A program made the position numbers and the translations under genes. A stretch of DNA of 64,000 nucleotides from Candidatus Latescibacterota bacterium (GTDB lineage Bacteria; JAAXHH01), in NCBI GenBank assembly GCA_022821085.1, contig JAJEEG010000006.1:2563330-2627329 (forward strand), read 5' to 3'. Shown here piece by piece: positions 1-64,000 of the stretch; the first letter of the stretch is position 1, and every line of letters starts with the position of its first letter. A model generated the notes under the pieces. It was not told the DNA's origin. It worked only from the letters and a program-made list of their open reading frames with translations, and did not search any database.

Positions 1-1
1 G

Positions 2-604
2 ACTTCCGGCGGCGATATCGAAATCGACCAGGCCGGAGGAAACACGGAGGCGACTACCTCGGGCGGCGACATCAGGATCGGCCATACCACGGGAGAGGTG
101 AAGGCGAAGACTTCGGGCGGTGATATCTCGATCGAGCGCGCCGACGGCGAGGTGGATGTGCACACCTCGGGGGGCGACGTCACCATCGAAAGCGCCGAAG
201 GCAGATTGAAAGCGGGCACCTCGGGCGGCGACATTGCGATCGGCAATGCGACGGGCGGCGGCGTGACGGCGAAGACCTCGGGCGGCGACATCGAAGCCGG
301 TTTGACGGCGACGGTTAGCGCGCTGGAGGAAGACTGGTTGCTGCAATCGTCCGGAGGGGAGCTGACCATACGCATTCCAGAGGATCTGCAAGCCTCGCTC
401 GAAGCGGAGATCAAAATCGGGAGTTCCTGGTTCGGACGCGACAAGGAATATCGTATCGATTCTGATTTCAACCTGGACGAGCAGGACGATGGCGGCCGTA
501 ACGGCAAGACGATAAGGGCCACGGGCGATATCAACGGCGGCGGCCATCTCATCAGGCTGAAGACGAGCGATGGCGATATAAGGATTCGGAAAGTGTCGTC
601 CTGA
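2..604 (+). CDS. DUF4097-type beta-repeat protein, 5' end outside window
   Basis: The frame is open from base 2 and stops at TGA 602-604, so only the C-terminal part of the gene is present. A GTG at 98 is internal, because the repeats continue upstream of it. The visible protein is built of about 18-residue units each opening with TSGGDI or TSGGDV, at least six copies, followed by a non-repetitive tail of about 90 residues. Regular TSGGDI turns of this kind are typical of the DUF4097 putative-adhesin family, predicted to form a stacked beta-solenoid on the cell surface or in the periplasm. The N-terminus and any signal peptide cannot be seen. The next gene is convergent. Function beyond a structural or envelope role is not inferable. 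Confidence 0.75.
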   Translation, partial: TSGGDIEIDQAGGNTEATTSGGDIRIGHTTGEVKAKTSGGDISIERADGEVDVHTSGGDVTIESAEGRLKAGTSGGDIAIGNATGGGVTAKTSGGDIEAGLTATVSALEEDWLLQSSGGELTIRIPEDLQASLEAEIKIGSSWFGRDKEYRIDSDFNLDEQDDGGRNGKTIRATGDINGGGHLIRLKTSDGDIRIRKVSS

Positions 605-698
605 ACCCTTGCCGGGTGCGGACCTGACTGCTTGGATCAGGCCGCGCCCAGGTCGCATCCGGTGGCCGCCCATCAGGCCGCGCCCGGTGACCGTGCCA

Positions 699-1655
699 TC
701 AACCCGCGAGGTACCCAGCGAGTTGTTCGGGCATGATGTTCCCGCCGCTGAGCAGCGCCACGACCTTCTTTCCGTCCAGATTAACGACGCCGTTCAGCAG
801 GGCGGCGACGCCGACCGCGCCTCCCGGTTCGACCACGAGTTTCGTCGTCCCGATCAGGTACTTCACCGCGTCGATCGCCTGTTCGTCCGATACGAGGACC
901 ATCTCGTCCACGTAGGCTATTACGTGCTCGAAGGTGAGGTCGCCCGGCCGGGGCGCGACGAGTGAATCGCACACCGTGTCCGGTTCCGGCACCTCGCAGA
1001 TCTTCTTCTTCAGAAAAGACTGGTAAACCGCCTGCGACCCTTCGGGTTGCACCCCGATCACCTTCACCGCGGGGTTCAGCGTCTTCACGGCCGTGGCGAC
1101 GCCGCCGATCAGGCCTCCGCTGCTCACGGGGACGATCACAGCGTCGAGGTCCGGTACCTGCTCCATGATTTCGGCGCCGATGCTGCCGTGGCCCCGAACG
1201 ACGTTCTCGTCTTCCCACGTATTGATCGCGGTGATGCCCCGTTCCCTGCCCAGCCGGTCCAGCGTGTCCCACCTCGCCTGGTTGTGATTTTCGCACAATA
1301 CCGCTTCGGCGCCATAGTCGATCGTGCGCTGCACCTTGTAGGGCGAGGTCTTTTCCATCATCACGATCGCCGTCGGAATCCCGAGCAGCGTGCCCATGTA
1401 GGCGAATGCCGTCGCGAAATTGCCGGAGGACGAAATGGCGGCGCCCTTCCTCTTCTGTTCCGCGGAAAGGCGGTTCAGGATGGTATAGGCCGCGCGCGTT
1501 TTGTATGACCCCGTCACCTGGAGGTTTTCCGTCTTCAGCCAGACGTCCGCGCCGGTCGCATCGGAAATCGCACCCGAACGCAGGACGGGCGTGTAGACGA
1601 CCTCCGGCGGAAGTTCCCTTCTCGCCTGTTCGATTTCTTCCAGAGTGATCAGCAT
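699..1655 (-). CDS. Threonine/serine dehydratase-like PLP enzyme
   Basis: A 318-residue fold-type II PLP enzyme of the threonine dehydratase/serine racemase family, expected to act in the cytoplasm. The Schiff-base lysine is K52 in TGSYKTRAA. The substrate loop SSGNFATAF (usually SAGNHAQ) and the phosphate-binding SSGGLIGG loop are in the right order. There is no C-terminal ACT domain, so it resembles catabolic or orphan family members rather than feedback-regulated biosynthetic IlvA. ATG 1655 is preferred over an upstream in-frame GTG at 1664 because the family normally begins with the short TLEEIEQAR helix. The altered substrate loop (N-F instead of N-H) means threonine should not be assumed as substrate. 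It stands alone, convergent with the DUF4097 gene and divergent from the DUF5916 gene. Confidence 0.85.
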   Translation of the reverse strand: MLITLEEIEQARRELPPEVVYTPVLRSGAISDATGADVWLKTENLQVTGSYKTRAAYTILNRLSAEQKRKGAAISSSGNFATAFAYMGTLLGIPTAIVMMEKTSPYKVQRTIDYGAEAVLCENHNQARWDTLDRLGRERGITAINTWEDENVVRGHGSIGAEIMEQVPDLDAVIVPVSSGGLIGGVATAVKTLNPAVKVIGVQPEGSQAVYQSFLKKKICEVPEPDTVCDSLVAPRPGDLTFEHVIAYVDEMVLVSDEQAIDAVKYLIGTTKLVVEPGGAVGVAALLNGVVNLDGKKVVALLSGGNIMPEQLAGYLAG

Positions 1656-1760
1656 GGTCCACACAATCTGTGCCCGGTCATCATGCCGTCAAGCGAATTA
1701 AATTTCGCCACCACGCATGAAATCGGGTAAGTAATTTACGAATTAAACCATGCGTCTTTC

Positions 1761-1789
1761 TGGACAAACCCGGAAACGGTCCCTATATT
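1761..1789 (+). promoter_or_regulatory. Sigma70-like promoter for the DUF5916 gene
   Basis: TGGACA (1761-1766) and TATATT (1784-1789) are separated by 17 bases, one mismatch from TTGACA and one from TATAAT, and sit in a locally AT-rich patch. A start of transcription near 1796 would give a leader of about 150 bases containing the 17-bp triplicate at 1810-1860. Inferred from sequence only. Confidence 0.5.
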
Positions 1790-1809
1790 CCGCCCGCCCG
1801 ACAGGTTAC

Positions 1810-1860
1810 GGGCATCACTTGAATTCGGGCATCGCTTGAATCCGGGCATCACTTGAAGGT
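1810..1860 (+). repeat. 17-bp x3 tandem repeat in predicted 5' leader
   Basis: Three head-to-tail copies of a unit beginning GGGCATCACTTGAA, exactly 17 bp apart (1810, 1827, 1844), with one or a few differences each. They lie between the predicted promoter and the start codon of the DUF5916 gene. Confidence 0.9.
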
Positions 1861-1948
1861 TTACACCCGATGGATTGTAGAATATAAGATGGAAATGAAC
1901 GTCCATGTCCGTTGTTCCTGAACGCTTCGTCCGATGTTGGAGGATTTA

Positions 1949-4513
1949 ATGTCTTTATTTCCACCCGTCCGCAAAACCGGCGGCACTTGTTTCATTATGG
2001 CCTGTCTGCTGTTCCTTCCAGGCATCACGGAGGCGCAATCGCCGCAAGATCGGACCGCGACCGTAACGGACATGACCGAATCCGTAGTGGCGATGACGGA
2101 GGAAACCGACCGGACGTCGGACCCGCGGCCGTTCAGCGTTCCCCTGCCCGTATCCAAGTCGCCCTTCGACTACCGGAACCTGGATCCCGCGGACTACATG
2201 CTGGAGGCCAAGCGGGTAAATACCGCAATCAACGTGGACGGCCATCTCGACGAACTCGAGTGGCAGCAGGCGGACGTCGCCAACGATTTCTTCCAGCTCG
2301 AGCCGATTGAGGGCGCACCGGCCACTTATCCCACCGAAGTCCGGGTAATGTACGACGACAGGAACCTGTACGTGGGATTCGTCTGCTTCGATCCGAATCC
2401 GGAGCAGATCATGGCGCCGGACATGCAACGGGACACGCGGATGAGTTTCTCCAACGACATGGTCACGGTCGTCATCGCATCGCTCGATCACTATCGTGAA
2501 GCCTTTGAATTCCAGATCAATCCCAACGGCGCCCGGTCCGACTCCTTTGTCAGCGCCGAGGGCAACAACACCGACCGCGACTGGAACGGGTTGTGGAACG
2601 CGGCCAGCCAGGTCTATGATTACGGCTGGTCGGCCGAGTACGTGATCCCGTTCCACACCCTCCGGTTTCCGCGGCGCCGCGATCAGACGTGGGGCATAAA
2701 CTTCGGACGCCGCATACAGCGCACCAGGGAGGAATCGTTCTGGGTTCCATTGAGCCTGAGGGACGGCGACCAGGCGCTTTACCGCTTCGGCAAGGGCGGC
2801 CGGCTGACGGCCCTGTCCGACATCACGCCGGGCGGGCGGGTGCAGGCGACGCCCTTCACCGTACTCGGCGCCCAGTCCTCCCGGTTCACGGAAACCGCCC
2901 CGACGGCCGGCTCGCCCATCGCGGCGACGGCCCTCGACAACGCCATGCAGCGGAAACTGGGCGGCGACCTGAAGGTCAGCATTACTTCCGGGATGACGCT
3001 GAACGCCACGGTCAACCCCGATTTCGCCCAGGTGGAAGCGGACGATGAGGTCGTGAACCTTTCCCGGTTCGAATTCCAGTTCACCGAGAAGCGGCCCTTC
3101 TTCCTGGAACGCAGCGATATCTTCACCCTGAACGAGCGGCCGCAGCGCCGCGGACCCCAGCGCGGCGGCGGCGACCTGACGCCCCAGCTCTTCTTCAGCC
3201 GGCGCGTCGGTCGGCAGTTGCCGGACGGGCAAACCGTTCCCATCGACCTCGGGATGCGCCTGACCGGCAAGTTCGGTCACACGACCGTTGGGTTTCTGAA
3301 CGTCCAGACCCGGGAGACCCAGTACGAGGACGACGGGGAGGATAAGACGGAACCGCTGACCAACTGGCAGGCGTTGCGTGTGCGGCGAGACTTCGGATCA
3401 CGGTCGAGTGTGGGCATGCTGGCCACTTTCAAGGAACCGAACCCCCGGTTCGACGACCGTTTCGGAATGGCCCTGCCCCGGTACGCGGAATCGGACTACA
3501 ACAGGGTGTTGGGGTTCGACCTGAACCTGGCCTCACAGGCGACCAATCACCGGGGACAGATCACCTTCGCCAAGAGCTGGACGGATACGCTGAGCACCAA
3601 CAACCAGGACTGGACCTTCCGGGCTATCCAACGCTGGCAGAATCGTTGGCTGATGTACGGCGTTTCCTTCCTGGATATCGGGGAGCATTTCATCAGCCAG
3701 ACCGGGCTGGTCCGGGACGAGGGCCTGCAAAGGGTCGGGGGTGGACTAACGGCCAATACCTTCCTGCGCCGGTATGGCATACGCCGCATCAACGGCGGTT
3801 TTCGGAGCAATTACGTGACCCGGAAGGAAACGGGTTTCTCCGATGCCGATTCCTGGTCCTTCCAGCCCAACGTGTTCCTGGAACTGGAGCGGGGCCTGTG
3901 GATTTCCGCTTCCTACGACATGCGATACGATACGCTGAGCAGTACGACGCGCATCGCCGGCGTGCATTTTCCCGCGGGTTCCTATTCCTACAACCAGGCG
4001 AACATGTTCCTCTTCACCGACAGCGGCCGGAAGGTCTCGGTTCGGGGCAATTTCCGGTACGGGAAATTCTACGGTGCCGATCTGCTCAGTCTTTCGAGCG
4101 AACTTTCCATAAAGCCGAATCCCCGTTTCGCGCTGGAACCGGGCATCACGCGCAGCAGCGTCAACCGCGGTAGCAGAGAGGGGCTGGAGGACGACGAATA
4201 CGATTATCGTACACAGCTCATACCAAGCGTCCGGATGAGTTACGCATTCACGCCGAACCTTTCGTTCTCCTCCTTCATCCAGATCAACGCGGACCGGCAA
4301 CGGGAGAACGACGACTTCCACACGAATACGGTTACGATGAACCTTCTCCTCGCCTACCGGTCGCCCTTCGGCCACTCGTTCTTCTTGGCCTTCAACCAGT
4401 TCCGTGACGACGACCTCGATACCGACGGAAGCTTCGGGGTCTACGAACGGACGCCGCTGAGGCTGCGGGACCAGCAGATCGTGGCCAAGGTCTCCTACCT
4501 GTTCAACCTGTAG
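1949..4513 (+). CDS. DUF5916 outer-membrane protein with CBM9-like N-terminal domain
   Basis: An 854-residue exported protein. A signal peptide ends near EAQS. A CBM9-like carbohydrate-binding domain follows at roughly residues 55-240, with the VDGHLDELEW and NLYVGFVCFD signatures, then a long DUF5916 region rich in alternating beta-strands that ends in YLFNL as outer-membrane barrels do. Members are common in FCB-type bacteria and are predicted surface proteins of unknown substrate. ATG 1949 is preferred to ATG 1934 because the Shine-Dalgarno GGAGGA (1939-1944) lies between them. The barrel gene downstream starts 24 bases after the stop, so the two are probably cotranscribed. Binding of glycan or polymer is an inference from the CBM9-like fold. 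Confidence 0.85.
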   Translation: MSLFPPVRKTGGTCFIMACLLFLPGITEAQSPQDRTATVTDMTESVVAMTEETDRTSDPRPFSVPLPVSKSPFDYRNLDPADYMLEAKRVNTAINVDGHLDELEWQQADVANDFFQLEPIEGAPATYPTEVRVMYDDRNLYVGFVCFDPNPEQIMAPDMQRDTRMSFSNDMVTVVIASLDHYREAFEFQINPNGARSDSFVSAEGNNTDRDWNGLWNAASQVYDYGWSAEYVIPFHTLRFPRRRDQTWGINFGRRIQRTREESFWVPLSLRDGDQALYRFGKGGRLTALSDITPGGRVQATPFTVLGAQSSRFTETAPTAGSPIAATALDNAMQRKLGGDLKVSITSGMTLNATVNPDFAQVEADDEVVNLSRFEFQFTEKRPFFLERSDIFTLNERPQRRGPQRGGGDLTPQLFFSRRVGRQLPDGQTVPIDLGMRLTGKFGHTTVGFLNVQTRETQYEDDGEDKTEPLTNWQALRVRRDFGSRSSVGMLATFKEPNPRFDDRFGMALPRYAESDYNRVLGFDLNLASQATNHRGQITFAKSWTDTLSTNNQDWTFRAIQRWQNRWLMYGVSFLDIGEHFISQTGLVRDEGLQRVGGGLTANTFLRRYGIRRINGGFRSNYVTRKETGFSDADSWSFQPNVFLELERGLWISASYDMRYDTLSSTTRIAGVHFPAGSYSYNQANMFLFTDSGRKVSVRGNFRYGKFYGADLLSLSSELSIKPNPRFALEPGITRSSVNRGSREGLEDDEYDYRTQLIPSVRMSYAFTPNLSFSSFIQINADRQRENDDFHTNTVTMNLLLAYRSPFGHSFFLAFNQFRDDDLDTDGSFGVYERTPLRLRDQQIVAKVSYLFNL

Positions 4514-4537
4514 GCTGATTCCAACCATACGGTATTC

Positions 4538-5443
4538 ATGATTCGAAAAACCCACAAGACATGGGCCGTGTTGTCCGCGCTTTCGATCTGCCTGCTGCTT
4601 TCCGCGCACGGCGAGGCGGCAGCCCAGGATCGGAGGACTTCGGGCTGGTACGTTTCCGGTGGGTTGGGCGGCAACCTGGCATACGGCCTGGACCAGTCGG
4701 GCTCGAACACGGAATCCACCTGCTATCCCACCAGCGCCTGCTTCGATATGATGGTGCGGGACATTCCCGGTTATCGATGGCGTTACGACCCATCTGCCGA
4801 CCGGGGTATCGGATTCGACCTTGCCATCGGGCGGATATTCGACCGCACCCGCATCGAAGTCTCTTACGCGCATCGCAGAAACAAGGTCGACCAGGGACCG
4901 CCCCTTGAGATCACTTACCTCGACGGCAGCACAGCGGGCGCCAGTTCTTACCTCGGACTGGGTCTGGTGCAGGCTGCCGCCACGAATTTCTTTGAAGATC
5001 TCGTGACGAGAACGGTGTCATTGAACGCCTACTACGATCTGCCCATCGGTCCGCAAAGGATCACGCCCTACGTTGGCGTGGGAACCGGCATTGCGTTCGT
5101 GAACCTGACCCGGATCTTCTTTTCGATCGAATACAGTGACCCCTCGGGAGAGGGTACGATCTACGATCCGCCGCTGTCCTTCTACAACAGCAAGCAGGAC
5201 ACCGAATTATCCGACATGGTCTTCGCGGGGCATGTTTACGCGGGAGCCGACTACGGCTTGAACGACCGTGCCGCAATCGGCCTGAAAGCGGCCTATTCGA
5301 GAGTGGACGATGTCGAGCACACCGGAACGTACGAGTACCATCCCCATTTCGATACGGATCCTTCGCTCACAAATAAAAACACGTTCAGCGCCACAAACCA
5401 CTGGTCCGTGACGCTGAACGTGCGTTTTACGTTTGGGAATTAA
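4538..5443 (+). CDS. Small outer-membrane beta-barrel protein
   Basis: A 301-residue protein with a clear signal peptide (Lys/Arg n-region, Leu-rich core, cleavage near GEAAAQ) and alternating hydrophobic strands throughout, such as GWYVSGGLGGNLAYG and TPYVGVGTGIAFVNL. It closes with a terminal strand VTLNVRFTFGN, matching OmpA/OmpW-like or P44-like 8-10 strand barrels. Two Cys early in the mature part (STCYPTSACFD) could form an external loop disulfide. No peptidoglycan-binding domain is attached. It lies 24 bases downstream of the DUF5916 gene and probably shares its transcript. The ligand is unknown. Confidence 0.75.
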   Translation: MIRKTHKTWAVLSALSICLLLSAHGEAAAQDRRTSGWYVSGGLGGNLAYGLDQSGSNTESTCYPTSACFDMMVRDIPGYRWRYDPSADRGIGFDLAIGRIFDRTRIEVSYAHRRNKVDQGPPLEITYLDGSTAGASSYLGLGLVQAAATNFFEDLVTRTVSLNAYYDLPIGPQRITPYVGVGTGIAFVNLTRIFFSIEYSDPSGEGTIYDPPLSFYNSKQDTELSDMVFAGHVYAGADYGLNDRAAIGLKAAYSRVDDVEHTGTYEYHPHFDTDPSLTNKNTFSATNHWSVTLNVRFTFGN

Positions 5444-5447
5444 CGCA

Positions 5448-5471
5448 GGCCGGGCGATGCCCCTCCGGGCC
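5448..5471. terminator. Possible bidirectional terminator hairpin
   Basis: In the 40-base gap between convergent genes, GGGC-GAT-GCCC (5452-5462) sits inside an outer GGCC/GGCC pairing (5448-5451 with 5468-5471). No U-tract follows, so a role in termination is only suggested by location. Confidence 0.3.
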
Positions 5472-5483
5472 GCCAACCCCTTC

Positions 5484-6854
5484 TTATCCCGTGGAATCCA
5501 CGAATACCCGGTGCGCGCTGCGGTCCTTGCCGGCATCCTGCGCATGCTGGTATGACCGGTGCTCGGACGGCTTGCCGAGCGAGGTAAGGGCCAGCATCTT
5601 CTCCGCGGTCTTCGTGGCCACGTAGGGCCGCCGGATGTCCGTCGGGTTCGCCTGGATGTGCTGTTTCCAGGCGCCCAGATCCGTCTTGGCCTGTATCAAC
5701 CCCTTGATCATCCCCATGTCGTTCAACATGGCCACGTCGTCCGCGGGGCCGAGCATGATGGCGCCGGTGATCGTGGAGCCGTCCCAGATCAGCTTCCGGT
5801 AGACCGGACGGTTGGCGTTGATGACCTCGGTGACGTCGCCGTCACCCGACCAGTTGCCGAAACTGGCGCACTGCAGGCCGCACACGTCCAGGATGTTGAT
5901 CAGCAGGCTTCCGGGATACTCCACGTCCTGGCCGGCCATGTTCGCGCCCGCGATCCGGCCGTGGTCGACCGCGGTGGGCTGAATGGCGTGCACCGCCTGA
6001 CCGCCGGTGGACAGATCCGGTCCCTCGGCCACGTCCCCCGCCGCATACACGTTGGCCGCACTGGTCTGGCACCGGTTGTTGACCAGGACGCCCTCGTTGG
6101 TCTCGATGCCCGATCCCGCGAGAAAGCCGATATTGGCCCGGATCCCCGTGGCGACGATAACCACGTCCGCGCGGGTGGACGACCCATCGGAAAGCTGCAG
6201 GGTCTTCACGCCGTCGTGGCCGTGATCGATGGCCTGCACGCTCACGCCGGTGTGGACTTCGACCCCCTGGGACTCGAGCCAGGAGCCCACCAGGGATGCG
6301 CCCTGGGCGTCCAGCATGCGGGGAAGCACCTGGTCTTCCAGTTCGATCACCTTCAGGCGGGCGCCGCGCTTGTGCATCGCGTTGAGGATGATGAATCCGA
6401 TGAACCCGGCCCCGATGAAGGCCACCTCGGCATCGCTTCCCAGGGCGTCCACGGTCTTTTCCGCGTCGGCCACCGTCCAAAGATTATGGACGCCGTCGCC
6501 GTCCGCGCCCGGTATGTTCAGCTTCTGGGCGGACGATCCCGTGGCGATCAGCAGGTTGTCGAAGGGCACCATGGATCCGTCGCTGAGCGTGAGCATGCTC
6601 GCGTGGGGATTCACCTCGGAGACACTGACCCCGAAGCGGGTCTTCACTCCCAGCCTGCCGAAATAGTCGTCGTCTCCCGTATTCACCTGCTCGACCGGGA
6701 TGTTTCCTGAAATGTAGTAGGGCAGGGCCATGCGGGAATAGGCCGGCTCATCCGAGATCAGGGTGATGGACGCGTCCGCATCGTAACCGCGGATCGTTTC
6801 AATGGCATTCATCCCGCCCGGTCCGCCGCCTATAATCACGTGTTCTGTCGCCAT
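5484..6854 (-). CDS. FAD/NAD(P)-dependent reductase of the aldehyde oxidoreductase operon
   Basis: A 456-residue two-dinucleotide-binding flavoprotein. The N-terminal FAD fingerprint is VIIGGGPGGMNA, the NAD(P) fingerprint AFIGAGFIG falls near residue 135, and LLIATGS and the second FAD motif VYAAGDVAEG follow. This is the architecture of NADH-rubredoxin/nitrite/CoA-disulfide reductases. There is no CxxxxC redox disulfide next to the FAD motif. It is the last gene of the run ferredoxin, AOR, AOR, flavoprotein, 80 bases after the second AOR. By analogy with the known three-subunit AorABC enzyme, it should pass electrons between the ferredoxin subunit and NAD(P)H. That role rests on context. 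Confidence 0.85.
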   Translation of the reverse strand: MATEHVIIGGGPGGMNAIETIRGYDADASITLISDEPAYSRMALPYYISGNIPVEQVNTGDDDYFGRLGVKTRFGVSVSEVNPHASMLTLSDGSMVPFDNLLIATGSSAQKLNIPGADGDGVHNLWTVADAEKTVDALGSDAEVAFIGAGFIGFIILNAMHKRGARLKVIELEDQVLPRMLDAQGASLVGSWLESQGVEVHTGVSVQAIDHGHDGVKTLQLSDGSSTRADVVIVATGIRANIGFLAGSGIETNEGVLVNNRCQTSAANVYAAGDVAEGPDLSTGGQAVHAIQPTAVDHGRIAGANMAGQDVEYPGSLLINILDVCGLQCASFGNWSGDGDVTEVINANRPVYRKLIWDGSTITGAIMLGPADDVAMLNDMGMIKGLIQAKTDLGAWKQHIQANPTDIRRPYVATKTAEKMLALTSLGKPSEHRSYQHAQDAGKDRSAHRVFVDSTG

Positions 6855-6895
6855 AATCCGCTCCTTCTTAAGAAAGTACCAAAAACGAAGTACAG

Positions 6896-6931
6896 GTCAT
6901 CCGTGGTTTGGTTGTCATCCGTGGTTTGGTT
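6896..6931. repeat. 18-bp perfect tandem duplication
   Basis: Two identical 18-bp units (6896-6913, 6914-6931) containing CATCCGTGGTTTGG. They begin three bases beyond the stop codon of the second AOR gene, in the gap before the flavoprotein gene. Confidence 0.95.
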
Positions 6932-6934
6932 TCG

Positions 6935-8764
6935 TTACGCGAGACCCAGCTCCATCAGTTTCTCCCTGGTGGGCCGTCCGTCCGCCGTCCAGCCCCGGGC
7001 CGCGTAGTAGTCCGGCAGCATGGCGTCGAGATCGACGGTCACTCCCGCCGAAGGCCCTTCCTTGTGAGCTTCTTCCATCAGTCTTTTCGGCAGCGTGTCA
7101 TCGGCCGCCGTGAGGCCGGCCTTGAGATTCCACAGCCGTTCGATGTTCCAGATCCGCTCGCCGATGTGCACGAAGTCGTCCATGGTGTAATCCACGCCGG
7201 TGGCCGCGGACAGCACGGGGATCAGGTCGTCCAGTGGCGCGCCCGCCGTGGTGAACATGCAGATGCCCGTGGCGTCGTGGGCCGTGGTCCGGTTCTGCTC
7301 CTCGGCCACCCAGACCGACTTGCCGTCGGTACCGTGGGGATCGTACTCTCCGGAGGTTTCGATGCCGGGTGTCCACGCCCTCAGGTGACAGGCGCCGCGG
7401 TTACAGGTGGCATAGGCCACGCCCATGCCCTGGAATCCCCGGGGGTCGTAGGCCGGGAACTCCTGACCCTTGACGCCCATGAAGTACTCCGGATGCTCGA
7501 ACTTGTCGGTCATCCGCTTCGAGCCTTCGGCCAGTTCATCGCCGAAGCCTTCCCGGAATCCCGTGGCTTCCGTCATGGCGATCAGGGCCTTGCCGTCTCC
7601 GAACCTGAGCGCCATGCCCGTCTGCTCATCGCTCAGCAGGCCCCGCTCGTACATCTCCATCGCCGTGGCCAGCGTGGCGCCCATGGAGATGGGATCCATG
7701 CCCAGGTCGTTGCACAGGTAGTTGGCCATGACGATGGCGTCCATGTCGTCCACGCCACAGTCGGCCCCCAGCGACCAGAGGTTCTCGTACTCCGGTCCCT
7801 CCCCGGCGACCTTCCAGTTGCGGGGATGCATGTTGACCATGTACTTGTCGGCGGCGGGGGACACCTGGGTCACGCGGCCGCAGGCGATATTGCAGGCGAA
7901 ACAGGCCTTGTTGGCGATCAGCCAGTTGTCCTTGATGCTTTCGCCGTTGATGGCCTCGGTGCCTTCGAACTGGCCGGCCGTGAAGTTGCGCGTCGGCAGG
8001 CCGCCGAAGGTGTTGACCAGGTCGACCGTGGGGGCCGTGCCCAGTTCCGTGAGGCCCTGCCGGCCGGGACTCTCCGCAAGGTGTTCGTGGTAGGACCAGA
8101 TGGCGGACATGTAATCCCGGGGCCGGGCGATCCGCACGCCCTGGTTGCCGCGTACGGCGATGGCCTTGAGGTTCTTGGAACCCATGACGGCGCCGACGCC
8201 CGAACGGCCCGCGGCCCGGTGCTTGTCGTTGACGATGCACGCGAACCGCACCAGGTTCTCGCCCGCCGGTCCGATGCCGGCCACCCGGAGTTCGGGCATG
8301 CCGGTCTCGTCGCGGATGGCGTCCTCGGTCTCCGAGACCACCTTGCCCCACACGCCGGCGGCGTCGCGGATCTCGACGCGGTCATCGTCGACGAGGAGGT
8401 AGCACGGACGTTCCGCACGGCCTTCCACGATCACCATGTCGTAGCCGGCGAACTTGAGCTCCGGGCCCCAGTGGCCGCCCGAATTGGATGTCGTGATGGC
8501 GCCGGTGAGCGGTCCCTTGGTGACCACCATGTAGCGGGAGCCGCAGGAAGCGTTGGTGCCCGTAAGCGGCCCGGTGGCCATGATCAGCTTGTTTTCGGGA
8601 CCGAGGGCGTCGACCGAGGGGTCCATCTCCTCGTAGAGATATCGGGCAGCCAACCCGCGGCCGCCGATGTATTCCTCGGCCCAGTCCAGTCTCAGGGGCT
8701 CTTTGGTCGTCTCGCCCCGCGACAGGTCAACCCGCAGAATATGGCCAGCCCACCCGTGTGTCAT
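6935..8764 (-). CDS. Tungsten-type aldehyde:ferredoxin oxidoreductase, second copy
   Basis: A 609-residue AOR-family enzyme that would oxidise aldehydes to acids, or reduce acids, at a bis-pyranopterin tungsten centre. The N-terminal pterin domain carries SRYMVVTKGPLTGAITTSNS, a family hallmark. The [4Fe-4S] ligands are CFACNIAC (Cx2Cx3C), with a fourth Cys in ATGICMF near residue 490. ATG 8764 has GGAG about 8 bases upstream. It is a close paralogue of the upstream AOR: the same motifs, length and C-terminal PTREKLMELGLA versus PTQEKLASLGLA. The pair therefore looks like a tandem duplication within one operon. Substrate is not predictable; the two copies may differ in substrate. Confidence 0.93.
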   Translation of the reverse strand: MTHGWAGHILRVDLSRGETTKEPLRLDWAEEYIGGRGLAARYLYEEMDPSVDALGPENKLIMATGPLTGTNASCGSRYMVVTKGPLTGAITTSNSGGHWGPELKFAGYDMVIVEGRAERPCYLLVDDDRVEIRDAAGVWGKVVSETEDAIRDETGMPELRVAGIGPAGENLVRFACIVNDKHRAAGRSGVGAVMGSKNLKAIAVRGNQGVRIARPRDYMSAIWSYHEHLAESPGRQGLTELGTAPTVDLVNTFGGLPTRNFTAGQFEGTEAINGESIKDNWLIANKACFACNIACGRVTQVSPAADKYMVNMHPRNWKVAGEGPEYENLWSLGADCGVDDMDAIVMANYLCNDLGMDPISMGATLATAMEMYERGLLSDEQTGMALRFGDGKALIAMTEATGFREGFGDELAEGSKRMTDKFEHPEYFMGVKGQEFPAYDPRGFQGMGVAYATCNRGACHLRAWTPGIETSGEYDPHGTDGKSVWVAEEQNRTTAHDATGICMFTTAGAPLDDLIPVLSAATGVDYTMDDFVHIGERIWNIERLWNLKAGLTAADDTLPKRLMEEAHKEGPSAGVTVDLDAMLPDYYAARGWTADGRPTREKLMELGLA

Positions 8765-8874
8765 GAAGAAACTCCATTCCTCGGCTCAGGCCGGGTGAAG
8801 CAGGGTCGCGCACCGGTCATCCCGCGCCGGGACACGCCCAGTGGATCGCCCTGAACCGGGAGCCGGATCGGGCG

Positions 8875-10722
8875 CTACGCCAGTCCCAGCGACGCCAGTT
8901 TCTCCTGAGTGGGTTCGCCTTCCGCGTTCCAGCCGCGGATCTCGTAGTATTCCGGCAGCATCTCGCCGAGGCGGTTCACTTCGCCCTTGGTCGGCCCATC
9001 GGGGATCGGTTCTTCGAGCAGCCGTTTCGGCAATGTATCGTCCTTGCCCGAGAAACCCGCCCGCTGGTTCCACATGCGCTCGATGTTCCAGACGCGTTCC
9101 CCGACTTCCAGCAGTTCAGGCACCGTGTAGGAGATGCCGGTCACCGCCTCGAGCTGGGGCTGGATTTCGTCCAGGCCCACACCGAAAGTGAGGAACAGGC
9201 AGAGGCCCGACGCGTCCACGGTGCAGGTGGCGTCCTGGAAGATCTTGGTGATCTCCGCCTTGCCTTCCGTCACGGCCGGATCCATCTTCTCCGGGATCCC
9301 CAGGATCTCGGGGGCGACCGTGTAGCTCTTCAGGTGGCAGGCGCCCCGGTTCGAGGTCGCATAGCCGAGGCCCATGCCCTGGATCGCCCGGGCGTCGTAG
9401 GCCGGGAACTCCTGGCCGCGCACGCCCATGAAGAACTCGGGCCGGTTGAACTTGGCGGTCATGCGTTTGGAGCCCTCGGCCAGTTCATCGCCGAAGCCTT
9501 CGCGGTAGGCGGCCTTTTCCGTCATGGCCACCAGCGCGTCGCCGCTTCCGAAGTTCAGCGGCATGCCGGTCTGCTCATCGCTCACGGCGCCGGTCTCGTA
9601 CAGTTCCATGGCCGCGGCCAGCGTCGCGCCGAAGGAGATCGGGTCCATGCCCAGTTCGTTGCACATGGCGTTCGCCTTGATGAGCGCGTCCAGGTCGTTG
9701 ATGCCGCAGTCGGCGCCCATGGCCCAGGCGTTCTCGTACTCCGGACCCTCCACCGCGATCTTCCAGTTGTGGGGCCGGGTGGTTACGGTGAACTTGTCCT
9801 GCGCCTCGCCCGGCAGCTGAGAAACCCTGCCGCAGGCGATCGTACAGCCGAAGCACGCCTTGTTGGCCACCAGCCGCGTATCGGCCAGGGTCTCCCCGCT
9901 GATGTTGTCCGCGCCTTCCAGCTGGGATACCTGGTGGTTGTTCGTCGGCAGTGCGCCGCTCTCGTTGATGATATTGACCAGCACCGCGGTGCCGTATGCG
10001 GCCAGACCCTCACCCGTTACCGGATGCTCGACCAGCTTGCTCTTCATCTCCCACATGGCCGACATGAACTTCTGCGGATCGGCGATGGGCACGCCCCCGG
10101 TACCGCGTACGGCAATGGCTTTGAGGTTCTTCGAACCCATGACCGCGCCGACGCCGGATCGTCCGGCGGCCCGGTGCCGGTCATTGACTATGGCGGCGAA
10201 ACGCACGAGGTTCTCGCCCGCCGGACCGATGCATGTAACGACCGTGTCGTGCTGCCCCGACTCCTCCCGGACGATATCATCCGTCTCCCATACCGTCTTG
10301 CCCCAAAGGTGCTCGGCGGAGCAGATCCGGACGTCGCCGTCGCAGATGGAGATGTAGGACGGAACCGGCGCCCGGCCTTCCACGATCAGCATGTCGTAGC
10401 CGGCGAACTTCAGTTCCGGTCCCCAGTGGCCGCCCGAGTTGGACGTGGTGATGGCGTTGGTCAGCGCCCCCTTGGTGACCACCATGTAGCGTGAACTCGT
10501 CGAGGCGTTCGTGCCGGTCATGGGACCGGTCGCGAAAATCATCTTGTTGTCCGGGCCCAGCGCGTCCGCCGCCGGGTCCATCTCTTCATAGAGGTACCTG
10601 GCCGCGAGGCCGCGTCCGCCCACGAAGGACTTGGCCCAGTCCATGTTGAGGGGCTCTTTGGAGATCCGACCGGTGGTCAGATCGACGCGCAGTACCGTGC
10701 CAGTCCATCCGCCGTTACTCAT
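8875..10722 (-). CDS. Tungsten-type aldehyde:ferredoxin oxidoreductase, first copy
   Basis: A 615-residue AOR-family subunit beginning MSNGGWTGTVLRVDL. The frame is open far upstream, but ATG 10722 overlaps the ferredoxin stop (ATGA) and matches the family N-terminus. Pterin-domain motif SRYMVVTKGALTNAITTSNS, cluster ligands CFGCTIAC, and the distal Cys in DASGLCLF are all present, so the protein should be catalytically complete. The start codon overlap with the ferredoxin gene implies translational coupling and one complex. About 110 bases separate it from the second AOR. Whether each AOR pairs with the single ferredoxin subunit, or they form a mixed oligomer, cannot be read from sequence. 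Confidence 0.93.
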   Translation of the reverse strand: MSNGGWTGTVLRVDLTTGRISKEPLNMDWAKSFVGGRGLAARYLYEEMDPAADALGPDNKMIFATGPMTGTNASTSSRYMVVTKGALTNAITTSNSGGHWGPELKFAGYDMLIVEGRAPVPSYISICDGDVRICSAEHLWGKTVWETDDIVREESGQHDTVVTCIGPAGENLVRFAAIVNDRHRAAGRSGVGAVMGSKNLKAIAVRGTGGVPIADPQKFMSAMWEMKSKLVEHPVTGEGLAAYGTAVLVNIINESGALPTNNHQVSQLEGADNISGETLADTRLVANKACFGCTIACGRVSQLPGEAQDKFTVTTRPHNWKIAVEGPEYENAWAMGADCGINDLDALIKANAMCNELGMDPISFGATLAAAMELYETGAVSDEQTGMPLNFGSGDALVAMTEKAAYREGFGDELAEGSKRMTAKFNRPEFFMGVRGQEFPAYDARAIQGMGLGYATSNRGACHLKSYTVAPEILGIPEKMDPAVTEGKAEITKIFQDATCTVDASGLCLFLTFGVGLDEIQPQLEAVTGISYTVPELLEVGERVWNIERMWNQRAGFSGKDDTLPKRLLEEPIPDGPTKGEVNRLGEMLPEYYEIRGWNAEGEPTQEKLASLGLA

Positions 10723-11210
10723 GCCGCGTTCCCTCCCTCGATGGATGTCAGATAGGACTCGTTGACCTTTTCGGCCCATCCGCCCAGCCAGTCGGCCGAC
10801 TCGCTCTCGGTATACTCGATGGCGCCCGTCGGACAGGCGACCGCGCAGGCCGGATTGCCGTCGCACAGATCGCACTTGAAGGCCTTCTGCGTGTCGGGAT
10901 TGTAGAACACCGTGCCGAAGGGACAGGCGATGGTGCACAACCCGCATCCCACGCAGTTGGCATCGCCCACGACCTTGGCGCCGGTATTCGCGTCGATGCT
11001 GATGGCGTTTACGGGGCAGGCCGTCATGCACCAGGCTTCGTCGCACTGGAAACAGGTGTACGGCGCGTAACTGGCCTGCTCATCGAAAATGTTCACGCGG
11101 ATCAGCGACCGGGATGGTTGAAACATGCCGGTCTGCACCCAGGAACATGCCAGTTCGCACTGCATGCACCCGGTGCATTTTTCAGGGATTATGCGTAGAG
11201 ATTTAGCCAT
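10719..11210 (-). CDS. DmsB/HycB-type ferredoxin subunit with four [4Fe-4S] sites
   Basis: A 163-residue electron-transfer protein with sixteen Cys in four blocks: CTGCMQCELAC, CFQCDEAWCMTAC, CVGCGLCTIAC and CDLCDGNPACAVAC. This is the pattern of polyferredoxin subunits such as DmsB, HycB and AorB. No signal peptide or TAT motif is present, so the complex is cytoplasmic. ATG 11210 is chosen because AAGGGAG lies just upstream and the protein then begins MAKSLRI, directly before the first cluster; the longer frame adds an unrelated leader. It is the first gene of the AOR operon, with a promoter candidate at 11389-11416. Confidence 0.92.
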   Translation of the reverse strand: MAKSLRIIPEKCTGCMQCELACSWVQTGMFQPSRSLIRVNIFDEQASYAPYTCFQCDEAWCMTACPVNAISIDANTGAKVVGDANCVGCGLCTIACPFGTVFYNPDTQKAFKCDLCDGNPACAVACPTGAIEYTESESADWLGGWAEKVNESYLTSIEGGNAA

Positions 11211-11517
11211 GCCGACTCCCTTCTGTAACGATGAGCTGGGTTTGGAGGCGTTTCTTTCTTCAGTCCTGAGCGACGGTAAATACGCCAAGCATGACAGGCC
11301 GCTTACGTCCGGTTTCAAGGGCCGTCATCGCGTAGGACAACGATGTATTACGTAAGGTGATTACCTAATACTGCTGGGGTTAATTAACAGTATAACAACT
11401 TAGAACCGTATGGCAACAGTTAAATCTGCGGTTCTGAGGGAAAGGGTCGCGACGGACCGGGCCAGGTCACGGCTGATCAGGCCTGGCCGGCCTGCTTCCG
11501 CATCGACCCGGTCGGCC
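11211..11517. other. Gene-free leader and promoter region of the AOR operon
   Basis: About 307 bases between the ferredoxin start and the GYD-gene stop, with no credible coding frame. It holds a minus-strand promoter candidate (11389-11416), a palindrome GTTAATTAAC (11379-11388) near the predicted start site, and inverted repeats GTATTA/TAATAC around AGGT/ACCT in the leader. A 7-bp inverted repeat AGAACCG/CGGTTCT (11402-11408/11429-11435) overlaps the -35 region. GGCCAGG/CCTGGCC (11460-11466/11482-11488) lies downstream of the GYD gene. The leader of about 170 bases is long enough for RNA-level control, but no known riboswitch was recognised. Confidence 0.6.
11389..11416 (-). promoter_or_regulatory. 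Sigma70-like promoter of the AOR operon
   Basis: On the minus strand TTGCCA (11416-11411) and TATACT (11394-11389) are spaced 16 bases apart in an AT-rich island. The predicted start near 11382 falls in the palindrome GTTAATTAAC, a plausible operator position. Inferred from sequence. Confidence 0.5.
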
Positions 11518-11841
11518 TTATTCCGCTCCGGGCAACCGGTATGTCACGCCCTTGCCAACCGCTTCGTCGATCGTCTCGGGTGAGATCAGTACCGTCGTGG
11601 ATACCTCGAGCGCGCCCGCGGCGGCCACGTTGAGGGCAATCGCGGTCGCGGTTGCTTCATCGGGGATTTCGGCGATCAGTATGAGATCGTCGTCGCCCAT
11701 GGCGTAATAGAATCCTTCCAGGCTGCCGCCCATCCCTTCGATGGTCTGCGAAAGGGCCGTGCGCCGTCCTGTACCACCCTCCCTGAGCAGTCCCTGCAGG
11801 CCCGCTTGCGTGTACTTGGTACGGTACATGTACTTCGCCAT
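11518..11841 (-). CDS. GYD-domain protein
   Basis: A 107-residue protein of the GYD family (dimeric alpha/beta ferredoxin-like fold). It opens MAKYMYRTKYTQAGLQGLL, with the characteristic GGSLEGFYYAMGDDDLILI central strand region and a C-terminal ETIDEAVGK helix. AGGAGG sits 7 bases before ATG 11841, the clearest ribosome-binding site in the window. Family function is unknown. It lies upstream of the AOR operon on the same strand, but a promoter candidate lies between them, so cotranscription is not required. Confidence 0.88.
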   Translation of the reverse strand: MAKYMYRTKYTQAGLQGLLREGGTGRRTALSQTIEGMGGSLEGFYYAMGDDDLILIAEIPDEATATAIALNVAAAGALEVSTTVLISPETIDEAVGKGVTYRLPGAE

Positions 11842-11877
11842 GTCACTTCCTCCTACGGAAGTTGTATGGTCCGTGTC

Positions 11878-11916
11878 GCACCTGACTGCCGCGCCTGACT
11901 GCCGCGCTTGCCCGGC
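11878..11916. repeat. 13-bp x3 tandem repeat
   Basis: Units at 11878, 11891 and 11904, the first two GCACCTGACTGCC and GCGCCTGACTGCC, the third diverged (GCGCTTGCCCGGC). Located in the 5' region of the GYD gene. Confidence 0.85.
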
Positions 11917-12162
11917 GCACGGACTCCGAATGGTTGCTCAATCGTGTGTACCTGTTAACAAGGCACGATCGCGTGGCGGCTGTCAAGGCTATTTTCGATC
12001 CCTCGGGCAGGTTAAAATCCTCGGTTTTTACTGGTGAACCGCCTGGACGAGCACCTTGTGCAGCATGCTTGCGGCTACGACGTATTCCTTCCTATATTAA
12101 GAATACCCTCATCGACACCCTATCGACATCGACGGAGTTGTTGCTTTGCCCGGGTGCCAACG

Positions 12163-12192
12163 CCGGGATATACGATACCGGGATATACGACT
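12163..12192. repeat. 15-bp x2 tandem repeat
   Basis: CCGGGATATACGATA (12163-12177) is repeated at 12178-12192 with one or two end differences, about 20 bases before the methyltransferase start codon. Confidence 0.9.
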
Positions 12193-12212
12193 TCAAGAAC
12201 AGGCCAGCCGCC

Positions 12213-13034
12213 ATGACCGCAACAACGCCTCGCCGGACCGCGAAGATGCACGATGCCAACCGCCGATCCTGGGACAACAACGCCGGTTCCTGGGCCGAAA
12301 TGCGGGACCGGGACGGTCTGTGGCGCCGATGCCCGGAGGAACCCGAACTGGGATTCGCGGGCGGCGCGTACGAGTTGATCGGATCCCTTGCCGGCAGCGT
12401 GGACGGTAAGGACGTCGCCGTCGTCGGAAGCGGGGACAATCATGCCGTCTTCGCCCTCGCGGGCATGAAGGCGAATGTCACTTCCATCGATATTTCCGAG
12501 CGGCAGTTGGAAACCGCATCAGCACGGGCGGATCAGCTGGGTCTGGCGATCGCCTTCGTGCGGGCGGACGCGACGGATCTCGCCGCGGTCGCGGACCGTT
12601 CGTTCGACCTGGTCTGCTCGACCAACGGGTTCTTCGTCTGGATCGCGGATCTCCGCGCGGTTTACGGGGAGGTCTTTCGCATACTGAAACCGGGAGGATA
12701 CTACGTCTTCTACGATGTGCATCCATTCCAGCGTCCCTGGGCGGATCGGAACATGTCCATCGAAGTCGACAAACCTTACTGGCATACAGGACCTTTTCGG
12801 GACGAGAAAGAGGGCACGTTCGAATTCAACTGGACGATGACCGACCTGCTGAATCCGGGTACCGATACCGGCCTGGTCCTCCGGCGCATCCTGGAACGCC
12901 CCGCGGAGGATTCGAATACCTGGGAGGGGGCCTCCTATCGTCCGGGCAAAGACAACCGGCTGTTGGACTGGAAGGTGAATCCCCGTGCGGCCCTGCCGTT
13001 CTGGCTTTCGGCGGCATGGCAACGGCCGGCGTGA
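12213..13034 (+). CDS. Class I SAM-dependent methyltransferase
   Basis: A 273-residue cytoplasmic methyltransferase. Motif I is VAVVGSGDNHAVFALAGM with the acidic TSIDISERQL strand after it. Motif II region FVRADATDL, motif III DLVCSTNGFFVWI and the post-motif strand LKPGGYYVFYDVHPF follow. The start may be ATG 12213 or ATG 12246; the latter gives MHDANRRSWDNNAGSW, matching the N-terminus of its paralogue on the minus strand at 15686-16594 ([10 protein letters not shown]). Motif I has GSGDN where many enzymes have GxGxG, shared by both paralogues (GSGDN). Substrate unknown. It is the first of three methyltransferase genes in 5 kb. Confidence 0.85.
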   Translation: MTATTPRRTAKMHDANRRSWDNNAGSWAEMRDRDGLWRRCPEEPELGFAGGAYELIGSLAGSVDGKDVAVVGSGDNHAVFALAGMKANVTSIDISERQLETASARADQLGLAIAFVRADATDLAAVADRSFDLVCSTNGFFVWIADLRAVYGEVFRILKPGGYYVFYDVHPFQRPWADRNMSIEVDKPYWHTGPFRDEKEGTFEFNWTMTDLLNPGTDTGLVLRRILERPAEDSNTWEGASYRPGKDNRLLDWKVNPRAALPFWLSAAWQRPA

Positions 13035-13115
13035 CCCCCGCGGCCTGTCCGCAACAACGCCGGAAGTCCGTCCGCAACAAGTGGCATTCTTAGATCCGCA
13101 AACGCAGGTTCGGCC

Positions 13116-13715
13116 ATGGACGTGAACGCAGTCGCAACCTACCGAGGCAAACCCGTTGGCCGCAGGATCCACGTCACCGGCAACAGTTGTTCCGGCAAGA
13201 GCACGGTAGGGGCCGGGCTTGCGGCCGTCCTCGGCGTCCCGCTGGTCGAACTCGACGCGCTCAACTGGCAGCCTGGCTGGGTCGGTCTGGCGGACACAAA
13301 TCCGGATGAGCTGGAACGCCGCATCGCCCATGCGACGGCCGGGGAAGGCTGGGTCGCTGCCGGCTCCTACATGGGTTTCTCCCAGCGGGTCATCTGGCCG
13401 TGCGTGGAGACGGTCGTATGGCTGGATTTGCCGATGTACAGGCTCCTCTGGCGGGTGCTGGCGCGGTCATGGCGGCGCTGGCGGTCGAAAGAGCTGCTCT
13501 GGGGAACCAATTACGAGCGATTCTGGCCCCAGCTGAAGGTGTGGAACCGGGAAGACTCGCTGGTCTGGTGGATCGCGACGCAGCACCGACGGAAGCGCCG
13601 GCGTCTGGAGGCCTGTATGCAGGATCCCGAATGGCGGCATATCGCCTTCCTGCGACTTGGATCCGCCGCGGAAATCGAAGCGTTTTCGCGCTTCATGAGC
13701 GGAGTCGGAACTTGA
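13116..13715 (+). CDS. Adenylate kinase/FlaR-like P-loop nucleotide kinase
   Basis: A 199-residue P-loop protein. The Walker A GNSCSGKST is at residues 22-30, followed by the VELDALNWQPGW segment characteristic of the adenylate-kinase-like proteins often labelled topology modulation or FlaR-like. An Arg/Trp-rich lid region (RSWRRWRSKELLWG) follows, with ERFWPQLKVW and a C-terminal helix. Annotation of this group as a DNA-topology modulator is old and weak; phosphotransfer to a small substrate is more likely from the fold. About 80 bases separate it from the methyltransferase upstream, on the same strand. Confidence 0.8.
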   Translation: MDVNAVATYRGKPVGRRIHVTGNSCSGKSTVGAGLAAVLGVPLVELDALNWQPGWVGLADTNPDELERRIAHATAGEGWVAAGSYMGFSQRVIWPCVETVVWLDLPMYRLLWRVLARSWRRWRSKELLWGTNYERFWPQLKVWNREDSLVWWIATQHRRKRRRLEACMQDPEWRHIAFLRLGSAAEIEAFSRFMSGVGT

Positions 13716-13802
13716 AAGGCGACGTTATGTATGCTTGTTTGTATTAGGCTAATTCAAAATTATAACTTGGTTTAGCATAATACAGCGAGTACATTGAAGA
13801 TT

Positions 13803-14987
13803 ATGATTGAACGAGATCTTTCCGTGGAACTGAAAAAGGCGGCAGGCCAGTTCCCTTCAGTTACACTTACCGGTCCACGGCAAAGTGGCAAATCCACGTT
13901 ATGTCGCGCACTTTTCCCCCGGCATCCCTACACTACCCTCGAAGCGACGGACGTACGCTCTTTTGCAATGGACGATCCCCGTGGATTCCTGGCTCAGTTC
14001 ACGGAAGGCGCCATCATCGACGAGGTACAGCGCGTGCCCGATTTGCTGTCCTATTTGCAAGGCGTTATCGACGACGAACCGGTACCCGGCCGATGGATCC
14101 TCACGGGTTCGCAAGACCTGTCTTTGCTTGAATCGGTCAGCCAGTCGCTTGCCGGCAGGACGGCCGTACATCATTTGCTGCCGTTGAGCCGCGGCGAGGT
14201 CGTACGTTTTGACCGTTACCCCGCTACACTCGAAGAGACGCTGCTCGCCGGTACATATCCACCTGTTTTCGATCGTGGACTGGAACCTGCGGACTGGTTC
14301 AGGTCCTATGTCGCCACGTACCTGGAACGTGACGTGCGGTCCATCAATAACGTAGGCGACCTGACGACGTTTCAACGGTTCGTGGAGTTATGCGCAGGGA
14401 GAACGGCGCAACTGGTCAACTATTCGTCACTGGCCAACGATTGCGGCGTATCGCAGCCAACGGCCAAAGCCTGGCTGAGCATACTCGAGACCTGTTTTCT
14501 CGTTTTTCGCCTGCCGGCATTTCACGCGAATATCCGCAAGCGACTTGTGAAGATGCCGAAACTGCATTTCTACGACACCGGTCTTGTATGTTGGCTGCTG
14601 GATATTCGTACGCCCGGACAACTTCGAAGCCATCCCCTACGCGGGGCGATCTTCGAAACCTGGGTAGTCTCGGAAATCATGAAACACCGGACCAACCACG
14701 GCGACCTCTGGGGGCTTAGCTTCTATCGCGATCGCAATGGCGCTGAAGTCGATCTCATCATCGAACAACGGTCTCGTCGAACACTCGTCGAAGCAAAGTC
14801 GGCCGAAACAGCAGCATCGAATCTGTTCGCCGGAGCGCAAAGGGTCCAACGGCATCTCGCTCGATCAAACCGCCCTGATTCCTTAGCCGTGGTCTACGGC
14901 GGCGACCATCTCCAACATCGCACCTCGGGGTGGCTGGTACCCTGGCACGGACTTCACGAGGCGGGTTTCTGGAAAAAGGAGCATTGA
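13803..14987 (+). CDS. AAA ATPase with DUF4143 C-terminal domain
   Basis: A 394-residue AAA_14/DUF4143 protein. Walker A GPRQSGKST is at residues 24-32, Walker B-like AIIDEVQ at about 70-76, and a sensor-like ILTGSQ follows. The C-terminal half has the DUF4143 signature LVNYSSLANDCGVSQPTAKAW and a nuclease-like EVDLIIEQ...LVEAKS stretch, reminiscent of PD-(D/E)xK folds. ATG 13803 is preferred to TTG 13794. The gene is visibly less GC-rich than its neighbours and is preceded by an AT-rich stretch (about 13745-13800), which suggests horizontal acquisition. Relatives occur as solitary mobile ATPases in many genomes. No toxin, transposase or repeat boundary is adjacent. Confidence 0.88.
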   Translation: MIERDLSVELKKAAGQFPSVTLTGPRQSGKSTLCRALFPRHPYTTLEATDVRSFAMDDPRGFLAQFTEGAIIDEVQRVPDLLSYLQGVIDDEPVPGRWILTGSQDLSLLESVSQSLAGRTAVHHLLPLSRGEVVRFDRYPATLEETLLAGTYPPVFDRGLEPADWFRSYVATYLERDVRSINNVGDLTTFQRFVELCAGRTAQLVNYSSLANDCGVSQPTAKAWLSILETCFLVFRLPAFHANIRKRLVKMPKLHFYDTGLVCWLLDIRTPGQLRSHPLRGAIFETWVVSEIMKHRTNHGDLWGLSFYRDRNGAEVDLIIEQRSRRTLVEAKSAETAASNLFAGAQRVQRHLARSNRPDSLAVVYGGDHLQHRTSGWLVPWHGLHEAGFWKKEH

Positions 14988-14988
14988 A

Positions 14989-15606
14989 ATGCATCGGGGC
15001 TGGCTTTTAGGGTCGAGAGCGGCTGTCATACGCAACGTTCGTGTCGCAGTCTGCGTCGCATTCCTACCCGTTGCCGCAGTCTCCCTACCCGCGGCCTCCC
15101 CACCCGCAGTTGCCCTACCTGCGGTCGTTGCGCAGGAAGATACCGAGGATAACGCCATGTTCTGGTCTACGACACTGAAGATGATCCGTGCGAAGTATCC
15201 CGAGGTCGCCCAGCTATCCACCGACAGCCTGCAGACCATGCTCGACGCGTCGTTGAAGGCGGAGCGTCCACTGCTCCTCGACGTGCGTGAAAAGGAAGAA
15301 TACGGGGTAAGCCACTTGAAGGACGCCGTTTCCGCCTTGACCGAAAAGGAAGCGCTGCGGGCGCTCGAGGGCGTCGCCCCGGATCGGCCCGTCGTGCTCT
15401 ACTGTTCCGTGGGCTACCGCTCGTCGGAAATGGCCAGGTTCCTGCAGAAGAGAGGGTTAGAGAAGGTCTACAACCTGGAAGGATCGATCTTCGCCTGGGC
15501 CAACGAGGGCCGGCCCGTCTACCGCGGCGAAGAACGCGTCCACAAAGTCCATCCCTACGACCGGGTCTGGGGCAAGCTTCTCAAGAAGGCCTTACGGGCA
15601 AAGTAA
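14989..15606 (+). CDS. Exported rhodanese-like sulfurtransferase
   Basis: A 205-residue single-domain rhodanese. The N-terminus has a hydrophobic segment, then an Ala/Pro-rich quasi-repeat (LPVAAVSLPAASPPA) ending near VVAQE, consistent with a signal peptide with an expanded tail. The domain carries LLLDVREKEEYGVSHLKDA and the active-site loop CSVGYRS with nucleophile C139. Export implies a periplasmic sulfur-transfer or persulfide role rather than cytoplasmic cyanide detoxification; the acceptor is unknown. It starts one base after the DUF4143 stop, and its own stop lies in a 20-bp tandem repeat. Confidence 0.85.
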   Translation: MHRGWLLGSRAAVIRNVRVAVCVAFLPVAAVSLPAASPPAVALPAVVAQEDTEDNAMFWSTTLKMIRAKYPEVAQLSTDSLQTMLDASLKAERPLLLDVREKEEYGVSHLKDAVSALTEKEALRALEGVAPDRPVVLYCSVGYRSSEMARFLQKRGLEKVYNLEGSIFAWANEGRPVYRGEERVHKVHPYDRVWGKLLKKALRAK

Positions 15607-15657
15607 ACGGACCCTCGGCAAGGTAAACGGTGTCTAGGTGGGGTAATCGGAGTCCCG
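15598..15657. repeat. 20-bp x3 tandem repeat spanning the rhodanese stop codon
   Basis: Units begin at 15598, 15618 and 15638 and share G-TAA-CGG in register (for example GCAAGGTAAACGG). The stop TAA at 15604-15606 lies in the first unit, so duplication included the end of the gene. Confidence 0.85.
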
Positions 15658-15685
15658 GCGGTTCGAATGGCCGCTCGTTCCCACC

Positions 15686-16594
15686 TCACGGCGTGCACGG
15701 TTTCTTCCGGCCCACCAGCAACAGGTTCGCCGGCATTTTCTCCATCTGCGCGGCGCCCTCCCATTCCTGGTTACCGTCACCGTACTCCTCCATGGCCACG
15801 AGTTCGCATCCCCCTTCGAGCAGCGCGCGGGTCAGGTCCGATACCGTCCAGTGGAATTCATAGCTGGGGAGCGGTCCGGTACCCTCGGGCAGTTCCTCCG
15901 ACCGGTCATAGGTAAAGGGACCATGGTCGAAGTAATGGAATTCCTGCTCCAGGTGTCCGGAACCATGTTTCCATAACCGCCGAAACGGATGGTACTCGTT
16001 GACCATGAAGAGGCCGCCTGGTTTGAGTATCCGTATGCCCTCTGCGTAGTATCGCTTCAGGTCGGAAACCCACACGGCGACGTGGCCGCCCGTGTACACG
16101 ATATCGAACCCGGCGTCCAAGAGTCCGTCGGAACCGTCGGGGCTGCCTGGACCGCCCGGACTGCCTGGACCGCCCGGACTGCCTGGATCGTTCGGACCGC
16201 CTGATCCGCTCGGAACGCCTGGATCGCCCGGACCGCCCGGAATTGCCAGACCGCCCAGATCGGTTACATCCGCCTGGAGAAACCGGATCTCGAGACCGAG
16301 CTCGACCGCTCTTTCGGCAGCGATATCCAGTTGTGTCTGTGAGATATCCACGGAAGTGACCCGGGCCCCGGCGCCTGCCAGGGCGAAGGCGACCAGGTTG
16401 TCTCCGCTGCCCAGCACGCAGGCGGACCGACCGGACACGTCGCCCAGGTATTTCAGCTCGACGTCGTCCAGCGCGAGATGAATGTTGTCCGGGATGCTCC
16501 GCCAGTCGACCTTGGCGTCGATCTCCGACTGCCATCCGGCGGAAGCGGCGTCCCAGCCCCTGCGGTTCGCCTCGTGCATGGGATGCCTGCTCAT
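15686..16594 (-). CDS. SAM methyltransferase with collagen-like Gly-Pro insertion
   Basis: A 302-residue class I methyltransferase, paralogous to the gene at 12213-13034. Shared features are [10 protein letters not shown] at the N-terminus, motif [40 protein letters not shown], and [15 protein letters not shown]. Between FLQADVTDL and [11 protein letters not shown] it carries about 40 extra residues of Gly/Pro/Ser triplets ([12 protein letters not shown] type), encoded by an 18-bp tandem array (16143-16250). The paralogue has only about four residues there. ATG 16594 is supported by GAGAGG upstream and by the paralogue. The insert falls in a surface loop between the motif II and III strands, so activity may survive. 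Substrate unknown. Confidence 0.85.
16143..16250 (-). repeat. 18-bp tandem array coding a Gly-Pro insertion
   Basis: Units of CTGCCTGGACCGCCCGGA start at 16143 and 16161 (identical), then diverge at 16179, 16197, 16215 and 16233. Being a multiple of three, the array stays in frame in the methyltransferase. Confidence 0.92.
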
Positions 16595-16625
16595 GGTCGT
16601 TACCTCTCGGCCCCTTCTTCTACTA

Positions 16626-16670
16626 AAGGTCCTTCTGCTCAGGTCCTCCCGGCTCGGGTCCTCCCGGCTC
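16626..16670 (-). repeat. 15-bp x3 tandem repeat at a methyltransferase stop codon
   Basis: Units on the plus strand at 16626, 16641 and 16656 (AGGTCCTCCCGGCTC type). The TGA stop of the upstream methyltransferase (16669-16671) overlaps the last plus-strand unit. Confidence 0.9.
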
Positions 16671-17451
16671 AGGTTATCCTGGCCACCCACACCTGCTCGT
16701 TTCCATGGCGGAACGGGCCACGGCCGAAGTCCCCGTAAAGCGCCTCGACTTCGTAACCGCAGAGTTCCAGGAGGTGCTGCATCTCGAATCGGTGCACATA
16801 GCGCAGATACACCGGGGTGGTGGTCTTCGAAAGCACCCGGCCCTCGTCGTCCACTTCTTCGAAGAACCGGTGCTCCTCCAGCGTCTGCTCCAGCGGGTCG
16901 TACCGTCGCGTATCCGACACCATGACGCGGCGTCCAGTCTCGGGATGGGTGAACGATCCCAGGTGATTGAGGGTGCCCCTGGGCGGTCTCATGTAGGCGG
17001 CGATCAACTCGATGCTCGGATCGAATACGTTGAAAACCAGCCGGCCCCGGTCCGTCAGATGCTCGCGGATGCGTGTCAGGGCCCGGCGCTGGTCGTCGGG
17101 GGTCATCAAGTGAAGGAACGCCCGGTACGGGATGATCGCCAGCGGAAAGCGCTGCTCCAGGCTGAACGTCCGCATATCGCCCTCGACGATCTGCATACGC
17201 CGCCGCGTTTCGTCCGTCAGCGCGGCGATCTTGCGACGGGCCACCTCCAGCATCGCCGGCGCCCGGTCCAGGCCGACGATGGACACGCCCGATTCGGCGA
17301 TCGGGATCATGATCCGGCCGGTTCCGCACGCGATCTCCAGCACGGGGCCGTCCGCCTTTTTGGCCTCCTCAACATAAAACGCCTCGTCACCGTTGAGTCC
17401 CGTCGAGTAACTGTCGTACAGACCGGCGTCCGTCCTGTCGTATTCCGACAC
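16669..17451 (-). CDS. Class I SAM-dependent methyltransferase
   Basis: A 260-residue methyltransferase of the ubiquinone/menaquinone-methylase-like group, not closely similar to its two neighbours. Motif I is VLEIACGTGRIMIPIA, the acidic loop GLDRAPAML, motif II region VEGDMRTFSL, and PYRAFLHL and GRLVFNVFDP follow. GTG 17451 is chosen because AGAGGAG lies directly upstream and the next residues SEYDRTDAGLYD begin the family; ATG 17475 precedes that ribosome-binding site. It lies 74 bases before the collagen-insert methyltransferase, and both are probably on one transcript. The small-molecule substrate is unknown. Confidence 0.85.
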   Translation of the reverse strand: MSEYDRTDAGLYDSYSTGLNGDEAFYVEEAKKADGPVLEIACGTGRIMIPIAESGVSIVGLDRAPAMLEVARRKIAALTDETRRRMQIVEGDMRTFSLEQRFPLAIIPYRAFLHLMTPDDQRRALTRIREHLTDRGRLVFNVFDPSIELIAAYMRPPRGTLNHLGSFTHPETGRRVMVSDTRRYDPLEQTLEEHRFFEEVDDEGRVLSKTTTPVYLRYVHRFEMQHLLELCGYEVEALYGDFGRGPFRHGNEQVWVARIT

Positions 17452-17764
17452 GTCTTCTCCTCTTTGTGGAAACATACTTTGCCTTCGCCCACGCAAAGAC
17501 AAGCGTGGGCGTCAATGCAACAGCACACCAGGTTGGATGCAGGATTGCCGCCACCCTCGTCGGGCGTTCTGATTTCTTCAGTTATATTATATCGGTTGAT
17601 TTCGCCATTGTCCCAAATTTACTTCCATTCTTGTCCGGATCCCGCAACTGCTCCCGAAATTTAAAACGCCGCGGTTCAGGCGGCGGGGTTCGAAGTCAAG
17701 AGCGCGGTCCCACCACGTAACGATCGCATCGGCATGCCAGTCACACCACGATCGAGGATTATCT

Positions 17765-18730
17765 ATGCCTGACCGATTACGTATTGTCATACCCGGGGAC
17801 GACCCGCCCCAGATGCAGGGTTCGCCCCACCTGGAACGGCTCGAAGCCTACGGAGAGGTCGTCCTGTACACCGATCGGCCGGAAACGGCGGAGGAGAAAA
17901 TCAAACGGGTCCGGGGCGCCGGGGTCATGATCAATTCCCGGGGGCTCGTGAAGTGGCCCGGGGACGTACTCCGCGCGTTGCCCGATCTCCGCATGATCGC
18001 GACCTGTTCGATCGGGGTCGACAGTTTCGATCTGGAAGCGGCGTGTGAATGCGGCATTGTCATCTCCAACCAGCCCGGACGGACGGCGCCGGTCGTCGCG
18101 GAGCACGCCTTCGGCCTGATGTTCGCCCTCGCGAAGAGAGCGGCGTACTTCACGGGCGCCATGAAAGCCGGCCATTGGCCCCGGCTGGACGCGTACTACC
18201 TGAAGGGAAAGACCCTCGGCGTCATCGGGACCGGGCCTATCGGATCGGAGATGGCGAAGCTGGCGGGCAGCGTGGGCATGGAGGTGATCGCCTGGACATA
18301 CAACCCGTCGGATGAGCGGGCCCGGCAGATCGGGGTGACCTACGTGGAACTCGACGAACTGCTGCGCAGATCCGACGTGGTTTCGCTGCACGTCATGCTG
18401 ACGGACGACAGCCGGTATATGATCAATCGTGAATCCCTGGCAGGCATGAAGCAGGGCGCGTTGCTGATCAACTGCGGCCGGGGCGGCCTGGTGGATACGG
18501 ACGCGCTGGTGGAAGCGCTTCGGGCGGAGCGCCTGGGCGGCGCGGCCCTGGACGTCTTCGAGGAGGAGCCGCTACCCGCGGACCATCCGCTGCTCGAGAT
18601 GGAACAGGTCGTCCTGACCCCTCACTGCGCGGACATGACCCCCGAGGGCGTCGAACTGCTCAACGAGGGCGCGGTAAACAACGTCATCGCCTTTCTGGAG
18701 GGCCGTCCGCAGCATGTCGTAAAGTTGTAG
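17765..18730 (+). CDS. D-isomer-specific 2-hydroxyacid dehydrogenase
   Basis: A 321-residue NAD(P)-dependent dehydrogenase of the 2-hydroxyacid family (3-phosphoglycerate, glyoxylate or lactate type). The Rossmann fingerprint GVIGTGPIG ends at about residue 160. Catalytic residues are Arg239 in NCGRGG, Glu268 in VFEEEP and His287 in LTPHCAD. There is no C-terminal ACT/ASB domain, so it is not a full-length SerA; a stand-alone catabolic or detoxifying reductase is more likely. The gene is preceded by about 300 bases of mixed, partly AT-rich sequence and is convergent with the FTR gene downstream. Confidence 0.88.
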   Translation: MPDRLRIVIPGDDPPQMQGSPHLERLEAYGEVVLYTDRPETAEEKIKRVRGAGVMINSRGLVKWPGDVLRALPDLRMIATCSIGVDSFDLEAACECGIVISNQPGRTAPVVAEHAFGLMFALAKRAAYFTGAMKAGHWPRLDAYYLKGKTLGVIGTGPIGSEMAKLAGSVGMEVIAWTYNPSDERARQIGVTYVELDELLRRSDVVSLHVMLTDDSRYMINRESLAGMKQGALLINCGRGGLVDTDALVEALRAERLGGAALDVFEEEPLPADHPLLEMEQVVLTPHCADMTPEGVELLNEGAVNNVIAFLEGRPQHVVKL

Positions 18731-18779
18731 CGCGGACCGCATGGCGAGCGCTACCGCGTGGCGAGCTCGATAATAAGGA

Positions 18780-19181
18780 TTATGCCGGCGCGCGGTGCCG
18801 CGCCTCCCTGCCCTTGTCCGGCGTCGGATCCTCGACCAGGCCGTACATCTGCCTGCCTTCGTGGTCTTCGGGCAAGTATTCGGTGATCGGAAGACCCTCG
18901 GGGGTGACGAACAGCAGGCAGTGGCAGTATTTCCAGATCTTCATCTCATCGCAGGCGCATACCCACTCGCGGCTTCGTTCCAGTTCGGCCTTCTTGTCGG
19001 GATAGAAATTGCACGGGCACAGGGGCCGGCCCAGTTCGTCCACGTGGGCGGCGAGACCCTTGACCACCGAATCGGTCACTTCCGCGTTCGGATGAGGCGA
19101 CGTACCCGTCTTTTCCCAGTACTTGTCACAGTACTTCTGCATGCGCTGCATGCTCTTTTCCGACGGTTGCTGCTCGTTCAT
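18780..19181 (-). CDS. Ferredoxin:thioredoxin reductase catalytic subunit
   Basis: A 133-residue FTR beta-type protein. Cys pairs C55-P-C57, C75-A-C77 and C86-H-C88 match the plant and cyanobacterial pattern, with the cluster ligands (55, 75, 77, 86) and the redox disulfide (57/88) both complete. The middle CPC has become CAC. The sequence CPCNFYPDK and CHCLLFVTPEG are typical. It should reduce thioredoxin-like disulfides using ferredoxin electrons in the cytoplasm. No variable (alpha) subunit or thioredoxin gene is nearby, as is common for FTR in non-phototrophs. It is transcribed away from the respiratory cluster. Confidence 0.9.
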   Translation of the reverse strand: MNEQQPSEKSMQRMQKYCDKYWEKTGTSPHPNAEVTDSVVKGLAAHVDELGRPLCPCNFYPDKKAELERSREWVCACDEMKIWKYCHCLLFVTPEGLPITEYLPEDHEGRQMYGLVEDPTPDKGREARHRAPA

Positions 19182-19290
19182 GGGCCACTCCTTGAATTAA
19201 ATGCCGCCTCCGGCCAATCCTGCCTGGTCTACCATCCCGATATCTTGATAACAATCTACCCCGGATCGCCCTCTGTGTCAACCGGCCAGT

Positions 19291-19340
19291 GCCCCGGTCC
19301 GGGGATGGCAGCCGGGCCCCGGTCCGGGGATGGCAGCCCG
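19291..19340. repeat. 25-bp x2 tandem repeat containing palindrome CCCCGGTCCGGGG
   Basis: Copies at 19291-19315 and 19316-19340 differ at one base. Each contains the 6+1+6 palindrome CCCCGG-T-CCGGGG, giving two phased symmetrical sites 25 bp (about 2.4 helical turns) apart upstream of the respiratory operon. Confidence 0.92.
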
Positions 19341-19465
19341 ACGAAATCCGCGCCGCACCACAGAAAACATCGACCGTTATTGCGCAACCGCCAGGGCGAC
19401 GATATGCCTGGATTTCGAGTCTCCGGACCGGCGGCCAAAAAAACGAAATGTATTGCCGATTTATA

Positions 19466-19494
19466 TTGACTTTGCTTGCCGCCCGGTATATCGT
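19466..19494 (+). promoter_or_regulatory. Sigma70-like promoter of the act-cox cluster
   Basis: TTGACT (19466-19471) is followed by TATCGT at a 17-base spacing (19489-19494) or TATATC at 15 (19487-19492), preceded by an A-rich tract. Predicted leader of about 60 bases to actA. Confidence 0.5.
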
Positions 19495-19562
19495 GCATGA
19501 CTGTTGTTGAGCGTCCGGTCATTCGGTAAAGAACGCATCAGAGAGAGACAGAACGAGTTCAT

Positions 19563-20231
19563 ATGCCACAGATTTTCTCCCCCGCCGCGAATACGTGGCT
19601 CAAGGCGAGCATCGTCGGCGGGGCGCTTCTCCTGGCAACTACATTCGGCGTCATTTTCTACCTCGGCTCGACCTCTTACGTTACCCGGCAGCACCAGGTT
19701 AGACCCCAGCCCGTTCCCTTCAGCCACAGGCACCACGTCAATCAGCTCGGTATCGACTGTAGGTACTGCCATGCGTCGGTGGAAACGAGCGCCTTCGCCG
19801 GCCTGCCGCCGACCAAGACCTGCATGAGCTGCCACTCGCAGGTGTGGACGGACGCGCCGATGCTCGAGCCGGTGCGGGACAGTTACGCGACGGGAGTCTC
19901 CCTCGAATGGACCCGGGTGCACGACCTGCCGGACTATGTGTATTTCAATCATAGTATTCATATAAACAAGGGCATAGGCTGCGAGTCCTGCCACGGCGCC
20001 GTCAACGAGATGGCCCTGATGTGGCAGGAGGAATCGCTGCAGATGATGTGGTGCCTCGAGTGCCACCGCCACCCCGAGTCCTTCATCCGGGAACGGGCGG
20101 ACGTGTACAAGTTCGAATCGCAGCCCGACTACTCGGCGCCCATGGACCAGACAGCCCTCGGCGCACAACTGATCCGGGGCTACCGGGTCAACAAGGATCA
20201 GCTGGAAGACTGTTCCATCTGCCATCGGTAG
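19563..20231 (+). CDS. actA: Alternative complex III subunit A, pentaheme cytochrome c
   Basis: A 222-residue membrane-anchored multiheme cytochrome. One N-terminal transmembrane segment is followed by five CxxCH heme sites: CRYCH, CMSCH, CESCH, CLECH and CSICH. This count and the FSHRHHVNQLGIDCRYCH opening are those of ActA. It accepts electrons from ActB in the periplasm and passes them to ActE and the terminal oxidase. It is the first gene of a 13-kb plus-strand run that ends with cytochrome oxidase subunit IV. The ribosome-binding site is weak. Confidence 0.93.
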   Translation: MPQIFSPAANTWLKASIVGGALLLATTFGVIFYLGSTSYVTRQHQVRPQPVPFSHRHHVNQLGIDCRYCHASVETSAFAGLPPTKTCMSCHSQVWTDAPMLEPVRDSYATGVSLEWTRVHDLPDYVYFNHSIHINKGIGCESCHGAVNEMALMWQEESLQMMWCLECHRHPESFIRERADVYKFESQPDYSAPMDQTALGAQLIRGYRVNKDQLEDCSICHR

Positions 20232-20272
20232 CGTGACGATGCCAGCGTAACAGGCGACCAGGAAATCGTACC

Positions 20273-23293
<3,021 letters not shown>

Positions 23294-23352
23294 GCCGGTA
23301 GCGGGATGCGAGGCACGGCGGCCAGGACCCGCCGTGAAAGAGGAGTAGCGCC

Positions 23353-24747
23353 TTGTCGCAACAAGATCAGGCAGTCGACATAGAAAAGGTCGACAAGTAC
23401 ACGGGCGATGGTTTCGTAGCGCCCGAGTACAACAATACCACTGTCACGCAGAAGATATCCAACATCGTCCTGCGGGCGGATACGCCGTGGGGCTGGTACC
23501 TGGCCGTGGCGGTCCTGCTGCCCGTCGTCGGCATGCTGGGCATCTCCATCACCTGGCTGGTGCTGATCGGGACCGGCGTCTGGGGCCTGAACGTGCCGGT
23601 CGGCTGGGGATTCGCCATTATCAACTTCGTCTGGTGGATCGGGATCGGACACGCGGGGACGCTCATCTCCGCCATTCTGCACCTGATGCGGCAGGACTGG
23701 CGCAACTCGATCAACCGGTTCGCGGAAGCCATGACGATCTTCGCCGTGATGTGCGCCGTCATGTTCCCGCTGCTCCACGTGGGCCGTCCCTGGCTGGCCT
23801 ACTGGCTGCTTCCCCTGCCCAACACCATGTCGCTGTGGCCCCAGTGGCGGTCGCCGCTGGTCTGGGATGTCTTCGCCGTGTCCACCTACTTCACCGTTTC
23901 CCTGATCTTCTGGTACATGGGCATGATCCCGGATCTCGGCACCCTGCGGGACCGGGCGAAGCATCCGGTCGTCGCGCGGATCTACGGCATATTCGCCATG
24001 GGCTGGCGCGGTGCGTCCTCCCACTGGGCCCGTTACGAAAAGGCCTACCTGATCCTGGCCGGCCTTTCCACGCCCCTGGTCCTGTCCGTGCACTCCATCG
24101 TTTCGCTCGACTTCGCCGTCTCGCTGATCCCGGGCTGGCACACCACCGTGTTCCCGCCCTACTTCGTGGCCGGCGCCATCTACGCCGGATTCGCCATGGT
24201 GCTGACGCTGACCATCCCCGTGCGGCACTGGTTCGGCCTGCAGGGGCTGATCACGACGCGCCATCTGGAGAACATGGGCAAGGTGACCTTGGCGACGGGC
24301 TTCATCGTCGTGTACGGATACGCCATGGAGGCCTTCATTTCGTGGTACAGCGCGAGCCCTTACGAAGGGTTCATGATGTGGAACCGCATGACCGGCCAGT
24401 ACGCGCCGGTTTACTGGGCGCTGATCTTCTGCAACGCCGTCAGCATCCAGATTCTCTGGTGGAAGCGCGCCCGCCGCAGCCCTCTCGTGCTGTTCATCGT
24501 CTCCCTGATCGTCGGCGTCGGCATGTGGCTGGAGCGGTTCGTCATCGTCGTGACCAGCCTGGCCAACGACTACATGCCTTCGTCGTGGGACTACTACGCC
24601 GGCACGATCTGGGACTGGAGCCTGTACATCGGCACCATCGGTTTCTTCCTGTTCATGATGTGCCTGTTCATCCGGTTCCTGCCCATGATCCCCATGTCCG
24701 AAATGAAGATGATCATACCGAAGCACCGGAACAAGAAGGACGCCTGA
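23353..24747 (+). CDS. actC: Alternative complex III subunit C, NrfD-like quinol-oxidising membrane protein
   Basis: A 464-residue integral membrane protein of the NrfD/PsrC family with about ten hydrophobic helices, the first near [18 protein letters not shown]. The conserved [18 protein letters not shown] and [10 protein letters not shown] segments characterise ActC. It forms the quinol site of alternative complex III. The start is TTG 23353, with GAGGAG about 8 bases upstream; no ATG is nearby. It lies 59 bases after actB and one base before actD. Confidence 0.93.
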
Positions 24748-24748
24748 G

Positions 24749-25297
24749 ATGAATCACGGACCCGCCCGGCCCGAACTGCGCGGCCTCGTGGCCGAGTTTG
24801 AAAACGAGGAAGCCATCGTGGAAGCCACGCAGAAGACCGTGGACGCCGGGTACCACCATATCGAGACCTACACGCCCTACCCCCTCGACGAGTTGCTGGA
24901 CATCCAGCACCTCCACAAGAACAAGGTGGCGCTGGTGATCCTGATCGGCGGGCTGACCGGATGCACCGTGGGTTTCTTCATGCAGTGGTTCGCCTCCGTG
25001 ATCCACTACCCGATCAACGTGGGCGGCCGTCCCCTGAACAGCTGGCCGGCCTTCATCCCGGTCATGTTCGAGTGCACGGTCCTGTTCGCTTCCTTTGCCG
25101 CGCTGATCGGCATGATGGTCATGAACAAGCTGCCCCGGCCGAACCATCCGCTTTTCGATATCGAGCGGTTCCGGTACGCCACGCAGGACCGGTTCTTCCT
25201 GTGCATCGAAGCGGAAGACCCGTACTTCGAAAAGGACGCAACCCGGCAGTTTCTCGAAGAGCTGAACCCGCACGAGGTGAACGAAGTTGAAGCGTAG
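24749..25297 (+). CDS. actD: Alternative complex III subunit D (DUF3341)
   Basis: A 182-residue DUF3341 protein with an N-terminal cytoplasmic alpha/beta domain (LVAEFENEEAIVEATQKTVDAG) and two transmembrane helices (residues about 55-80 and 100-120) in a hairpin. The YTPYPLDELLD motif is diagnostic. It is a structural subunit of alternative complex III with no cofactor. Its start follows the actC stop by one base and its end overlaps actE by 11 bases, so translation is tightly coupled. Confidence 0.92.
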   Translation: MNHGPARPELRGLVAEFENEEAIVEATQKTVDAGYHHIETYTPYPLDELLDIQHLHKNKVALVILIGGLTGCTVGFFMQWFASVIHYPINVGGRPLNSWPAFIPVMFECTVLFASFAALIGMMVMNKLPRPNHPLFDIERFRYATQDRFFLCIEAEDPYFEKDATRQFLEELNPHEVNEVEA

Positions 25298-25889
25298 CCC
25301 CATGGCCCTCCTATACGCCGGTTTTCTGTGCGTCCTGTGCCTGGCCGCCGCGTCGGCCTGCCGGCAGGATATGCACGACCAGCCGCGCGCCGAGCCCTTC
25401 GAGGAGAGCGACTTCTTCGGCGACCGGCGGTCGGTGCGTCCCGCCGTTGAAGGAACCATCGCCCGTGGCCATCTGCGGCTGGACGAGCATTTCTACACGG
25501 GCAAGATCGACGGCGCGCTGGCGACGACGTTTCCGACCGCGGTAACCATTGAAATGCTGAAGCGGGGGCAGGAACGGTACGACATCTATTGCGCGCCGTG
25601 CCACAGCAAGACGGGCGACGGACTCGGCATGATCGTGCAGCGCGGCATGAAGCAGCCGGAGTCCTTTCACAGCCAGCGGCTCCTCGATGTGGAAGTGGGG
25701 CATTACTTCGACGTGGTGACCAACGGCTTCGGCAACATGTACAGTTACGAGGAACGCATCGATCCGGCCGACCGTTGGGCCATCGCCGCCTATGTCCGCG
25801 CGCTGCAGATGAGCCAGGGCGCCAACCTGGCCGAACTGCCTGAATCCGATCAGCAACGCATCCGGCAAATCGTGGAAGTGGAAGAATGA
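25287..25889 (+). CDS. actE: Alternative complex III subunit E, monoheme lipoprotein cytochrome c
   Basis: A 200-residue lipoprotein cytochrome. The lipobox LAAASAC puts the lipidated Cys at residue 25, and the single heme motif CAPCH is at 102-106. The axial Met is probably in the segment after GDGLGMIVQRGM. In characterised complexes ActE carries electrons from ActA toward the oxidase. Overlap with actD (11 bases) and actF (4 bases) supports coupled synthesis. Confidence 0.92.
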   Translation: MKRSPMALLYAGFLCVLCLAAASACRQDMHDQPRAEPFEESDFFGDRRSVRPAVEGTIARGHLRLDEHFYTGKIDGALATTFPTAVTIEMLKRGQERYDIYCAPCHSKTGDGLGMIVQRGMKQPESFHSQRLLDVEVGHYFDVVTNGFGNMYSYEERIDPADRWAIAAYVRALQMSQGANLAELPESDQQRIRQIVEVEE

Positions 25890-27097
25890 CAGCGATCTCC
25901 AGCAATCTTCTTGCGCAGCTCAACAGCATTCAGTCCCGGGCTTTGACCATTGGCGTCATCCTGGTACTGGGCGGATTGCTCTACGCCTTCGCCACCGGCG
26001 CGATGTCCGGATTCTACCAGGCCTACCTGGTGGGTTACATGATCTGCGCGGGCATTGCCCTGGTATGCATGGCCTTCACCATGCTGCACCACCTCATCGG
26101 CGGCCGCTGGGGATTCGTCATCCAGCGCCTGCTCGAAGCCGGCATGAGCACGCTGCCCGTTCTGCTCGTCCTCTTCATACCCATCGTGCTGGGCATGCAC
26201 GACCTGTACCACTGGACGCACGCGGAAGTGGTGGCCGTCGATCCGATCCTGCAGCACAAGGAATCCTATCTCAACGTGCCCTTCTTCCTCGTGCGGACTG
26301 TCTTTTACTTCGCCATCTGGATCACCGCCGCGTTCCTGCTGATCAGGTGGTCCACGTCCCAGGACGCGTCGGGCGACCCCGGACTGACGGACAAGATGCG
26401 CAACATATGCGGCCCGGGCGTCGTGGTGTTCGCCCTGACCATGACCTTCGCGTCCTTCGACTGGGTCATGTCCACCGATCCGCACTGGTTCTCGACGCTC
26501 TACGGGGTCATGATGATCGTAAACGCCGGAGGCGCGACTCTTTCATCTATCATCATCATGATGACCTGGCTCAGGAAACACGAGCCCATTTCGAAACTCG
26601 CCGACGCGGACCGGTTCCACGACTGGGGCAAGCTGCTGCTGGCCTTTACGCTGCTCTGGTTCTACATGATGCTGTCCCAGTTTCTGATCATCTGGGCGGC
26701 GAACCTGCCGGAAGAGAACCCCTGGTACGTGCACCGCGTGCACGGCGGCTGGGAAGTCCTGTCCGTCGTCCTGGTCCTCTGCCGGTTCGTAATCGCCTTC
26801 TTCCTGCTCCTGTCCATACCGCGGAAGCGGGACCCACGGAGGCTGGTACGCGTGGCCTGGTTCATCCTGGTCATGCACCTGGTCGACATCTTCTGGCACG
26901 TGGCGCCGAATTTCCGGCTCGACGGGTTCAGTGTCAGCGTGATGGACGTGATGGTTCCCGTCGGACTGTTCGGCATCTGGTTTTTCTTCGTCCTGAACCG
27001 GCTGAAGCGGTATCCGTTGATCCCTCAGAAGGATCCCCGGTTCGAGGAACTCGTGGCTTCGGTCTCGAAGGCACAGGTCTCGAAGGCTAAGGCCTAG
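25886..27097 (+). CDS. actF: Alternative complex III subunit F, membrane protein
   Basis: A 403-residue NrfD-like membrane subunit with about ten hydrophobic segments, homologous in fold to ActC. Segments such as VFALTMTFASFDWVMSTDPHW and ADRFHDWGKLLLAFTLLWFY are typical of ActF. It completes the membrane core of alternative complex III and may take part in proton movement. The last residues before the stop, VSKAQVSKAKA, are encoded by a 15-bp duplication (27062-27091) that is probably dispensable. Confidence 0.92.
   Translation: MTAISSNLLAQLNSIQSRALTIGVILVLGGLLYAFATGAMSGFYQAYLVGYMICAGIALVCMAFTMLHHLIGGRWGFVIQRLLEAGMSTLPVLLVLFIPIVLGMHDLYHWTHAEVVAVDPILQHKESYLNVPFFLVRTVFYFAIWITAAFLLIRWSTSQDASGDPGLTDKMRNICGPGVVVFALTMTFASFDWVMSTDPHWFSTLYGVMMIVNAGGATLSSIIIMMTWLRKHEPISKLADADRFHDWGKLLLAFTLLWFYMMLSQFLIIWAANLPEENPWYVHRVHGGWEVLSVVLVLCRFVIAFFLLLSIPRKRDPRRLVRVAWFILVMHLVDIFWHVAPNFRLDGFSVSVMDVMVPVGLFGIWFFFVLNRLKRYPLIPQKDPRFEELVASVSKAQVSKAKA
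27062..27091 (+). repeat. 15-bp x2 tandem repeat at the actF 3' end
   Basis: GTCTCGAAGGCACAG and GTCTCGAAGGCTAAG, immediately before the last codon and TAG stop of actF. Confidence 0.92.
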
Positions 27098-27122
27098 GAA
27101 CGTGTATTTATAAGAGGACGGC

Positions 27123-27578
27123 ATGAATCACGGCGAAAACCACAACATCGTTGACCAGGCCTCGGTAGAGCGGGGACACGAAGTATTCGAGACCAACGTG
27201 CCCCTGGTCATCAAGTTCGGCATCGGCCTGACGGTGCTGGCCATCATCTCCATGGTACTGATGTGGCTGATGTTCGTGGTGATCGAAGACTACAACGCGA
27301 TGACGTTCGACGCCCCCGCGCCGCTGATCGAAGCGGACGCGATTCCGCCCGAACCGCGGCTGCAGGTCATTCCCGAGGAAGACCTGATAGCCCTCCAGGA
27401 GGCGGAAGCGAAGAAGCTGAACAATTACGGGTGGGTGATCCGCACGGCGGAAATCGTCCAGATCCCCATCGAGCGGGCCATGCACCTGATCGCGACCGAC
27501 GACCGGTACAAACTGCCCTCGGCGGCCGATACCGGGGAAGGACAGACCGGGGAAGGACAGACCGGGGAAGGACCGTAA
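27123..27578 (+). CDS. Small membrane protein of the act-cox cluster, function unknown
   Basis: A 151-residue protein with one transmembrane helix (about residues 35-58, IKFGIGLTVLAIISMVLMW) and a periplasmic tail containing LNNYGWVIRTAEIVQIPIERAMHLIA. This motif recurs in small proteins found beside alternative complex III and oxidase genes; the family is otherwise uncharacterised. Position between actF and the SCO gene suggests an assembly or stabilising role. The C-terminus (EGQTGEGQTGEGP) comes from a 15-bp x3 repeat (27531-27575) ending at the stop codon and is probably a recent extension. Confidence 0.75.
   Translation: MNHGENHNIVDQASVERGHEVFETNVPLVIKFGIGLTVLAIISMVLMWLMFVVIEDYNAMTFDAPAPLIEADAIPPEPRLQVIPEEDLIALQEAEAKKLNNYGWVIRTAEIVQIPIERAMHLIATDDRYKLPSAADTGEGQTGEGQTGEGP
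27531..27575 (+). repeat. 15-bp x3 tandem repeat ending at a stop codon
   Basis: ACCGGGGAAGGACAG at 27531 and 27546, and ACCGGGGAAGGACCG at 27561; TAA follows at 27576-27578. Confidence 0.95.
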
Positions 27579-27582
27579 GACT

Positions 27583-28494
27583 ATGGCGGTTAGACCATAC
27601 AGATATGCCGCAATCGCCGCGGGGCTCATCGCCGTCGCGGTCTTGATCGCGGCACCCGGCGGCATGCATGGCCAGGAAGGCGAAAGCGGCCCGGCCGTCA
27701 TGAAGGATATCGGCGCGGGACCCGGACTGGACGCGAGCGCCACGCCCGAGATCCTGAAGCACGTGGGCATCGAGCAGAGAATCGGCGTCTCCCTGCCCCT
27801 GGATCTCGAGTTCAGCGATGAAACGGGCGCGCCGGTAAGCCTGGGCAGCTACTTCGGCGACAAGCCGGTCATCCTGACGCTGGTCTACTACGATTGCCCC
27901 ATGCTGTGCACGGAAGTGCTCAATGGGCTGAACCGGAGCCTGGCCCCTCTGAATTACAGTATCGGGGAGGAATTCGAGGTCGTGACCGTCAGTTTCGACC
28001 CCCGGGAATCCCCGACGCTCGCGTCGCAGAAGAAGGCGGTCTACACGCAGCGCTACGGGCGGCCCGGTACCGGGGAAGGCTGGCATTTCCTCACGGGCGA
28101 AGCGCCGGCGATCGACGCGCTGACCGAATCCGTCGGCTTCAACTACGTATACGACGAAACGGAAGGGCAGTTCGTCCACGGCAGCGCCATCATGATCATC
28201 AGTCCGAAGGGCACGGTATCGCACTACTTCTTCGGAATCGAGTACCCGTCGGAAGACATCCGGCTGGCCATCATCGAATCTTCCGAGGAAAAACTGGGCA
28301 ACGTGTTCGACCAGATCATGCTGTACTGTTTCAACTACGATCCCGAGCAGGGCCGGTACGGCGTAGCCATCATGAACGCGATGCGGCTCGCGGGGCTGGC
28401 CACGCTGCTGGCCATGGGTTCCTTCATGGTCGTCATGTTCAAGCGGGACCGTCGGCGGCGGCGGGAACGGATCGAACGCGGAGAAGATGCGTAA
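27583..28494 (+). CDS. SCO family copper chaperone
   Basis: A 303-residue SCO1/SenC-type thioredoxin-fold protein. N-terminal signal or anchor (residues about 8-28), copper-binding CPMLC (C105/C109) after LTLVYYD, and the distal His199 in FVHGSAIMI complete the copper site. A second hydrophobic helix near residue 265-285 (AGLATLLAMGSFMVVMF) makes it membrane-anchored at both ends. It lies directly before oxidase subunit II, whose CuA site it probably metallates. A 14-bp duplication follows the stop at once. Confidence 0.92.
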   Translation: MAVRPYRYAAIAAGLIAVAVLIAAPGGMHGQEGESGPAVMKDIGAGPGLDASATPEILKHVGIEQRIGVSLPLDLEFSDETGAPVSLGSYFGDKPVILTLVYYDCPMLCTEVLNGLNRSLAPLNYSIGEEFEVVTVSFDPRESPTLASQKKAVYTQRYGRPGTGEGWHFLTGEAPAIDALTESVGFNYVYDETEGQFVHGSAIMIISPKGTVSHYFFGIEYPSEDIRLAIIESSEEKLGNVFDQIMLYCFNYDPEQGRYGVAIMNAMRLAGLATLLAMGSFMVVMFKRDRRRRRERIERGEDA

Positions 28495-28522
28495 CCGGAC
28501 GAAGAAGGCCGGACGAAGAAGG
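28495..28522. repeat. 14-bp x2 tandem repeat immediately after the SCO stop
   Basis: CCGGACGAAGAAGG twice (28495-28508, 28509-28522), then a partial third copy CCGGACTT. TAA is at 28492-28494. Confidence 0.95.
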
Positions 28523-28547
28523 CCGGACTTAACCGTAAAGTGAGCGT

Positions 28548-29491
28548 ATGAACAACCAATTCCAACTGCATCCCGAGATCGCATCAACCTTTGCCTTTGA
28601 CGTCGATCTGCTGTATTTTTTCGTAGTGGCCGTCAGCATATTCTTCATGGCCCTGATCTGCGTGCTGATCTTTCTTTTCGCCATGAAGTACCGGCGCCGC
28701 ACCGAGGACCAGCAGGCGGAAACGCAGACGCACGGCCACCTGGGCCTCGAAATCACGTGGTCCGCCATTCCGCTCGTCCTCATGCTGATCATGTTCGCCT
28801 GGGGCGTCTGGCTCTTCTTCCGGGTGTACCAGATCCCGGACGGCGCCATGGAGTACTACGTGGTCGGCAAGCAGTGGATGTGGCACGTGCAGCATCCCAC
28901 GGGCCAGCGGGAAATCAACGAAATGCACGTGCCGATCAACACGCCGGTGAAGCTGACCATGGCGTCCGAGGACGTCATTCACAGCTTCTTCATCCCGGCG
29001 TTCCGGGTGAAGAACGACGTAATCCCCGGACGGTACACTTCGTTGACCTTCGAGGCGACGAAGCCCGGCAAATACCACCTTTTCTGCGCCGAATACTGCG
29101 GCACCGAGCACTCATTGATGATCGGAAGCGTGTACGCCATGGAACCGGAAGACTACCAGAACTGGCTGGGCGGCGGCGTGGCCGACGAGACACCCGAGGA
29201 GGCCGGGGCGCGGCTCTTCTCGCAGCTGAACTGCGATACGTGCCACAGCGATCAGGCCAATGCCCGGGGGCCGTCCCTGAACGGCAAATTCGGCACGGAG
29301 GAAGTCCTTGCCAGCGGTGAACGCATCGTGATCGACGAAGCCTATATCCGGGAGTCCATCGTCAATCCCAGGGTCCGCCTCGTGGCCGGCTATCCGTCGA
29401 TCATGCCGACCTACCAGGGTCAGATCACGGAGACCAACATCTTCAATCTGATTTCCTATATCAAATCGCTGCCGAGTACGGAGGGCGCCCA

Positions 29492-29495
<4 letters not shown>
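28548..29495 (+). CDS. ctaC: Cytochrome c oxidase subunit II with fused cytochrome c domain
   Basis: A 315-residue caa3-type subunit II. Two transmembrane helices (about 20-45 and 72-93) are followed by the CuA cupredoxin domain with His145 in DVIHSFFIP and CxxxCxxxHxxM at C180, C184, H188 and M191. A C-terminal cytochrome c domain carries CDTCH (229-233) and a Met in PSIMPTYQ. The fused heme lets it take electrons directly from the ActE/ActA side without a soluble cytochrome. The stop overlaps the subunit I start by 4 bases. Confidence 0.94.
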
Positions 29496-31165
<1,670 letters not shown>

Positions 31166-31251
31166 TCCGCGCGGGCAGCACGCGCGTCGGCGTCGCACTC
31201 GGCCCGCGGGCGCACAGCGTGCCCGCAGTCCATCTGTGAAGGAGCACGATC

Positions 31252-31947
31252 TTGTCAGCCAGTACGGAAACGGCCGTCCACGGCCACGATGAACACGCCG
31301 CGCATCCCGAATACATGCGTCATCAGTTCGACGACATGGACCAGCAGAACGATGCCGCGAGCCTGGGGATGTGGCTGTTCCTGCTGACGGAAGTCATGTT
31401 CTTCGGCGGGTTCTTCCTGGGATATTCGATCTACCGGAGCGAGTATTACGAATCCTTCGTCATCGGAAGCCAGAATCTCGACGTCTTCCTGGGCGGCCTG
31501 AACACCGTCGCCCTGATCACCAGCAGCGTCACCATGGCCTTCGCCGTCCGGGCGGCCCAGCTCGGCAAGAAGAACCACATCCTGATCTTCCTGGTGCTGA
31601 CCCTCGTACTCGGCCTCGTGTTCATGGTGAACAAGTACATCGAGTATTCCCACAAACTGCACGACGGCCTGATTCCCGGATACAATTTCCTGTGGACCGG
31701 CCTGGGCGACGGGCAGACCATACAGTTGTTCTACGGTTTCTACTTCTGCATGACCGGAACGCACGGCCTGCACGTCCTCATTGGACTCGTGCTCATCGTC
31801 TGGCTGCTGATCCGCGTCTGGCAGGACAAGTTCACCACCGAGTACTACGCGCCGATCGAGAATTTCGGCCTGTACTGGCACTTTGTCGACCTGGTCTGGA
31901 TTTTCCTCTTCCCGCTGCTGTACCTCATCGGCGGACTGGCCGTATAG
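31252..31947 (+). CDS. ctaE: Cytochrome c oxidase subunit III
   Basis: A 231-residue subunit III with five or more helices and the conserved [19 protein letters not shown] start and [17 protein letters not shown] plus [18 protein letters not shown] end motifs. The start is TTG 31252, supported by GAAGGAG seven bases upstream; no ATG fits. It lies 86 bases after subunit I and ten bases before subunit IV. It stabilises the oxidase core and has no metal. Confidence 0.93.
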
Positions 31948-31957
31948 GAATCATATC

Positions 31958-32332
31958 ATGACTGAACACGCAGAACACGGTCATCAGGCCGAAGACGGCC
32001 ATCAAGCCGAAGGCGGCCACGGGGACCACCACGGCCCCCACATCGCTACTTCGGGCAACTACCTGACCATCTTCACGGCGCTGCTGGTCCTCACCGCCGT
32101 GACGGTGTGGGCGGCCACCATGGAACTGGGCTTTCTCAACACTCCGGTGGCCATGTTCATCGCCAGTGTCAAGGCGATCCTGGTGATCCTGTACTTCATG
32201 CACCTGAAGTTCAGCCCCGGCCAGACCAAGCTCGCCGCCGCCGCCGCCATCTTCTGGCTGCTGATCCTCCTCATCATCACCTTCTTCGACTACATCGGCC
32301 GCACCTGGCAGGACAATCCCGCGGGCTGGTAG
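31958..32332 (+). CDS. ctaF: Cytochrome c oxidase subunit IV
   Basis: A 124-residue prokaryotic oxidase subunit IV (CoxD/CtaF family). Three helices follow a His-rich N-terminus, with the family motif VKAILVILYFMHLKFS. The N-terminal GHQAEDGHQAEGGHGDHHG stretch is partly an 18-bp duplication and could bind metal, though low-complexity His is common here. ATG 31958 is chosen because it begins just after the subunit III stop. It closes the respiratory run. Confidence 0.9.
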   Translation: MTEHAEHGHQAEDGHQAEGGHGDHHGPHIATSGNYLTIFTALLVLTAVTVWAATMELGFLNTPVAMFIASVKAILVILYFMHLKFSPGQTKLAAAAAIFWLLILLIITFFDYIGRTWQDNPAGW

Positions 32333-32689
32333 CGGGCTGCGGGATGGTTGTAGACCTCGGTTAAGTCTTCAGCAAAGCCGTCGGTCGTGCCGCCTGATTG
32401 GCGAATCGTCCATACCTCCGGCTGACGGTCTGCCCTTCGACGTACCATCATTCATAGTCAAAAGGCCGCTACTGCCGAAAAACCGGTTGTGGCGCGGGTG
32501 CGGTACTGTCTGTTACCGGTGATGGATAAAAAAAAGAAAACCCACGATATATCCTTTACCAATTCTGACTATGCCTATTAGGACGTGAATGCTGCCGCGC
32601 ATTATCTGCAGCATAGCCGATACGCGTTCATGTACCATTCGTGTATGCCATCGACCAACCGGTCACTTCAGTTGCACAGGGAGGTAGTC
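32333..32689. other. Gene-free region after the respiratory cluster
   Basis: About 357 bases without a supported gene. The first 20 bases repeat the GCGGGCTG end of subunit IV. A small inverted repeat CGGTA/TACCG near 32500-32515 precedes an A-rich tract at about 32527-32540. This is the wrong orientation for a plus-strand terminator. The last 100 bases are AT-richer than average and may hold the promoter of the coiled-coil gene, but no clear -35/-10 pair was found. Confidence 0.5.
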
Positions 32690-33097
32690 ATGTTGAAAGG
32701 TATCTCGGATACGAACACGGAAGAACAGATATTGCGCTCAATAGATGTTCTCAAAGACGTTGTACTATCTACAAGAAATGACGTTAAGGAGGTTAACCAG
32801 CGGCTTGATCGCGTTGAAGCCGACATCGGGGAGATCCGAAACGAAATCAAGGAGGTCCGAACGGAAGTCAGTCAGCGGTTTGATCGCGTCGACATCGAGA
32901 TCAAAGATATCCGAAACGAATTCAAGGAGTTCCGATCGGACACCAATCAGCGGTTTGATCGCGTTGAAGCCGACATCGGGGAGATCCGAAACGACATCAA
33001 GGCGGTCCGAACGGAAGTCAGTCAGCGGTTTGATCGCGTTGAAGCCGACATCGGGGAGATCAAGGAAACGCTGCGAGAGATTAGCGGCCGCGGTTGA
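32690..33097 (+). CDS. Repeat-built coiled-coil protein, function unknown
   Basis: A 135-residue soluble protein, almost entirely charged helix. After a short head (MLKGISDTNTEEQILRSID), four copies of a 25-residue unit follow, of the type QRFDRVEADIGEIRNDIKAV, matching 75-bp nucleotide repeats at 32798, 32873, 32948 and 33023. A 25-residue period spans seven helical turns at about 3.57 residues per turn, as expected of a nearly straight or mixed heptad/hendecad coil. No membrane segment or signal peptide is present. ATG 32690 follows GGGAGG. Neighbours give no functional hint; a spacer or oligomerisation rod is the only inference. Confidence 0.75.
   Translation: MLKGISDTNTEEQILRSIDVLKDVVLSTRNDVKEVNQRLDRVEADIGEIRNEIKEVRTEVSQRFDRVDIEIKDIRNEFKEFRSDTNQRFDRVEADIGEIRNDIKAVRTEVSQRFDRVEADIGEIKETLREISGRG
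32798..33097 (+). repeat. 75-bp x4 coding tandem repeat
   Basis: Units start at 32798, 32873, 32948 and 33023 with CAGCGG(C/T)TTGATCGCG. Units 1, 3 and 4 share GTTGAAGCCGACATCGGGGA, while unit 2 is diverged (GTCGACATCGAGATCAAAG). Near identity at the DNA level implies recent expansion or homogenisation. Confidence 0.93.
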
Positions 33098-33135
33098 TGG
33101 GTTCGGGGAACGGTGGGTACTGTTATCGAGCCCGG

Positions 33136-34458
33136 CTAGATGTACCTCACCCAGCCTTTGGGCCGGCGTGCCTTGAAGCGGCGGAACCACAGGCACAGGG
33201 GGTAGAGCAGGACCAGCACACCGAGAGCGCCAAGGTACGCGGCGCCCACGCCTTGATTCATGAACATGCCCATGGCCAGCGCGCTGAACATCAGTATGTG
33301 CATGTGGATCAGGTAGAAGAAGAAGGCGGTCTGGCCGAATACGAGCAGGGGATTCCAGGTACGTACCGCACCCTTCATCGTACGCTGGTACCGGAAGAAA
33401 CCGGCCAGCATCACCGCCATCAGACCTAATTCCAGCAGTGCGAAGGTCAGACTTGGCGGGTACTTGCTGACATAAAGCCACTGCACCACGGAGTAGTCCT
33501 CTCGCAGGAGCAGCATGTTGCCATAGCCGTTCCAGGCGCGGAACAGTACGAATAGTCCCAGTGCCAGAAGCCCCGACATGAACAGCAGGCGCTCGACTGG
33601 CATCGAGGAGCGTGGCGGGCTGGCGGGCGCGGGCTCTGTGATAGCAGGTTGCGCGCCGGCGGGTGCTTCGATAGTCGAGCCTCTCGAAACACCGGGCGAC
33701 GACGCCGGGGCGACCGATTGTTGCACCAGGTAACGTCCCAGCAGCCAGCCCAGGATCATCATGCCCAGCCATGGCACAAAGGGGTACTGCACCCACAGGG
33801 GTATGGGGCCGATCTTGACGAGCAGCCCCGGATGAAAAAACGGGTTGAATATGCTTATCCAGCCCAGGTTGCGGACCTGGGCGGTCGCCTCGCTCATCGC
33901 TTCCTGATCGAATTCCCCGTCCGGAACCGGCATGTTCGTCACCTCGCGAATCATGTCGGCCGTTATGCCACCCAGGTGCATGATGCCCCAGAACACGGCT
34001 TCGTACAGGAACAGGATCGAAAGCGCGGCGATCAGCAACGTGCGTGTGGACAGGCGCCGCAAGGGGATCATGCAGATCAGGCCCATGGCGATGGCGAAGA
34101 GGACCTGGAGGCCGAACGGAGACCACCACAGCAGTTCGAAGGCCAGGATAACGAGTGCCCGCTTGAACAGGTGCCGGTCCAGGTCGCGGTCCCGGGCGCC
34201 GGCAAGTCGGCGCCGCTCGAAACTCAGCGCCAGCGCGGTCCCGGCCAGGAAGACGAAGGTCGGCGCGCACAGGTGGGTAATCCAGCGTGTGAAGAACTGG
34301 GCGGCCGGGAGAGCGGTCCCCGGTTCATGCGCGTACCACGAATCGCCGCTGAGCCGTCCGCCGTTGAACGCCAGGCTGGCGTGATCGATGGCCATCAGGA
34401 CCATGACGAGGCCGCGCATCCAGTCGATGGCGGCCATGCGGTTAGCGTCAGTGATCAC
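33136..34458 (-). CDS. DUF1624/heparan-acetyltransferase-like membrane protein
   Basis: A 440-residue polytopic membrane protein of the DUF1624 or HGSNAT-catalytic-domain family. The N-terminal signature IDWMRGLVMVLMAIDHASLAF and THLCAPTFVFLAGTAL contain the conserved Asp-His pair proposed for acetyl transfer across the membrane. About ten hydrophobic segments are present, with a Pro/Ala/Ser-rich soluble loop near residues 250-290. Bacterial members are uncharacterised; acylation of an envelope saccharide is the usual guess. It is convergent with the coiled-coil gene and divergent from the histidine decarboxylase gene. Confidence 0.83.
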   Translation of the reverse strand: MITDANRMAAIDWMRGLVMVLMAIDHASLAFNGGRLSGDSWYAHEPGTALPAAQFFTRWITHLCAPTFVFLAGTALALSFERRRLAGARDRDLDRHLFKRALVILAFELLWWSPFGLQVLFAIAMGLICMIPLRRLSTRTLLIAALSILFLYEAVFWGIMHLGGITADMIREVTNMPVPDGEFDQEAMSEATAQVRNLGWISIFNPFFHPGLLVKIGPIPLWVQYPFVPWLGMMILGWLLGRYLVQQSVAPASSPGVSRGSTIEAPAGAQPAITEPAPASPPRSSMPVERLLFMSGLLALGLFVLFRAWNGYGNMLLLREDYSVVQWLYVSKYPPSLTFALLELGLMAVMLAGFFRYQRTMKGAVRTWNPLLVFGQTAFFFYLIHMHILMFSALAMGMFMNQGVGAAYLGALGVLVLLYPLCLWFRRFKARRPKGWVRYI

Positions 34459-34686
34459 CGGTGGTCCGGCATCCCCCGCAACTTGTACCGTTCGGTTATT
34501 CGTAATTTCCTGACTCCCTTATCGATTTAACCTATTTTATACCTGGCGCGGTCGATCCAGGCCACGGATCTCTCCGGGATGCTGGAACGCTTCCGTCTTC
34601 ATCCCCGTCTAACTATGAGGGGCTTCAAAGGAGTAGCAGCAAGGGACGGACACAGCGCAATAAACCTGCGGAAAACACGACACGTT

Positions 34687-35853
34687 ATGACCACGAAACC
34701 CGCATTCCCTGACCCGATTGCCGATACGGCCGTTCTCGACGAACGGAGCACCGCAAGGCTGGATGCGCTCTACGAACGGCTTACGGCCCAGCGGAAGGTC
34801 TCCATCGGCTATCCGTGCAATCACCGGTTCGATTTCGCCCCGCTCTACCGCTTCATGGAGTTTGCCGTCAACAACCTGGGCGATCCGTTCTCGGGCAGCA
34901 ACTTCCGCATGAACACCCACGACTTCGAACGCGAGGTGATCATGACCTTTGCCCGCCTGACGGGGATCGGCAACGAAGAATGCTGGGGTTACGTTACCAA
35001 CGGCGGGACGGAGGGGAACATGTACGGCCTCTATCTCGCCCGGGAAATCTATCCGGACGGCATCGTCTATTTCTCCGAGGATACGCATTACAGCGTCAGC
35101 AAGATACTAAGGTTGCAACATACGCGCAATATTATGATTCGAAGCGGCCCTACCGGTGAAATGGACTACCGGGACCTGGAGGAGAGCATCCGCATCCACC
35201 GCGACGTGCCGCCCATCGTGTTCGCCAATGCCGGCACGACGATGACCGGCGCCATCGACCGGCTGGACCGCATTCGGGAAGTCCTTGAAAGACAGTGCAC
35301 GCCGAACGCGTATATCCATGTCGACGCGGCCTTTTCAGGCATGATCCTGCCCTTCGTGGACGATCCGCCGCCCTGGCATTTCGGCGATGGCGCCGACAGC
35401 ATTTCCATTTCTGGGCACAAGATGATCGGTTCTCCCCTGCCGTGCGGCGTGGCCCTGGTTCGGAAGACTCACATGGAACGAATTTCCCGTTCGGTCGAAT
35501 ACGTGGGCGCGCTCGATACCACGATAAGCGGATCCAGAAACGCGATTACACCCCTGATGCTCTGGTATGCCCTGCGCTTGCACGGCGACGACGGGTTCCG
35601 GGATCTGGTCGGCGAGTCCCTGCGGAAAGCGGCCTATGCGGAGAAGGCGCTGAACGAGACCGGCGTGAAGGCCTGGCGTAATCCATACTCGGTCACGGTC
35701 GTCTTTCCTCGGCCGCCGAAGTCCATAATGGACAAATGGGTGCTGGCCGGTTCCGGCGACATAGCGCACCTCATTGCCTTGCCCGGCGTTTCCCGGGATA
35801 CGCTTGAGGAATTCATTGACGATATGCAGCGAGCAAACGAGAAAACCGCATGA
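34687..35853 (+). CDS. hdc: PLP-dependent histidine decarboxylase
   Basis: A 388-residue group II decarboxylase closely resembling Gram-negative PLP histidine decarboxylases in length and motifs. The PLP lysine is K245 in SGHKMIG, the ring-stacking residue is H134 in EDTHYS, and the pyridine-N aspartate is D213 in HVDAAFSG. YVTNGGTEGNMYGLYLAR is the substrate/cofactor segment. The reaction would be histidine to histamine plus CO2. ATG 34687 gives the family length; the frame is open further up. Its stop overlaps the ACT-domain gene (ATGA), implying coupled synthesis. Related decarboxylases (serine, aspartate) share the fold, so substrate is likely but not proven. Confidence 0.87.
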   Translation: MTTKPAFPDPIADTAVLDERSTARLDALYERLTAQRKVSIGYPCNHRFDFAPLYRFMEFAVNNLGDPFSGSNFRMNTHDFEREVIMTFARLTGIGNEECWGYVTNGGTEGNMYGLYLAREIYPDGIVYFSEDTHYSVSKILRLQHTRNIMIRSGPTGEMDYRDLEESIRIHRDVPPIVFANAGTTMTGAIDRLDRIREVLERQCTPNAYIHVDAAFSGMILPFVDDPPPWHFGDGADSISISGHKMIGSPLPCGVALVRKTHMERISRSVEYVGALDTTISGSRNAITPLMLWYALRLHGDDGFRDLVGESLRKAAYAEKALNETGVKAWRNPYSVTVVFPRPPKSIMDKWVLAGSGDIAHLIALPGVSRDTLEEFIDDMQRANEKTA

Positions 35854-36254
35854 ATGAAATCATTATTCCGGTAAAAGAGCCTCCCGGCACCCTGGCGGCC
35901 GTCTCCGAATCACTCGCCCGTGCCGATATCAACATCGAATTCATTGAGGCCCGCGTGGTGGGGGAGAGCGGCATCATCGTATTGCGCGTGGACCGTTATG
36001 ACGCCGCGCTCAGGATACTGATGGATGCGGGGTACCGCGCGGTAACCGAGGACGCCCTTGTGCTCGACCTTGAGAACCGCCCCGGAGCGCTGGCGGAGGT
36101 GGCAAGGCGCCTGGCGGACGCCAGGATCGGCATACGCAGCCTTCGGATCGTCGAACAGGCCGGAGATCGAAGCCTGGTGGCGCTGGTCGCGGATGATCCG
36201 GACGCCGCCCGGCGGGTGCTCGCCGCGGAACGCGTGGGGGGTGGCGGGGCTTGA
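35850..36254 (+). CDS. Double ACT-domain protein
   Basis: A 134-residue protein made of two ACT domains. The first opens MNEIIIPVKEPPGTLAAVSESLARADINIEFIEA and the second LVLDLENRPGALAEVARRLADARIGI; both carry the PGxLA turn that binds amino acids at domain interfaces. There is no catalytic domain, so it resembles stand-alone ACT regulators. Overlap by four bases with the histidine decarboxylase gene suggests it senses histidine (or the product) and controls the enzyme directly. That partner assignment rests on gene order only. It ends seven bases from the convergent glutamine synthetase gene. Confidence 0.85.
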   Translation: MNEIIIPVKEPPGTLAAVSESLARADINIEFIEARVVGESGIIVLRVDRYDAALRILMDAGYRAVTEDALVLDLENRPGALAEVARRLADARIGIRSLRIVEQAGDRSLVALVADDPDAARRVLAAERVGGGGA

Positions 36255-36261
36255 ATAAAGC

Positions 36262-37611
36262 CTACAGCAGGGACATGTAGGTTTTCAGTTCGTAGTCGGT
36301 GACCTGAGACCGGTAGCGTTCCCACTCTTCCTGCTTGTTCTCGATCAGCTTGTCGAAGACCTCTTCGCCGAGACAATTCACCAGCAACTCGCTTCCTTCC
36401 GCCAGCTTGATCGCCTCGTTCAGGTCTTTGGGCAGGGACTGTATGCCCAGCTTCCGGCGTTCCTCCTGGGACATGCTGGACAGGTCGACCTCCGCCGGTG
36501 GACCGAGATCGTACCCGTTTTCGATACCCGCCAGGCCCGCGGAGAGGATGACGGCAAAGGCCAGGTAGGGGTTGCAGGATGGATCGGGGGCGCGGTACTC
36601 CACGCGCATGGCTTCATGTTTCGAGGGGTTGTAGGTAGGCAGCCGAATCATGTCCGCCCGGTTGTGCAACGCCCACGAAACGAAGAGCGGCGCCTCGTAG
36701 CCGGCGATGAGCCGCTTGTACGAGTTTACCCACTGGTTCGTGACCAGCATGGTCTCGGGGGCGTGGCGCATCAGCCCGGCGACGAAGGACCGGCCCGTAT
36801 CCGACAGGTGGTATTCCATGCCTTCGTCGAAAAAGGCGTTTTCGTCGCCGCGGAAAAGCGAAAGGTGTATATGCATCCCGCTCCCGTTGTGGCCGGCGTG
36901 GGGCTTGGGCATGAAGGTGGCGTACACGTTGTGCCGAAGGGCCACTTCCTTCACGACGAGGCGGTAGGCCATCGTATAGTCCGCCATGGTCATGGCGTCG
37001 GTATACCGCAGGGAGATCTCGCTCTGGCTGGGACCGCCCTCGTGATGGCTGAACTCGACACCGATACCAATCTCTTCGAGGGCCATCACGGTGTCGCGCC
37101 GCAGGTCCGTCGCCCAGTCCAGGGGCGTCAAGTCGAAGTACCCGCCCTGGTCGAGGGGCTGGGGCGGACCTTCGCTTGACTTGAGGTAGTAGTATTCCAG
37201 TTCGGGCTGGACATAGAAGGTGAACCCGTGCTCGGCCGCGCGCTTGAGGCTCCGCTTGAGGATCTGGCGGGGGTCGCCCTCGTAGGGCCTGGCACCGTCG
37301 GGTTCAAGGATGTCGCAGAACATGCTGCCCACGGCGCTCTTCCGGGCGTCCTGACGCCACGGCAGGATCTGGAACGTGCTGGGATCCGGCATGGCGATCA
37401 TGTCCTCCTCGCTGTGCCGTATGAATCCCTCGATGGACGAGCCGTCGAAGACTTCGCCGTCCTTCAGGGCGTCTTCCAGTTCCTCCACGGTAATGGAAAA
37501 ACTCTTCAGAAAACCCAGAATGTCCGTAAACCACAACTGGATGATCTTGACGTTGTGTTCCTGGGCCGTGTGGAGGACGTAATCCTTCGCCGCATCCGAT
37601 GTGTCGTTCAT
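36262..37611 (-). CDS. glnA: Glutamine synthetase type I, alpha-like
   Basis: A 449-residue GSI enzyme that forms glutamine from glutamate, ammonia and ATP. Visible motifs are FDGSSIEGF, the Glu metal ligands in FYVQPELEYYY, HHEGGPSQSEI, the ATP loop KPHAGHNGSGMHIHLS and RVEYRAPDPSCNPYLAF. The C-terminal segment GPPAEVDLSSMSQEERRKLG has no NLYDLP-type adenylylation tyrosine, and the protein is short, so it belongs with the feedback-inhibited GSI-alpha group rather than the adenylylated GSI-beta. It follows a 36-residue basic ORF by 28 bases. Confidence 0.95.
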   Translation of the reverse strand: MNDTSDAAKDYVLHTAQEHNVKIIQLWFTDILGFLKSFSITVEELEDALKDGEVFDGSSIEGFIRHSEEDMIAMPDPSTFQILPWRQDARKSAVGSMFCDILEPDGARPYEGDPRQILKRSLKRAAEHGFTFYVQPELEYYYLKSSEGPPQPLDQGGYFDLTPLDWATDLRRDTVMALEEIGIGVEFSHHEGGPSQSEISLRYTDAMTMADYTMAYRLVVKEVALRHNVYATFMPKPHAGHNGSGMHIHLSLFRGDENAFFDEGMEYHLSDTGRSFVAGLMRHAPETMLVTNQWVNSYKRLIAGYEAPLFVSWALHNRADMIRLPTYNPSKHEAMRVEYRAPDPSCNPYLAFAVILSAGLAGIENGYDLGPPAEVDLSSMSQEERRKLGIQSLPKDLNEAIKLAEGSELLVNCLGEEVFDKLIENKQEEWERYRSQVTDYELKTYMSLL

Positions 37612-37639
37612 GCCTTACCTGCAGGGGGTTCCACTATGG

Positions 37640-37750
37640 CTACTTGGACGGCTTTACCTTGCGCTTCCTCTTCATGTCGCGGATCGCGGCCTTGCGCCTC
37701 TGCTCCTTGCGGAACCGCTGTCTCCGGAGTTCCTTCTGGCGTTCGCGCAT
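37640..37750 (-). CDS. 36-residue Arg/Lys-rich small protein upstream of glnA
   Basis: ATG 37750 to TAG 37640 encodes 36 residues, about half Arg or Lys, starting MRERQKELRRQRFRKEQ and ending VKPSK. GGGAG lies six bases before the ATG, a better ribosome-binding site than that of glnA, and the ORF ends 28 bases before glnA on the same strand. Small basic proteins of this look (short, RxRRxK, no hydrophobics) exist in several phyla and could bind nucleic acid or ribosomes. I cannot assign a family. It may be a leader peptide or a real small protein; coding status is unproven. Confidence 0.55.
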   Translation of the reverse strand: MRERQKELRRQRFRKEQRRKAAIRDMKRKRKVKPSK

Positions 37751-37867
37751 ACCTGCTCCCTGGTGCGTGTCCGGCGCCTGGTCCGGACGGTTTATCAGGA
37801 CTCCCGCCGGCCTGGTAAACCGTGCTCGACGGCGAGTCTTTCCAACTCAGATCCCATCAGATAGTCA

Positions 37868-37896
37868 TTGATTGCAGCATCAAGGACGATTATACA
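37868..37896 (+). promoter_or_regulatory. Sigma70-like promoter toward the ornithine cyclodeaminase gene
   Basis: TTGATT (37868-37873), 17-base spacer, TATACA (37891-37896). Predicted leader of about 75 bases to GTG 37980. The -10 overlaps the minus-strand -10 described separately. Confidence 0.45.
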
Positions 37897-37917
37897 ATCT
37901 AAACCGGGTCGCCTGCC
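37889..37917 (-). promoter_or_regulatory. Possible promoter toward the small ORF and glnA
   Basis: A perfect TATAAT on the minus strand (37894-37889) with only a weak -35 at 17 bases (37917-37912). It shares six bases with the divergent plus-strand -10, so the two polymerases would compete. A weak -35 with a perfect -10 often signals activator dependence. Confidence 0.35.
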
Positions 37918-37979
37918 CGGGCAATCAGTTTCTCGGACGCTCAACACACCAGGATATCGCCTTCTGACTGGAGTCTTGC

Positions 37980-38966
37980 GTGAGCCAGGTACGTCTTCTG
38001 TCGAGAACGGATATGGCTTCCGTCCTCACCATGCCGGATGTGATCGAAGCCGTGGAGGAGGGGTTTCGATCCGCGGGCGGGAAAGACGACGTTCCCGTCC
38101 GCCTGCCCGTCCACGTAGCGGACCGGCCCGCGGTCGCGCTCTTCATGCCGGCCTACCTCCACGGATCGCATACGCTGGGCGCCAAGGTCGTTTCCGCGTT
38201 CCACGACAATCCCGCCAGGGGCCTTCCGATGATTACGGGATTCTACGTGCTGTGCGACGCGGAGACCGGCCGGCTCATGGGCCTGATGGACGCCACCTTC
38301 CTCACCGGCATACGGACGGCGGCGGCGTCCGCGGTGGCCACGAAGTACCTGGCCCGCGAGGATGCCAGGGTGCTGGGCATCATCGGTACAGGTGTCCAGG
38401 GCCGGTTCCACGTGGACGCGATCCGGGCCATACGCCCCATCGAACGGATCGTCGTATACAACCGGACGCACGAGCGCGGACGCGCATTCGCAGATGACCT
38501 CGCATCCCGGGGAATGTCCTGCCGCCTGGCGGAAACCGCCGCCGAATGCGCGGCCGAAGCGGATGTGCTGGCGGCCTGCACGTCCAGCAAAACGCCCCTC
38601 TTCGAGGGCGGCCTGGTTCGCTCCGGCACGCACGTGAACGCCGTGGGCGTCTTCACCGCCGACTCGCAGGAACTGGACTCCGGGCTGATCCAGCGGGCCC
38701 GCGTTTTCGTCGATACGTACGAAGGCGCTTTGGAGGAAGCGGGCGACATCATCGTTCCCCTGCGGGCAGGAGATATTACAAGGGATCACGTCCTGGCCGA
38801 ATTGACCGAACTGGTGACCGGAAGGAAGGAAGGACGAACCAGTGACGAGGAGATCACCGTGTTCAAATCCGTGGGTTTCGCCATGGAAGACGCGGTCACC
38901 GCGCGGCTAGCCTATGAACGGGCAACGGCTTCCGGTGTCGGCGCGACCTTCGACCTGGAAGCATGA
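37980..38966 (+). CDS. Ornithine cyclodeaminase/mu-crystallin family protein
   Basis: A 328-residue NAD(P)-dependent protein of the OCD/mu-crystallin family. The N-terminal half carries LPVHVADRPAVALFMPAYL and GAKVVSAFHDNP, then MDATFLTGIRTAAASAVATKYLA. The Rossmann fold GIIGTGVQGRFHVDAI falls near residue 130, and NAVGVFTADSQELD follows. The family includes ornithine cyclodeaminase, alanine dehydrogenase and ketimine reductase; the sequence does not settle which. The start is GTG 37980 with GGAG six bases upstream. Its stop overlaps the start of the glycosyltransferase gene by four bases, an unexplained pairing. Confidence 0.88.
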   Translation: MSQVRLLSRTDMASVLTMPDVIEAVEEGFRSAGGKDDVPVRLPVHVADRPAVALFMPAYLHGSHTLGAKVVSAFHDNPARGLPMITGFYVLCDAETGRLMGLMDATFLTGIRTAAASAVATKYLAREDARVLGIIGTGVQGRFHVDAIRAIRPIERIVVYNRTHERGRAFADDLASRGMSCRLAETAAECAAEADVLAACTSSKTPLFEGGLVRSGTHVNAVGVFTADSQELDSGLIQRARVFVDTYEGALEEAGDIIVPLRAGDITRDHVLAELTELVTGRKEGRTSDEEITVFKSVGFAMEDAVTARLAYERATASGVGATFDLEA

Positions 38967-39964
38967 AGCGCGTGCTGATCATCCGGTCGGGCGCGGTCGG
39001 GGACCTGATCCTTACGCTCCCCGTGCTCTTCGCATTGAAGAAGCGTTACAGCGGCCTGTCCATCGACATGATAGGCGACCGGGAACGCCTGTCGCTGCTC
39101 AGGCGTTGCGGCTATGTGGATAAGGTGCTGCCGACAGATGGCCGGGAATTCACTCCCCTGTTCGTGCCGGGCGGCGCCCTGCCTGCCCGCCTGGTTCGAC
39201 GGCTGCGATCCTACGATGCGATCATTTCCTACCTGCCCGATCCCTATGGCGTGTTTGCGGCGAACCTCGAAAGGCTTGCGTCCGGCCCGGTGCTGACCGG
39301 GCGGTCCCGGCCCGCCGAAGGCGGAAGAATCCATATGACCCGCGTGCTGGTGGATGCACTGAAACCTCTGGGAATCGAGACTTCAGTCGATCCGCCCCGG
39401 ATCGACGTTCCGGAAAGCGCCGCCTCGGACGACTTGTGTAGTCTGGAGAATGAAAGACCGCAGGTCGCCATCCATCCCGGAAGCGGTGGTGCGGACAAAT
39501 GCTGGCCGGTGGAACACTACGGGACACTGATCGATCTGTTGACCGAATCGGACTTCGGGCCGGTAATTACCTTCGGGCCGGCGGATCACACGATACGTAG
39601 CCGCCTGCTGCCCTGGATCGAAACCCGTGAAGTCCTGGTTATAGAGGACCGATCCCTCGTAGAAGTGGCCGCCCTGTATGCCCGGTGCCGGGCGATGATC
39701 GGCAACGATTCGGGCATGACCCACCTGGCTGCGGCCGCGGGCACGCCGGTTGTCGCTTTGTTCGGACCTACCGACCCGGCCGTCTGGGGCCCCAGGGGGA
39801 AGGACGTACGTATTCTGTGGGGTACCGATGTGTTCGAAGCAGACGTGGACGGCATGGACTGGAAGGGGCCGTTCCGACCGAGAAACCTGAACGACATCGA
39901 AGCGACGACACCTGTTCGAATCCTGTCGCGTGTTGGCGCAATAACCGGAACGGCTACAAAATAG
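38963..39964 (+). CDS. Family 9 glycosyltransferase, heptosyltransferase-like
   Basis: A 333-residue GT-B fold enzyme of family GT9. The N-terminal RSGAVGDLILTLPVLFALKKRY contains the acceptor-side Asp. The donor side has AIHPGSGGADKCWP, and MIGNDSGMTHLAAAAGTPVVALFGPTDPAVWGP is a textbook GT9 C-terminal motif. It should transfer heptose or another sugar from a nucleotide to lipid A core or similar acceptors at the inner membrane face. No other LPS gene is nearby; the four-base overlap with the OCD gene implies one transcript. Confidence 0.9.
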   Translation: MKRVLIIRSGAVGDLILTLPVLFALKKRYSGLSIDMIGDRERLSLLRRCGYVDKVLPTDGREFTPLFVPGGALPARLVRRLRSYDAIISYLPDPYGVFAANLERLASGPVLTGRSRPAEGGRIHMTRVLVDALKPLGIETSVDPPRIDVPESAASDDLCSLENERPQVAIHPGSGGADKCWPVEHYGTLIDLLTESDFGPVITFGPADHTIRSRLLPWIETREVLVIEDRSLVEVAALYARCRAMIGNDSGMTHLAAAAGTPVVALFGPTDPAVWGPRGKDVRILWGTDVFEADVDGMDWKGPFRPRNLNDIEATTPVRILSRVGAITGTATK

Positions 39965-40033
39965 AATCAAGAGACAGGGTCGGATACGTGTAGATACATT
40001 GTAGATCCAGCATCGTCACGGCGTTGAAGGCAC

Positions 40034-40062
40034 TTGACACGACTTCCAGGGCGTACTATGTT
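40034..40062 (+). promoter_or_regulatory. Promoter candidate overlapping the start of the His/Cys-rich gene
   Basis: TTGACA (40034-40039), a perfect -35, then 17 bases and TATGTT (40057-40062). Transcription from about 40069 would begin at the internal ATG 40070, implying a leaderless message; see findings. Confidence 0.4.
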
Positions 40063-40354
40063 CGCCGACATGCGACCAGATGGGTTGACGCTGCAACGTT
40101 GGGCCGCGGTTTTCGCCGTCGCCCTCTTCGTGCTCTCCACGACGCCCCATGACCACGACGACGGCGACGAATGCGTAAACGGCACCTGTGTTCCCTGCCA
40201 TGTCCAGGGACTGCCGATCATCGACTCCATCGATCGCTTCGGCGTGCACGATTTCTCCGATGCGCCGATTCACCCTATCTCCGGCGCATACACCCAGACC
40301 CACACCCTTGATGCGGCGACCCGCGGACACGACTGCCGGGCTCCACCTGCCTGA
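40058..40354 (+). CDS. Small membrane-anchored His/Cys-rich protein, possible metal binder
   Basis: A 98-residue protein with one hydrophobic segment (LQRWAAVFAVALFVLSTTP) followed by HDHDDGDECVNGTCVPCHV, a compact His/Asp/Cys cluster, then a tail with more His. The layout suits a periplasm-facing metal-binding peptide anchored or exported by its signal segment. CVPCH resembles a heme c motif but is embedded in a region with no cytochrome fold; thiol/His metal binding is the simpler reading. The start may be ATG 40058 or ATG 40070. It precedes an ABC transporter and a MerC-like gene, supporting a metal link. No family recognised. Confidence 0.6.
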   Translation: MFADMRPDGLTLQRWAAVFAVALFVLSTTPHDHDDGDECVNGTCVPCHVQGLPIIDSIDRFGVHDFSDAPIHPISGAYTQTHTLDAATRGHDCRAPPA

Positions 40355-40538
40355 ATAACCCTTCCATTCCGTATTACACATAGTTCGTCACAGTTCCCGA
40401 TGCCAGTTCGCTGATTTCGCGCCGTCGAAATCCGTCTTGTGCATTGGTATCTTTAGCTTACTGGTATTCGAGATTCGAAGCCATGCCGCCGGCGTGGCGA
40501 GGGATCAAGTATACGCCATGCAACCGGAGGGAGAATCT

Positions 40539-41345
40539 ATGGAATCCGGTCCTGAATCCCGGATGAAGAACGCGAACAAAATACTGACTGCCGATGAGTC
40601 AGAAACCCCGGCCGATTCGGCAGGCGCCGCATTGGCGCCCGCGCTGGAAGCCCGGTCGCTGACCAAGCGTTATGAGGAAGTAGAGGCGGTTGTCGGCCTG
40701 GACCTCCGTGTCGGCCCGTCGGAGATCTACTGCCTCCTGGGCCCGAACGGCGCCGGCAAGACGACGACGATCCATCTCTTCCTGGGGTTTCTGGAGCCGA
40801 CGTCCGGAAGCGCTCACGTGATGGGTCTCGACGTCGCCGAGGAGCCGCTGAAATCCAAAACGCACCTCGCCTATGTTCCCGAGCAGGTCATGCTCTATCG
40901 TAACCTGAGCGGCCTGGAAAACCTGGCCTATTTCGCCGCGCTGGGCGGGAAGGAATCCCTGTCGACGGGTCGACTCACCGAGATCCTCGGCGAGGCGGGA
41001 CTTGAGGCGGATGCGGTCCATTCCCGCGTATCCGCGTATTCAAAGGGCATGAGACAGAAAGTCGGCATTGCGATCGCCATTGCCAAGGAAGCTGACGCCC
41101 TGCTCCTCGACGAACCGACATCCGGTCTCGATCCCGAGGCTTCGAACGAGTTCTCCGAATTGCTGGAACAGCTCAAGGACCGGGGCGTAGCGGTGCTGAT
41201 GGCGACCCACGACCTCTTCCGCGCGAAGGAAACCGGAACACGGGTCGGGATCATGCGGCACGGCCGCCTCGTGGCGGAGATGACCACCGACGAAATCGGC
41301 CACGCGGATCTCGAACGCATCTACCTCGAACACATGCACGAATAG
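40539..41345 (+). CDS. ABC transporter ATP-binding protein
   Basis: A 268-residue ABC ATPase. Walker A GPNGAGKTT is at residues 68-76, the Q-loop region is FVP-type (LAYVPEQVMLY), the signature is YSKGMRQKVGIA, Walker B ALLLDEPTSGLD, and the switch His lies in MATHDLF. ATG 40539 with GGAGG eight bases upstream is preferred over earlier in-frame starts. It is of the NosF/CcmA-like group that pairs with ABC-2 permeases. The two permease genes follow within ten and two bases, forming one operon. Confidence 0.92.
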   Translation: MESGPESRMKNANKILTADESETPADSAGAALAPALEARSLTKRYEEVEAVVGLDLRVGPSEIYCLLGPNGAGKTTTIHLFLGFLEPTSGSAHVMGLDVAEEPLKSKTHLAYVPEQVMLYRNLSGLENLAYFAALGGKESLSTGRLTEILGEAGLEADAVHSRVSAYSKGMRQKVGIAIAIAKEADALLLDEPTSGLDPEASNEFSELLEQLKDRGVAVLMATHDLFRAKETGTRVGIMRHGRLVAEMTTDEIGHADLERIYLEHMHE

Positions 41346-41354
41346 GAGCCAAAC

Positions 41355-42764
41355 ATGATCAGGCATATCGTCCGCAAGGAGTTCATGGACGTGGTGCGGG
41401 ACGGCCGATTCCGATGGTGCGCCGCCCTGGTAGGCGCCCTGCTCCTGGTTTCGCTGGGAACGGGATGGGTCCAGTCGCGCAATGCGCAGAAGGAACTCGC
41501 CGCAGCCCAGGCCACCGCCCGCGATCACTGGGAATCGCAGGGAGAGAAGAACCCCCATTCCGCGGCCCACTACGGTGTATACGCGTTCAAACCCCGGCTG
41601 GCGCTGTCCTTCGTCGACGAAGGTGTCGATCCCTATACGGGGACGTCGGTATTCCTGGAGGCCCACAGGCAGAACGATTTCCTGTTGCGCCCCGCACAGG
41701 ACGCGACCCCCGCGCAGCGCATCGGCGCGTTGACGGCGGCGCAGGTCCTTCAACACCTGGTGCCGCTGCTCATCATCCTGTTGACCTTTGGCGCGCTCGC
41801 CGGCGAGCGGGAGCGGGGCACACTGCGGCAACTCCTGGCTACGGGTATCGGACGCCTCGAGCTCGCCATGGGCAAGGCCCTCGGCGTAGCGGCCGCACTG
41901 GCGCTGCTCCTGGTACCCGCGGCAGTCGTGGGTGCGGCGGCAATCGTCGTAGGAAGCCCCGGACCGGCGACGTCACCACTGGTACGCGGCGCCGTGCTTG
42001 CCGGCATTTACCTGGCCTATTTCGCCACGTTCATCGGATTGTCCCTCGCCGTCTCGGCCCGGGCCCCATCGGCGCGGACCGCACTGGTCGTGTTGCTGGC
42101 CGTATGGGTGGTGAACGGACTCGTGGCGCCCCGTGTCGCGGTGGATTTCTCGAAGTGGCTGTACCCGACGCCCTCCGCGGTGGAGTTCGCCCACAACCTC
42201 GAACAGGAAATGGCCGACGGGGTGGAGGGCGTTGACCGTCCCGACCGGGCCGCCGTGACGCAGAACCTCCTGGCGCAGTATAACCTGGAGAACGTTGAAG
42301 ACCTCCCTATCAACGCGATAGGCGTCTTCCTGCAGGAAAGCGAGAAGTTCGGCAACCAGATCTTCGACCGCAATTACGGTGCGCTATGGGACACCTTCGA
42401 GCGCCAGGGATACGTACACGAAGCGCTCGCGGTTACGGCGCCCCTGCTGGCGGTTCGGACGCTTTCCATGGGCCTGGCCGGGACCGATGTCGAACAGCAC
42501 CGCCACTTCGCCATCGCCGCGGAGGAATACCGGAGGGATCTGGTGGAGCGCCTGAACGGCGACCTGACCGAAAACTCCCGTACCGGTGAGGTCTACCTGG
42601 CCACCGCCGATTTCTGGTCGCAGATGCCTCCCTTCCGGTACGACGCACCGGAAGTGTCGTGGGTCCTGAAGAACCGGGTCCTTTCGCTCCTGATGCTCGG
42701 ACTGTGGCTGGCCGCTGCGTTTGTGGCCGCCACGTACGCCGTTCGCCGCGCGGAGGTGGCCTGA
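41355..42764 (+). CDS. ABC-2 type permease (DUF3526), first copy
   Basis: A 469-residue membrane protein with an N-terminal helix (WCAALVGALLLVSLGTGW), a large periplasmic domain, a cluster of about five central helices starting LQHLVPLLIILLTFGALAGERERGTLRQLL, a second extracellular domain and a C-terminal helix. GERERGTLRQLLATG is the ABC-2/NosY-like coupling motif. The DUF3526 label fits the second extracellular region. It forms the channel with the paralogous permease two bases downstream. The transported substrate is unknown; such heterodimers often export or assemble metal-protein components. Confidence 0.86.
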   Translation: MIRHIVRKEFMDVVRDGRFRWCAALVGALLLVSLGTGWVQSRNAQKELAAAQATARDHWESQGEKNPHSAAHYGVYAFKPRLALSFVDEGVDPYTGTSVFLEAHRQNDFLLRPAQDATPAQRIGALTAAQVLQHLVPLLIILLTFGALAGERERGTLRQLLATGIGRLELAMGKALGVAAALALLLVPAAVVGAAAIVVGSPGPATSPLVRGAVLAGIYLAYFATFIGLSLAVSARAPSARTALVVLLAVWVVNGLVAPRVAVDFSKWLYPTPSAVEFAHNLEQEMADGVEGVDRPDRAAVTQNLLAQYNLENVEDLPINAIGVFLQESEKFGNQIFDRNYGALWDTFERQGYVHEALAVTAPLLAVRTLSMGLAGTDVEQHRHFAIAAEEYRRDLVERLNGDLTENSRTGEVYLATADFWSQMPPFRYDAPEVSWVLKNRVLSLLMLGLWLAAAFVAATYAVRRAEVA

Positions 42765-42766
42765 TC

Positions 42767-44215
42767 ATGCAGACCAAGACTACAAAGACCATCCTGCTCA
42801 ACGAGTGGCGGCTTCTCGCGGCAGACCGTACCCTGCGGATCGTCCTGCCCCTTTTCGTCGTCCTCTTCGCCTACGCGCTGGCCAACGGCATGGCATGGGT
42901 CCGCTTCCAGGAACACACGGTACAGGTCGTACGGGACGGGAATGTCCAACGGACCGATGCGTTGGAACGCGATCTGACCGCCATAGAAAACGGAGGCCAG
43001 CCGTCCTCCCCCTTTCGCGACCCCCGATCCGCCAACGTGATGGGCGGCCCCCGGGGCGCCCGGTCCGTCGCGCTGGATCCCGGTCCCCTGACCGCCCTGG
43101 CGGTGGGGCAAAGCGACCTGCTGCCGTACTACTACGATGTCAGTATCTATACCAACGAATCCACGTTCCTGCAGAACGGTGAGGTGGAGAACCCGCTCAA
43201 CCTCATGGTGGGACGATTCGACCTGGCCTTCGTCGCGGTTTACCTGCTGCCCCTGCTCGTGCTGGCCATGAGTTTCAACGTGTTATCGGGGGAACGCGAA
43301 CAGGGCACCCTGGCCCTTACGCTTTCCCAGCCCGTATCGGCGCGGCGTTTCGTGACCGTGAAGCTCGCCTTCCGCGCCTTGCTGGTTATGGCCGCGGCCG
43401 TCGGGGTGTCTTTGGCCGGAATACTGATCTCCGGTGGCTTCGGATCTTCGGGTCCGCTCGGAAGGGTCCTCCTGTGGTGTGCGGCGCTGACCGTGTACGC
43501 GCTGTTCTGGTTCTCACTCACCGCCTGGATAAACAGCCTCGGCCGGTCATCCTCCTGGAACGCCACGGTGCTGGTGGGTGCCTGGCTTGTACTGGTGGTG
43601 GTGCTGCCGGCCGCCATCAACATCGCCGCGGGCCTCCTCCACCCGCTCCCTTCGCGCGTGGAGATGATCACTGCCCAGCGGGAAGCTTCGAACGACGCGG
43701 TGAACCGCCGCAGTGAGCTGCTTGCCCGTTACCTCGAGGACCATCCCGAACTGGCCGGTGGCGGCGACGCCGATGAACCCAACCGAGCCGCGCTCGCCTG
43801 GGCCGCGACGGACGCGGTGAACCGGCGCCTGGAAGCGGTATCGGAGCGACACAGGATGGGGCGTGACGAACAGAACGACCTGGTCCGCCGCTACCGGTTT
43901 CTCTCCCCCGCGCTCCTGGTCCAGGAGTTGCTGATCGACGCGGCGGGGACGGGTGATGCGCGGTTTGCCCGGTTTCAGTCGCAGGTACGGGCGTTCGCCG
44001 GTCAGTGGCAGTCGTTCTTTGTACCGGCCATCCTGGCCGGGGAGAAAATGTCGGCGGATGTGCTTCCCACGTTACCGGATTTCAATTTCGTAGACGAGTC
44101 ATTAGGCGACGTGGGCCAGCGCGCGACGGTACCGCTATCGGCACTGATCATACTGGTCGGGCTGGTAGGTGTGGGTGCCTGGGTCGGACTTGGCAGGGTC
44201 CGGGGCGCTGGATGA
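42767..44215 (+). CDS. ABC-2 type permease (DUF3526), second copy
   Basis: A 482-residue paralogue of the preceding permease with the same layout: LRIVLPLFVVLFAYALANGM at the N-terminus, a periplasmic domain, the coupling segment LSGEREQGTLALTLSQPVSARRF, and central helices. A long soluble domain follows (SRVEMITAQREASNDAVNRR onward) before a final helix. ATG 42767 lies two bases after the previous stop. The stop TGA (44213-44215) is inside a 22-bp tandem duplication. The two permeases probably form a heterodimer with the ATPase. Confidence 0.86.
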   Translation: MQTKTTKTILLNEWRLLAADRTLRIVLPLFVVLFAYALANGMAWVRFQEHTVQVVRDGNVQRTDALERDLTAIENGGQPSSPFRDPRSANVMGGPRGARSVALDPGPLTALAVGQSDLLPYYYDVSIYTNESTFLQNGEVENPLNLMVGRFDLAFVAVYLLPLLVLAMSFNVLSGEREQGTLALTLSQPVSARRFVTVKLAFRALLVMAAAVGVSLAGILISGGFGSSGPLGRVLLWCAALTVYALFWFSLTAWINSLGRSSSWNATVLVGAWLVLVVVLPAAINIAAGLLHPLPSRVEMITAQREASNDAVNRRSELLARYLEDHPELAGGGDADEPNRAALAWAATDAVNRRLEAVSERHRMGRDEQNDLVRRYRFLSPALLVQELLIDAAGTGDARFARFQSQVRAFAGQWQSFFVPAILAGEKMSADVLPTLPDFNFVDESLGDVGQRATVPLSALIILVGLVGVGAWVGLGRVRGAG

Positions 44216-44244
44216 ACCGGCCCGGGGCGCCGGATGAGCCGGCC
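44201..44244. repeat. 22-bp x2 tandem repeat spanning a stop codon
   Basis: Copies at 44201-44222 and 44223-44244 (CGGGGCGC-GGATGA-CCGGCC, differing at two positions). The permease stop TGA is in the first copy. Confidence 0.93.
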
Positions 44245-44277
44245 ACGGGTTTATCCCAAAGGAGATTCAGAAAAGAA

Positions 44278-44664
44278 ATGAACTATCAGCTCAATCGAGG
44301 AACCGTCGACAACATCGGCGTGTTCGTCTCGTCTGCATGTGCGATCCACTGCCTGGCCTTGCCGCTGGTGGTTACGTTCCTGCCACTCGTGGGGCTCGGA
44401 TTCCTGGCCGGTGAACCTGCCGAGTACGCCATAATCGGCGCGGTACTGCTCGCAGCCGGGAGCGTGGTCGCAGGCGTGAGGTACCACAGGAGATGGAGGG
44501 CGTTTCTCACCCTCGTATTGGCCGTGGGAGTGATTTTTACGGGTTACCTGGCGGCCGAAGGGAACTTTGAGGTAGTCCTTCATGTAACCGGGGGCGTCCT
44601 GCTTGCAACGACCCATCTCGTGAACCGGCAACTGTGCAGGACCTGTCCCGCGTCCGACTGCTGA
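44278..44664 (+). CDS. MerC-like small membrane protein
   Basis: A 128-residue four-helix membrane protein of the MerC-domain family. The first helix contains SSACAIHCLALPL with the paired Cys (CxxxC) that binds metal in MerC, followed by three more hydrophobic segments and a C-terminal CRTCPASDC cluster. MerC proteins take up mercuric ion, but chromosomal homologues without other mer genes probably handle other soft or transition metals. No merA, merP or merR is present. AAAGGAG lies 13 bases before ATG 44278, rather far. It ends the metal-like operon, with a 12-bp duplication over the stop. Confidence 0.85.
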   Translation: MNYQLNRGTVDNIGVFVSSACAIHCLALPLVVTFLPLVGLGFLAGEPAEYAIIGAVLLAAGSVVAGVRYHRRWRAFLTLVLAVGVIFTGYLAAEGNFEVVLHVTGGVLLATTHLVNRQLCRTCPASDC

Positions 44665-44676
44665 TCCGACTGCTGA
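44653..44676 (+). repeat. 12-bp x2 duplication giving tandem in-frame stops
   Basis: TCCGACTGCTGA occurs twice without change (44653-44664, 44665-44676); each ends in an in-frame TGA, so the MerC gene has a duplicated C-terminus and stop. Confidence 0.97.
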
Positions 44677-44678
44677 TA

Positions 44679-45698
44679 TCATCCCGCGTTCGGCCTGAAC
44701 GACCAGATCGCCTTTCCCGTCGTGTCCACGGTAAGGCGGCACGCGGGGCCAAAGGTGTGGGTCGTAGTCACGGTGACCGGTCGCGTCTCCATGGAGAATT
44801 CGGTGATGCCAAAACCATCGCCGAAGGGACCGGTTGCCGCGGGCCCGGATGCCTCGGGCCTGGATGCCGCAGACCCGGCGCGCACGGCGCCTTCCCCGGC
44901 CGGGCCGCCGGTCTGAGATGAACATTCTACCACGATGTCGAGGTCCGGGCCGCGGTAAGATGTGCGTTTCTCGATCCCGGTAGGTCCCGCACCGGATGCA
45001 TCTACCGTCCCGCCCGCCACGATGCGTAACGCCGGTTCCGGGAGGCGTTCCGTCTTCGCTGCAGCATACCCATACACCCCCAGTTCAGCCTCGAGCAGGT
45101 CCGCTTCATCGGGCGGCAGGGTCACGGTGACCGACGTGATGTCCCGGAACAGCCGGCCGGACAGGTCGTCGCCGATCGCGGAACGGTAACGGGTCAGGAA
45201 CCCGCTTCTGACTATGCCGGATGTTCCCGCGCCAGGCTTTTCCGGCGGAAGGTCCGGCGCCCAGCGGTCCAGGAACCCGGGATCGTATTCCATCACCCAG
45301 GAAATCAACCGGGCGTCGTCCTTCCGGGGTATATCGACCGTCCAGAACCACGGGATGTCCTCGTCCCGGTACCTTCTCCTCCGCTTGAACCGCGTGATAT
45401 CCCGTTTCAAGGCCCTTTCCAGGCGGCCGGCGAGTTCTTCCGAACCGCCCTCCTGCTCGATGCCGAATGCGAGGGCGTCGCGGGGCGCCCAGGACGTACG
45501 GTCCGGGTCCATGAACTCGAAATAGGTCTCGCGGCCGTAGTAGTAGCGGCCGGTCCACGACATGCCCGTGGCCTGGTCGTGGGTCGTCCGCTCTTCGGAA
45601 CAGGCGAAGTGCTCGTTCAGAAACCCGGACGCGCCGATGGAACGATAGGTCTCCGCGTCCAGGAAGATGAGCAGATGGTTCAGATAGACACGTAGCAT
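44679..45698 (-). CDS. DUF5829 family protein
   Basis: A 339-residue protein matching DUF5829, which has a vicinal-oxygen-chelate-like start: LNHLLIFLDAETYRSIGAS, FACSEERTT and SWTGRYYYGRETYFEFMDP. No signal peptide is obvious. The C-terminal third is Gly/Ala/Pro-rich with a 15-bp quasi-repeat (GSAASRPEASGPAATGP) that is probably a low-complexity linker. Family function is unknown; the N-terminal pattern suggests binding of a small ligand. The gene is three bases downstream of the sulfatase stop, so both are likely cotranscribed. Confidence 0.75.
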   Translation of the reverse strand: MLRVYLNHLLIFLDAETYRSIGASGFLNEHFACSEERTTHDQATGMSWTGRYYYGRETYFEFMDPDRTSWAPRDALAFGIEQEGGSEELAGRLERALKRDITRFKRRRRYRDEDIPWFWTVDIPRKDDARLISWVMEYDPGFLDRWAPDLPPEKPGAGTSGIVRSGFLTRYRSAIGDDLSGRLFRDITSVTVTLPPDEADLLEAELGVYGYAAAKTERLPEPALRIVAGGTVDASGAGPTGIEKRTSYRGPDLDIVVECSSQTGGPAGEGAVRAGSAASRPEASGPAATGPFGDGFGITEFSMETRPVTVTTTHTFGPACRLTVDTTGKAIWSFRPNAG

Positions 45699-45701
45699 GG
45701 C

Positions 45702-47027
45702 TCAGACGGGATACTGGGGGTCGTCGGCCGCCGAAAGGTCGGCCGGGCTGTTCAACACGCCCCCGGGGTCCGGGGGAACGACCTCGTGATCGACCAGGGG
45801 ATCGCCCGTGGATGCCATCCAGCGGTCCAATCGGGCGCGCATATCGCGCAACACGCCGTCGGACTCGGGCCGGTCGGCCAGGTTGTTGGTCTCGCCAGGA
45901 TCGAACACGGTATCGTACAGCCGTTCACGGGGCACGGCCCGGTCGCGCCAGCCGCGTTCGATCAGGGTCGATTTCGTGATCGATGCGTCGCAGTTCGTCA
46001 TGACGGGAAGTGCGCGGTCGCCGTATCGCCGGATGTACTTCCAGCGGTGAGTCCGCACGGCCCGCTGGGGCTCATAGGCCGCGTGGTAGTTCACCTCGGC
46101 GAAGACTTCTTCACGGATCTCCGTGGCGTCACCTCGGACGAGCGGGTCCAGTGAAACGCCCTGCAGCCAGTCCGGCCAGGCCGACCGCTCGATCCCGGCC
46201 AGTTCGCACAGCGTAGGGAACAGGTCGACCTGGCTCACCATGCCATCGATCACCTTGCCGCCACTGTATTCCGCGGGACCGCGCAGGATGAGCATGACGC
46301 CCATGCCGTGGTCGGTGAGGTGGCATTTCATCATGGGGAAGGCAATGCCGTGATCGGTGGTGCAGACGACCAGGGTGTCGTCCCTCAACCCGCCCCGGTC
46401 GATAGCCTCCAACACGCGCCCCATCTTGCGATCGAGCGTACGTGCGGCATCGATAAAGAGGCCCATGTCCCGACGAAGCTCCGGCGTATCAGGGAACGGC
46501 GCCGGCGGACGTACGTATCGGGGATCGGTCGGCGCTTCCCCCTCCGGCTGCGGCGCGAAGCCCGCTCCCCTGCGATGGGTTTCGCCGAATCCAACGTCCA
46601 GGAAGAAGGGCCGGTCATGGGATTCCGACAGGAAGGATGCGGCAAGTTCCTCGGCCGGCGCTCTGTCGTCACCAGCCTCCCGCGGCAGGACGCGGGACCA
46701 CCCGGCGTCATCCAGGTTCTTTACCACGTGCTGGAATCCGGCCATCACCGTGTCGTATCCCGCCTCGCGCAGCGTGTGCATGACGAGCCGATCGGGGTGG
46801 TGGATCGACCAGCCCCGGTTGACCAGTCCGAACATGCCGCAGCTGTGGGCCCACTGTCCGGTGAGCAGGGCCGCCCGGCTCGGGGAACAGGTCGGGTTCG
46901 CGCAGTAGGCCGACCTGAAAAGGACCCCGTCCTCCGCCAGTTTCTGCAGGGCGGGTGTGGGAATGGCGTGGCCGTAGGGCTGGATATACCGGCCGGTGTC
47001 ATGGGAATGAAGGTATACGATATTCAT
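45702..47027 (-). CDS. Sulfatase
   Basis: A 441-residue alkaline-phosphatase-fold sulfatase. The formylglycine site is C47 in CSPSR, followed by AALLTGQWAHSCGM. The metal-binding Asp/His pair at the C-terminal side of the active site is in VVCTTDHGIAFPM. NIVYLHSHDTGRY replaces the more usual double-Asp N-terminal motif (MADD), so one metal ligand is altered. No signal peptide with ATG 47027, suggesting a cytoplasmic enzyme; an upstream in-frame start adds 15 residues without a hydrophobic core. Substrate (sulfated glycan or alkyl sulfate) unknown. Confidence 0.86.
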   Translation of the reverse strand: MNIVYLHSHDTGRYIQPYGHAIPTPALQKLAEDGVLFRSAYCANPTCSPSRAALLTGQWAHSCGMFGLVNRGWSIHHPDRLVMHTLREAGYDTVMAGFQHVVKNLDDAGWSRVLPREAGDDRAPAEELAASFLSESHDRPFFLDVGFGETHRRGAGFAPQPEGEAPTDPRYVRPPAPFPDTPELRRDMGLFIDAARTLDRKMGRVLEAIDRGGLRDDTLVVCTTDHGIAFPMMKCHLTDHGMGVMLILRGPAEYSGGKVIDGMVSQVDLFPTLCELAGIERSAWPDWLQGVSLDPLVRGDATEIREEVFAEVNYHAAYEPQRAVRTHRWKYIRRYGDRALPVMTNCDASITKSTLIERGWRDRAVPRERLYDTVFDPGETNNLADRPESDGVLRDMRARLDRWMASTGDPLVDHEVVPPDPGGVLNSPADLSAADDPQYPV

Positions 47028-47078
47028 GGACTGAAGATTCCTGCGTACGGTTTTTTCTGCATGTTGCGGCATGCAACT

Positions 47079-47116
47079 CGGCTTGCTACATGCACCTCGG
47101 CTTGCTACATGCGCCT
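47079..47116 (-). repeat. 19-bp tandem repeat spanning the argS stop codon
   Basis: Two copies of CGGCTTGCTACATGC-CCT (47079-47097, 47098-47116) on the plus strand, with a third degraded copy just before. The argS stop TAG (47105-47107) is inside. Confidence 0.93.
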
Positions 47117-48874
47117 CGGCACCTCGATACCGAGCAGGTCCAGCACCCGCTCCAGCACGCGCAGCGTGACTTCCGACAGGGCGAGCCAGGAGGCCCGGCG
47201 GTCCGCGTCCTCCTCATTCAGGATGTGGTGGGTATGGTAGAACCGGTTATAGGCCGTGGCCAGCTGGAAGGCATATTCGCACAGGTGGTTCGGCGCCCGG
47301 GTATCGTATGCCAGGTCGACCACCGCGGAAAATTCGGAAAGCTTGAGGTCCAGGTCGCGTTCCGACTCGCTCCGGGGCGCCATGATCCCGCCTGCCTGGA
47401 GGCCGCGATCGCCGGCCCGCCTTAGCACCGACTTGATCCGCACGGCGGCGTAGAGTATATAGGGACCCGTTCGGCCCTCGAAGGATGAAAACCGGTCCAG
47501 GTCGAAGACATAGTCCCTGGTGCGGTGGTTCATCAAATCGGCGTATTTCAGGGCGGCCACGCCCACGATGCGGGCGATGTGCTCCTTCTCTTCCTCGTCG
47601 TATTCGCGGATCGATTCGATGGTTTCGATGCGCGCCATAGCGTGGCCGGTCACCAGCTCGATCAGGTCCTTCAGTTTCATGATCCCGCCCTCGCGGGTCT
47701 TGAAGGGCTTCCCGTCCTTGCCGTTCATGGTCCCGAAGCCGTTGTGCTCCAGCCGTGTCGACTCCGGCGCCACACCCGTCTTGTAGGAAGCCTTGAACAC
47801 CTGCCTGAAATGCTGCTGCTGGCGGTTGTCGACCACGTAGAGGATGTAGTCGGGATGGAATTCCTCGATGCGCTGGTCGATGGTCGCCAGATCGGTCGTG
47901 CCGTACAGCACCGCGCCGTCGGTTTTTTCCAGCATCAGCGGCGGGATCGATTCCTTGTCTTCCGGATCGTCGACTTCCACGACCAGGGCGCCCCGGCTTT
48001 CCCTGGCGTAACCTTCCGCCTTCAAACGTTCAATCAGACCATGAAGCCGGTCCTGGGTATCGCTCTCTCCGAGCCAAAGGTCGAAATGGATGTTCAACCG
48101 TTCGTAGCTTTGCCGAAGGTCGTCGACGGAAACGTCACGGAAGTGTTGCCACAGCGCGCGGTAACCCGGGCGTCCGGCCTGGAGTTCCACCGTGGCCTGA
48201 CGCGCGGCCTCGGCGAATTCCGGGTCGCCTTTTTCTCTTTCGCTGGCCTGCGGATACAACTCCTCCAGGTCACCTATGGTCACGGGGGGCTCTTCAGGAT
48301 ACGGTCCCGAATAACCTGCGTCGAAATAGGGCAGACCGGGCTGGCGGTCCCGGAGGCCCTCGATGATCAGGCCCATCTGCAGTCCCCAGTCGCCCAGGTG
48401 CACGTCGCCGATCACTTCGTGGCCCACGAAGCGGCAGATCCGCACGATGCTCTCGCCGATGATGGCGGCCCGGAGATGGCCGACGTGGAGCGGCTTGGCC
48501 ACGTTGGGCCCCCCGTAGTCGACGAGGATTCTCCGCGGCGTCGTGACGGCTTCGCAACCCAGCCGCTCGTCCTCGTATACTTCCTGGAGGTGGGCGGCGA
48601 TGAAGTCGTCCTGCAGCACGATGTTGATGAAGCCGGGCCCGGCGAGCGAAAGACCCTCGAACACGCCCGGCGCCGAGATGGAATCGACCACGTTCTGTGC
48701 GATCTGGCGCGGATTGGCCCGGTACTGTTTGGCCGCCGCAAGCGCGCCGTTGCACTGGAACTGGCACAGGTCCGGCCGGTCAGATACCCGCACCTCGCCA
48801 TAGCTTCGATCATAGCCGGCCGATTCAAAGGTGTCGGCAAACAGGCCGGTCAGTTTGTCCGCAAGGGTGCCCAC
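47105..48874 (-). CDS. argS: Arginyl-tRNA synthetase
   Basis: A 589-residue class I aminoacyl-tRNA synthetase charging tRNA-Arg. An N-terminal Add-1 domain (to about residue 105) recognises the tRNA elbow. The HIGH equivalent is PLHVGHLRAAI and the KMSKS equivalent is degenerate, KPFKTREGGIMKL, as is usual for ArgS. The C-terminal anticodon domain contains HRTRDYVFDLDRFSSFEG and AYNRFYHTHHILNE, and the protein ends VPRRM. Length is normal. ATG 48874 follows a purine-rich leader. It is ten bases downstream of yjbQ and may be cotranscribed with it and the S9 peptidase. Confidence 0.96.
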   Translation of the reverse strand: MGTLADKLTGLFADTFESAGYDRSYGEVRVSDRPDLCQFQCNGALAAAKQYRANPRQIAQNVVDSISAPGVFEGLSLAGPGFINIVLQDDFIAAHLQEVYEDERLGCEAVTTPRRILVDYGGPNVAKPLHVGHLRAAIIGESIVRICRFVGHEVIGDVHLGDWGLQMGLIIEGLRDRQPGLPYFDAGYSGPYPEEPPVTIGDLEELYPQASEREKGDPEFAEAARQATVELQAGRPGYRALWQHFRDVSVDDLRQSYERLNIHFDLWLGESDTQDRLHGLIERLKAEGYARESRGALVVEVDDPEDKESIPPLMLEKTDGAVLYGTTDLATIDQRIEEFHPDYILYVVDNRQQQHFRQVFKASYKTGVAPESTRLEHNGFGTMNGKDGKPFKTREGGIMKLKDLIELVTGHAMARIETIESIREYDEEEKEHIARIVGVAALKYADLMNHRTRDYVFDLDRFSSFEGRTGPYILYAAVRIKSVLRRAGDRGLQAGGIMAPRSESERDLDLKLSEFSAVVDLAYDTRAPNHLCEYAFQLATAYNRFYHTHHILNEEDADRRASWLALSEVTLRVLERVLDLLGIEVPRRM

Positions 48875-48884
48875 GAAGTTCCCT

Positions 48885-49313
48885 TCAGGCTGGACTGCCG
48901 TAGATGGTGACCACCAGCCGCCGCGCGCCGCCGCGGTCCCGGTGTTCGCAGAGATAGATGCCCTGCCAGATCCCCAGGTTCAGCCGGCCTGCGGTGACGG
49001 GGATGGACACGCTGCTGCCCATCATCGAGGCCTTGATGTGCGCCGGCATGTCGTCCGGCCCCTCGTCGTCATGACGGTAGTACGGCTGGTTTTCGGGGAC
49101 CAGCACGTTCATGTGGCGCTCGAAGTCGCCCCGGACGTCCGGCGCCGCGTTCTCGTTGATGGTGAGGGAAGCGGAGGTGTGGCAGATGAAGACGTGGGCG
49201 ATGCCGACATCGATATCCGCCAGTGCGGGGACCTGGCCGGTGATTTCATCCGTCACCAGGTGAAATCCCCGGGGCCTGGGCGTCAAGGTGATCTGCTTCT
49301 GAATCCACCGCAT
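48885..49313 (-). CDS. yjbQ: YjbQ/UPF0047 family protein
   Basis: A 142-residue trimeric UPF0047 protein. The diagnostic segments HTSASLTINENA, EGPDDMPAHIKASMMGSS and GIWQGIYLCEHRD are intact, including the His residues that coordinate a metal at the trimer interface. Family members have thiamine-phosphate synthase side activity when overproduced, but the physiological role is unsettled. Its ATG overlaps the stop of the S9 peptidase (ATGA), so translation is coupled to that gene. Confidence 0.92.
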   Translation of the reverse strand: MRWIQKQITLTPRPRGFHLVTDEITGQVPALADIDVGIAHVFICHTSASLTINENAAPDVRGDFERHMNVLVPENQPYYRHDDEGPDDMPAHIKASMMGSSVSIPVTAGRLNLGIWQGIYLCEHRDRGGARRLVVTIYGSPA

Positions 49314-51277
49314 CAGAGTACGTACCGTTTCAGGAACCGTTCCACGTCGTCGTAGAAGGAAACGATGGTTTCCACTTTGCGCCAGCCGTGCCCCTCGCCT
49401 TCGTACAACCGATAGATGTGGGGCACCTTGTTCCGCTCGAGGACCTCGACGATCGATTCGGCCTGGTCCGGCGGGACCACCTTGTCCTCGCTGCCCTGGA
49501 ATATGGCGACCGGATCGCGGATCCGGTCCGCGTGGAAGAGGGGCGACCAGGCCTGGTACCGGTCACTGTGCTCGGGCAGCGTCCCTACCATCAGATCCAG
49601 GTACTTCGCCTCGAACTTGTGGGTATCCGTGGCCAGGCCGAAGAGATTGGTCACGCCGTAGAGACACAGGCCGGCCCGGAATACTCCGGGGTGATGGACC
49701 AGGGCGTTCAATACGGTAAATCCTCCCGCGCTGCCGCCCTTGATGACGATGCGGTCCGGGTCGGCGAGTTCCTGTTCTATGAGCGCATGGGCGCCGCAGA
49801 CGGCGTCTTCCGTGTCGTATTCTCCCCAGTGCTCGCGCAGGGCGGTCATGTAACTGCGCCCGTAACCCGTACTCCCACGGTAGTTGACGTACAGGCAGGC
49901 ATAGCCCCGGTTGGTGAAGAAGGGGATCTCGGCGGAATAGTCCGCCCGATGCTGGCCTGTCGGTCCCCCGTGGATACTGACGATGGCCGGCGGTTTTCCC
50001 GATCCGGAGAACCGGCTGCTGGCGGGCGGATAGTAGAGTCCGTGCACCTCACCCCCGCCCGGGTTCTTCCAGGTAATCGATTCGGGAACCGACAGGTCCG
50101 CTTCGGGGATCATCTCCGACTGGCTGCGGCGATGCACCGTATGGCGATGCGCCGCATGTGCGCTTTCTTCCAGGGTGACCACGCGCTCCGGAACGGTGGA
50201 CGAAGAGGCGATGCAGGCCACGGTATCCCGGGCCGGGGAGACGGCAAGCTGCATCATCCAGGTGTATCGGGGCGTTTCGAGCTGCGTCTTCCGGCCGGAC
50301 GACACGGAGACCTTCCAAAGCGACGCGAAGCCCTTTTCGTTACTGCGGTAGTACAGGGTATCGCCGTCCGGCCCCCAGCCGTAGACCCGTACGCCCTGCA
50401 CCCAGGCCGGGTCGGCCAGGGTGGCGCCCTCGGCCACGACGCGTCGTTCGCCCGTGTCGGCGTCCAGCACGATCAGGTTTTCCCACTCCCCTTCCGTAAC
50501 GATGTAGGAAAGCCACCGGCCGTCGGGAGAGAAAACGGGCTGGAATACCGGCGTATCCGTATCTCCCGCGATCAACCGCTCGCCTTCCAGCGCGCGGCGG
50601 GCGGAATCGATCCGGGCGGTCTTCAACCTCGTGCCGTCCCAGGGCATCTGCGGCTGGTCCCACTCGATCCAGGCGATCCGCTCGCCGTCGGGATGCCAGG
50701 CCGGCTGCATGTAGAAATCGGCGCCGCGCACCAGGTTCACCGGCCATCCGCTGCCCTTGCCGTCGACCAGGGCGAGGACGTCTACCGATTCACAGGTATG
50801 GACGTACAGCACCCACTTACCATCCGGTGACACGGTTGGCGAAGCGGCCGCGCCGAAGGCGGGCGTGATCGGTCTGGCCGTTCCCGGAGCCAGGGACTGG
50901 CGGTACAGCCTACCGTCCTTTTCGGCGAATACGACAAAGTCATCGGCCGTGGTGAAATCACCGCCCCCGTAGCCCACGCCGCCCCGGACCGGATGGCCGT
51001 CCGTCAGGTCGTAAGGCGCGTCGGTGCCGTTGCGGCAAACGAGTACGCCGGTATCCGAACGCTGTTCCAGCCAGACCAGGCCGGTGCCGTCGCCGTTCCA
51101 CTGCACGTCGTAAAGCGGAGTCCGGGCACCCATCGTCTTCGCCGTAACGGCGCTTTTCCAGTAACCATACGCGACGGGTATGCGGTCCGTTGACACGGAA
51201 ATGCGGTCCGTCGCCTGACCGGTCTTCACGGGGTTGTCCTTATCACAAGGTCCCTGTTTACCGCTTGTAATCACCAC
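49313..51277 (-). CDS. S9 family serine peptidase (acylaminoacyl-peptidase-like)
   Basis: A 654-residue prolyl-oligopeptidase-family enzyme. An N-terminal beta-propeller of WD/YWTD-like blades (residues about 40-390, with several SPDGKWVLYV-type repeats) covers an alpha/beta-hydrolase domain. The catalytic triad is Ser516 in GGSAGG, Asp598 in GSEDKVVPP and His630 in GEGHGW; the oxyanion segment is SIHGGPTGQ. No signal peptide is present, so it probably trims peptides in the cytoplasm. It overlaps yjbQ by one codon edge and is followed by argS. Confidence 0.9.
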   Translation of the reverse strand: MVITSGKQGPCDKDNPVKTGQATDRISVSTDRIPVAYGYWKSAVTAKTMGARTPLYDVQWNGDGTGLVWLEQRSDTGVLVCRNGTDAPYDLTDGHPVRGGVGYGGGDFTTADDFVVFAEKDGRLYRQSLAPGTARPITPAFGAAASPTVSPDGKWVLYVHTCESVDVLALVDGKGSGWPVNLVRGADFYMQPAWHPDGERIAWIEWDQPQMPWDGTRLKTARIDSARRALEGERLIAGDTDTPVFQPVFSPDGRWLSYIVTEGEWENLIVLDADTGERRVVAEGATLADPAWVQGVRVYGWGPDGDTLYYRSNEKGFASLWKVSVSSGRKTQLETPRYTWMMQLAVSPARDTVACIASSSTVPERVVTLEESAHAAHRHTVHRRSQSEMIPEADLSVPESITWKNPGGGEVHGLYYPPASSRFSGSGKPPAIVSIHGGPTGQHRADYSAEIPFFTNRGYACLYVNYRGSTGYGRSYMTALREHWGEYDTEDAVCGAHALIEQELADPDRIVIKGGSAGGFTVLNALVHHPGVFRAGLCLYGVTNLFGLATDTHKFEAKYLDLMVGTLPEHSDRYQAWSPLFHADRIRDPVAIFQGSEDKVVPPDQAESIVEVLERNKVPHIYRLYEGEGHGWRKVETIVSFYDDVERFLKRYVL

Positions 51278-51398
51278 GCTTTAATCCTTTTTTGAATATA
51301 CCTGCAGACGGTTCGTAAGCAACCGTTTATGCATCGTCCTGATGACCAGTTCGAATCGTTGACGCCCGGCTGCCCGGGTACTGATTACGGTCCTGTAC

Positions 51399-53137
51399 AT
51401 GCGTCTGTCAAAGTTCTTCTATCAAACGTTGCGCGAGGCACAGGGCGACGCGGAAATCCCCAGCCACCAGCTGCTCCTTCGCGCGGGTCTCGTCCGGCAG
51501 GTGGCTTCCGGCATCTTCGCCTACCTGCCCCTCGGCCTGCGGGTTAAACGGCGCATCGAAGAAATCGTCCGCGAAGAGATGGACGCCATCGGCGGCCAGG
51601 AGGTGGCGCTGCCCGTGGTGCAGCCGGCAGATCTCTGGAAGGAGAGCGGCCGGTGGCAACAGATCGGGAGCGACATGGCCCGGCTGAAGGACCGGAACGG
51701 CCGCGAACTGTGCCTGGCCATGACCCACGAAGAGGTGGTGACGTCTCTCATACGCGACGTGGTCAGAAGCTACCGTCAGATGCCCTGCCTGCTGTACCAG
51801 ATCCAGACCAAGTTCAGAGATGAGCCGCGGCCGCGCGGCGGGCTGATCCGCATGCGCGAGTTCACGATGAAGGACGGCTACTCTTTTCACGTGGATGCCG
51901 GGGATCTGGACGACGGGTACGAAAGGGTCTTTCAGGCCTATGCCAACATATTCCGGCGCTGCGGACTCGACGCGGTGGCGGTGCGCAGCGATCCGGGGAT
52001 GATGGGCGGATCGGACGCCCACGAGTTCATCGAACCGGCGCCGTCCGGCGAAGACACGATCCTGTCCTGCGAAGCCTGCGGCTACCGTGCAAACCGGCAG
52101 GTTGCCCGATTCGGGAAAGACCACCCGCCCGCCGAGGAGCGGCTGGCCCTCGAGGACATCCACACGCCGGGCACCGCCACGATCGAAGATCTTGCCCGGT
52201 TCCTGGACATGCCGGCGACGAAAACTGCCAAGGCCATGTTCATGGTCGCCACCGTCGCGGACGAACAGGACGGTGCGGCGGACCGGTTCGTGTTCGCCGT
52301 GCTCAGGGGTGACATGGAACTCAGCGATACCAAGCTGGCCAATGCCGTCGGCGCGCTGCAGCTCCGGCCGGCCACGCCGGAGGAGATACGCGCCGTCGGC
52401 GCGGAACCCGGCTTCGGGTCCCCGCTCGGTATAGACCGGTCCCGATCGCTCCTCGTCGTCGACGATCTGATCCCGGCCTGCTTCAACCTGGTCGCGGGCG
52501 CCAACCGGATCGATTATCACGTGCGCAATGTGAATTACGGACGGGACTACGAAGCCGATATCGTCGCGGACATCGCCGCGGCCGGCGACGGAGACGCCTG
52601 CCCCGCCTGCGGCGCCGGCCTCCGGGCCGACCAGGGCATTGAAGTCGGAAACATCTTCAAGCTTGGGGACAAGTACAGCAAGACCATGAACGCGGGCTTC
52701 CTGGACCCGGAGAATGTCTCCCGCCCCATCGTCATGGGTTGCTACGGGATCGGCATCGACCGACTCATGGCGTCGATCGTGGAGCGCCACCACGACGGCA
52801 ACGGCATCTGCTGGCCCGCGGACGTGGCGCCTTTCCAGGTGGTCGTCATCGACCGTCCGCCGGAGACTCCCACCTATCGGACGTGGCGGTATCGGTTTAC
52901 GAAACCCTGGTTTCGGCGGGACTCGAAGTGCTCCTCGACGATCGCGACGATCGTGCGGGCGTGAAGTTCAACGACACGGACCTCATGGGCATTCCGGTGA
53001 GGCTGACCGTGGGCAGGCGCGGGGTGGAAAAAGGCGTCGTGGAACTCAAGATACGACGGTCTGGGGAGATGAAGGATGTACCGCTGGGGGATGGGCTGGC
53101 GGAAGCGGTAAAGAATACGCTCGCATCCTGCCGGTGA
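51399..53137 (+). CDS. proS: Prolyl-tRNA synthetase, interrupted by a -1 frameshift
   Basis: A bacterial-type ProS of about 579 codons charging tRNA-Pro. Motif 1 and 2 regions appear in RRIEEIVREEMDAIGGQEV and FRDEPRPRGGLIRMREFTMKD. The INS editing domain (TKTAKAMFM to LRPATPEEI) is present, motif 3 is MGCYGIGIDRLMAS, and the anticodon domain follows. The first frame runs to about 52880 (VVVIDRPPETPTYR), then would stop at 52964. The correct continuation (DVAVSVYETLVSAGLEVLLDD to the end) is in the -1 frame up to TGA 53135-53137. One missing base near CCTATCGGACG explains it. Because ProS is essential, a sequencing or assembly error is the first explanation. Confidence 0.9.
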
Positions 53138-53140
53138 CAC

Positions 53141-53159
53141 ACCGGGGCGCGTTCCCGGT
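53141..53159. terminator. Hairpin between convergent proS and isomerase genes
   Basis: ACCGGG-GCGCGTT-CCCGGT, a perfect 6-bp GC-rich stem with a 7-base loop, starts four bases after the proS stop. No U-tract, so intrinsic termination is uncertain. Confidence 0.45.
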
Positions 53160-53164
53160 CCCAG

Positions 53165-54028
53165 TCACACAATCTCCACCCCGGCCGCAGCCGCGATGCG
53201 CCGGACGTTCGCGACCGCCGTCGGGATCTTGTCCTCGGGCAAATGCTCCACCAGCATGTAGCCATCCGGCCGGACCTCCTCCCACCGCCGGACAGCCGTG
53301 ACCAGATCGAGTTCGCCGGCGCCGGGCACTTCTTCGTTCATGTGGACGACGAACCCGGGTTCCACGCTGATGTCCTTGATATGGGATACGGTCGAAATCG
53401 GTCCCATGACGTCGTATATGTGGTTTAAGCGTTCCGTGCTGCCGTAGACCTGCGCCAGGGACTGGAAGTGGTTGACGAAATCCATGACCACGCGCAGGCG
53501 GTCGGATCCTACCGCGTCGATCACCTGCCGGTTGATTTCGGGCGACCCCATGATCGTGAGCGCGTGGGTCTCGATCACGACGGTCATCCCTTCCTCCTCC
53601 GCCTTGTCCGCGACCCGCGACAGGGTGTCGATCATCACGTCGAGACGCCCGGGTTCGTGGTTCTCGGGCGTGGGGTCGTAGGACCCCTCGGGGTTCAGGC
53701 TGCCGGTCCGGATCAATACGTTGTGGGCCTTGAGCGAACGGCCCGCTTCGATGCCCCGGCATATGGTCCGTACGACCCGGTCACGCACCCCCCCGTCCGG
53801 GTCGAAGAGGCACTCGCGGTAGCCTATGCCGAACTGGGCCAGCTCCAGGCCCAGATCATCATAGAGCGCGTTGACCCGGTTGCAGTCCGCCGGCGTCAAT
53901 GCGTCCAGGATTTCGCCGGGACCGTGATAGCAGACGGATGTGACCCCGAGATCCAGGCCCTTTCTCAATACCTCCTCCGTGACGGCACGGGGGTCCCCCG
54001 GCGCGTATCCCACTACACCCAGACGCAC
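53165..54028 (-). CDS. Sugar phosphate isomerase/epimerase-like TIM barrel protein
   Basis: A 287-residue xylose-isomerase-like TIM barrel (AP endonuclease 2 fold). Metal-ligand strands are visible as TVVIETHALT (Glu), RVVMDFVNHFQSL (Asp and His), VSHIKDISVE (His) and MLVEHLPED (Glu) near the C-terminus. Such proteins isomerise or dehydrate sugars and inositols, but the family is broad and the substrate cannot be read off. It ends the minus-strand run after the carboxylase genes, 12 bases from the biotin carrier gene, so it is probably transcribed with them without an obvious metabolic link. Confidence 0.82.
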   Translation of the reverse strand: MRLGVVGYAPGDPRAVTEEVLRKGLDLGVTSVCYHGPGEILDALTPADCNRVNALYDDLGLELAQFGIGYRECLFDPDGGVRDRVVRTICRGIEAGRSLKAHNVLIRTGSLNPEGSYDPTPENHEPGRLDVMIDTLSRVADKAEEEGMTVVIETHALTIMGSPEINRQVIDAVGSDRLRVVMDFVNHFQSLAQVYGSTERLNHIYDVMGPISTVSHIKDISVEPGFVVHMNEEVPGAGELDLVTAVRRWEEVRPDGYMLVEHLPEDKIPTAVANVRRIAAAAGVEIV

Positions 54029-54040
54029 GTACCCGTCCTT

Positions 54041-54547
54041 TCAGCTCCCGATGACCACCAGCACGTCGTTCTTGTCTACCGTGTCCCCTACGCCGACCCG
54101 GATCTCCTTTACCGTGCCGCCGGCGTGGGCACGCAGTTCGTTCTCCATCTTCATGGCTTCGATGACGACCACGCCGTGGCCGGTCTCCACCGTATCGCCC
54201 ACCGCAACGGAAATCGACACGATGCGGCCGGGCATGGGCGCCTTGATCTGTTCGCCCCCGGCGCGGCGGCGGGACTTGACCTGGCCGCGCAGCCGGGCCA
54301 GTTGCTCGTCCTCCACCGTGACCACGGACGATACGCCGTTGACCCTGACCTCCCGTTGCTCGCCCCCGGTCGCCGCGACCGCCGTATAGGACCTTCCTTC
54401 GATCAGCAGGGAATAGAGCTGATCCCCCTGGATCGAAGCCATGTCGATTTCCACCGGCCGGCCATCGATGCGCAGCGCGACCCGGCCTTCCCGGTCATCC
54501 AGGCTGACGGAGTAGGTCGTACCCTGTATCGTGACGAGATAGCTCAA
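54041..54547 (-). CDS. Biotin carboxyl carrier protein of an acyl-CoA carboxylase
   Basis: A 168-residue carrier with a C-terminal biotinyl domain: IKAPMPGRIVSISVAVGDTV and the biotin lysine in EAMKMEN (K133). The N-terminal half is a beta-rich docking region. The start is uncertain. TTG 54547 follows GAAAGGG at good spacing and gives MSYLVTIQGTTYSVSL, whereas ATG 54574 adds nine residues without a ribosome-binding site. It lies between the biotin carboxylase and isomerase genes, so biotin carboxylase, carrier and carboxyltransferase are three separate polypeptides here. Confidence 0.87.
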   Translation of the reverse strand: MSYLVTIQGTTYSVSLDDREGRVALRIDGRPVEIDMASIQGDQLYSLLIEGRSYTAVAATGGEQREVRVNGVSSVVTVEDEQLARLRGQVKSRRRAGGEQIKAPMPGRIVSISVAVGDTVETGHGVVVIEAMKMENELRAHAGGTVKEIRVGVGDTVDKNDVLVVIGS

Positions 54548-54599
54548 TGTGCACCCTTTCGCCGTCTCTTGCACCGGGCAGCCCGCGGAGGGAAGGCCG

Positions 54600-56114
54600 T
54601 CATCGTCCCCTTCGCATGGCGTCGCGCCGGCCGGTCAGTTTCCACGGACTCTCTCCCGAACCATCGGCTCCATCACCGCCGGCCCCGGCCGGCATCGCCC
54701 GTCTCGCTTCCCGGTGCTTCATGATGGCGGCGAAGGCGGCGGCGATATGACGCTCGTCGGCCCCGGCATCTTCGTCAGGGCCCATGGTCTCGACGAAAGC
54801 GGTGGAATAGTCGCCGGAAGTGAACCGGGGGTCGGACAGGGCCCGGAGGTGAAACGGAATGGTGGTCTTGATACCGCCGATATCGTATTCCCCCAGGGCT
54901 CTTTTCATGCGGGCGATGGCTTCCTCCCGCTTCTCGGCCCAGACGATGAGCTTGGCGATCATGGGATCATAATAAATCGGCACCTCGTAACCCGCGCAGA
55001 AACCGCTGTCCAGCCGGACACCGGGACCGCCCGGCTCGCTCAGGCGCGTGACCACGCCGACCGAGGGCATGAACTGCGCATTGGGATCTTCGGCGGAGAT
55101 TCGGCATTCCAGGGCCGCGCCGAGCAGGCGCACTTCTTCCTGCCTGAAGGGCAGGGGCATGCCGGCGGCGATTTCTATCTGCCTTCTGACCAGGTCCTGC
55201 CCCGTCCTCAACTCGGTGACCGGATGCTCGACCTGAAGCCGGGTGTTCATCTCGAGGAAATAGAACTGTCGGTCCTGATCGACGATGAACTCCACGGTAC
55301 CGGCGTTGGTGTACCGGACGGCTTCGGCGGCCCGTACGGCCGCTTCTCCCATGGCGTTTCGCAGCGTATCGTCGAGAACGCAGGAGGGCGATTCTTCGAT
55401 GAGCTTCTGGTGGCGGCGCTGGATCGAACACTCCCGTTCGCCGAGATGCACCGCGTGACCGTGCTGGTCGGCAAGGACCTGGAATTCCACGTGACGGGGC
55501 TCCACCAGGTATTTCTCCAGGTAGACCGTGTCATCGCCGAAGGCGGACTGGGCCTCGGACCGCGCGGTACGGAGCGCGCCGGCCAGGTCGTCCGGGGATT
55601 CCACGACGCGCATGCCCTTGCCGCCGCCGCCCATGGCAGCCTTCACCAGGACCGGGTAGCCGATGGATTCCGCCACGCCGAGCGCTTCCTCGTCGCTGTC
55701 GATCCCTTCTTCGGTCCCCGGTACGACAGGCACACCGGCCCGGCGCATGGTCTTTCGCGCCGCCGTCTTGCTTCCCATGGTCCGCATGGCCTCGCCGGAA
55801 GGGCCGATGAACGTGATCCCGGCCTCCACGCAACGATCGGCGAATTCACCGTTTTCGGAGAGAAACCCGTAACCCGGGTGAATTGCATCGGCGCCGGCTT
55901 TCTCCGCCGTATCGATGATCCGGTCGACGCGGAGGTAACTGTCCGAGGAAGGCGCGTCGCCGATGCAGAAAGCCTCATCGGCGAGCTGGACGTGCAGGGC
56001 GGTGCGGTCCGCCTCGGAGAAGACGGCCGTCGATTCGATGCCCATTTCACGGCACGTGCGGATCACGCGGACGGCGATCTCCCCGCGGTTGGCGATCAGG
56101 ATTTTTCGAAACAT
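54600..56114 (-). CDS. Biotin carboxylase subunit of acyl-CoA carboxylase
   Basis: A 504-residue ATP-grasp biotin carboxylase (AccC/PccA-like). MFRKILIANRGEIAVRVIRTCREMG begins the family, then the Gly-rich ATP loop AMGGGGKGMRVV, the catalytic ECSIQRRHQKLIEE, and FLEMNTRLQVEHPVTE with metal-binding Glu and Arg. It carboxylates the biotin of the downstream carrier using bicarbonate and ATP. There is no fused biotinyl domain; the C-terminal about 60 residues (EDAGADERHIAAAF onward) are a low-complexity tail. It starts eight bases after the carboxyltransferase stop. Confidence 0.93.
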   Translation of the reverse strand: MFRKILIANRGEIAVRVIRTCREMGIESTAVFSEADRTALHVQLADEAFCIGDAPSSDSYLRVDRIIDTAEKAGADAIHPGYGFLSENGEFADRCVEAGITFIGPSGEAMRTMGSKTAARKTMRRAGVPVVPGTEEGIDSDEEALGVAESIGYPVLVKAAMGGGGKGMRVVESPDDLAGALRTARSEAQSAFGDDTVYLEKYLVEPRHVEFQVLADQHGHAVHLGERECSIQRRHQKLIEESPSCVLDDTLRNAMGEAAVRAAEAVRYTNAGTVEFIVDQDRQFYFLEMNTRLQVEHPVTELRTGQDLVRRQIEIAAGMPLPFRQEEVRLLGAALECRISAEDPNAQFMPSVGVVTRLSEPGGPGVRLDSGFCAGYEVPIYYDPMIAKLIVWAEKREEAIARMKRALGEYDIGGIKTTIPFHLRALSDPRFTSGDYSTAFVETMGPDEDAGADERHIAAAFAAIMKHREARRAMPAGAGGDGADGSGESPWKLTGRRDAMRRGR

Positions 56115-56122
56115 GTATCCTC

Positions 56123-57673
56123 TTAAAGGGGGATGTTTCCGTGTTTCTTGGGTGGATTCGCGTCTCGCTTGTTCTTCAGCATCTCCAGCGCGGCAATGAT
56201 ACGGGGGCGGGTCTCCTGGGGCTGGATCACTTCGTCGATATACCCGATTTTCGCCGCGACGTAGGGATTGTCGAACTTCGCCCGGAATTCGGCGGTCAGT
56301 TCCTCGCGCAGGGCGTCGGGGTCATCCGCCTCGGCCAGTTCCCGGCGGTAGAGCACGTTCACCGAGGCTTCCGGTCCCATGACCGCGAACTGCCCGGAGG
56401 GCCAGGCGTAATTGATGTCGGCGCGTATCTGCTTGCTGTTCATCACGCAGTAGGCGCCGCCGTAGGCCTTGCGGGTAACCACGGTCAGCCGGGGCACCGT
56501 GCTTTCACAGAACGCGTAGAGCAGCTTGGCGCCTTCCTTGATGATGCCGCCGTGCTCCTGGCTGACGCCGGGCAGAAACCCGGGCACGTCCTCGAAGACC
56601 ACCAGGGGGATGTTGAAGGCGTCGCAGAAGCGCACGAACCGCGCGCCCTTCACGGACGCGTCGATGTCCAGCACGCCGGCGAGCGAAGCGGGCTGGTTGG
56701 CGACGATGCCGGCAGTCCGCCCGTTGAACCGGGCGAACCCCACGACGATATTGTCTGCGAACTCGCCATGCACTTCGAAGAATTCGCCGTGGTCCACCAC
56801 CCGGTGGATCACGCCCTTGATGTCATAGGGTTTATTGGCGTCGTCCGGCACGATGCGGGCGAGTTCCTCGTCCATCCGGTCGGGGTCGTCCGTGGACGAA
56901 ATCCGCAGTGGATCTTCCATGTTGTTCGAGGGCAGGAACGCCAGGAGCTCCTTCACCATGGAAAGGCACGAGGGTTCGTCCGGCGCGGAAAAATGGGCCA
57001 CGCCGGTCACGGAGTTATGGACGTGCGCGCCGCCCAGTTCGTCGAAGGTCACCTCTTCGTGGGTCACCGCGCGGATCACGTCCGGTCCGGTGATGAACAT
57101 GTAGCTGGTATCCTCGACCATGAAGACGAAGTCGGTCATGGCCGGAGAGTAGACCGCGCCGCCCGCGCAGGGCCCCATGATCACCGAAATCTGCGGAATC
57201 ACGCCGGAAGCCAGGACGTTACGCAGGAAGATGTCGGCGTAGCCCGCGAGACTGACCACCCCTTCCTGGATGCGCGCGCCGCCGGAGTCCTTCAGGCTGA
57301 TGACCGGCGCGCCGTTCTTCATGGCAAGGTCCATGACCTTGCAGATCTTCTCTCCGTAGGCCTGGCCCAGCGAACCGCCGAATACGGTGAAGTCTTCGGA
57401 CACGACGTAGACACTGCGGCCGTCGATGGTGCCGTAGCCCGTGATCACGCCGTCGCCGAGTACTTCCGTGCCTTCCATGCCGAAATCCTGGCAGTCGTGG
57501 GTCACGAAAGCGCCGATCTCCTCGAAGCTGCCCTCGTCCAGGAGAAAGGCCACGCGCTCCCGGGCGGTCCATTTCCCGGCATCGTGCTGGCGGTCAATGC
57601 GGCGCTGCCCGCCGCCTTCGGCCGCCTGTTTACGCAACGCGTCCAGGTGTTTCATCTTTTCGGACATGGACAT
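56123..57673 (-). CDS. Acyl-CoA carboxyltransferase subunit, propionyl-CoA type
   Basis: A 516-residue crotonase-fold carboxyltransferase (PccB/MmdA family) that moves CO2 from biotin to an acyl-CoA. Motifs include DEGSFEEIGAFV, GGSLGQAYGEKICKVMDLA, SGGARIQEGV, the oxyanion segment GPCAGGAVYSPA, and the C-terminal VTRKAYGGAYCVMNSK. The overall match favours propionyl-CoA over acetyl-CoA. The frame is open far upstream into the preceding gene, but the family starts at MSMSEKMKHLDALRKQA, ATG 57673. The carboxylase and carrier genes follow, giving a complete three-part enzyme. Confidence 0.93.
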   Translation of the reverse strand: MSMSEKMKHLDALRKQAAEGGGQRRIDRQHDAGKWTARERVAFLLDEGSFEEIGAFVTHDCQDFGMEGTEVLGDGVITGYGTIDGRSVYVVSEDFTVFGGSLGQAYGEKICKVMDLAMKNGAPVISLKDSGGARIQEGVVSLAGYADIFLRNVLASGVIPQISVIMGPCAGGAVYSPAMTDFVFMVEDTSYMFITGPDVIRAVTHEEVTFDELGGAHVHNSVTGVAHFSAPDEPSCLSMVKELLAFLPSNNMEDPLRISSTDDPDRMDEELARIVPDDANKPYDIKGVIHRVVDHGEFFEVHGEFADNIVVGFARFNGRTAGIVANQPASLAGVLDIDASVKGARFVRFCDAFNIPLVVFEDVPGFLPGVSQEHGGIIKEGAKLLYAFCESTVPRLTVVTRKAYGGAYCVMNSKQIRADINYAWPSGQFAVMGPEASVNVLYRRELAEADDPDALREELTAEFRAKFDNPYVAAKIGYIDEVIQPQETRPRIIAALEMLKNKRDANPPKKHGNIPL

Positions 57674-57732
57674 GGGATTCGGTTCTCCCGTCGGGCCGGA
57701 ACGATCGGATCGAAACGGCCCGCCCGCTAAGG

Positions 57733-58626
57733 CTATACCACTTCGAAATCCAGTGCCTCCAGGCCGGAACGCAGCCGGTCTTCCCCTACTGCGGACAGCC
57801 GGGCGGTCGGCGGGCGTGGTGGCCCTACGGGTACGCCGCGCCATTCGAGCATCTTCTTGATCCCGGCCAGGACACCCACGGAGATCAATAGTGCGATGAC
57901 CCGGTTGGCCTGCACCTGTAATTCCATGGCTTCCTGTATTCGGCCGTTTCGAAAGGCGTCGTGCATGCGCAGGAACATCCGGGGCATGACGTTGTACGTG
58001 GAGCCGATGGCCCCGTCGCTCCCCATCACGAATCCCGCCACGCACATCTCGTCCGGGCCCGTGATGGCGTTCAGCCCGCCCCCGGACAAGTCGACGAGTT
58101 GCTGAAACACGAAGAAGTTCGGGTCCGTGAACTTGATGCCCGCGAAATTCGGCACCGCGTCCATGGCCTCCAGGAACTGCCCGGGCGAGACCTGCCCGTC
58201 CACGTCGCGCGCGAGCCAGTAGACGTAGAACGGGACCTCGGAAGCGCCTCCGATGGCGGCATAGTGTCGTACGGCGGCCGCCAGGTCGTTGGGCTGGTCC
58301 GCGGGGGCGACGGAAGCCACGGCGTCCGCACCCAGCGCGGCGGCTTCCGACGCGAGGACGACGGCGTCCTCCGTGGTCGTGCCGCCCACGTGAAACACCA
58401 CCGGGACCTGGCCCGCGACGTCACGGGTTACGGTCTCGCACATCCGCCGCCGTTCCGCGACAGACATCTGACGGCCCTCGCCCGTGCCGCCGGTGATGAA
58501 AAAGCCGTCGCTTCCTGCGTCCGCCAGGTGACGCACCAGGGCCGCCACCCGGCCGGGCGACAACTCGAGTCCTTCATCAAAGGGCGTGCAGAGCGCCGGC
58601 CAGATGCCTTGGACCAGTTTGGACAT
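57733..58626 (-). CDS. DapA/NanA-superfamily aldolase or lyase
   Basis: A 297-residue class I (Schiff-base) TIM-barrel protein of the dihydrodipicolinate synthase/N-acetylneuraminate lyase superfamily. The lysine is K165 in GIKFTD, the Tyr is in VPFYVYW (134/136), and the substrate carboxylate loop is ITGGTGEG. WPALCTPFDEGLEL is the family opening. Superfamily members cleave or form bonds to pyruvate; which aldehyde or sugar acid is used here is unknown. It lies 59 bases before the carboxyltransferase gene and 23 after the outer-membrane protein gene, inside one minus-strand run. Confidence 0.86.
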   Translation of the reverse strand: MSKLVQGIWPALCTPFDEGLELSPGRVAALVRHLADAGSDGFFITGGTGEGRQMSVAERRRMCETVTRDVAGQVPVVFHVGGTTTEDAVVLASEAAALGADAVASVAPADQPNDLAAAVRHYAAIGGASEVPFYVYWLARDVDGQVSPGQFLEAMDAVPNFAGIKFTDPNFFVFQQLVDLSGGGLNAITGPDEMCVAGFVMGSDGAIGSTYNVMPRMFLRMHDAFRNGRIQEAMELQVQANRVIALLISVGVLAGIKKMLEWRGVPVGPPRPPTARLSAVGEDRLRSGLEALDFEVV

Positions 58627-58649
58627 GATTCCGGTAATCGTCGTCGGTG

Positions 58650-59984
58650 TCAGAAATGGTAGTTGATACCCAGTTGAACGAAACCGTCCTGCCGGAGATC
58701 GTAGTACAGATCGTCGCGTTCGATGTTGGTGATCGCGACCGCTCCCAGGTCCAGGGAAAAGGCATCTGACAGCCGGCGCGCCAGTTCAAGACCGTAGATG
58801 CTCTGACGCTTGTCGAGATCGTGCAGCACACTCACCGTCATCTCCGTACCCTGGACATCGTTCAGCATGAGCCGCAGGGCGGCGAAGAGGTCGTTCTCAT
58901 AGAAATTGGTCGCGCGGCGGCCGCGTTCATCACGGTCCCATTCGGCGAAAAGGGTAAGGTCGGCGTCCGTATTCCACAAGGAAAAAAACGTGTACTCGCC
59001 GCCCAGTACGAAGGCGTTGAAGGTCTCTTCCACGCCCGCCAGGTTGCGCGCGCCGGACCGCCTGATCGCTTCCAGCTTCAGCAGCAGGGACCCGGTGGTC
59101 CACTGGGCGTCCAGGCCGTACTGGCGGATCTGATGGTATATGGGATAAAGCACGGGTACGGGCGGACCGGGCGAGCCGGGCGGACCGGTAGAGTTGGACG
59201 GCACACCCTGCGGTCCGCAGTCAAAACACAGGCCGAAGGCGGGCTCCCTGGCCGTGCCGTCGAATACGCTGGCGCCGAAATCCAGCAGGCCCAGGGTATG
59301 GCTGTAGCGGGCGGCGAAATCCGGATGCCACTTCCCGGACGAACTTTCGTATTCCGCCAGGTCATTGTCGACGACCACCGATGCACGCAGCCGTCCGTCG
59401 CTGCCGGGGAACGTGCGTTTCCGGTGCCAGGACATGCCCAGCAGTTCCACCACGCCCCAGTCCGAAGACCAGGTCACGTAGGCCATGGGCTGCCCCATCC
59501 GGGTCTTTTCGTCGGGATGTTCGACCAGGTCGATCTGGTTGACGATGTCCACCAGGTGACGGGACTCGACCACGCCCCAGAAAACGCGGTCTACCCCCAG
59601 GCGCAGCTCCCATTCCCCGTTGCCGGCGGCGCCGGAAAGCAGGAGGTACGCTTCTCGCAGGTCGTAATGGGTTCGGCGGTCGTCCGCGCTGTCGTAGCGG
59701 AACCAGGGCGTCACGTTGAGGATGCGGCCCGCTTCGTCTTCGAGGTAGAGGTTGGGTTCCGCTACGAATCCGCTCGCGTGCGAACCCTGGCCCTGGAAAA
59801 GGGCGGTCTGGGGAAACCACCGGTTTTCCGCGGCCAACCGGCCCGTCAGGTCGACCTCGTAGATACCGGCCTGACCGTGCGAAGCAGCCGGATGCGTCGC
59901 GACACCGAACAGGCAGACGCCGAACCACAGGAGGCGAACCAGGGCCCGCGATAGGGCCCGCGATAGGGCCCGCGAGGGCATCAC
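58650..59984 (-). CDS. Outer-membrane beta-barrel protein of the MMPL exporter operon
   Basis: A 444-residue exported beta-barrel resembling DUF1302-type outer-membrane proteins: a signal peptide, then strands such as ENRWFPQTALFQGQG and LREAYLLLSG...WELRLGVDRVFWG, ending in VQLGINYHF with the C-terminal Phe of outer-membrane proteins. The n-region of the signal peptide contains (SRAL)3 from a 12-bp tandem repeat, and a Gly-Pro loop (TGPPGSPGPP) falls near residue 270. The start overlaps the LolA-like gene stop (ATGA). Order exporter, LolA-like, barrel suggests a lipid-moving envelope pathway. Confidence 0.8.
   Translation of the reverse strand: MMPSRALSRALSRALVRLLWFGVCLFGVATHPAASHGQAGIYEVDLTGRLAAENRWFPQTALFQGQGSHASGFVAEPNLYLEDEAGRILNVTPWFRYDSADDRRTHYDLREAYLLLSGAAGNGEWELRLGVDRVFWGVVESRHLVDIVNQIDLVEHPDEKTRMGQPMAYVTWSSDWGVVELLGMSWHRKRTFPGSDGRLRASVVVDNDLAEYESSSGKWHPDFAARYSHTLGLLDFGASVFDGTAREPAFGLCFDCGPQGVPSNSTGPPGSPGPPVPVLYPIYHQIRQYGLDAQWTTGSLLLKLEAIRRSGARNLAGVEETFNAFVLGGEYTFFSLWNTDADLTLFAEWDRDERGRRATNFYENDLFAALRLMLNDVQGTEMTVSVLHDLDKRQSIYGLELARRLSDAFSLDLGAVAITNIERDDLYYDLRQDGFVQLGINYHF
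59941..59976 (-). repeat. 12-bp x3 tandem repeat in a signal-peptide n-region
   Basis: AGGGCCCGCGAT at 59941 and 59953, and AGGGCCCGCGAG at 59965, encoding (SRAL)3 on the minus strand directly after the start of the outer-membrane protein. Confidence 0.95.
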
Positions 59985-60985
59985 CGCACCCGCCTCAGCC
60001 CGGTACGGGTGAAGTCGCGGTCGTCGATGTCGGTCCCGAACCGGTAGTCCGTCCAGACCAGGTCGGTGCTCTTGCCCGTCAGATGGTTCACCATGGCCAT
60101 ACTGCCGGCCCGCCAGAAACGGTCGAGGTACTGCCGGTACTCACCGATGGTAAGCGTCTTGAGATGGGCGTCCTTGCGGTCGTAGTACTCCACTTTCCAA
60201 ACGCGGAGCGCCGACTTGTCGCGCCAGACGAGCTGGCGGCGGTAGACCGAACCCTTCTCCACCGGAATGCGCTCGGTGACCACGCAGTCCAGGCCGTCTC
60301 CGCAGGGTTCGTCGCGCAGGTACCTGTAGGTGTATTTCTCCACTTCCTGGACCGTCATGTCCTCGTAGGTGAACTCGCTTCCCATGAAGGAACCCGAACG
60401 GTTGGACGAACTGATGCGCTTTACGCGCTTCAGGGCCGGCAGGTATAGCCATTGGTCGTCCGCCCGGTCTTTGTGGCCGTGTATGAGCAGCGCGGTGCCC
60501 CGGGCGTCGCGCGGCTCGTCGAACACGAAGAGACTCTTGTTGCCGTCGTCCTCCGCCTCGAGCACCTTCACGCGCACTTCGCGGACGCTCTCCTGCCCTT
60601 TCTTGTTGCGCAGGACCATGGTCATGCCGGCCGTGAAATTGCCGAAACCCTCGTCCTGCTTCCGGGCGTCACGGGCGATCTGCAGCCCTTTTTCTTCCGA
60701 TGGAACGGCTGGCCCGCCTGGACCGCCTGGCCCGCCTGGACCGCCTGGCCCGCCCGGCCCGCCTGGACCGCCTGCCCGTGCCTCCTGGGACGGCATGCCC
60801 GGCAGGACGAACATCGCCAGGAGGCAGAACCCGGCGGCACGCAATCCCAGCGCCGGTCTCACACGCGCCGGTCTCACACGCGCCGGTCGCATACCCGCCG
60901 GTCGCATACCCGCCGGTCGCACACGCGCCGGTCGCATACCCGCCGGTCGCACGCGCGCCGGTCGCATTGGTCTATCTGTTTTCAT
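59981..60985 (-). CDS. LolA-like outer-membrane lipoprotein-sorting protein
   Basis: A 334-residue periplasmic protein of the LolA-like group associated with RND exporters. The mature domain has MTMVLRNKKGQESVREVRVKV, SLFVFDEPRDARGTALLIHG, DDQWLYLPALKRVKRIS and SFMGSEFTYEDMT, all family hallmarks. The N-terminus is unusual: an Arg-rich n-region of about 45 residues built from 15-bp repeats (RPARV/RPAGM units), then a normal core (GFCLLAMFVLP), then a GGP-triplet stretch from 9-bp repeats. AGGAG is seven bases before ATG 60985. The start overlaps the exporter stop and the end overlaps the barrel start, both as ATGA. Confidence 0.87.
   Translation of the reverse strand: MKTDRPMRPARVRPAGMRPARVRPAGMRPAGMRPARVRPARVRPALGLRAAGFCLLAMFVLPGMPSQEARAGGPGGPGGPGGPGGPGGPGGPAVPSEEKGLQIARDARKQDEGFGNFTAGMTMVLRNKKGQESVREVRVKVLEAEDDGNKSLFVFDEPRDARGTALLIHGHKDRADDQWLYLPALKRVKRISSSNRSGSFMGSEFTYEDMTVQEVEKYTYRYLRDEPCGDGLDCVVTERIPVEKGSVYRRQLVWRDKSALRVWKVEYYDRKDAHLKTLTIGEYRQYLDRFWRAGSMAMVNHLTGKSTDLVWTDYRFGTDIDDRDFTRTGLRRVR
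60711..60773 (-). repeat. 9-bp x7 array coding Gly-Gly-Pro triplets
   Basis: Alternating GGCCCGCCT and GGACCGCCT units from 60711 to 60773 (an 18-bp higher period). The shared 12-mer GCCTGGACCGCC also occurs in the methyltransferase array at 16143. Confidence 0.95.
60852..60971 (-). repeat. 15-bp x8 array in a signal-peptide n-region
   Basis: Eight units from 60852 every 15 bases, of two alternating types (GCCGGTCGCATACCC and GCCGGT(C/T)(C/G)... ACACGC), in frame, coding RPAGM or RPARV pentapeptides. Confidence 0.95.
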
Positions 60986-63266
60986 GATTTTCTCCTGTCT
61001 AGCGCCATAAGCAGGGGAGGAAGCAGCAGGAAATCGGCTATGATCGCAAAGGCGATAGTGATAGTGACCAGCAGCCCGAGCGCCCAGGACACCTGGAAAC
61101 CGGAACCCGCGAAGGCCAGGAACCCCGCGGAAAGGACCAGCGTCGTGGTCCACAACGCCTTACCCACCGACCGGAAGGTAACGCGCACTGCTTCTTCCGC
61201 CGAAAGGCCTCCTCTTTGCGCGCCCGGAGGTACCTGCTGAGAAAGTGGATCGTATCGTCCACGACGATGCCGAAGGCGACGACGATGACCACCGACGAGG
61301 CGATGCCCACTTCGCCGACCAGGTGCCCCCAGAGCCCGAAGCTCATGGCCGCGGGTACGAAATTCGGCAACAGGCTGATGAGGCCGAAGCGAAAACTCTT
61401 GAAGACCAGGACGAGGATGACCGAGATGAGCAACATGGCGGTCACCGTCCCGCGCAGCATCGACTCGATGTTGCGTTGCGAGATGTGGGCGAAGACCACG
61501 CTCAGCCCGGTGGCTTCGGTCGCGAGCGCGGGTGCGTTCTCACGCAGCCAGGATTCGCCCCGGCCGGCGAGGTCCTGCAGGTCCTGGCTTGATCGGCCGC
61601 GGATCACGACCGTCATGCGCGTCGCGGACTTGGAAACATCGATCCGGTCGTTCAGATCGCTGCCGAAGGGCAGTGACAGTTCGTAGAGCAGCAGGTACTG
61701 CGATGCGAGATCCTGGGCATCGGGTATCCGGAAGTAGTCCGGATCGTCGCCGTTCATGTTCTTGTTCAGCCGCTTCATGATGTCCGGGAAGGCCTGCACG
61801 TGGCCCACTTCAGGCTGGCTCCGGTTCCATTCCGCGAAAGCCTCCACCTGCCGAAGGTAATCCGGATCGGTGATCCCGCCCTCTTCTTCCGCGGCCAGCG
61901 TGTATTCCAGGGACAGCAGTCCGGTCAGGTTGTCCATGACGAAATCCGTATCCCGCCGGAACTCGTAGCGTTCATCGAAGTAATCCGGCCAGCTGTCGGT
62001 CAGCACGTTCCTGGGCACACCGGTAATCAGGACGATGGTCATTAGCCCGATTAACCAGAGCAGCGGCTTGCGACGCGCGACGACGAAATCACCCAGGCGA
62101 TCGAAGAAGACCGGTTGCCGGAGACCACCGGCCCGGGCCCGCAGAGGAAGGACCGAAAGCAGCGCAGGCAGCAGCGTTACGGCATAGACGAACGTGATCA
62201 TCACCCCGAAAGCCACGAAATTGCCAAGAATGTGAAAGGGCGGCGAGTCCGAGAAGTTCAGACTGAGAAAACCGATCGCGGTGGTGATCGAGGCCAGGAA
62301 TACCGGGTAGGCGTTCGTCTTTATGGATACCTTGACCGCTGTGTTCCGGTCCTCCCCCCGTCTTATCCCCGAGAGCGCGTGGGTGATGATGTGGACCGCC
62401 TGGGCAACGGAAATCGCCATGACGATAATGGGCACCCCGGAATTCACCGGGCTGAATACCGTGTGGAACCAGCCGGCAAGCCCCATGGTCGTCGTAATCA
62501 CGAAACCGATCATGACGACGATGATGCCCGTTCCCAGCAAGGACCGCATGAGAAGGGTCGACGTAATCACGATGAGGACGAAGACGATGGGCAGCAGGGT
62601 TTCCAGGTCGTCCCGGGTGGCATCGGCGAAGGCCCGGTTCATGACCACGTCCCCCGTCAGGTAGAAGTCCACTTCCCCGTTCGCCGCCCTCGCATCGTCC
62701 AGCATGCCGTCCAGGTAGTCTGTCAGCTCGATCACCGCGAGATCCGGGTTATCGCCCAGCACGAAGTTGACCGCCAGGCCGGCCACACGGCCGTCAGGAG
62801 AAACGAGCCGCCCGACCACCTCCCGGGAACCCAGCGCGATCGTCCGGACGCGGTCCAGGTCGGCCTCGCTCAGCGACGTGGCGTCCTCGACGAGCGGCCC
62901 CACGATGAGGTCGTCTTCCATCGCTTCGCTGTGAAAGTAGTTCGTAAGGGAATTCACCCGCGTCGAGTACGGAGCGAGCCAGGCGTTTTCGGTGAGGTCT
63001 TCGACGAGGCCAAGCACTTCTCGGGTGAAGACGGAACTGTCCCGGGGTGCGATGGCGATCAGGGCGGTGTTCGAGACGGCGTAGGTGTCTTCCAGCGCAT
63101 CGAAGGCGGCGAGTTGGGGGTTGTTCTCGCCGAACATGACGCGATGCTCGTTGGAGACGATGATATTCCTGGCGCCGGCCGCCATGGAGAGCATGAACAG
63201 CAACGTTAGCGAAATAACAAGCCAGCGATGGCGCAGGATTGCGTCGATGTAGTTATCCAGGTGCAA
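60982..63266 (-). CDS. MMPL/RND-superfamily exporter, interrupted by a -1 frameshift
   Basis: A predicted 760-residue RND exporter of the COG1033/MMPL group with two six-helix halves and two large periplasmic loops. The sterol-sensing-like segments include VPIIVMAISVAQAVHIITHAL and the matching VVIVVAFGIVVDDTIHFLSRYL. The first frame diverges at about 61215 (RYLRARKEE) and then stops at 61038. The last conserved helices (EEAVRVTFRSVGKALWTT to LLMALDRRKS) are in the -1 frame and end at TGA 60982-60984, overlapping the next gene as ATGA. The expected overlap shows the true end. One missing base near AAAGAGGAGG is implied. The start is TTG 63266. Confidence 0.88.
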
Positions 63267-63275
63267 TTGATCGCG

Positions 63276-64000
63276 CTACCATTTGCTGGATTCAGTCGCT
63301 TTGACATTATCGGGAAGCCGATAGCTCATGCCGATATCGTCGTAGGCCGAGAGCTGAAGCATCTGCGAGAAATTGTCCAGTTTCGTCTGTCGGCCTCTCG
63401 TTTTCAACAACACATTCTTCACGCGACTGATGCGATTTTTCAAGCGATGGGCGAACAGGACGCCAAAGGTACTGCTTTTCGGGTAACGCAGTGCATCGGC
63501 CAGTTCGTGTCCCAGCAGAGCACGGGAGATGATGTATAAGGTCTTGAGGGCGGCGGCAACTTCATCGGGATCCGTGATATTCAGCAGCGCCGGTCCGGCA
63601 TGGATCAGTGCGTTTGCGTTCGCGATGGAGTGCTCGTCGGGAGGGGGTTCGCACATGAATCCGATATCGATGATCGTCCGGGCTTCGTTCTCGTCTTTCA
63701 TGAGGATGCTCTCCGGGACGCCCATGATGTAACCGGTATACCGGAATACCTTAACGAAACTCTCCCTTTCCTCCGGCGTGTAGATGGCACCCAGCGAGAT
63801 CGAATGCTTCAGGATCTGCGCCGAGAAAATACTGACCGCCAGACCTACGTGGGCCGCGCTCAGGGGCGTGCCCCAGGCCTCGGTGTCCCAAATGTCGGAG
63901 TCTTTCATCAGGCGGCGCACCATGGCATGCACGAATCAGATCCGGGCGGAAAGACGGTAGCCGTCCCCTTCCCTGCGGAGACCGCCGGGCAGGAAGATCT
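63276..64000 (-). pseudogene. MpaB/rubber-oxygenase-like protein with in-frame stop, 5' end outside window
   Basis: The last about 240 codons of a protein of the ER-bound oxygenase MpaB/rubber oxygenase (DUF2236-like) group. The segment VHAMVRRLMKDSDIWDTEAWGTPLS is the heme/substrate region hallmark, followed by helices ending LPDNVKATESSKW. Upstream, the same frame reads IFLPGGLRREGDGYRLSARI, then TGA (63938-63936), then FVHAMVRRL. Homologues have Arg at this spot, so a CGA-to-TGA change is the simple explanation. A GTG at 63932 could restart a truncated form lacking the N-terminal half. Ten bases separate it from the MMPL exporter, so it heads or sits within that operon. Confidence 0.75.

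Follow-up and report, generated by a model that had tools for sequence, protein, structure and literature searches.

How has a bacterial methyltransferase acquired a stretch of protein that looks like collagen? This question is raised by a gene on the minus strand of the window, the whole stretch of 64,000 nucleotides of Candidatus Latescibacterota DNA analysed here. The gene (15686-16594, with its ATG at 16594 and its stop codon at 15686) has an uninterrupted reading frame for a class I SAM-dependent methyltransferase of 302 amino acids. Its product matches Pfam Methyltransf_11, and a Foldseek search with its AlphaFold2 monomer model, built from a nine-sequence alignment, retrieves SAM methyltransferases. 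By Pfam, model and Foldseek, the protein is predicted to adopt the Rossmann-like fold of the class I enzymes, with SAM binding and methyl transfer as its putative functions. The Pfam match stops at residue 113, and residues 114-162 form an insert rich in Gly, Pro, Ser and Asp (minus strand, 16109-16255, 147 bp). In the model, this insert lies between β3 (residues 103-107) and β4 (residues 163-168) and is disordered, with block means of pLDDT of 35-47 over residues 121-160, as opposed to mostly more than 80 in the core. Most of its coding sequence is a 9/18-bp tandem array encoding GSPGGP units (minus strand, 16145-16241), for which TRF reports a period of 18 (5.4 copies, 81% match) as well as a period of 9 (10.8 copies).

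The array was first described in an interpretation made without database searches (the sequence-only reading), which noted about 40 extra Gly/Pro/Ser residues relative to a paralogue on the plus strand (12213-13034) and an 18-bp tandem array whose first two units are identical. Both observations hold: the spacing between VTDL and FDIVYT is 49 residues in the methyltransferase and 7 in the paralogue, a difference of 42, and an identical pair of 18-bp units lies at the plus-strand start of the array. The expansion is also, as proposed, internal, tandem and in frame. The insert is somewhat wider than the 16143-16250 originally given, and its assignment to the interval between the motif II and motif III strands, in the customary naming, is replaced by the β3-β4 position seen in the model. 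The paralogue is likewise a Methyltransf_11 protein, whose Pfam match runs through the site equivalent to the insert and whose model shows a short, high-confidence link between β3 (113-117) and β4 (131-136). Structure prediction of both proteins supports the suggestion that the insert would loop out of the fold. The two paralogues are about 42% identical and lie only a few kb apart in most members of the genus in which both were found, which indicates that the pair is old in the genus.

The age of the insert can be judged from its distribution. Our sample of the genus comprised twelve genomes, and a scan of named genomes returned 11 loci, of which the close ones are labelled Candidatus Latescibacterota, Gemmatimonadetes or Gemmatimonadota. 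Eleven distinct close orthologues, ten of them from genomes of the genus and one (L036) a homologue with 82% identity that was counted irrespective of its genus, contain 49, 43, 31, 31, 31, 31, 25, 25, 22, 19 and, in the case of L036, 10 residues at the insert site; a further locus (L052) that begins at a contig edge gave no match and lies outside this count. All 11 have a G/D-X-P stretch at exactly this position, with a proline at about every third residue. G005 and the two sister genera yielded no close orthologue. Since every close orthologue read has an insert with a length of its own, the insert occurs throughout the genus and is no novelty of this strain. It is a variable-number tandem repeat (VNTR) and not the one-off event "caught between two paralogues" that had originally been proposed, and in the paralogue the site has a constant length, with 7 residues in all 12 of 12 genomes. 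The opposite possibility, an ancient structural element shared with distant taxa, had been named as the case that would refute this proposal; it is ruled out by the distant homologues L038 and L039, which have 7 residues at the site and lack the insert.

The array in the methyltransferase gene belongs to a large family. One 9-mer, with the consensus RGGCGGWCC, builds dozens of tandem arrays in this genome, and arrays of at least three GGNNNNCCN units occur 10 times in a systematic 400 kb sample, compared to 0 times in its shuffled version, so that they are no product of chance. The four-unit GGNNNNCCN pattern has 129 (overlapping) occurrences in the genome itself and 5 to 77 in the 11 other genomes of the genus. 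Of four genomes from other genera of the phylum, those of the two sister genera have none and two more from the order have 0 and 2; among 43 genomes of other phyla, the maximum is 6. The units are arranged head to tail and fall within the range of about 6-100 bp that characterizes bacterial coding minisatellites. Two additional members of the family are located on the minus strand of the window, one (60701-60774) encoding seven GGP units just after the signal-peptide-like start of an ORF (59981-61153), the other (59159-59188) consisting of only three units that encode GPPGSPGPP; both vary in length between congeners. Upstream of the signal-peptide-like start of the GGP-containing ORF, there is a 15-bp array (60851-60966; RPARV/RPAGM-like) whose length also varies in congeners, and a 75-bp repeat elsewhere in the window (32798-33061, 3.5 copies), which by inspection appears coiled-coil-like in translation, is longer in G001 and G006. 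A generally repeat-rich genome accounts for these findings only in part: the density of TRF loci (23 per 100 kb) exceeds that of the two sister genera about 3- to 7-fold, yet it is similar to the 17.7 per 100 kb of unrelated GC-rich stretches, one of which (G031) reaches 40 per 100 kb. A 74 kb stretch of G001 contains no period-9 locus.

The reading frame of the 9-mer determines what the arrays encode. Among 49 classified arrays of at least three units from this genome, a set weighted towards sites among the matches listed, 20 are of the G-X-P type, 16 of the QAD type (QAD, QAG, PVR and LVG), three of the GRS type (GRS and GRT, from the third frame) and 10 noncoding, with frames predicted by a home-made six-frame coding model. 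The coding calls include a few arrays close to a start codon (133570, 230761) that may be 5' leader sequence, and the counts retain one array (1727590) from outside the 9-mer family. The protein containing the latter (L147 near 2090; G000:C1:1727590) has a genuine Gly-X-Y collagen-type stretch, unrelated to the 9-mer, at its N terminus and by inspection resembles a lipoprotein with a trypsin-like part. The term "collagen-like" hence describes the methyltransferase insert correctly as far as its letters in this frame are concerned, whereas in other genes this 9-mer yields QAD/QAG, PVR or GRS, and it also lies outside genes; the collagen look is due to the reading frame. Because a 9-bp unit is divisible by three and the frames that occur contain no stop codon in most unit variants, genes can be lengthened by arrays whichever frame is read.

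It could nevertheless be argued that selection maintains the G-X-P stretch because it resembles collagen or polyproline and forms, for instance, a trimerising triple helix or a contact with host collagen. The bacteria concerned presumably live in sponges, an assumption that we base on the naming of isolates, and the one studied here is probably sponge-dwelling as well. Consistent with such hosts, sponge Latescibacterota are described in the literature (PMC12993501). Proline is maintained at about every third residue in every close orthologue despite drift in residues and codons, and G-X-P is the commonest frame, used by 20 of the 39 coding arrays. However, the other 19 coding arrays are of the QAD and GRS types, the site is only 10 residues long in one orthologue, and the insert is irregular, with at most five uninterrupted G-X-P triplets and breaks such as SGS and NDP, instead of a long unbroken Gly-X-Y repeat as in collagen-like proteins. 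It is, moreover, disordered in the (monomer) model, and no export signal is evident by inspection at the N terminus of the enzyme. We therefore regard a selected collagen element as very unlikely.

Copy number changes at fixed sites are a general property of the arrays. We read three further sites in 14 genomes of the family, with a flavin monooxygenase that we take to be KMO-like found in 12, a DUF58 protein in 14 and UppP in 13 of them. The QAG stretch of the KMO-like protein comprises 35 residues in this genome and 38 in G008; the remaining members of the genus have 9 to 14, and the sister genus G013 has 8. For DUF58 (GRS), the lengths in the genus, omitting the more distant copy matched in G009, are 57, 52, 42, 42, 39, 39, 33, 21, 15, 15 and 12 residues, compared with 9 in two sister genera, and the GGP stretch of UppP varies between 13 and 25 residues in the genus, compared with 10 in two sister genera. 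All of these changes, measured between fixed motifs, are in frame, and the sister genera G012 and G013 lack the arrays. Within the window, 19 of 20 arrays differ by at least 6 bp in at least one of five congeners, as opposed to 9 of 60 random non-array sites, and length differences affect 75 of 92 site-genome pairs for arrays versus 24 of 280 for controls. As in a VNTR, copy number thus differs at the same site between related genomes, in this case between species, with congeners being about 86-89% identical across the aligned region of the window. Separately, we observed that MutS itself is expanded ahead of the C-terminal end by a stretch rich in Gly and Asp; of four genus members read, three show this expansion (L211, at G000:C3:94801-97800, L212 and L213), while G007 (L214) has a short version and the sister genus G012 (L215) none. 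Tandem repeats misassemble easily, and the named matches are metagenome-assembled genomes, so that the arrays might in principle reflect faulty assembly or binning. Given that they occupy the same sites in assemblies of several isolates with separate names and in as many as 11 genomes of the genus, keep the frame in all genes read and would mostly fit inside one short read, such an artefact is extremely unlikely.

Ten array-containing proteins, chosen by us from the 39 coding calls, were scanned against Pfam, and all ten gave matches: sulfatase, homoserine dehydrogenase, FAD-binding monooxygenase, HAD hydrolase, UppP/BacA, 2-oxoacid dehydrogenase E2, DUF58, DUF815, aminotransferase and JAB. 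In 32 of the 39 coding arrays, and in 18 of the 20 G-X-P arrays, the coding strand is the purine-rich strand. The preference for the G-X-P frame and for this orientation leaves room for selection at the protein level, and variable loops could be adaptive, with slippage supplying length variants among which selection tunes flexibility, solubility or partner contacts, similar to a contingency locus without on/off switching. In line with this idea, the same array sites persist across species in spite of their divergence. Purifying selection against harmful frames would, however, be expected to produce an equal bias in orientation, the host genes encode housekeeping enzymes of various kinds that share no theme, and the density of repeat loci, irrespective of type, is several-fold higher outside genes, where about 18% of the bases contain 27 of 54 loci. 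An adaptive role of the variable loops therefore appears unlikely.

A further aspect of the arrays is their uniformity. The 54 high-scoring repeat loci of the systematic 400 kb sample are divided equally between called genes and the sequence outside them. Among the 27 coding loci, the smallest period is 9 in 12 cases and 18 in six (together 18 of 27), with 0, 1 and 0 loci at periods of 6, 12 and 24, respectively; outside genes, periods of 9 and 18 are found in four loci each, and 400 kb of two sister genera contain no locus with either period. When the consensus units of 17 period-9 loci were compared, 9 of 136 pairs were within one mismatch of each other, as opposed to means of 2.0 for shuffled units and 2.3 for GC-matched genomic 9-mers (0 of 300 replicates each). 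Among the tests of the consensus, only this unit-similarity test gave a clear result. A preference for GG-N4-CC is weak when runs of period 9 are considered (6 of 16, against a null mean of 3.0 and a maximum of 7) and not significant across all TRF arrays with a period that is a multiple of 9 (9 of 38; null mean 6.1, maximum 11). Simple slippage from random seeds should yield many 9-mers and many periods, whereas the units observed converge on one consensus and periods of 9 and 18 dominate.

Several candidate causes of this bias were considered. Seed abundance is ruled out as an explanation, because single-copy octamers are not over-represented outside arrays (z -1.7 to 1.1), and a role of hairpin-prone units is not supported, as permuted units fold as well or better for four of five motif units. 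Loss of mismatch repair is ruled out by the presence of MutS and MutL genes in the family: MutS exceeds the cut-off in 12 of 14 genomes and is matched in pieces in the other two, while MutL exceeds it in 13 of 14, the exception being a sister genus. The dominance of period 9 and RGGCGGWCC is thus explained by none of these three factors. Likewise, a mobile element with shared flanks is ruled out by a comparison of the flanks of 49 arrays, which revealed no shared flanking element; apart from the two neighbouring methyltransferase blocks, the matches span 17-59 bp, and many of them are repeat-like. The convergence of units across unrelated loci and frames, the lack of excess single-copy seeds and the strong preference for period 9 could point to a spread of the 9-mer between loci, either by gene conversion or through the addition or copying of RGGCGGWCC units by an enzyme specific to this sequence. 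Against such a spread, flanks are not shared, and the spelling of the units is locus-specific across species, with UppP mostly using GGCGGACC and DUF58 mostly GGCGGTCC. Units from the same locus in different species are separated by a mean distance of 2.27 (173 pairs), less than the 2.67 (49 pairs) that separates units of different loci within one genome, a difference reached in 0 of 1000 permutations, which speaks for local origin and growth. Spread between loci thus has only a small chance of being the correct explanation.

Based on the sharing of sites, the use of frames and the changes in length, we infer, with a probability of about 0.78, that the insert is a coding 9-bp minisatellite (VNTR) of an RGGCGGWCC family abundant in one Latescibacterota genus, generated by local slippage and filtered by selection. 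An array would start from a local seed of one or two units and then grow or shrink in 9-bp steps by replication slippage or misaligned recombination, thereby preserving the reading frame, with most unit variants offering no stop codon. Selection would purge arrays at rigid or catalytic positions and retain arrays that sit in surface loops, linkers or termini and whose products there would be soluble, disordered peptides. The methyltransferase insert would be a typical example, with a β3-β4 loop that may tolerate 10 to 49 such residues. Most likely, the inserted peptide is tolerated and serves no purpose otherwise. As a more tentative and rather improbable extension, the genus may possess a sequence-specific process, distinct from plain slippage, that makes or favours RGGCGGWCC arrays and writes disordered peptides into housekeeping enzymes, with the frame setting whether they read as GGP, and hence look like collagen, or as QAD or GRS. 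If the preference for the 9-mer is real, it would indicate that an uncultured phylum has an undescribed process of repeat expansion. More generally, a collagen-like or low-complexity segment may arise through repeat growth at the DNA level alone, and annotators should not take Gly-X-Pro stretches in this genus as a sign of collagen function. The same enzymes with few to many units also provide a natural series in which the cost of disordered loops could be determined.

A search of open-access PMC papers found no report of 9-bp repeats of this kind, although the arrays share features with several known systems. Bacterial collagen-like Gly-X-Y proteins are long, regular and usually exported. The insert resembles them (e.g., the Burkholderia set) in its triplet periodicity with Gly and Pro but consists of a short, interrupted run within the loop of an enzyme, with triplets that depend on the frame. 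Rickettsia palindromic elements are DNA repeats dispersed in protein genes, where their in-frame translation adds a peptide. The 9-mer arrays are likewise spread through protein genes as in-frame additions, yet they reflect pure tandem growth, without a palindromic element or shared insertion unit, and the flanks of the 49 arrays contain no shared inverted-repeat element. The GGGNATC heptamer repeats of Xanthomonas and Nostoc (Rehm et al., 2015; PMC4692102) have a 7-bp unit and are mostly intergenic. Both families combine a short, G-rich unit with genome-wide arrays of variable copy number; the unit described here, however, measures 9 bp instead of 7 bp, its G-tracts are mostly two nucleotides long (GG in the consensus, and GGG only if R is G), and 39 of the 49 classified arrays lie in called genes, in three frames. 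Bacterial coding minisatellites and VNTRs, such as the intragenic repeats of Legionella, also consist of in-frame tandem units whose number varies between related genomes. What sets the present family apart from these other coding VNTRs is the recurrence of one 9-mer consensus, in all frames, at dozens of unrelated and mostly housekeeping loci of a single genus.
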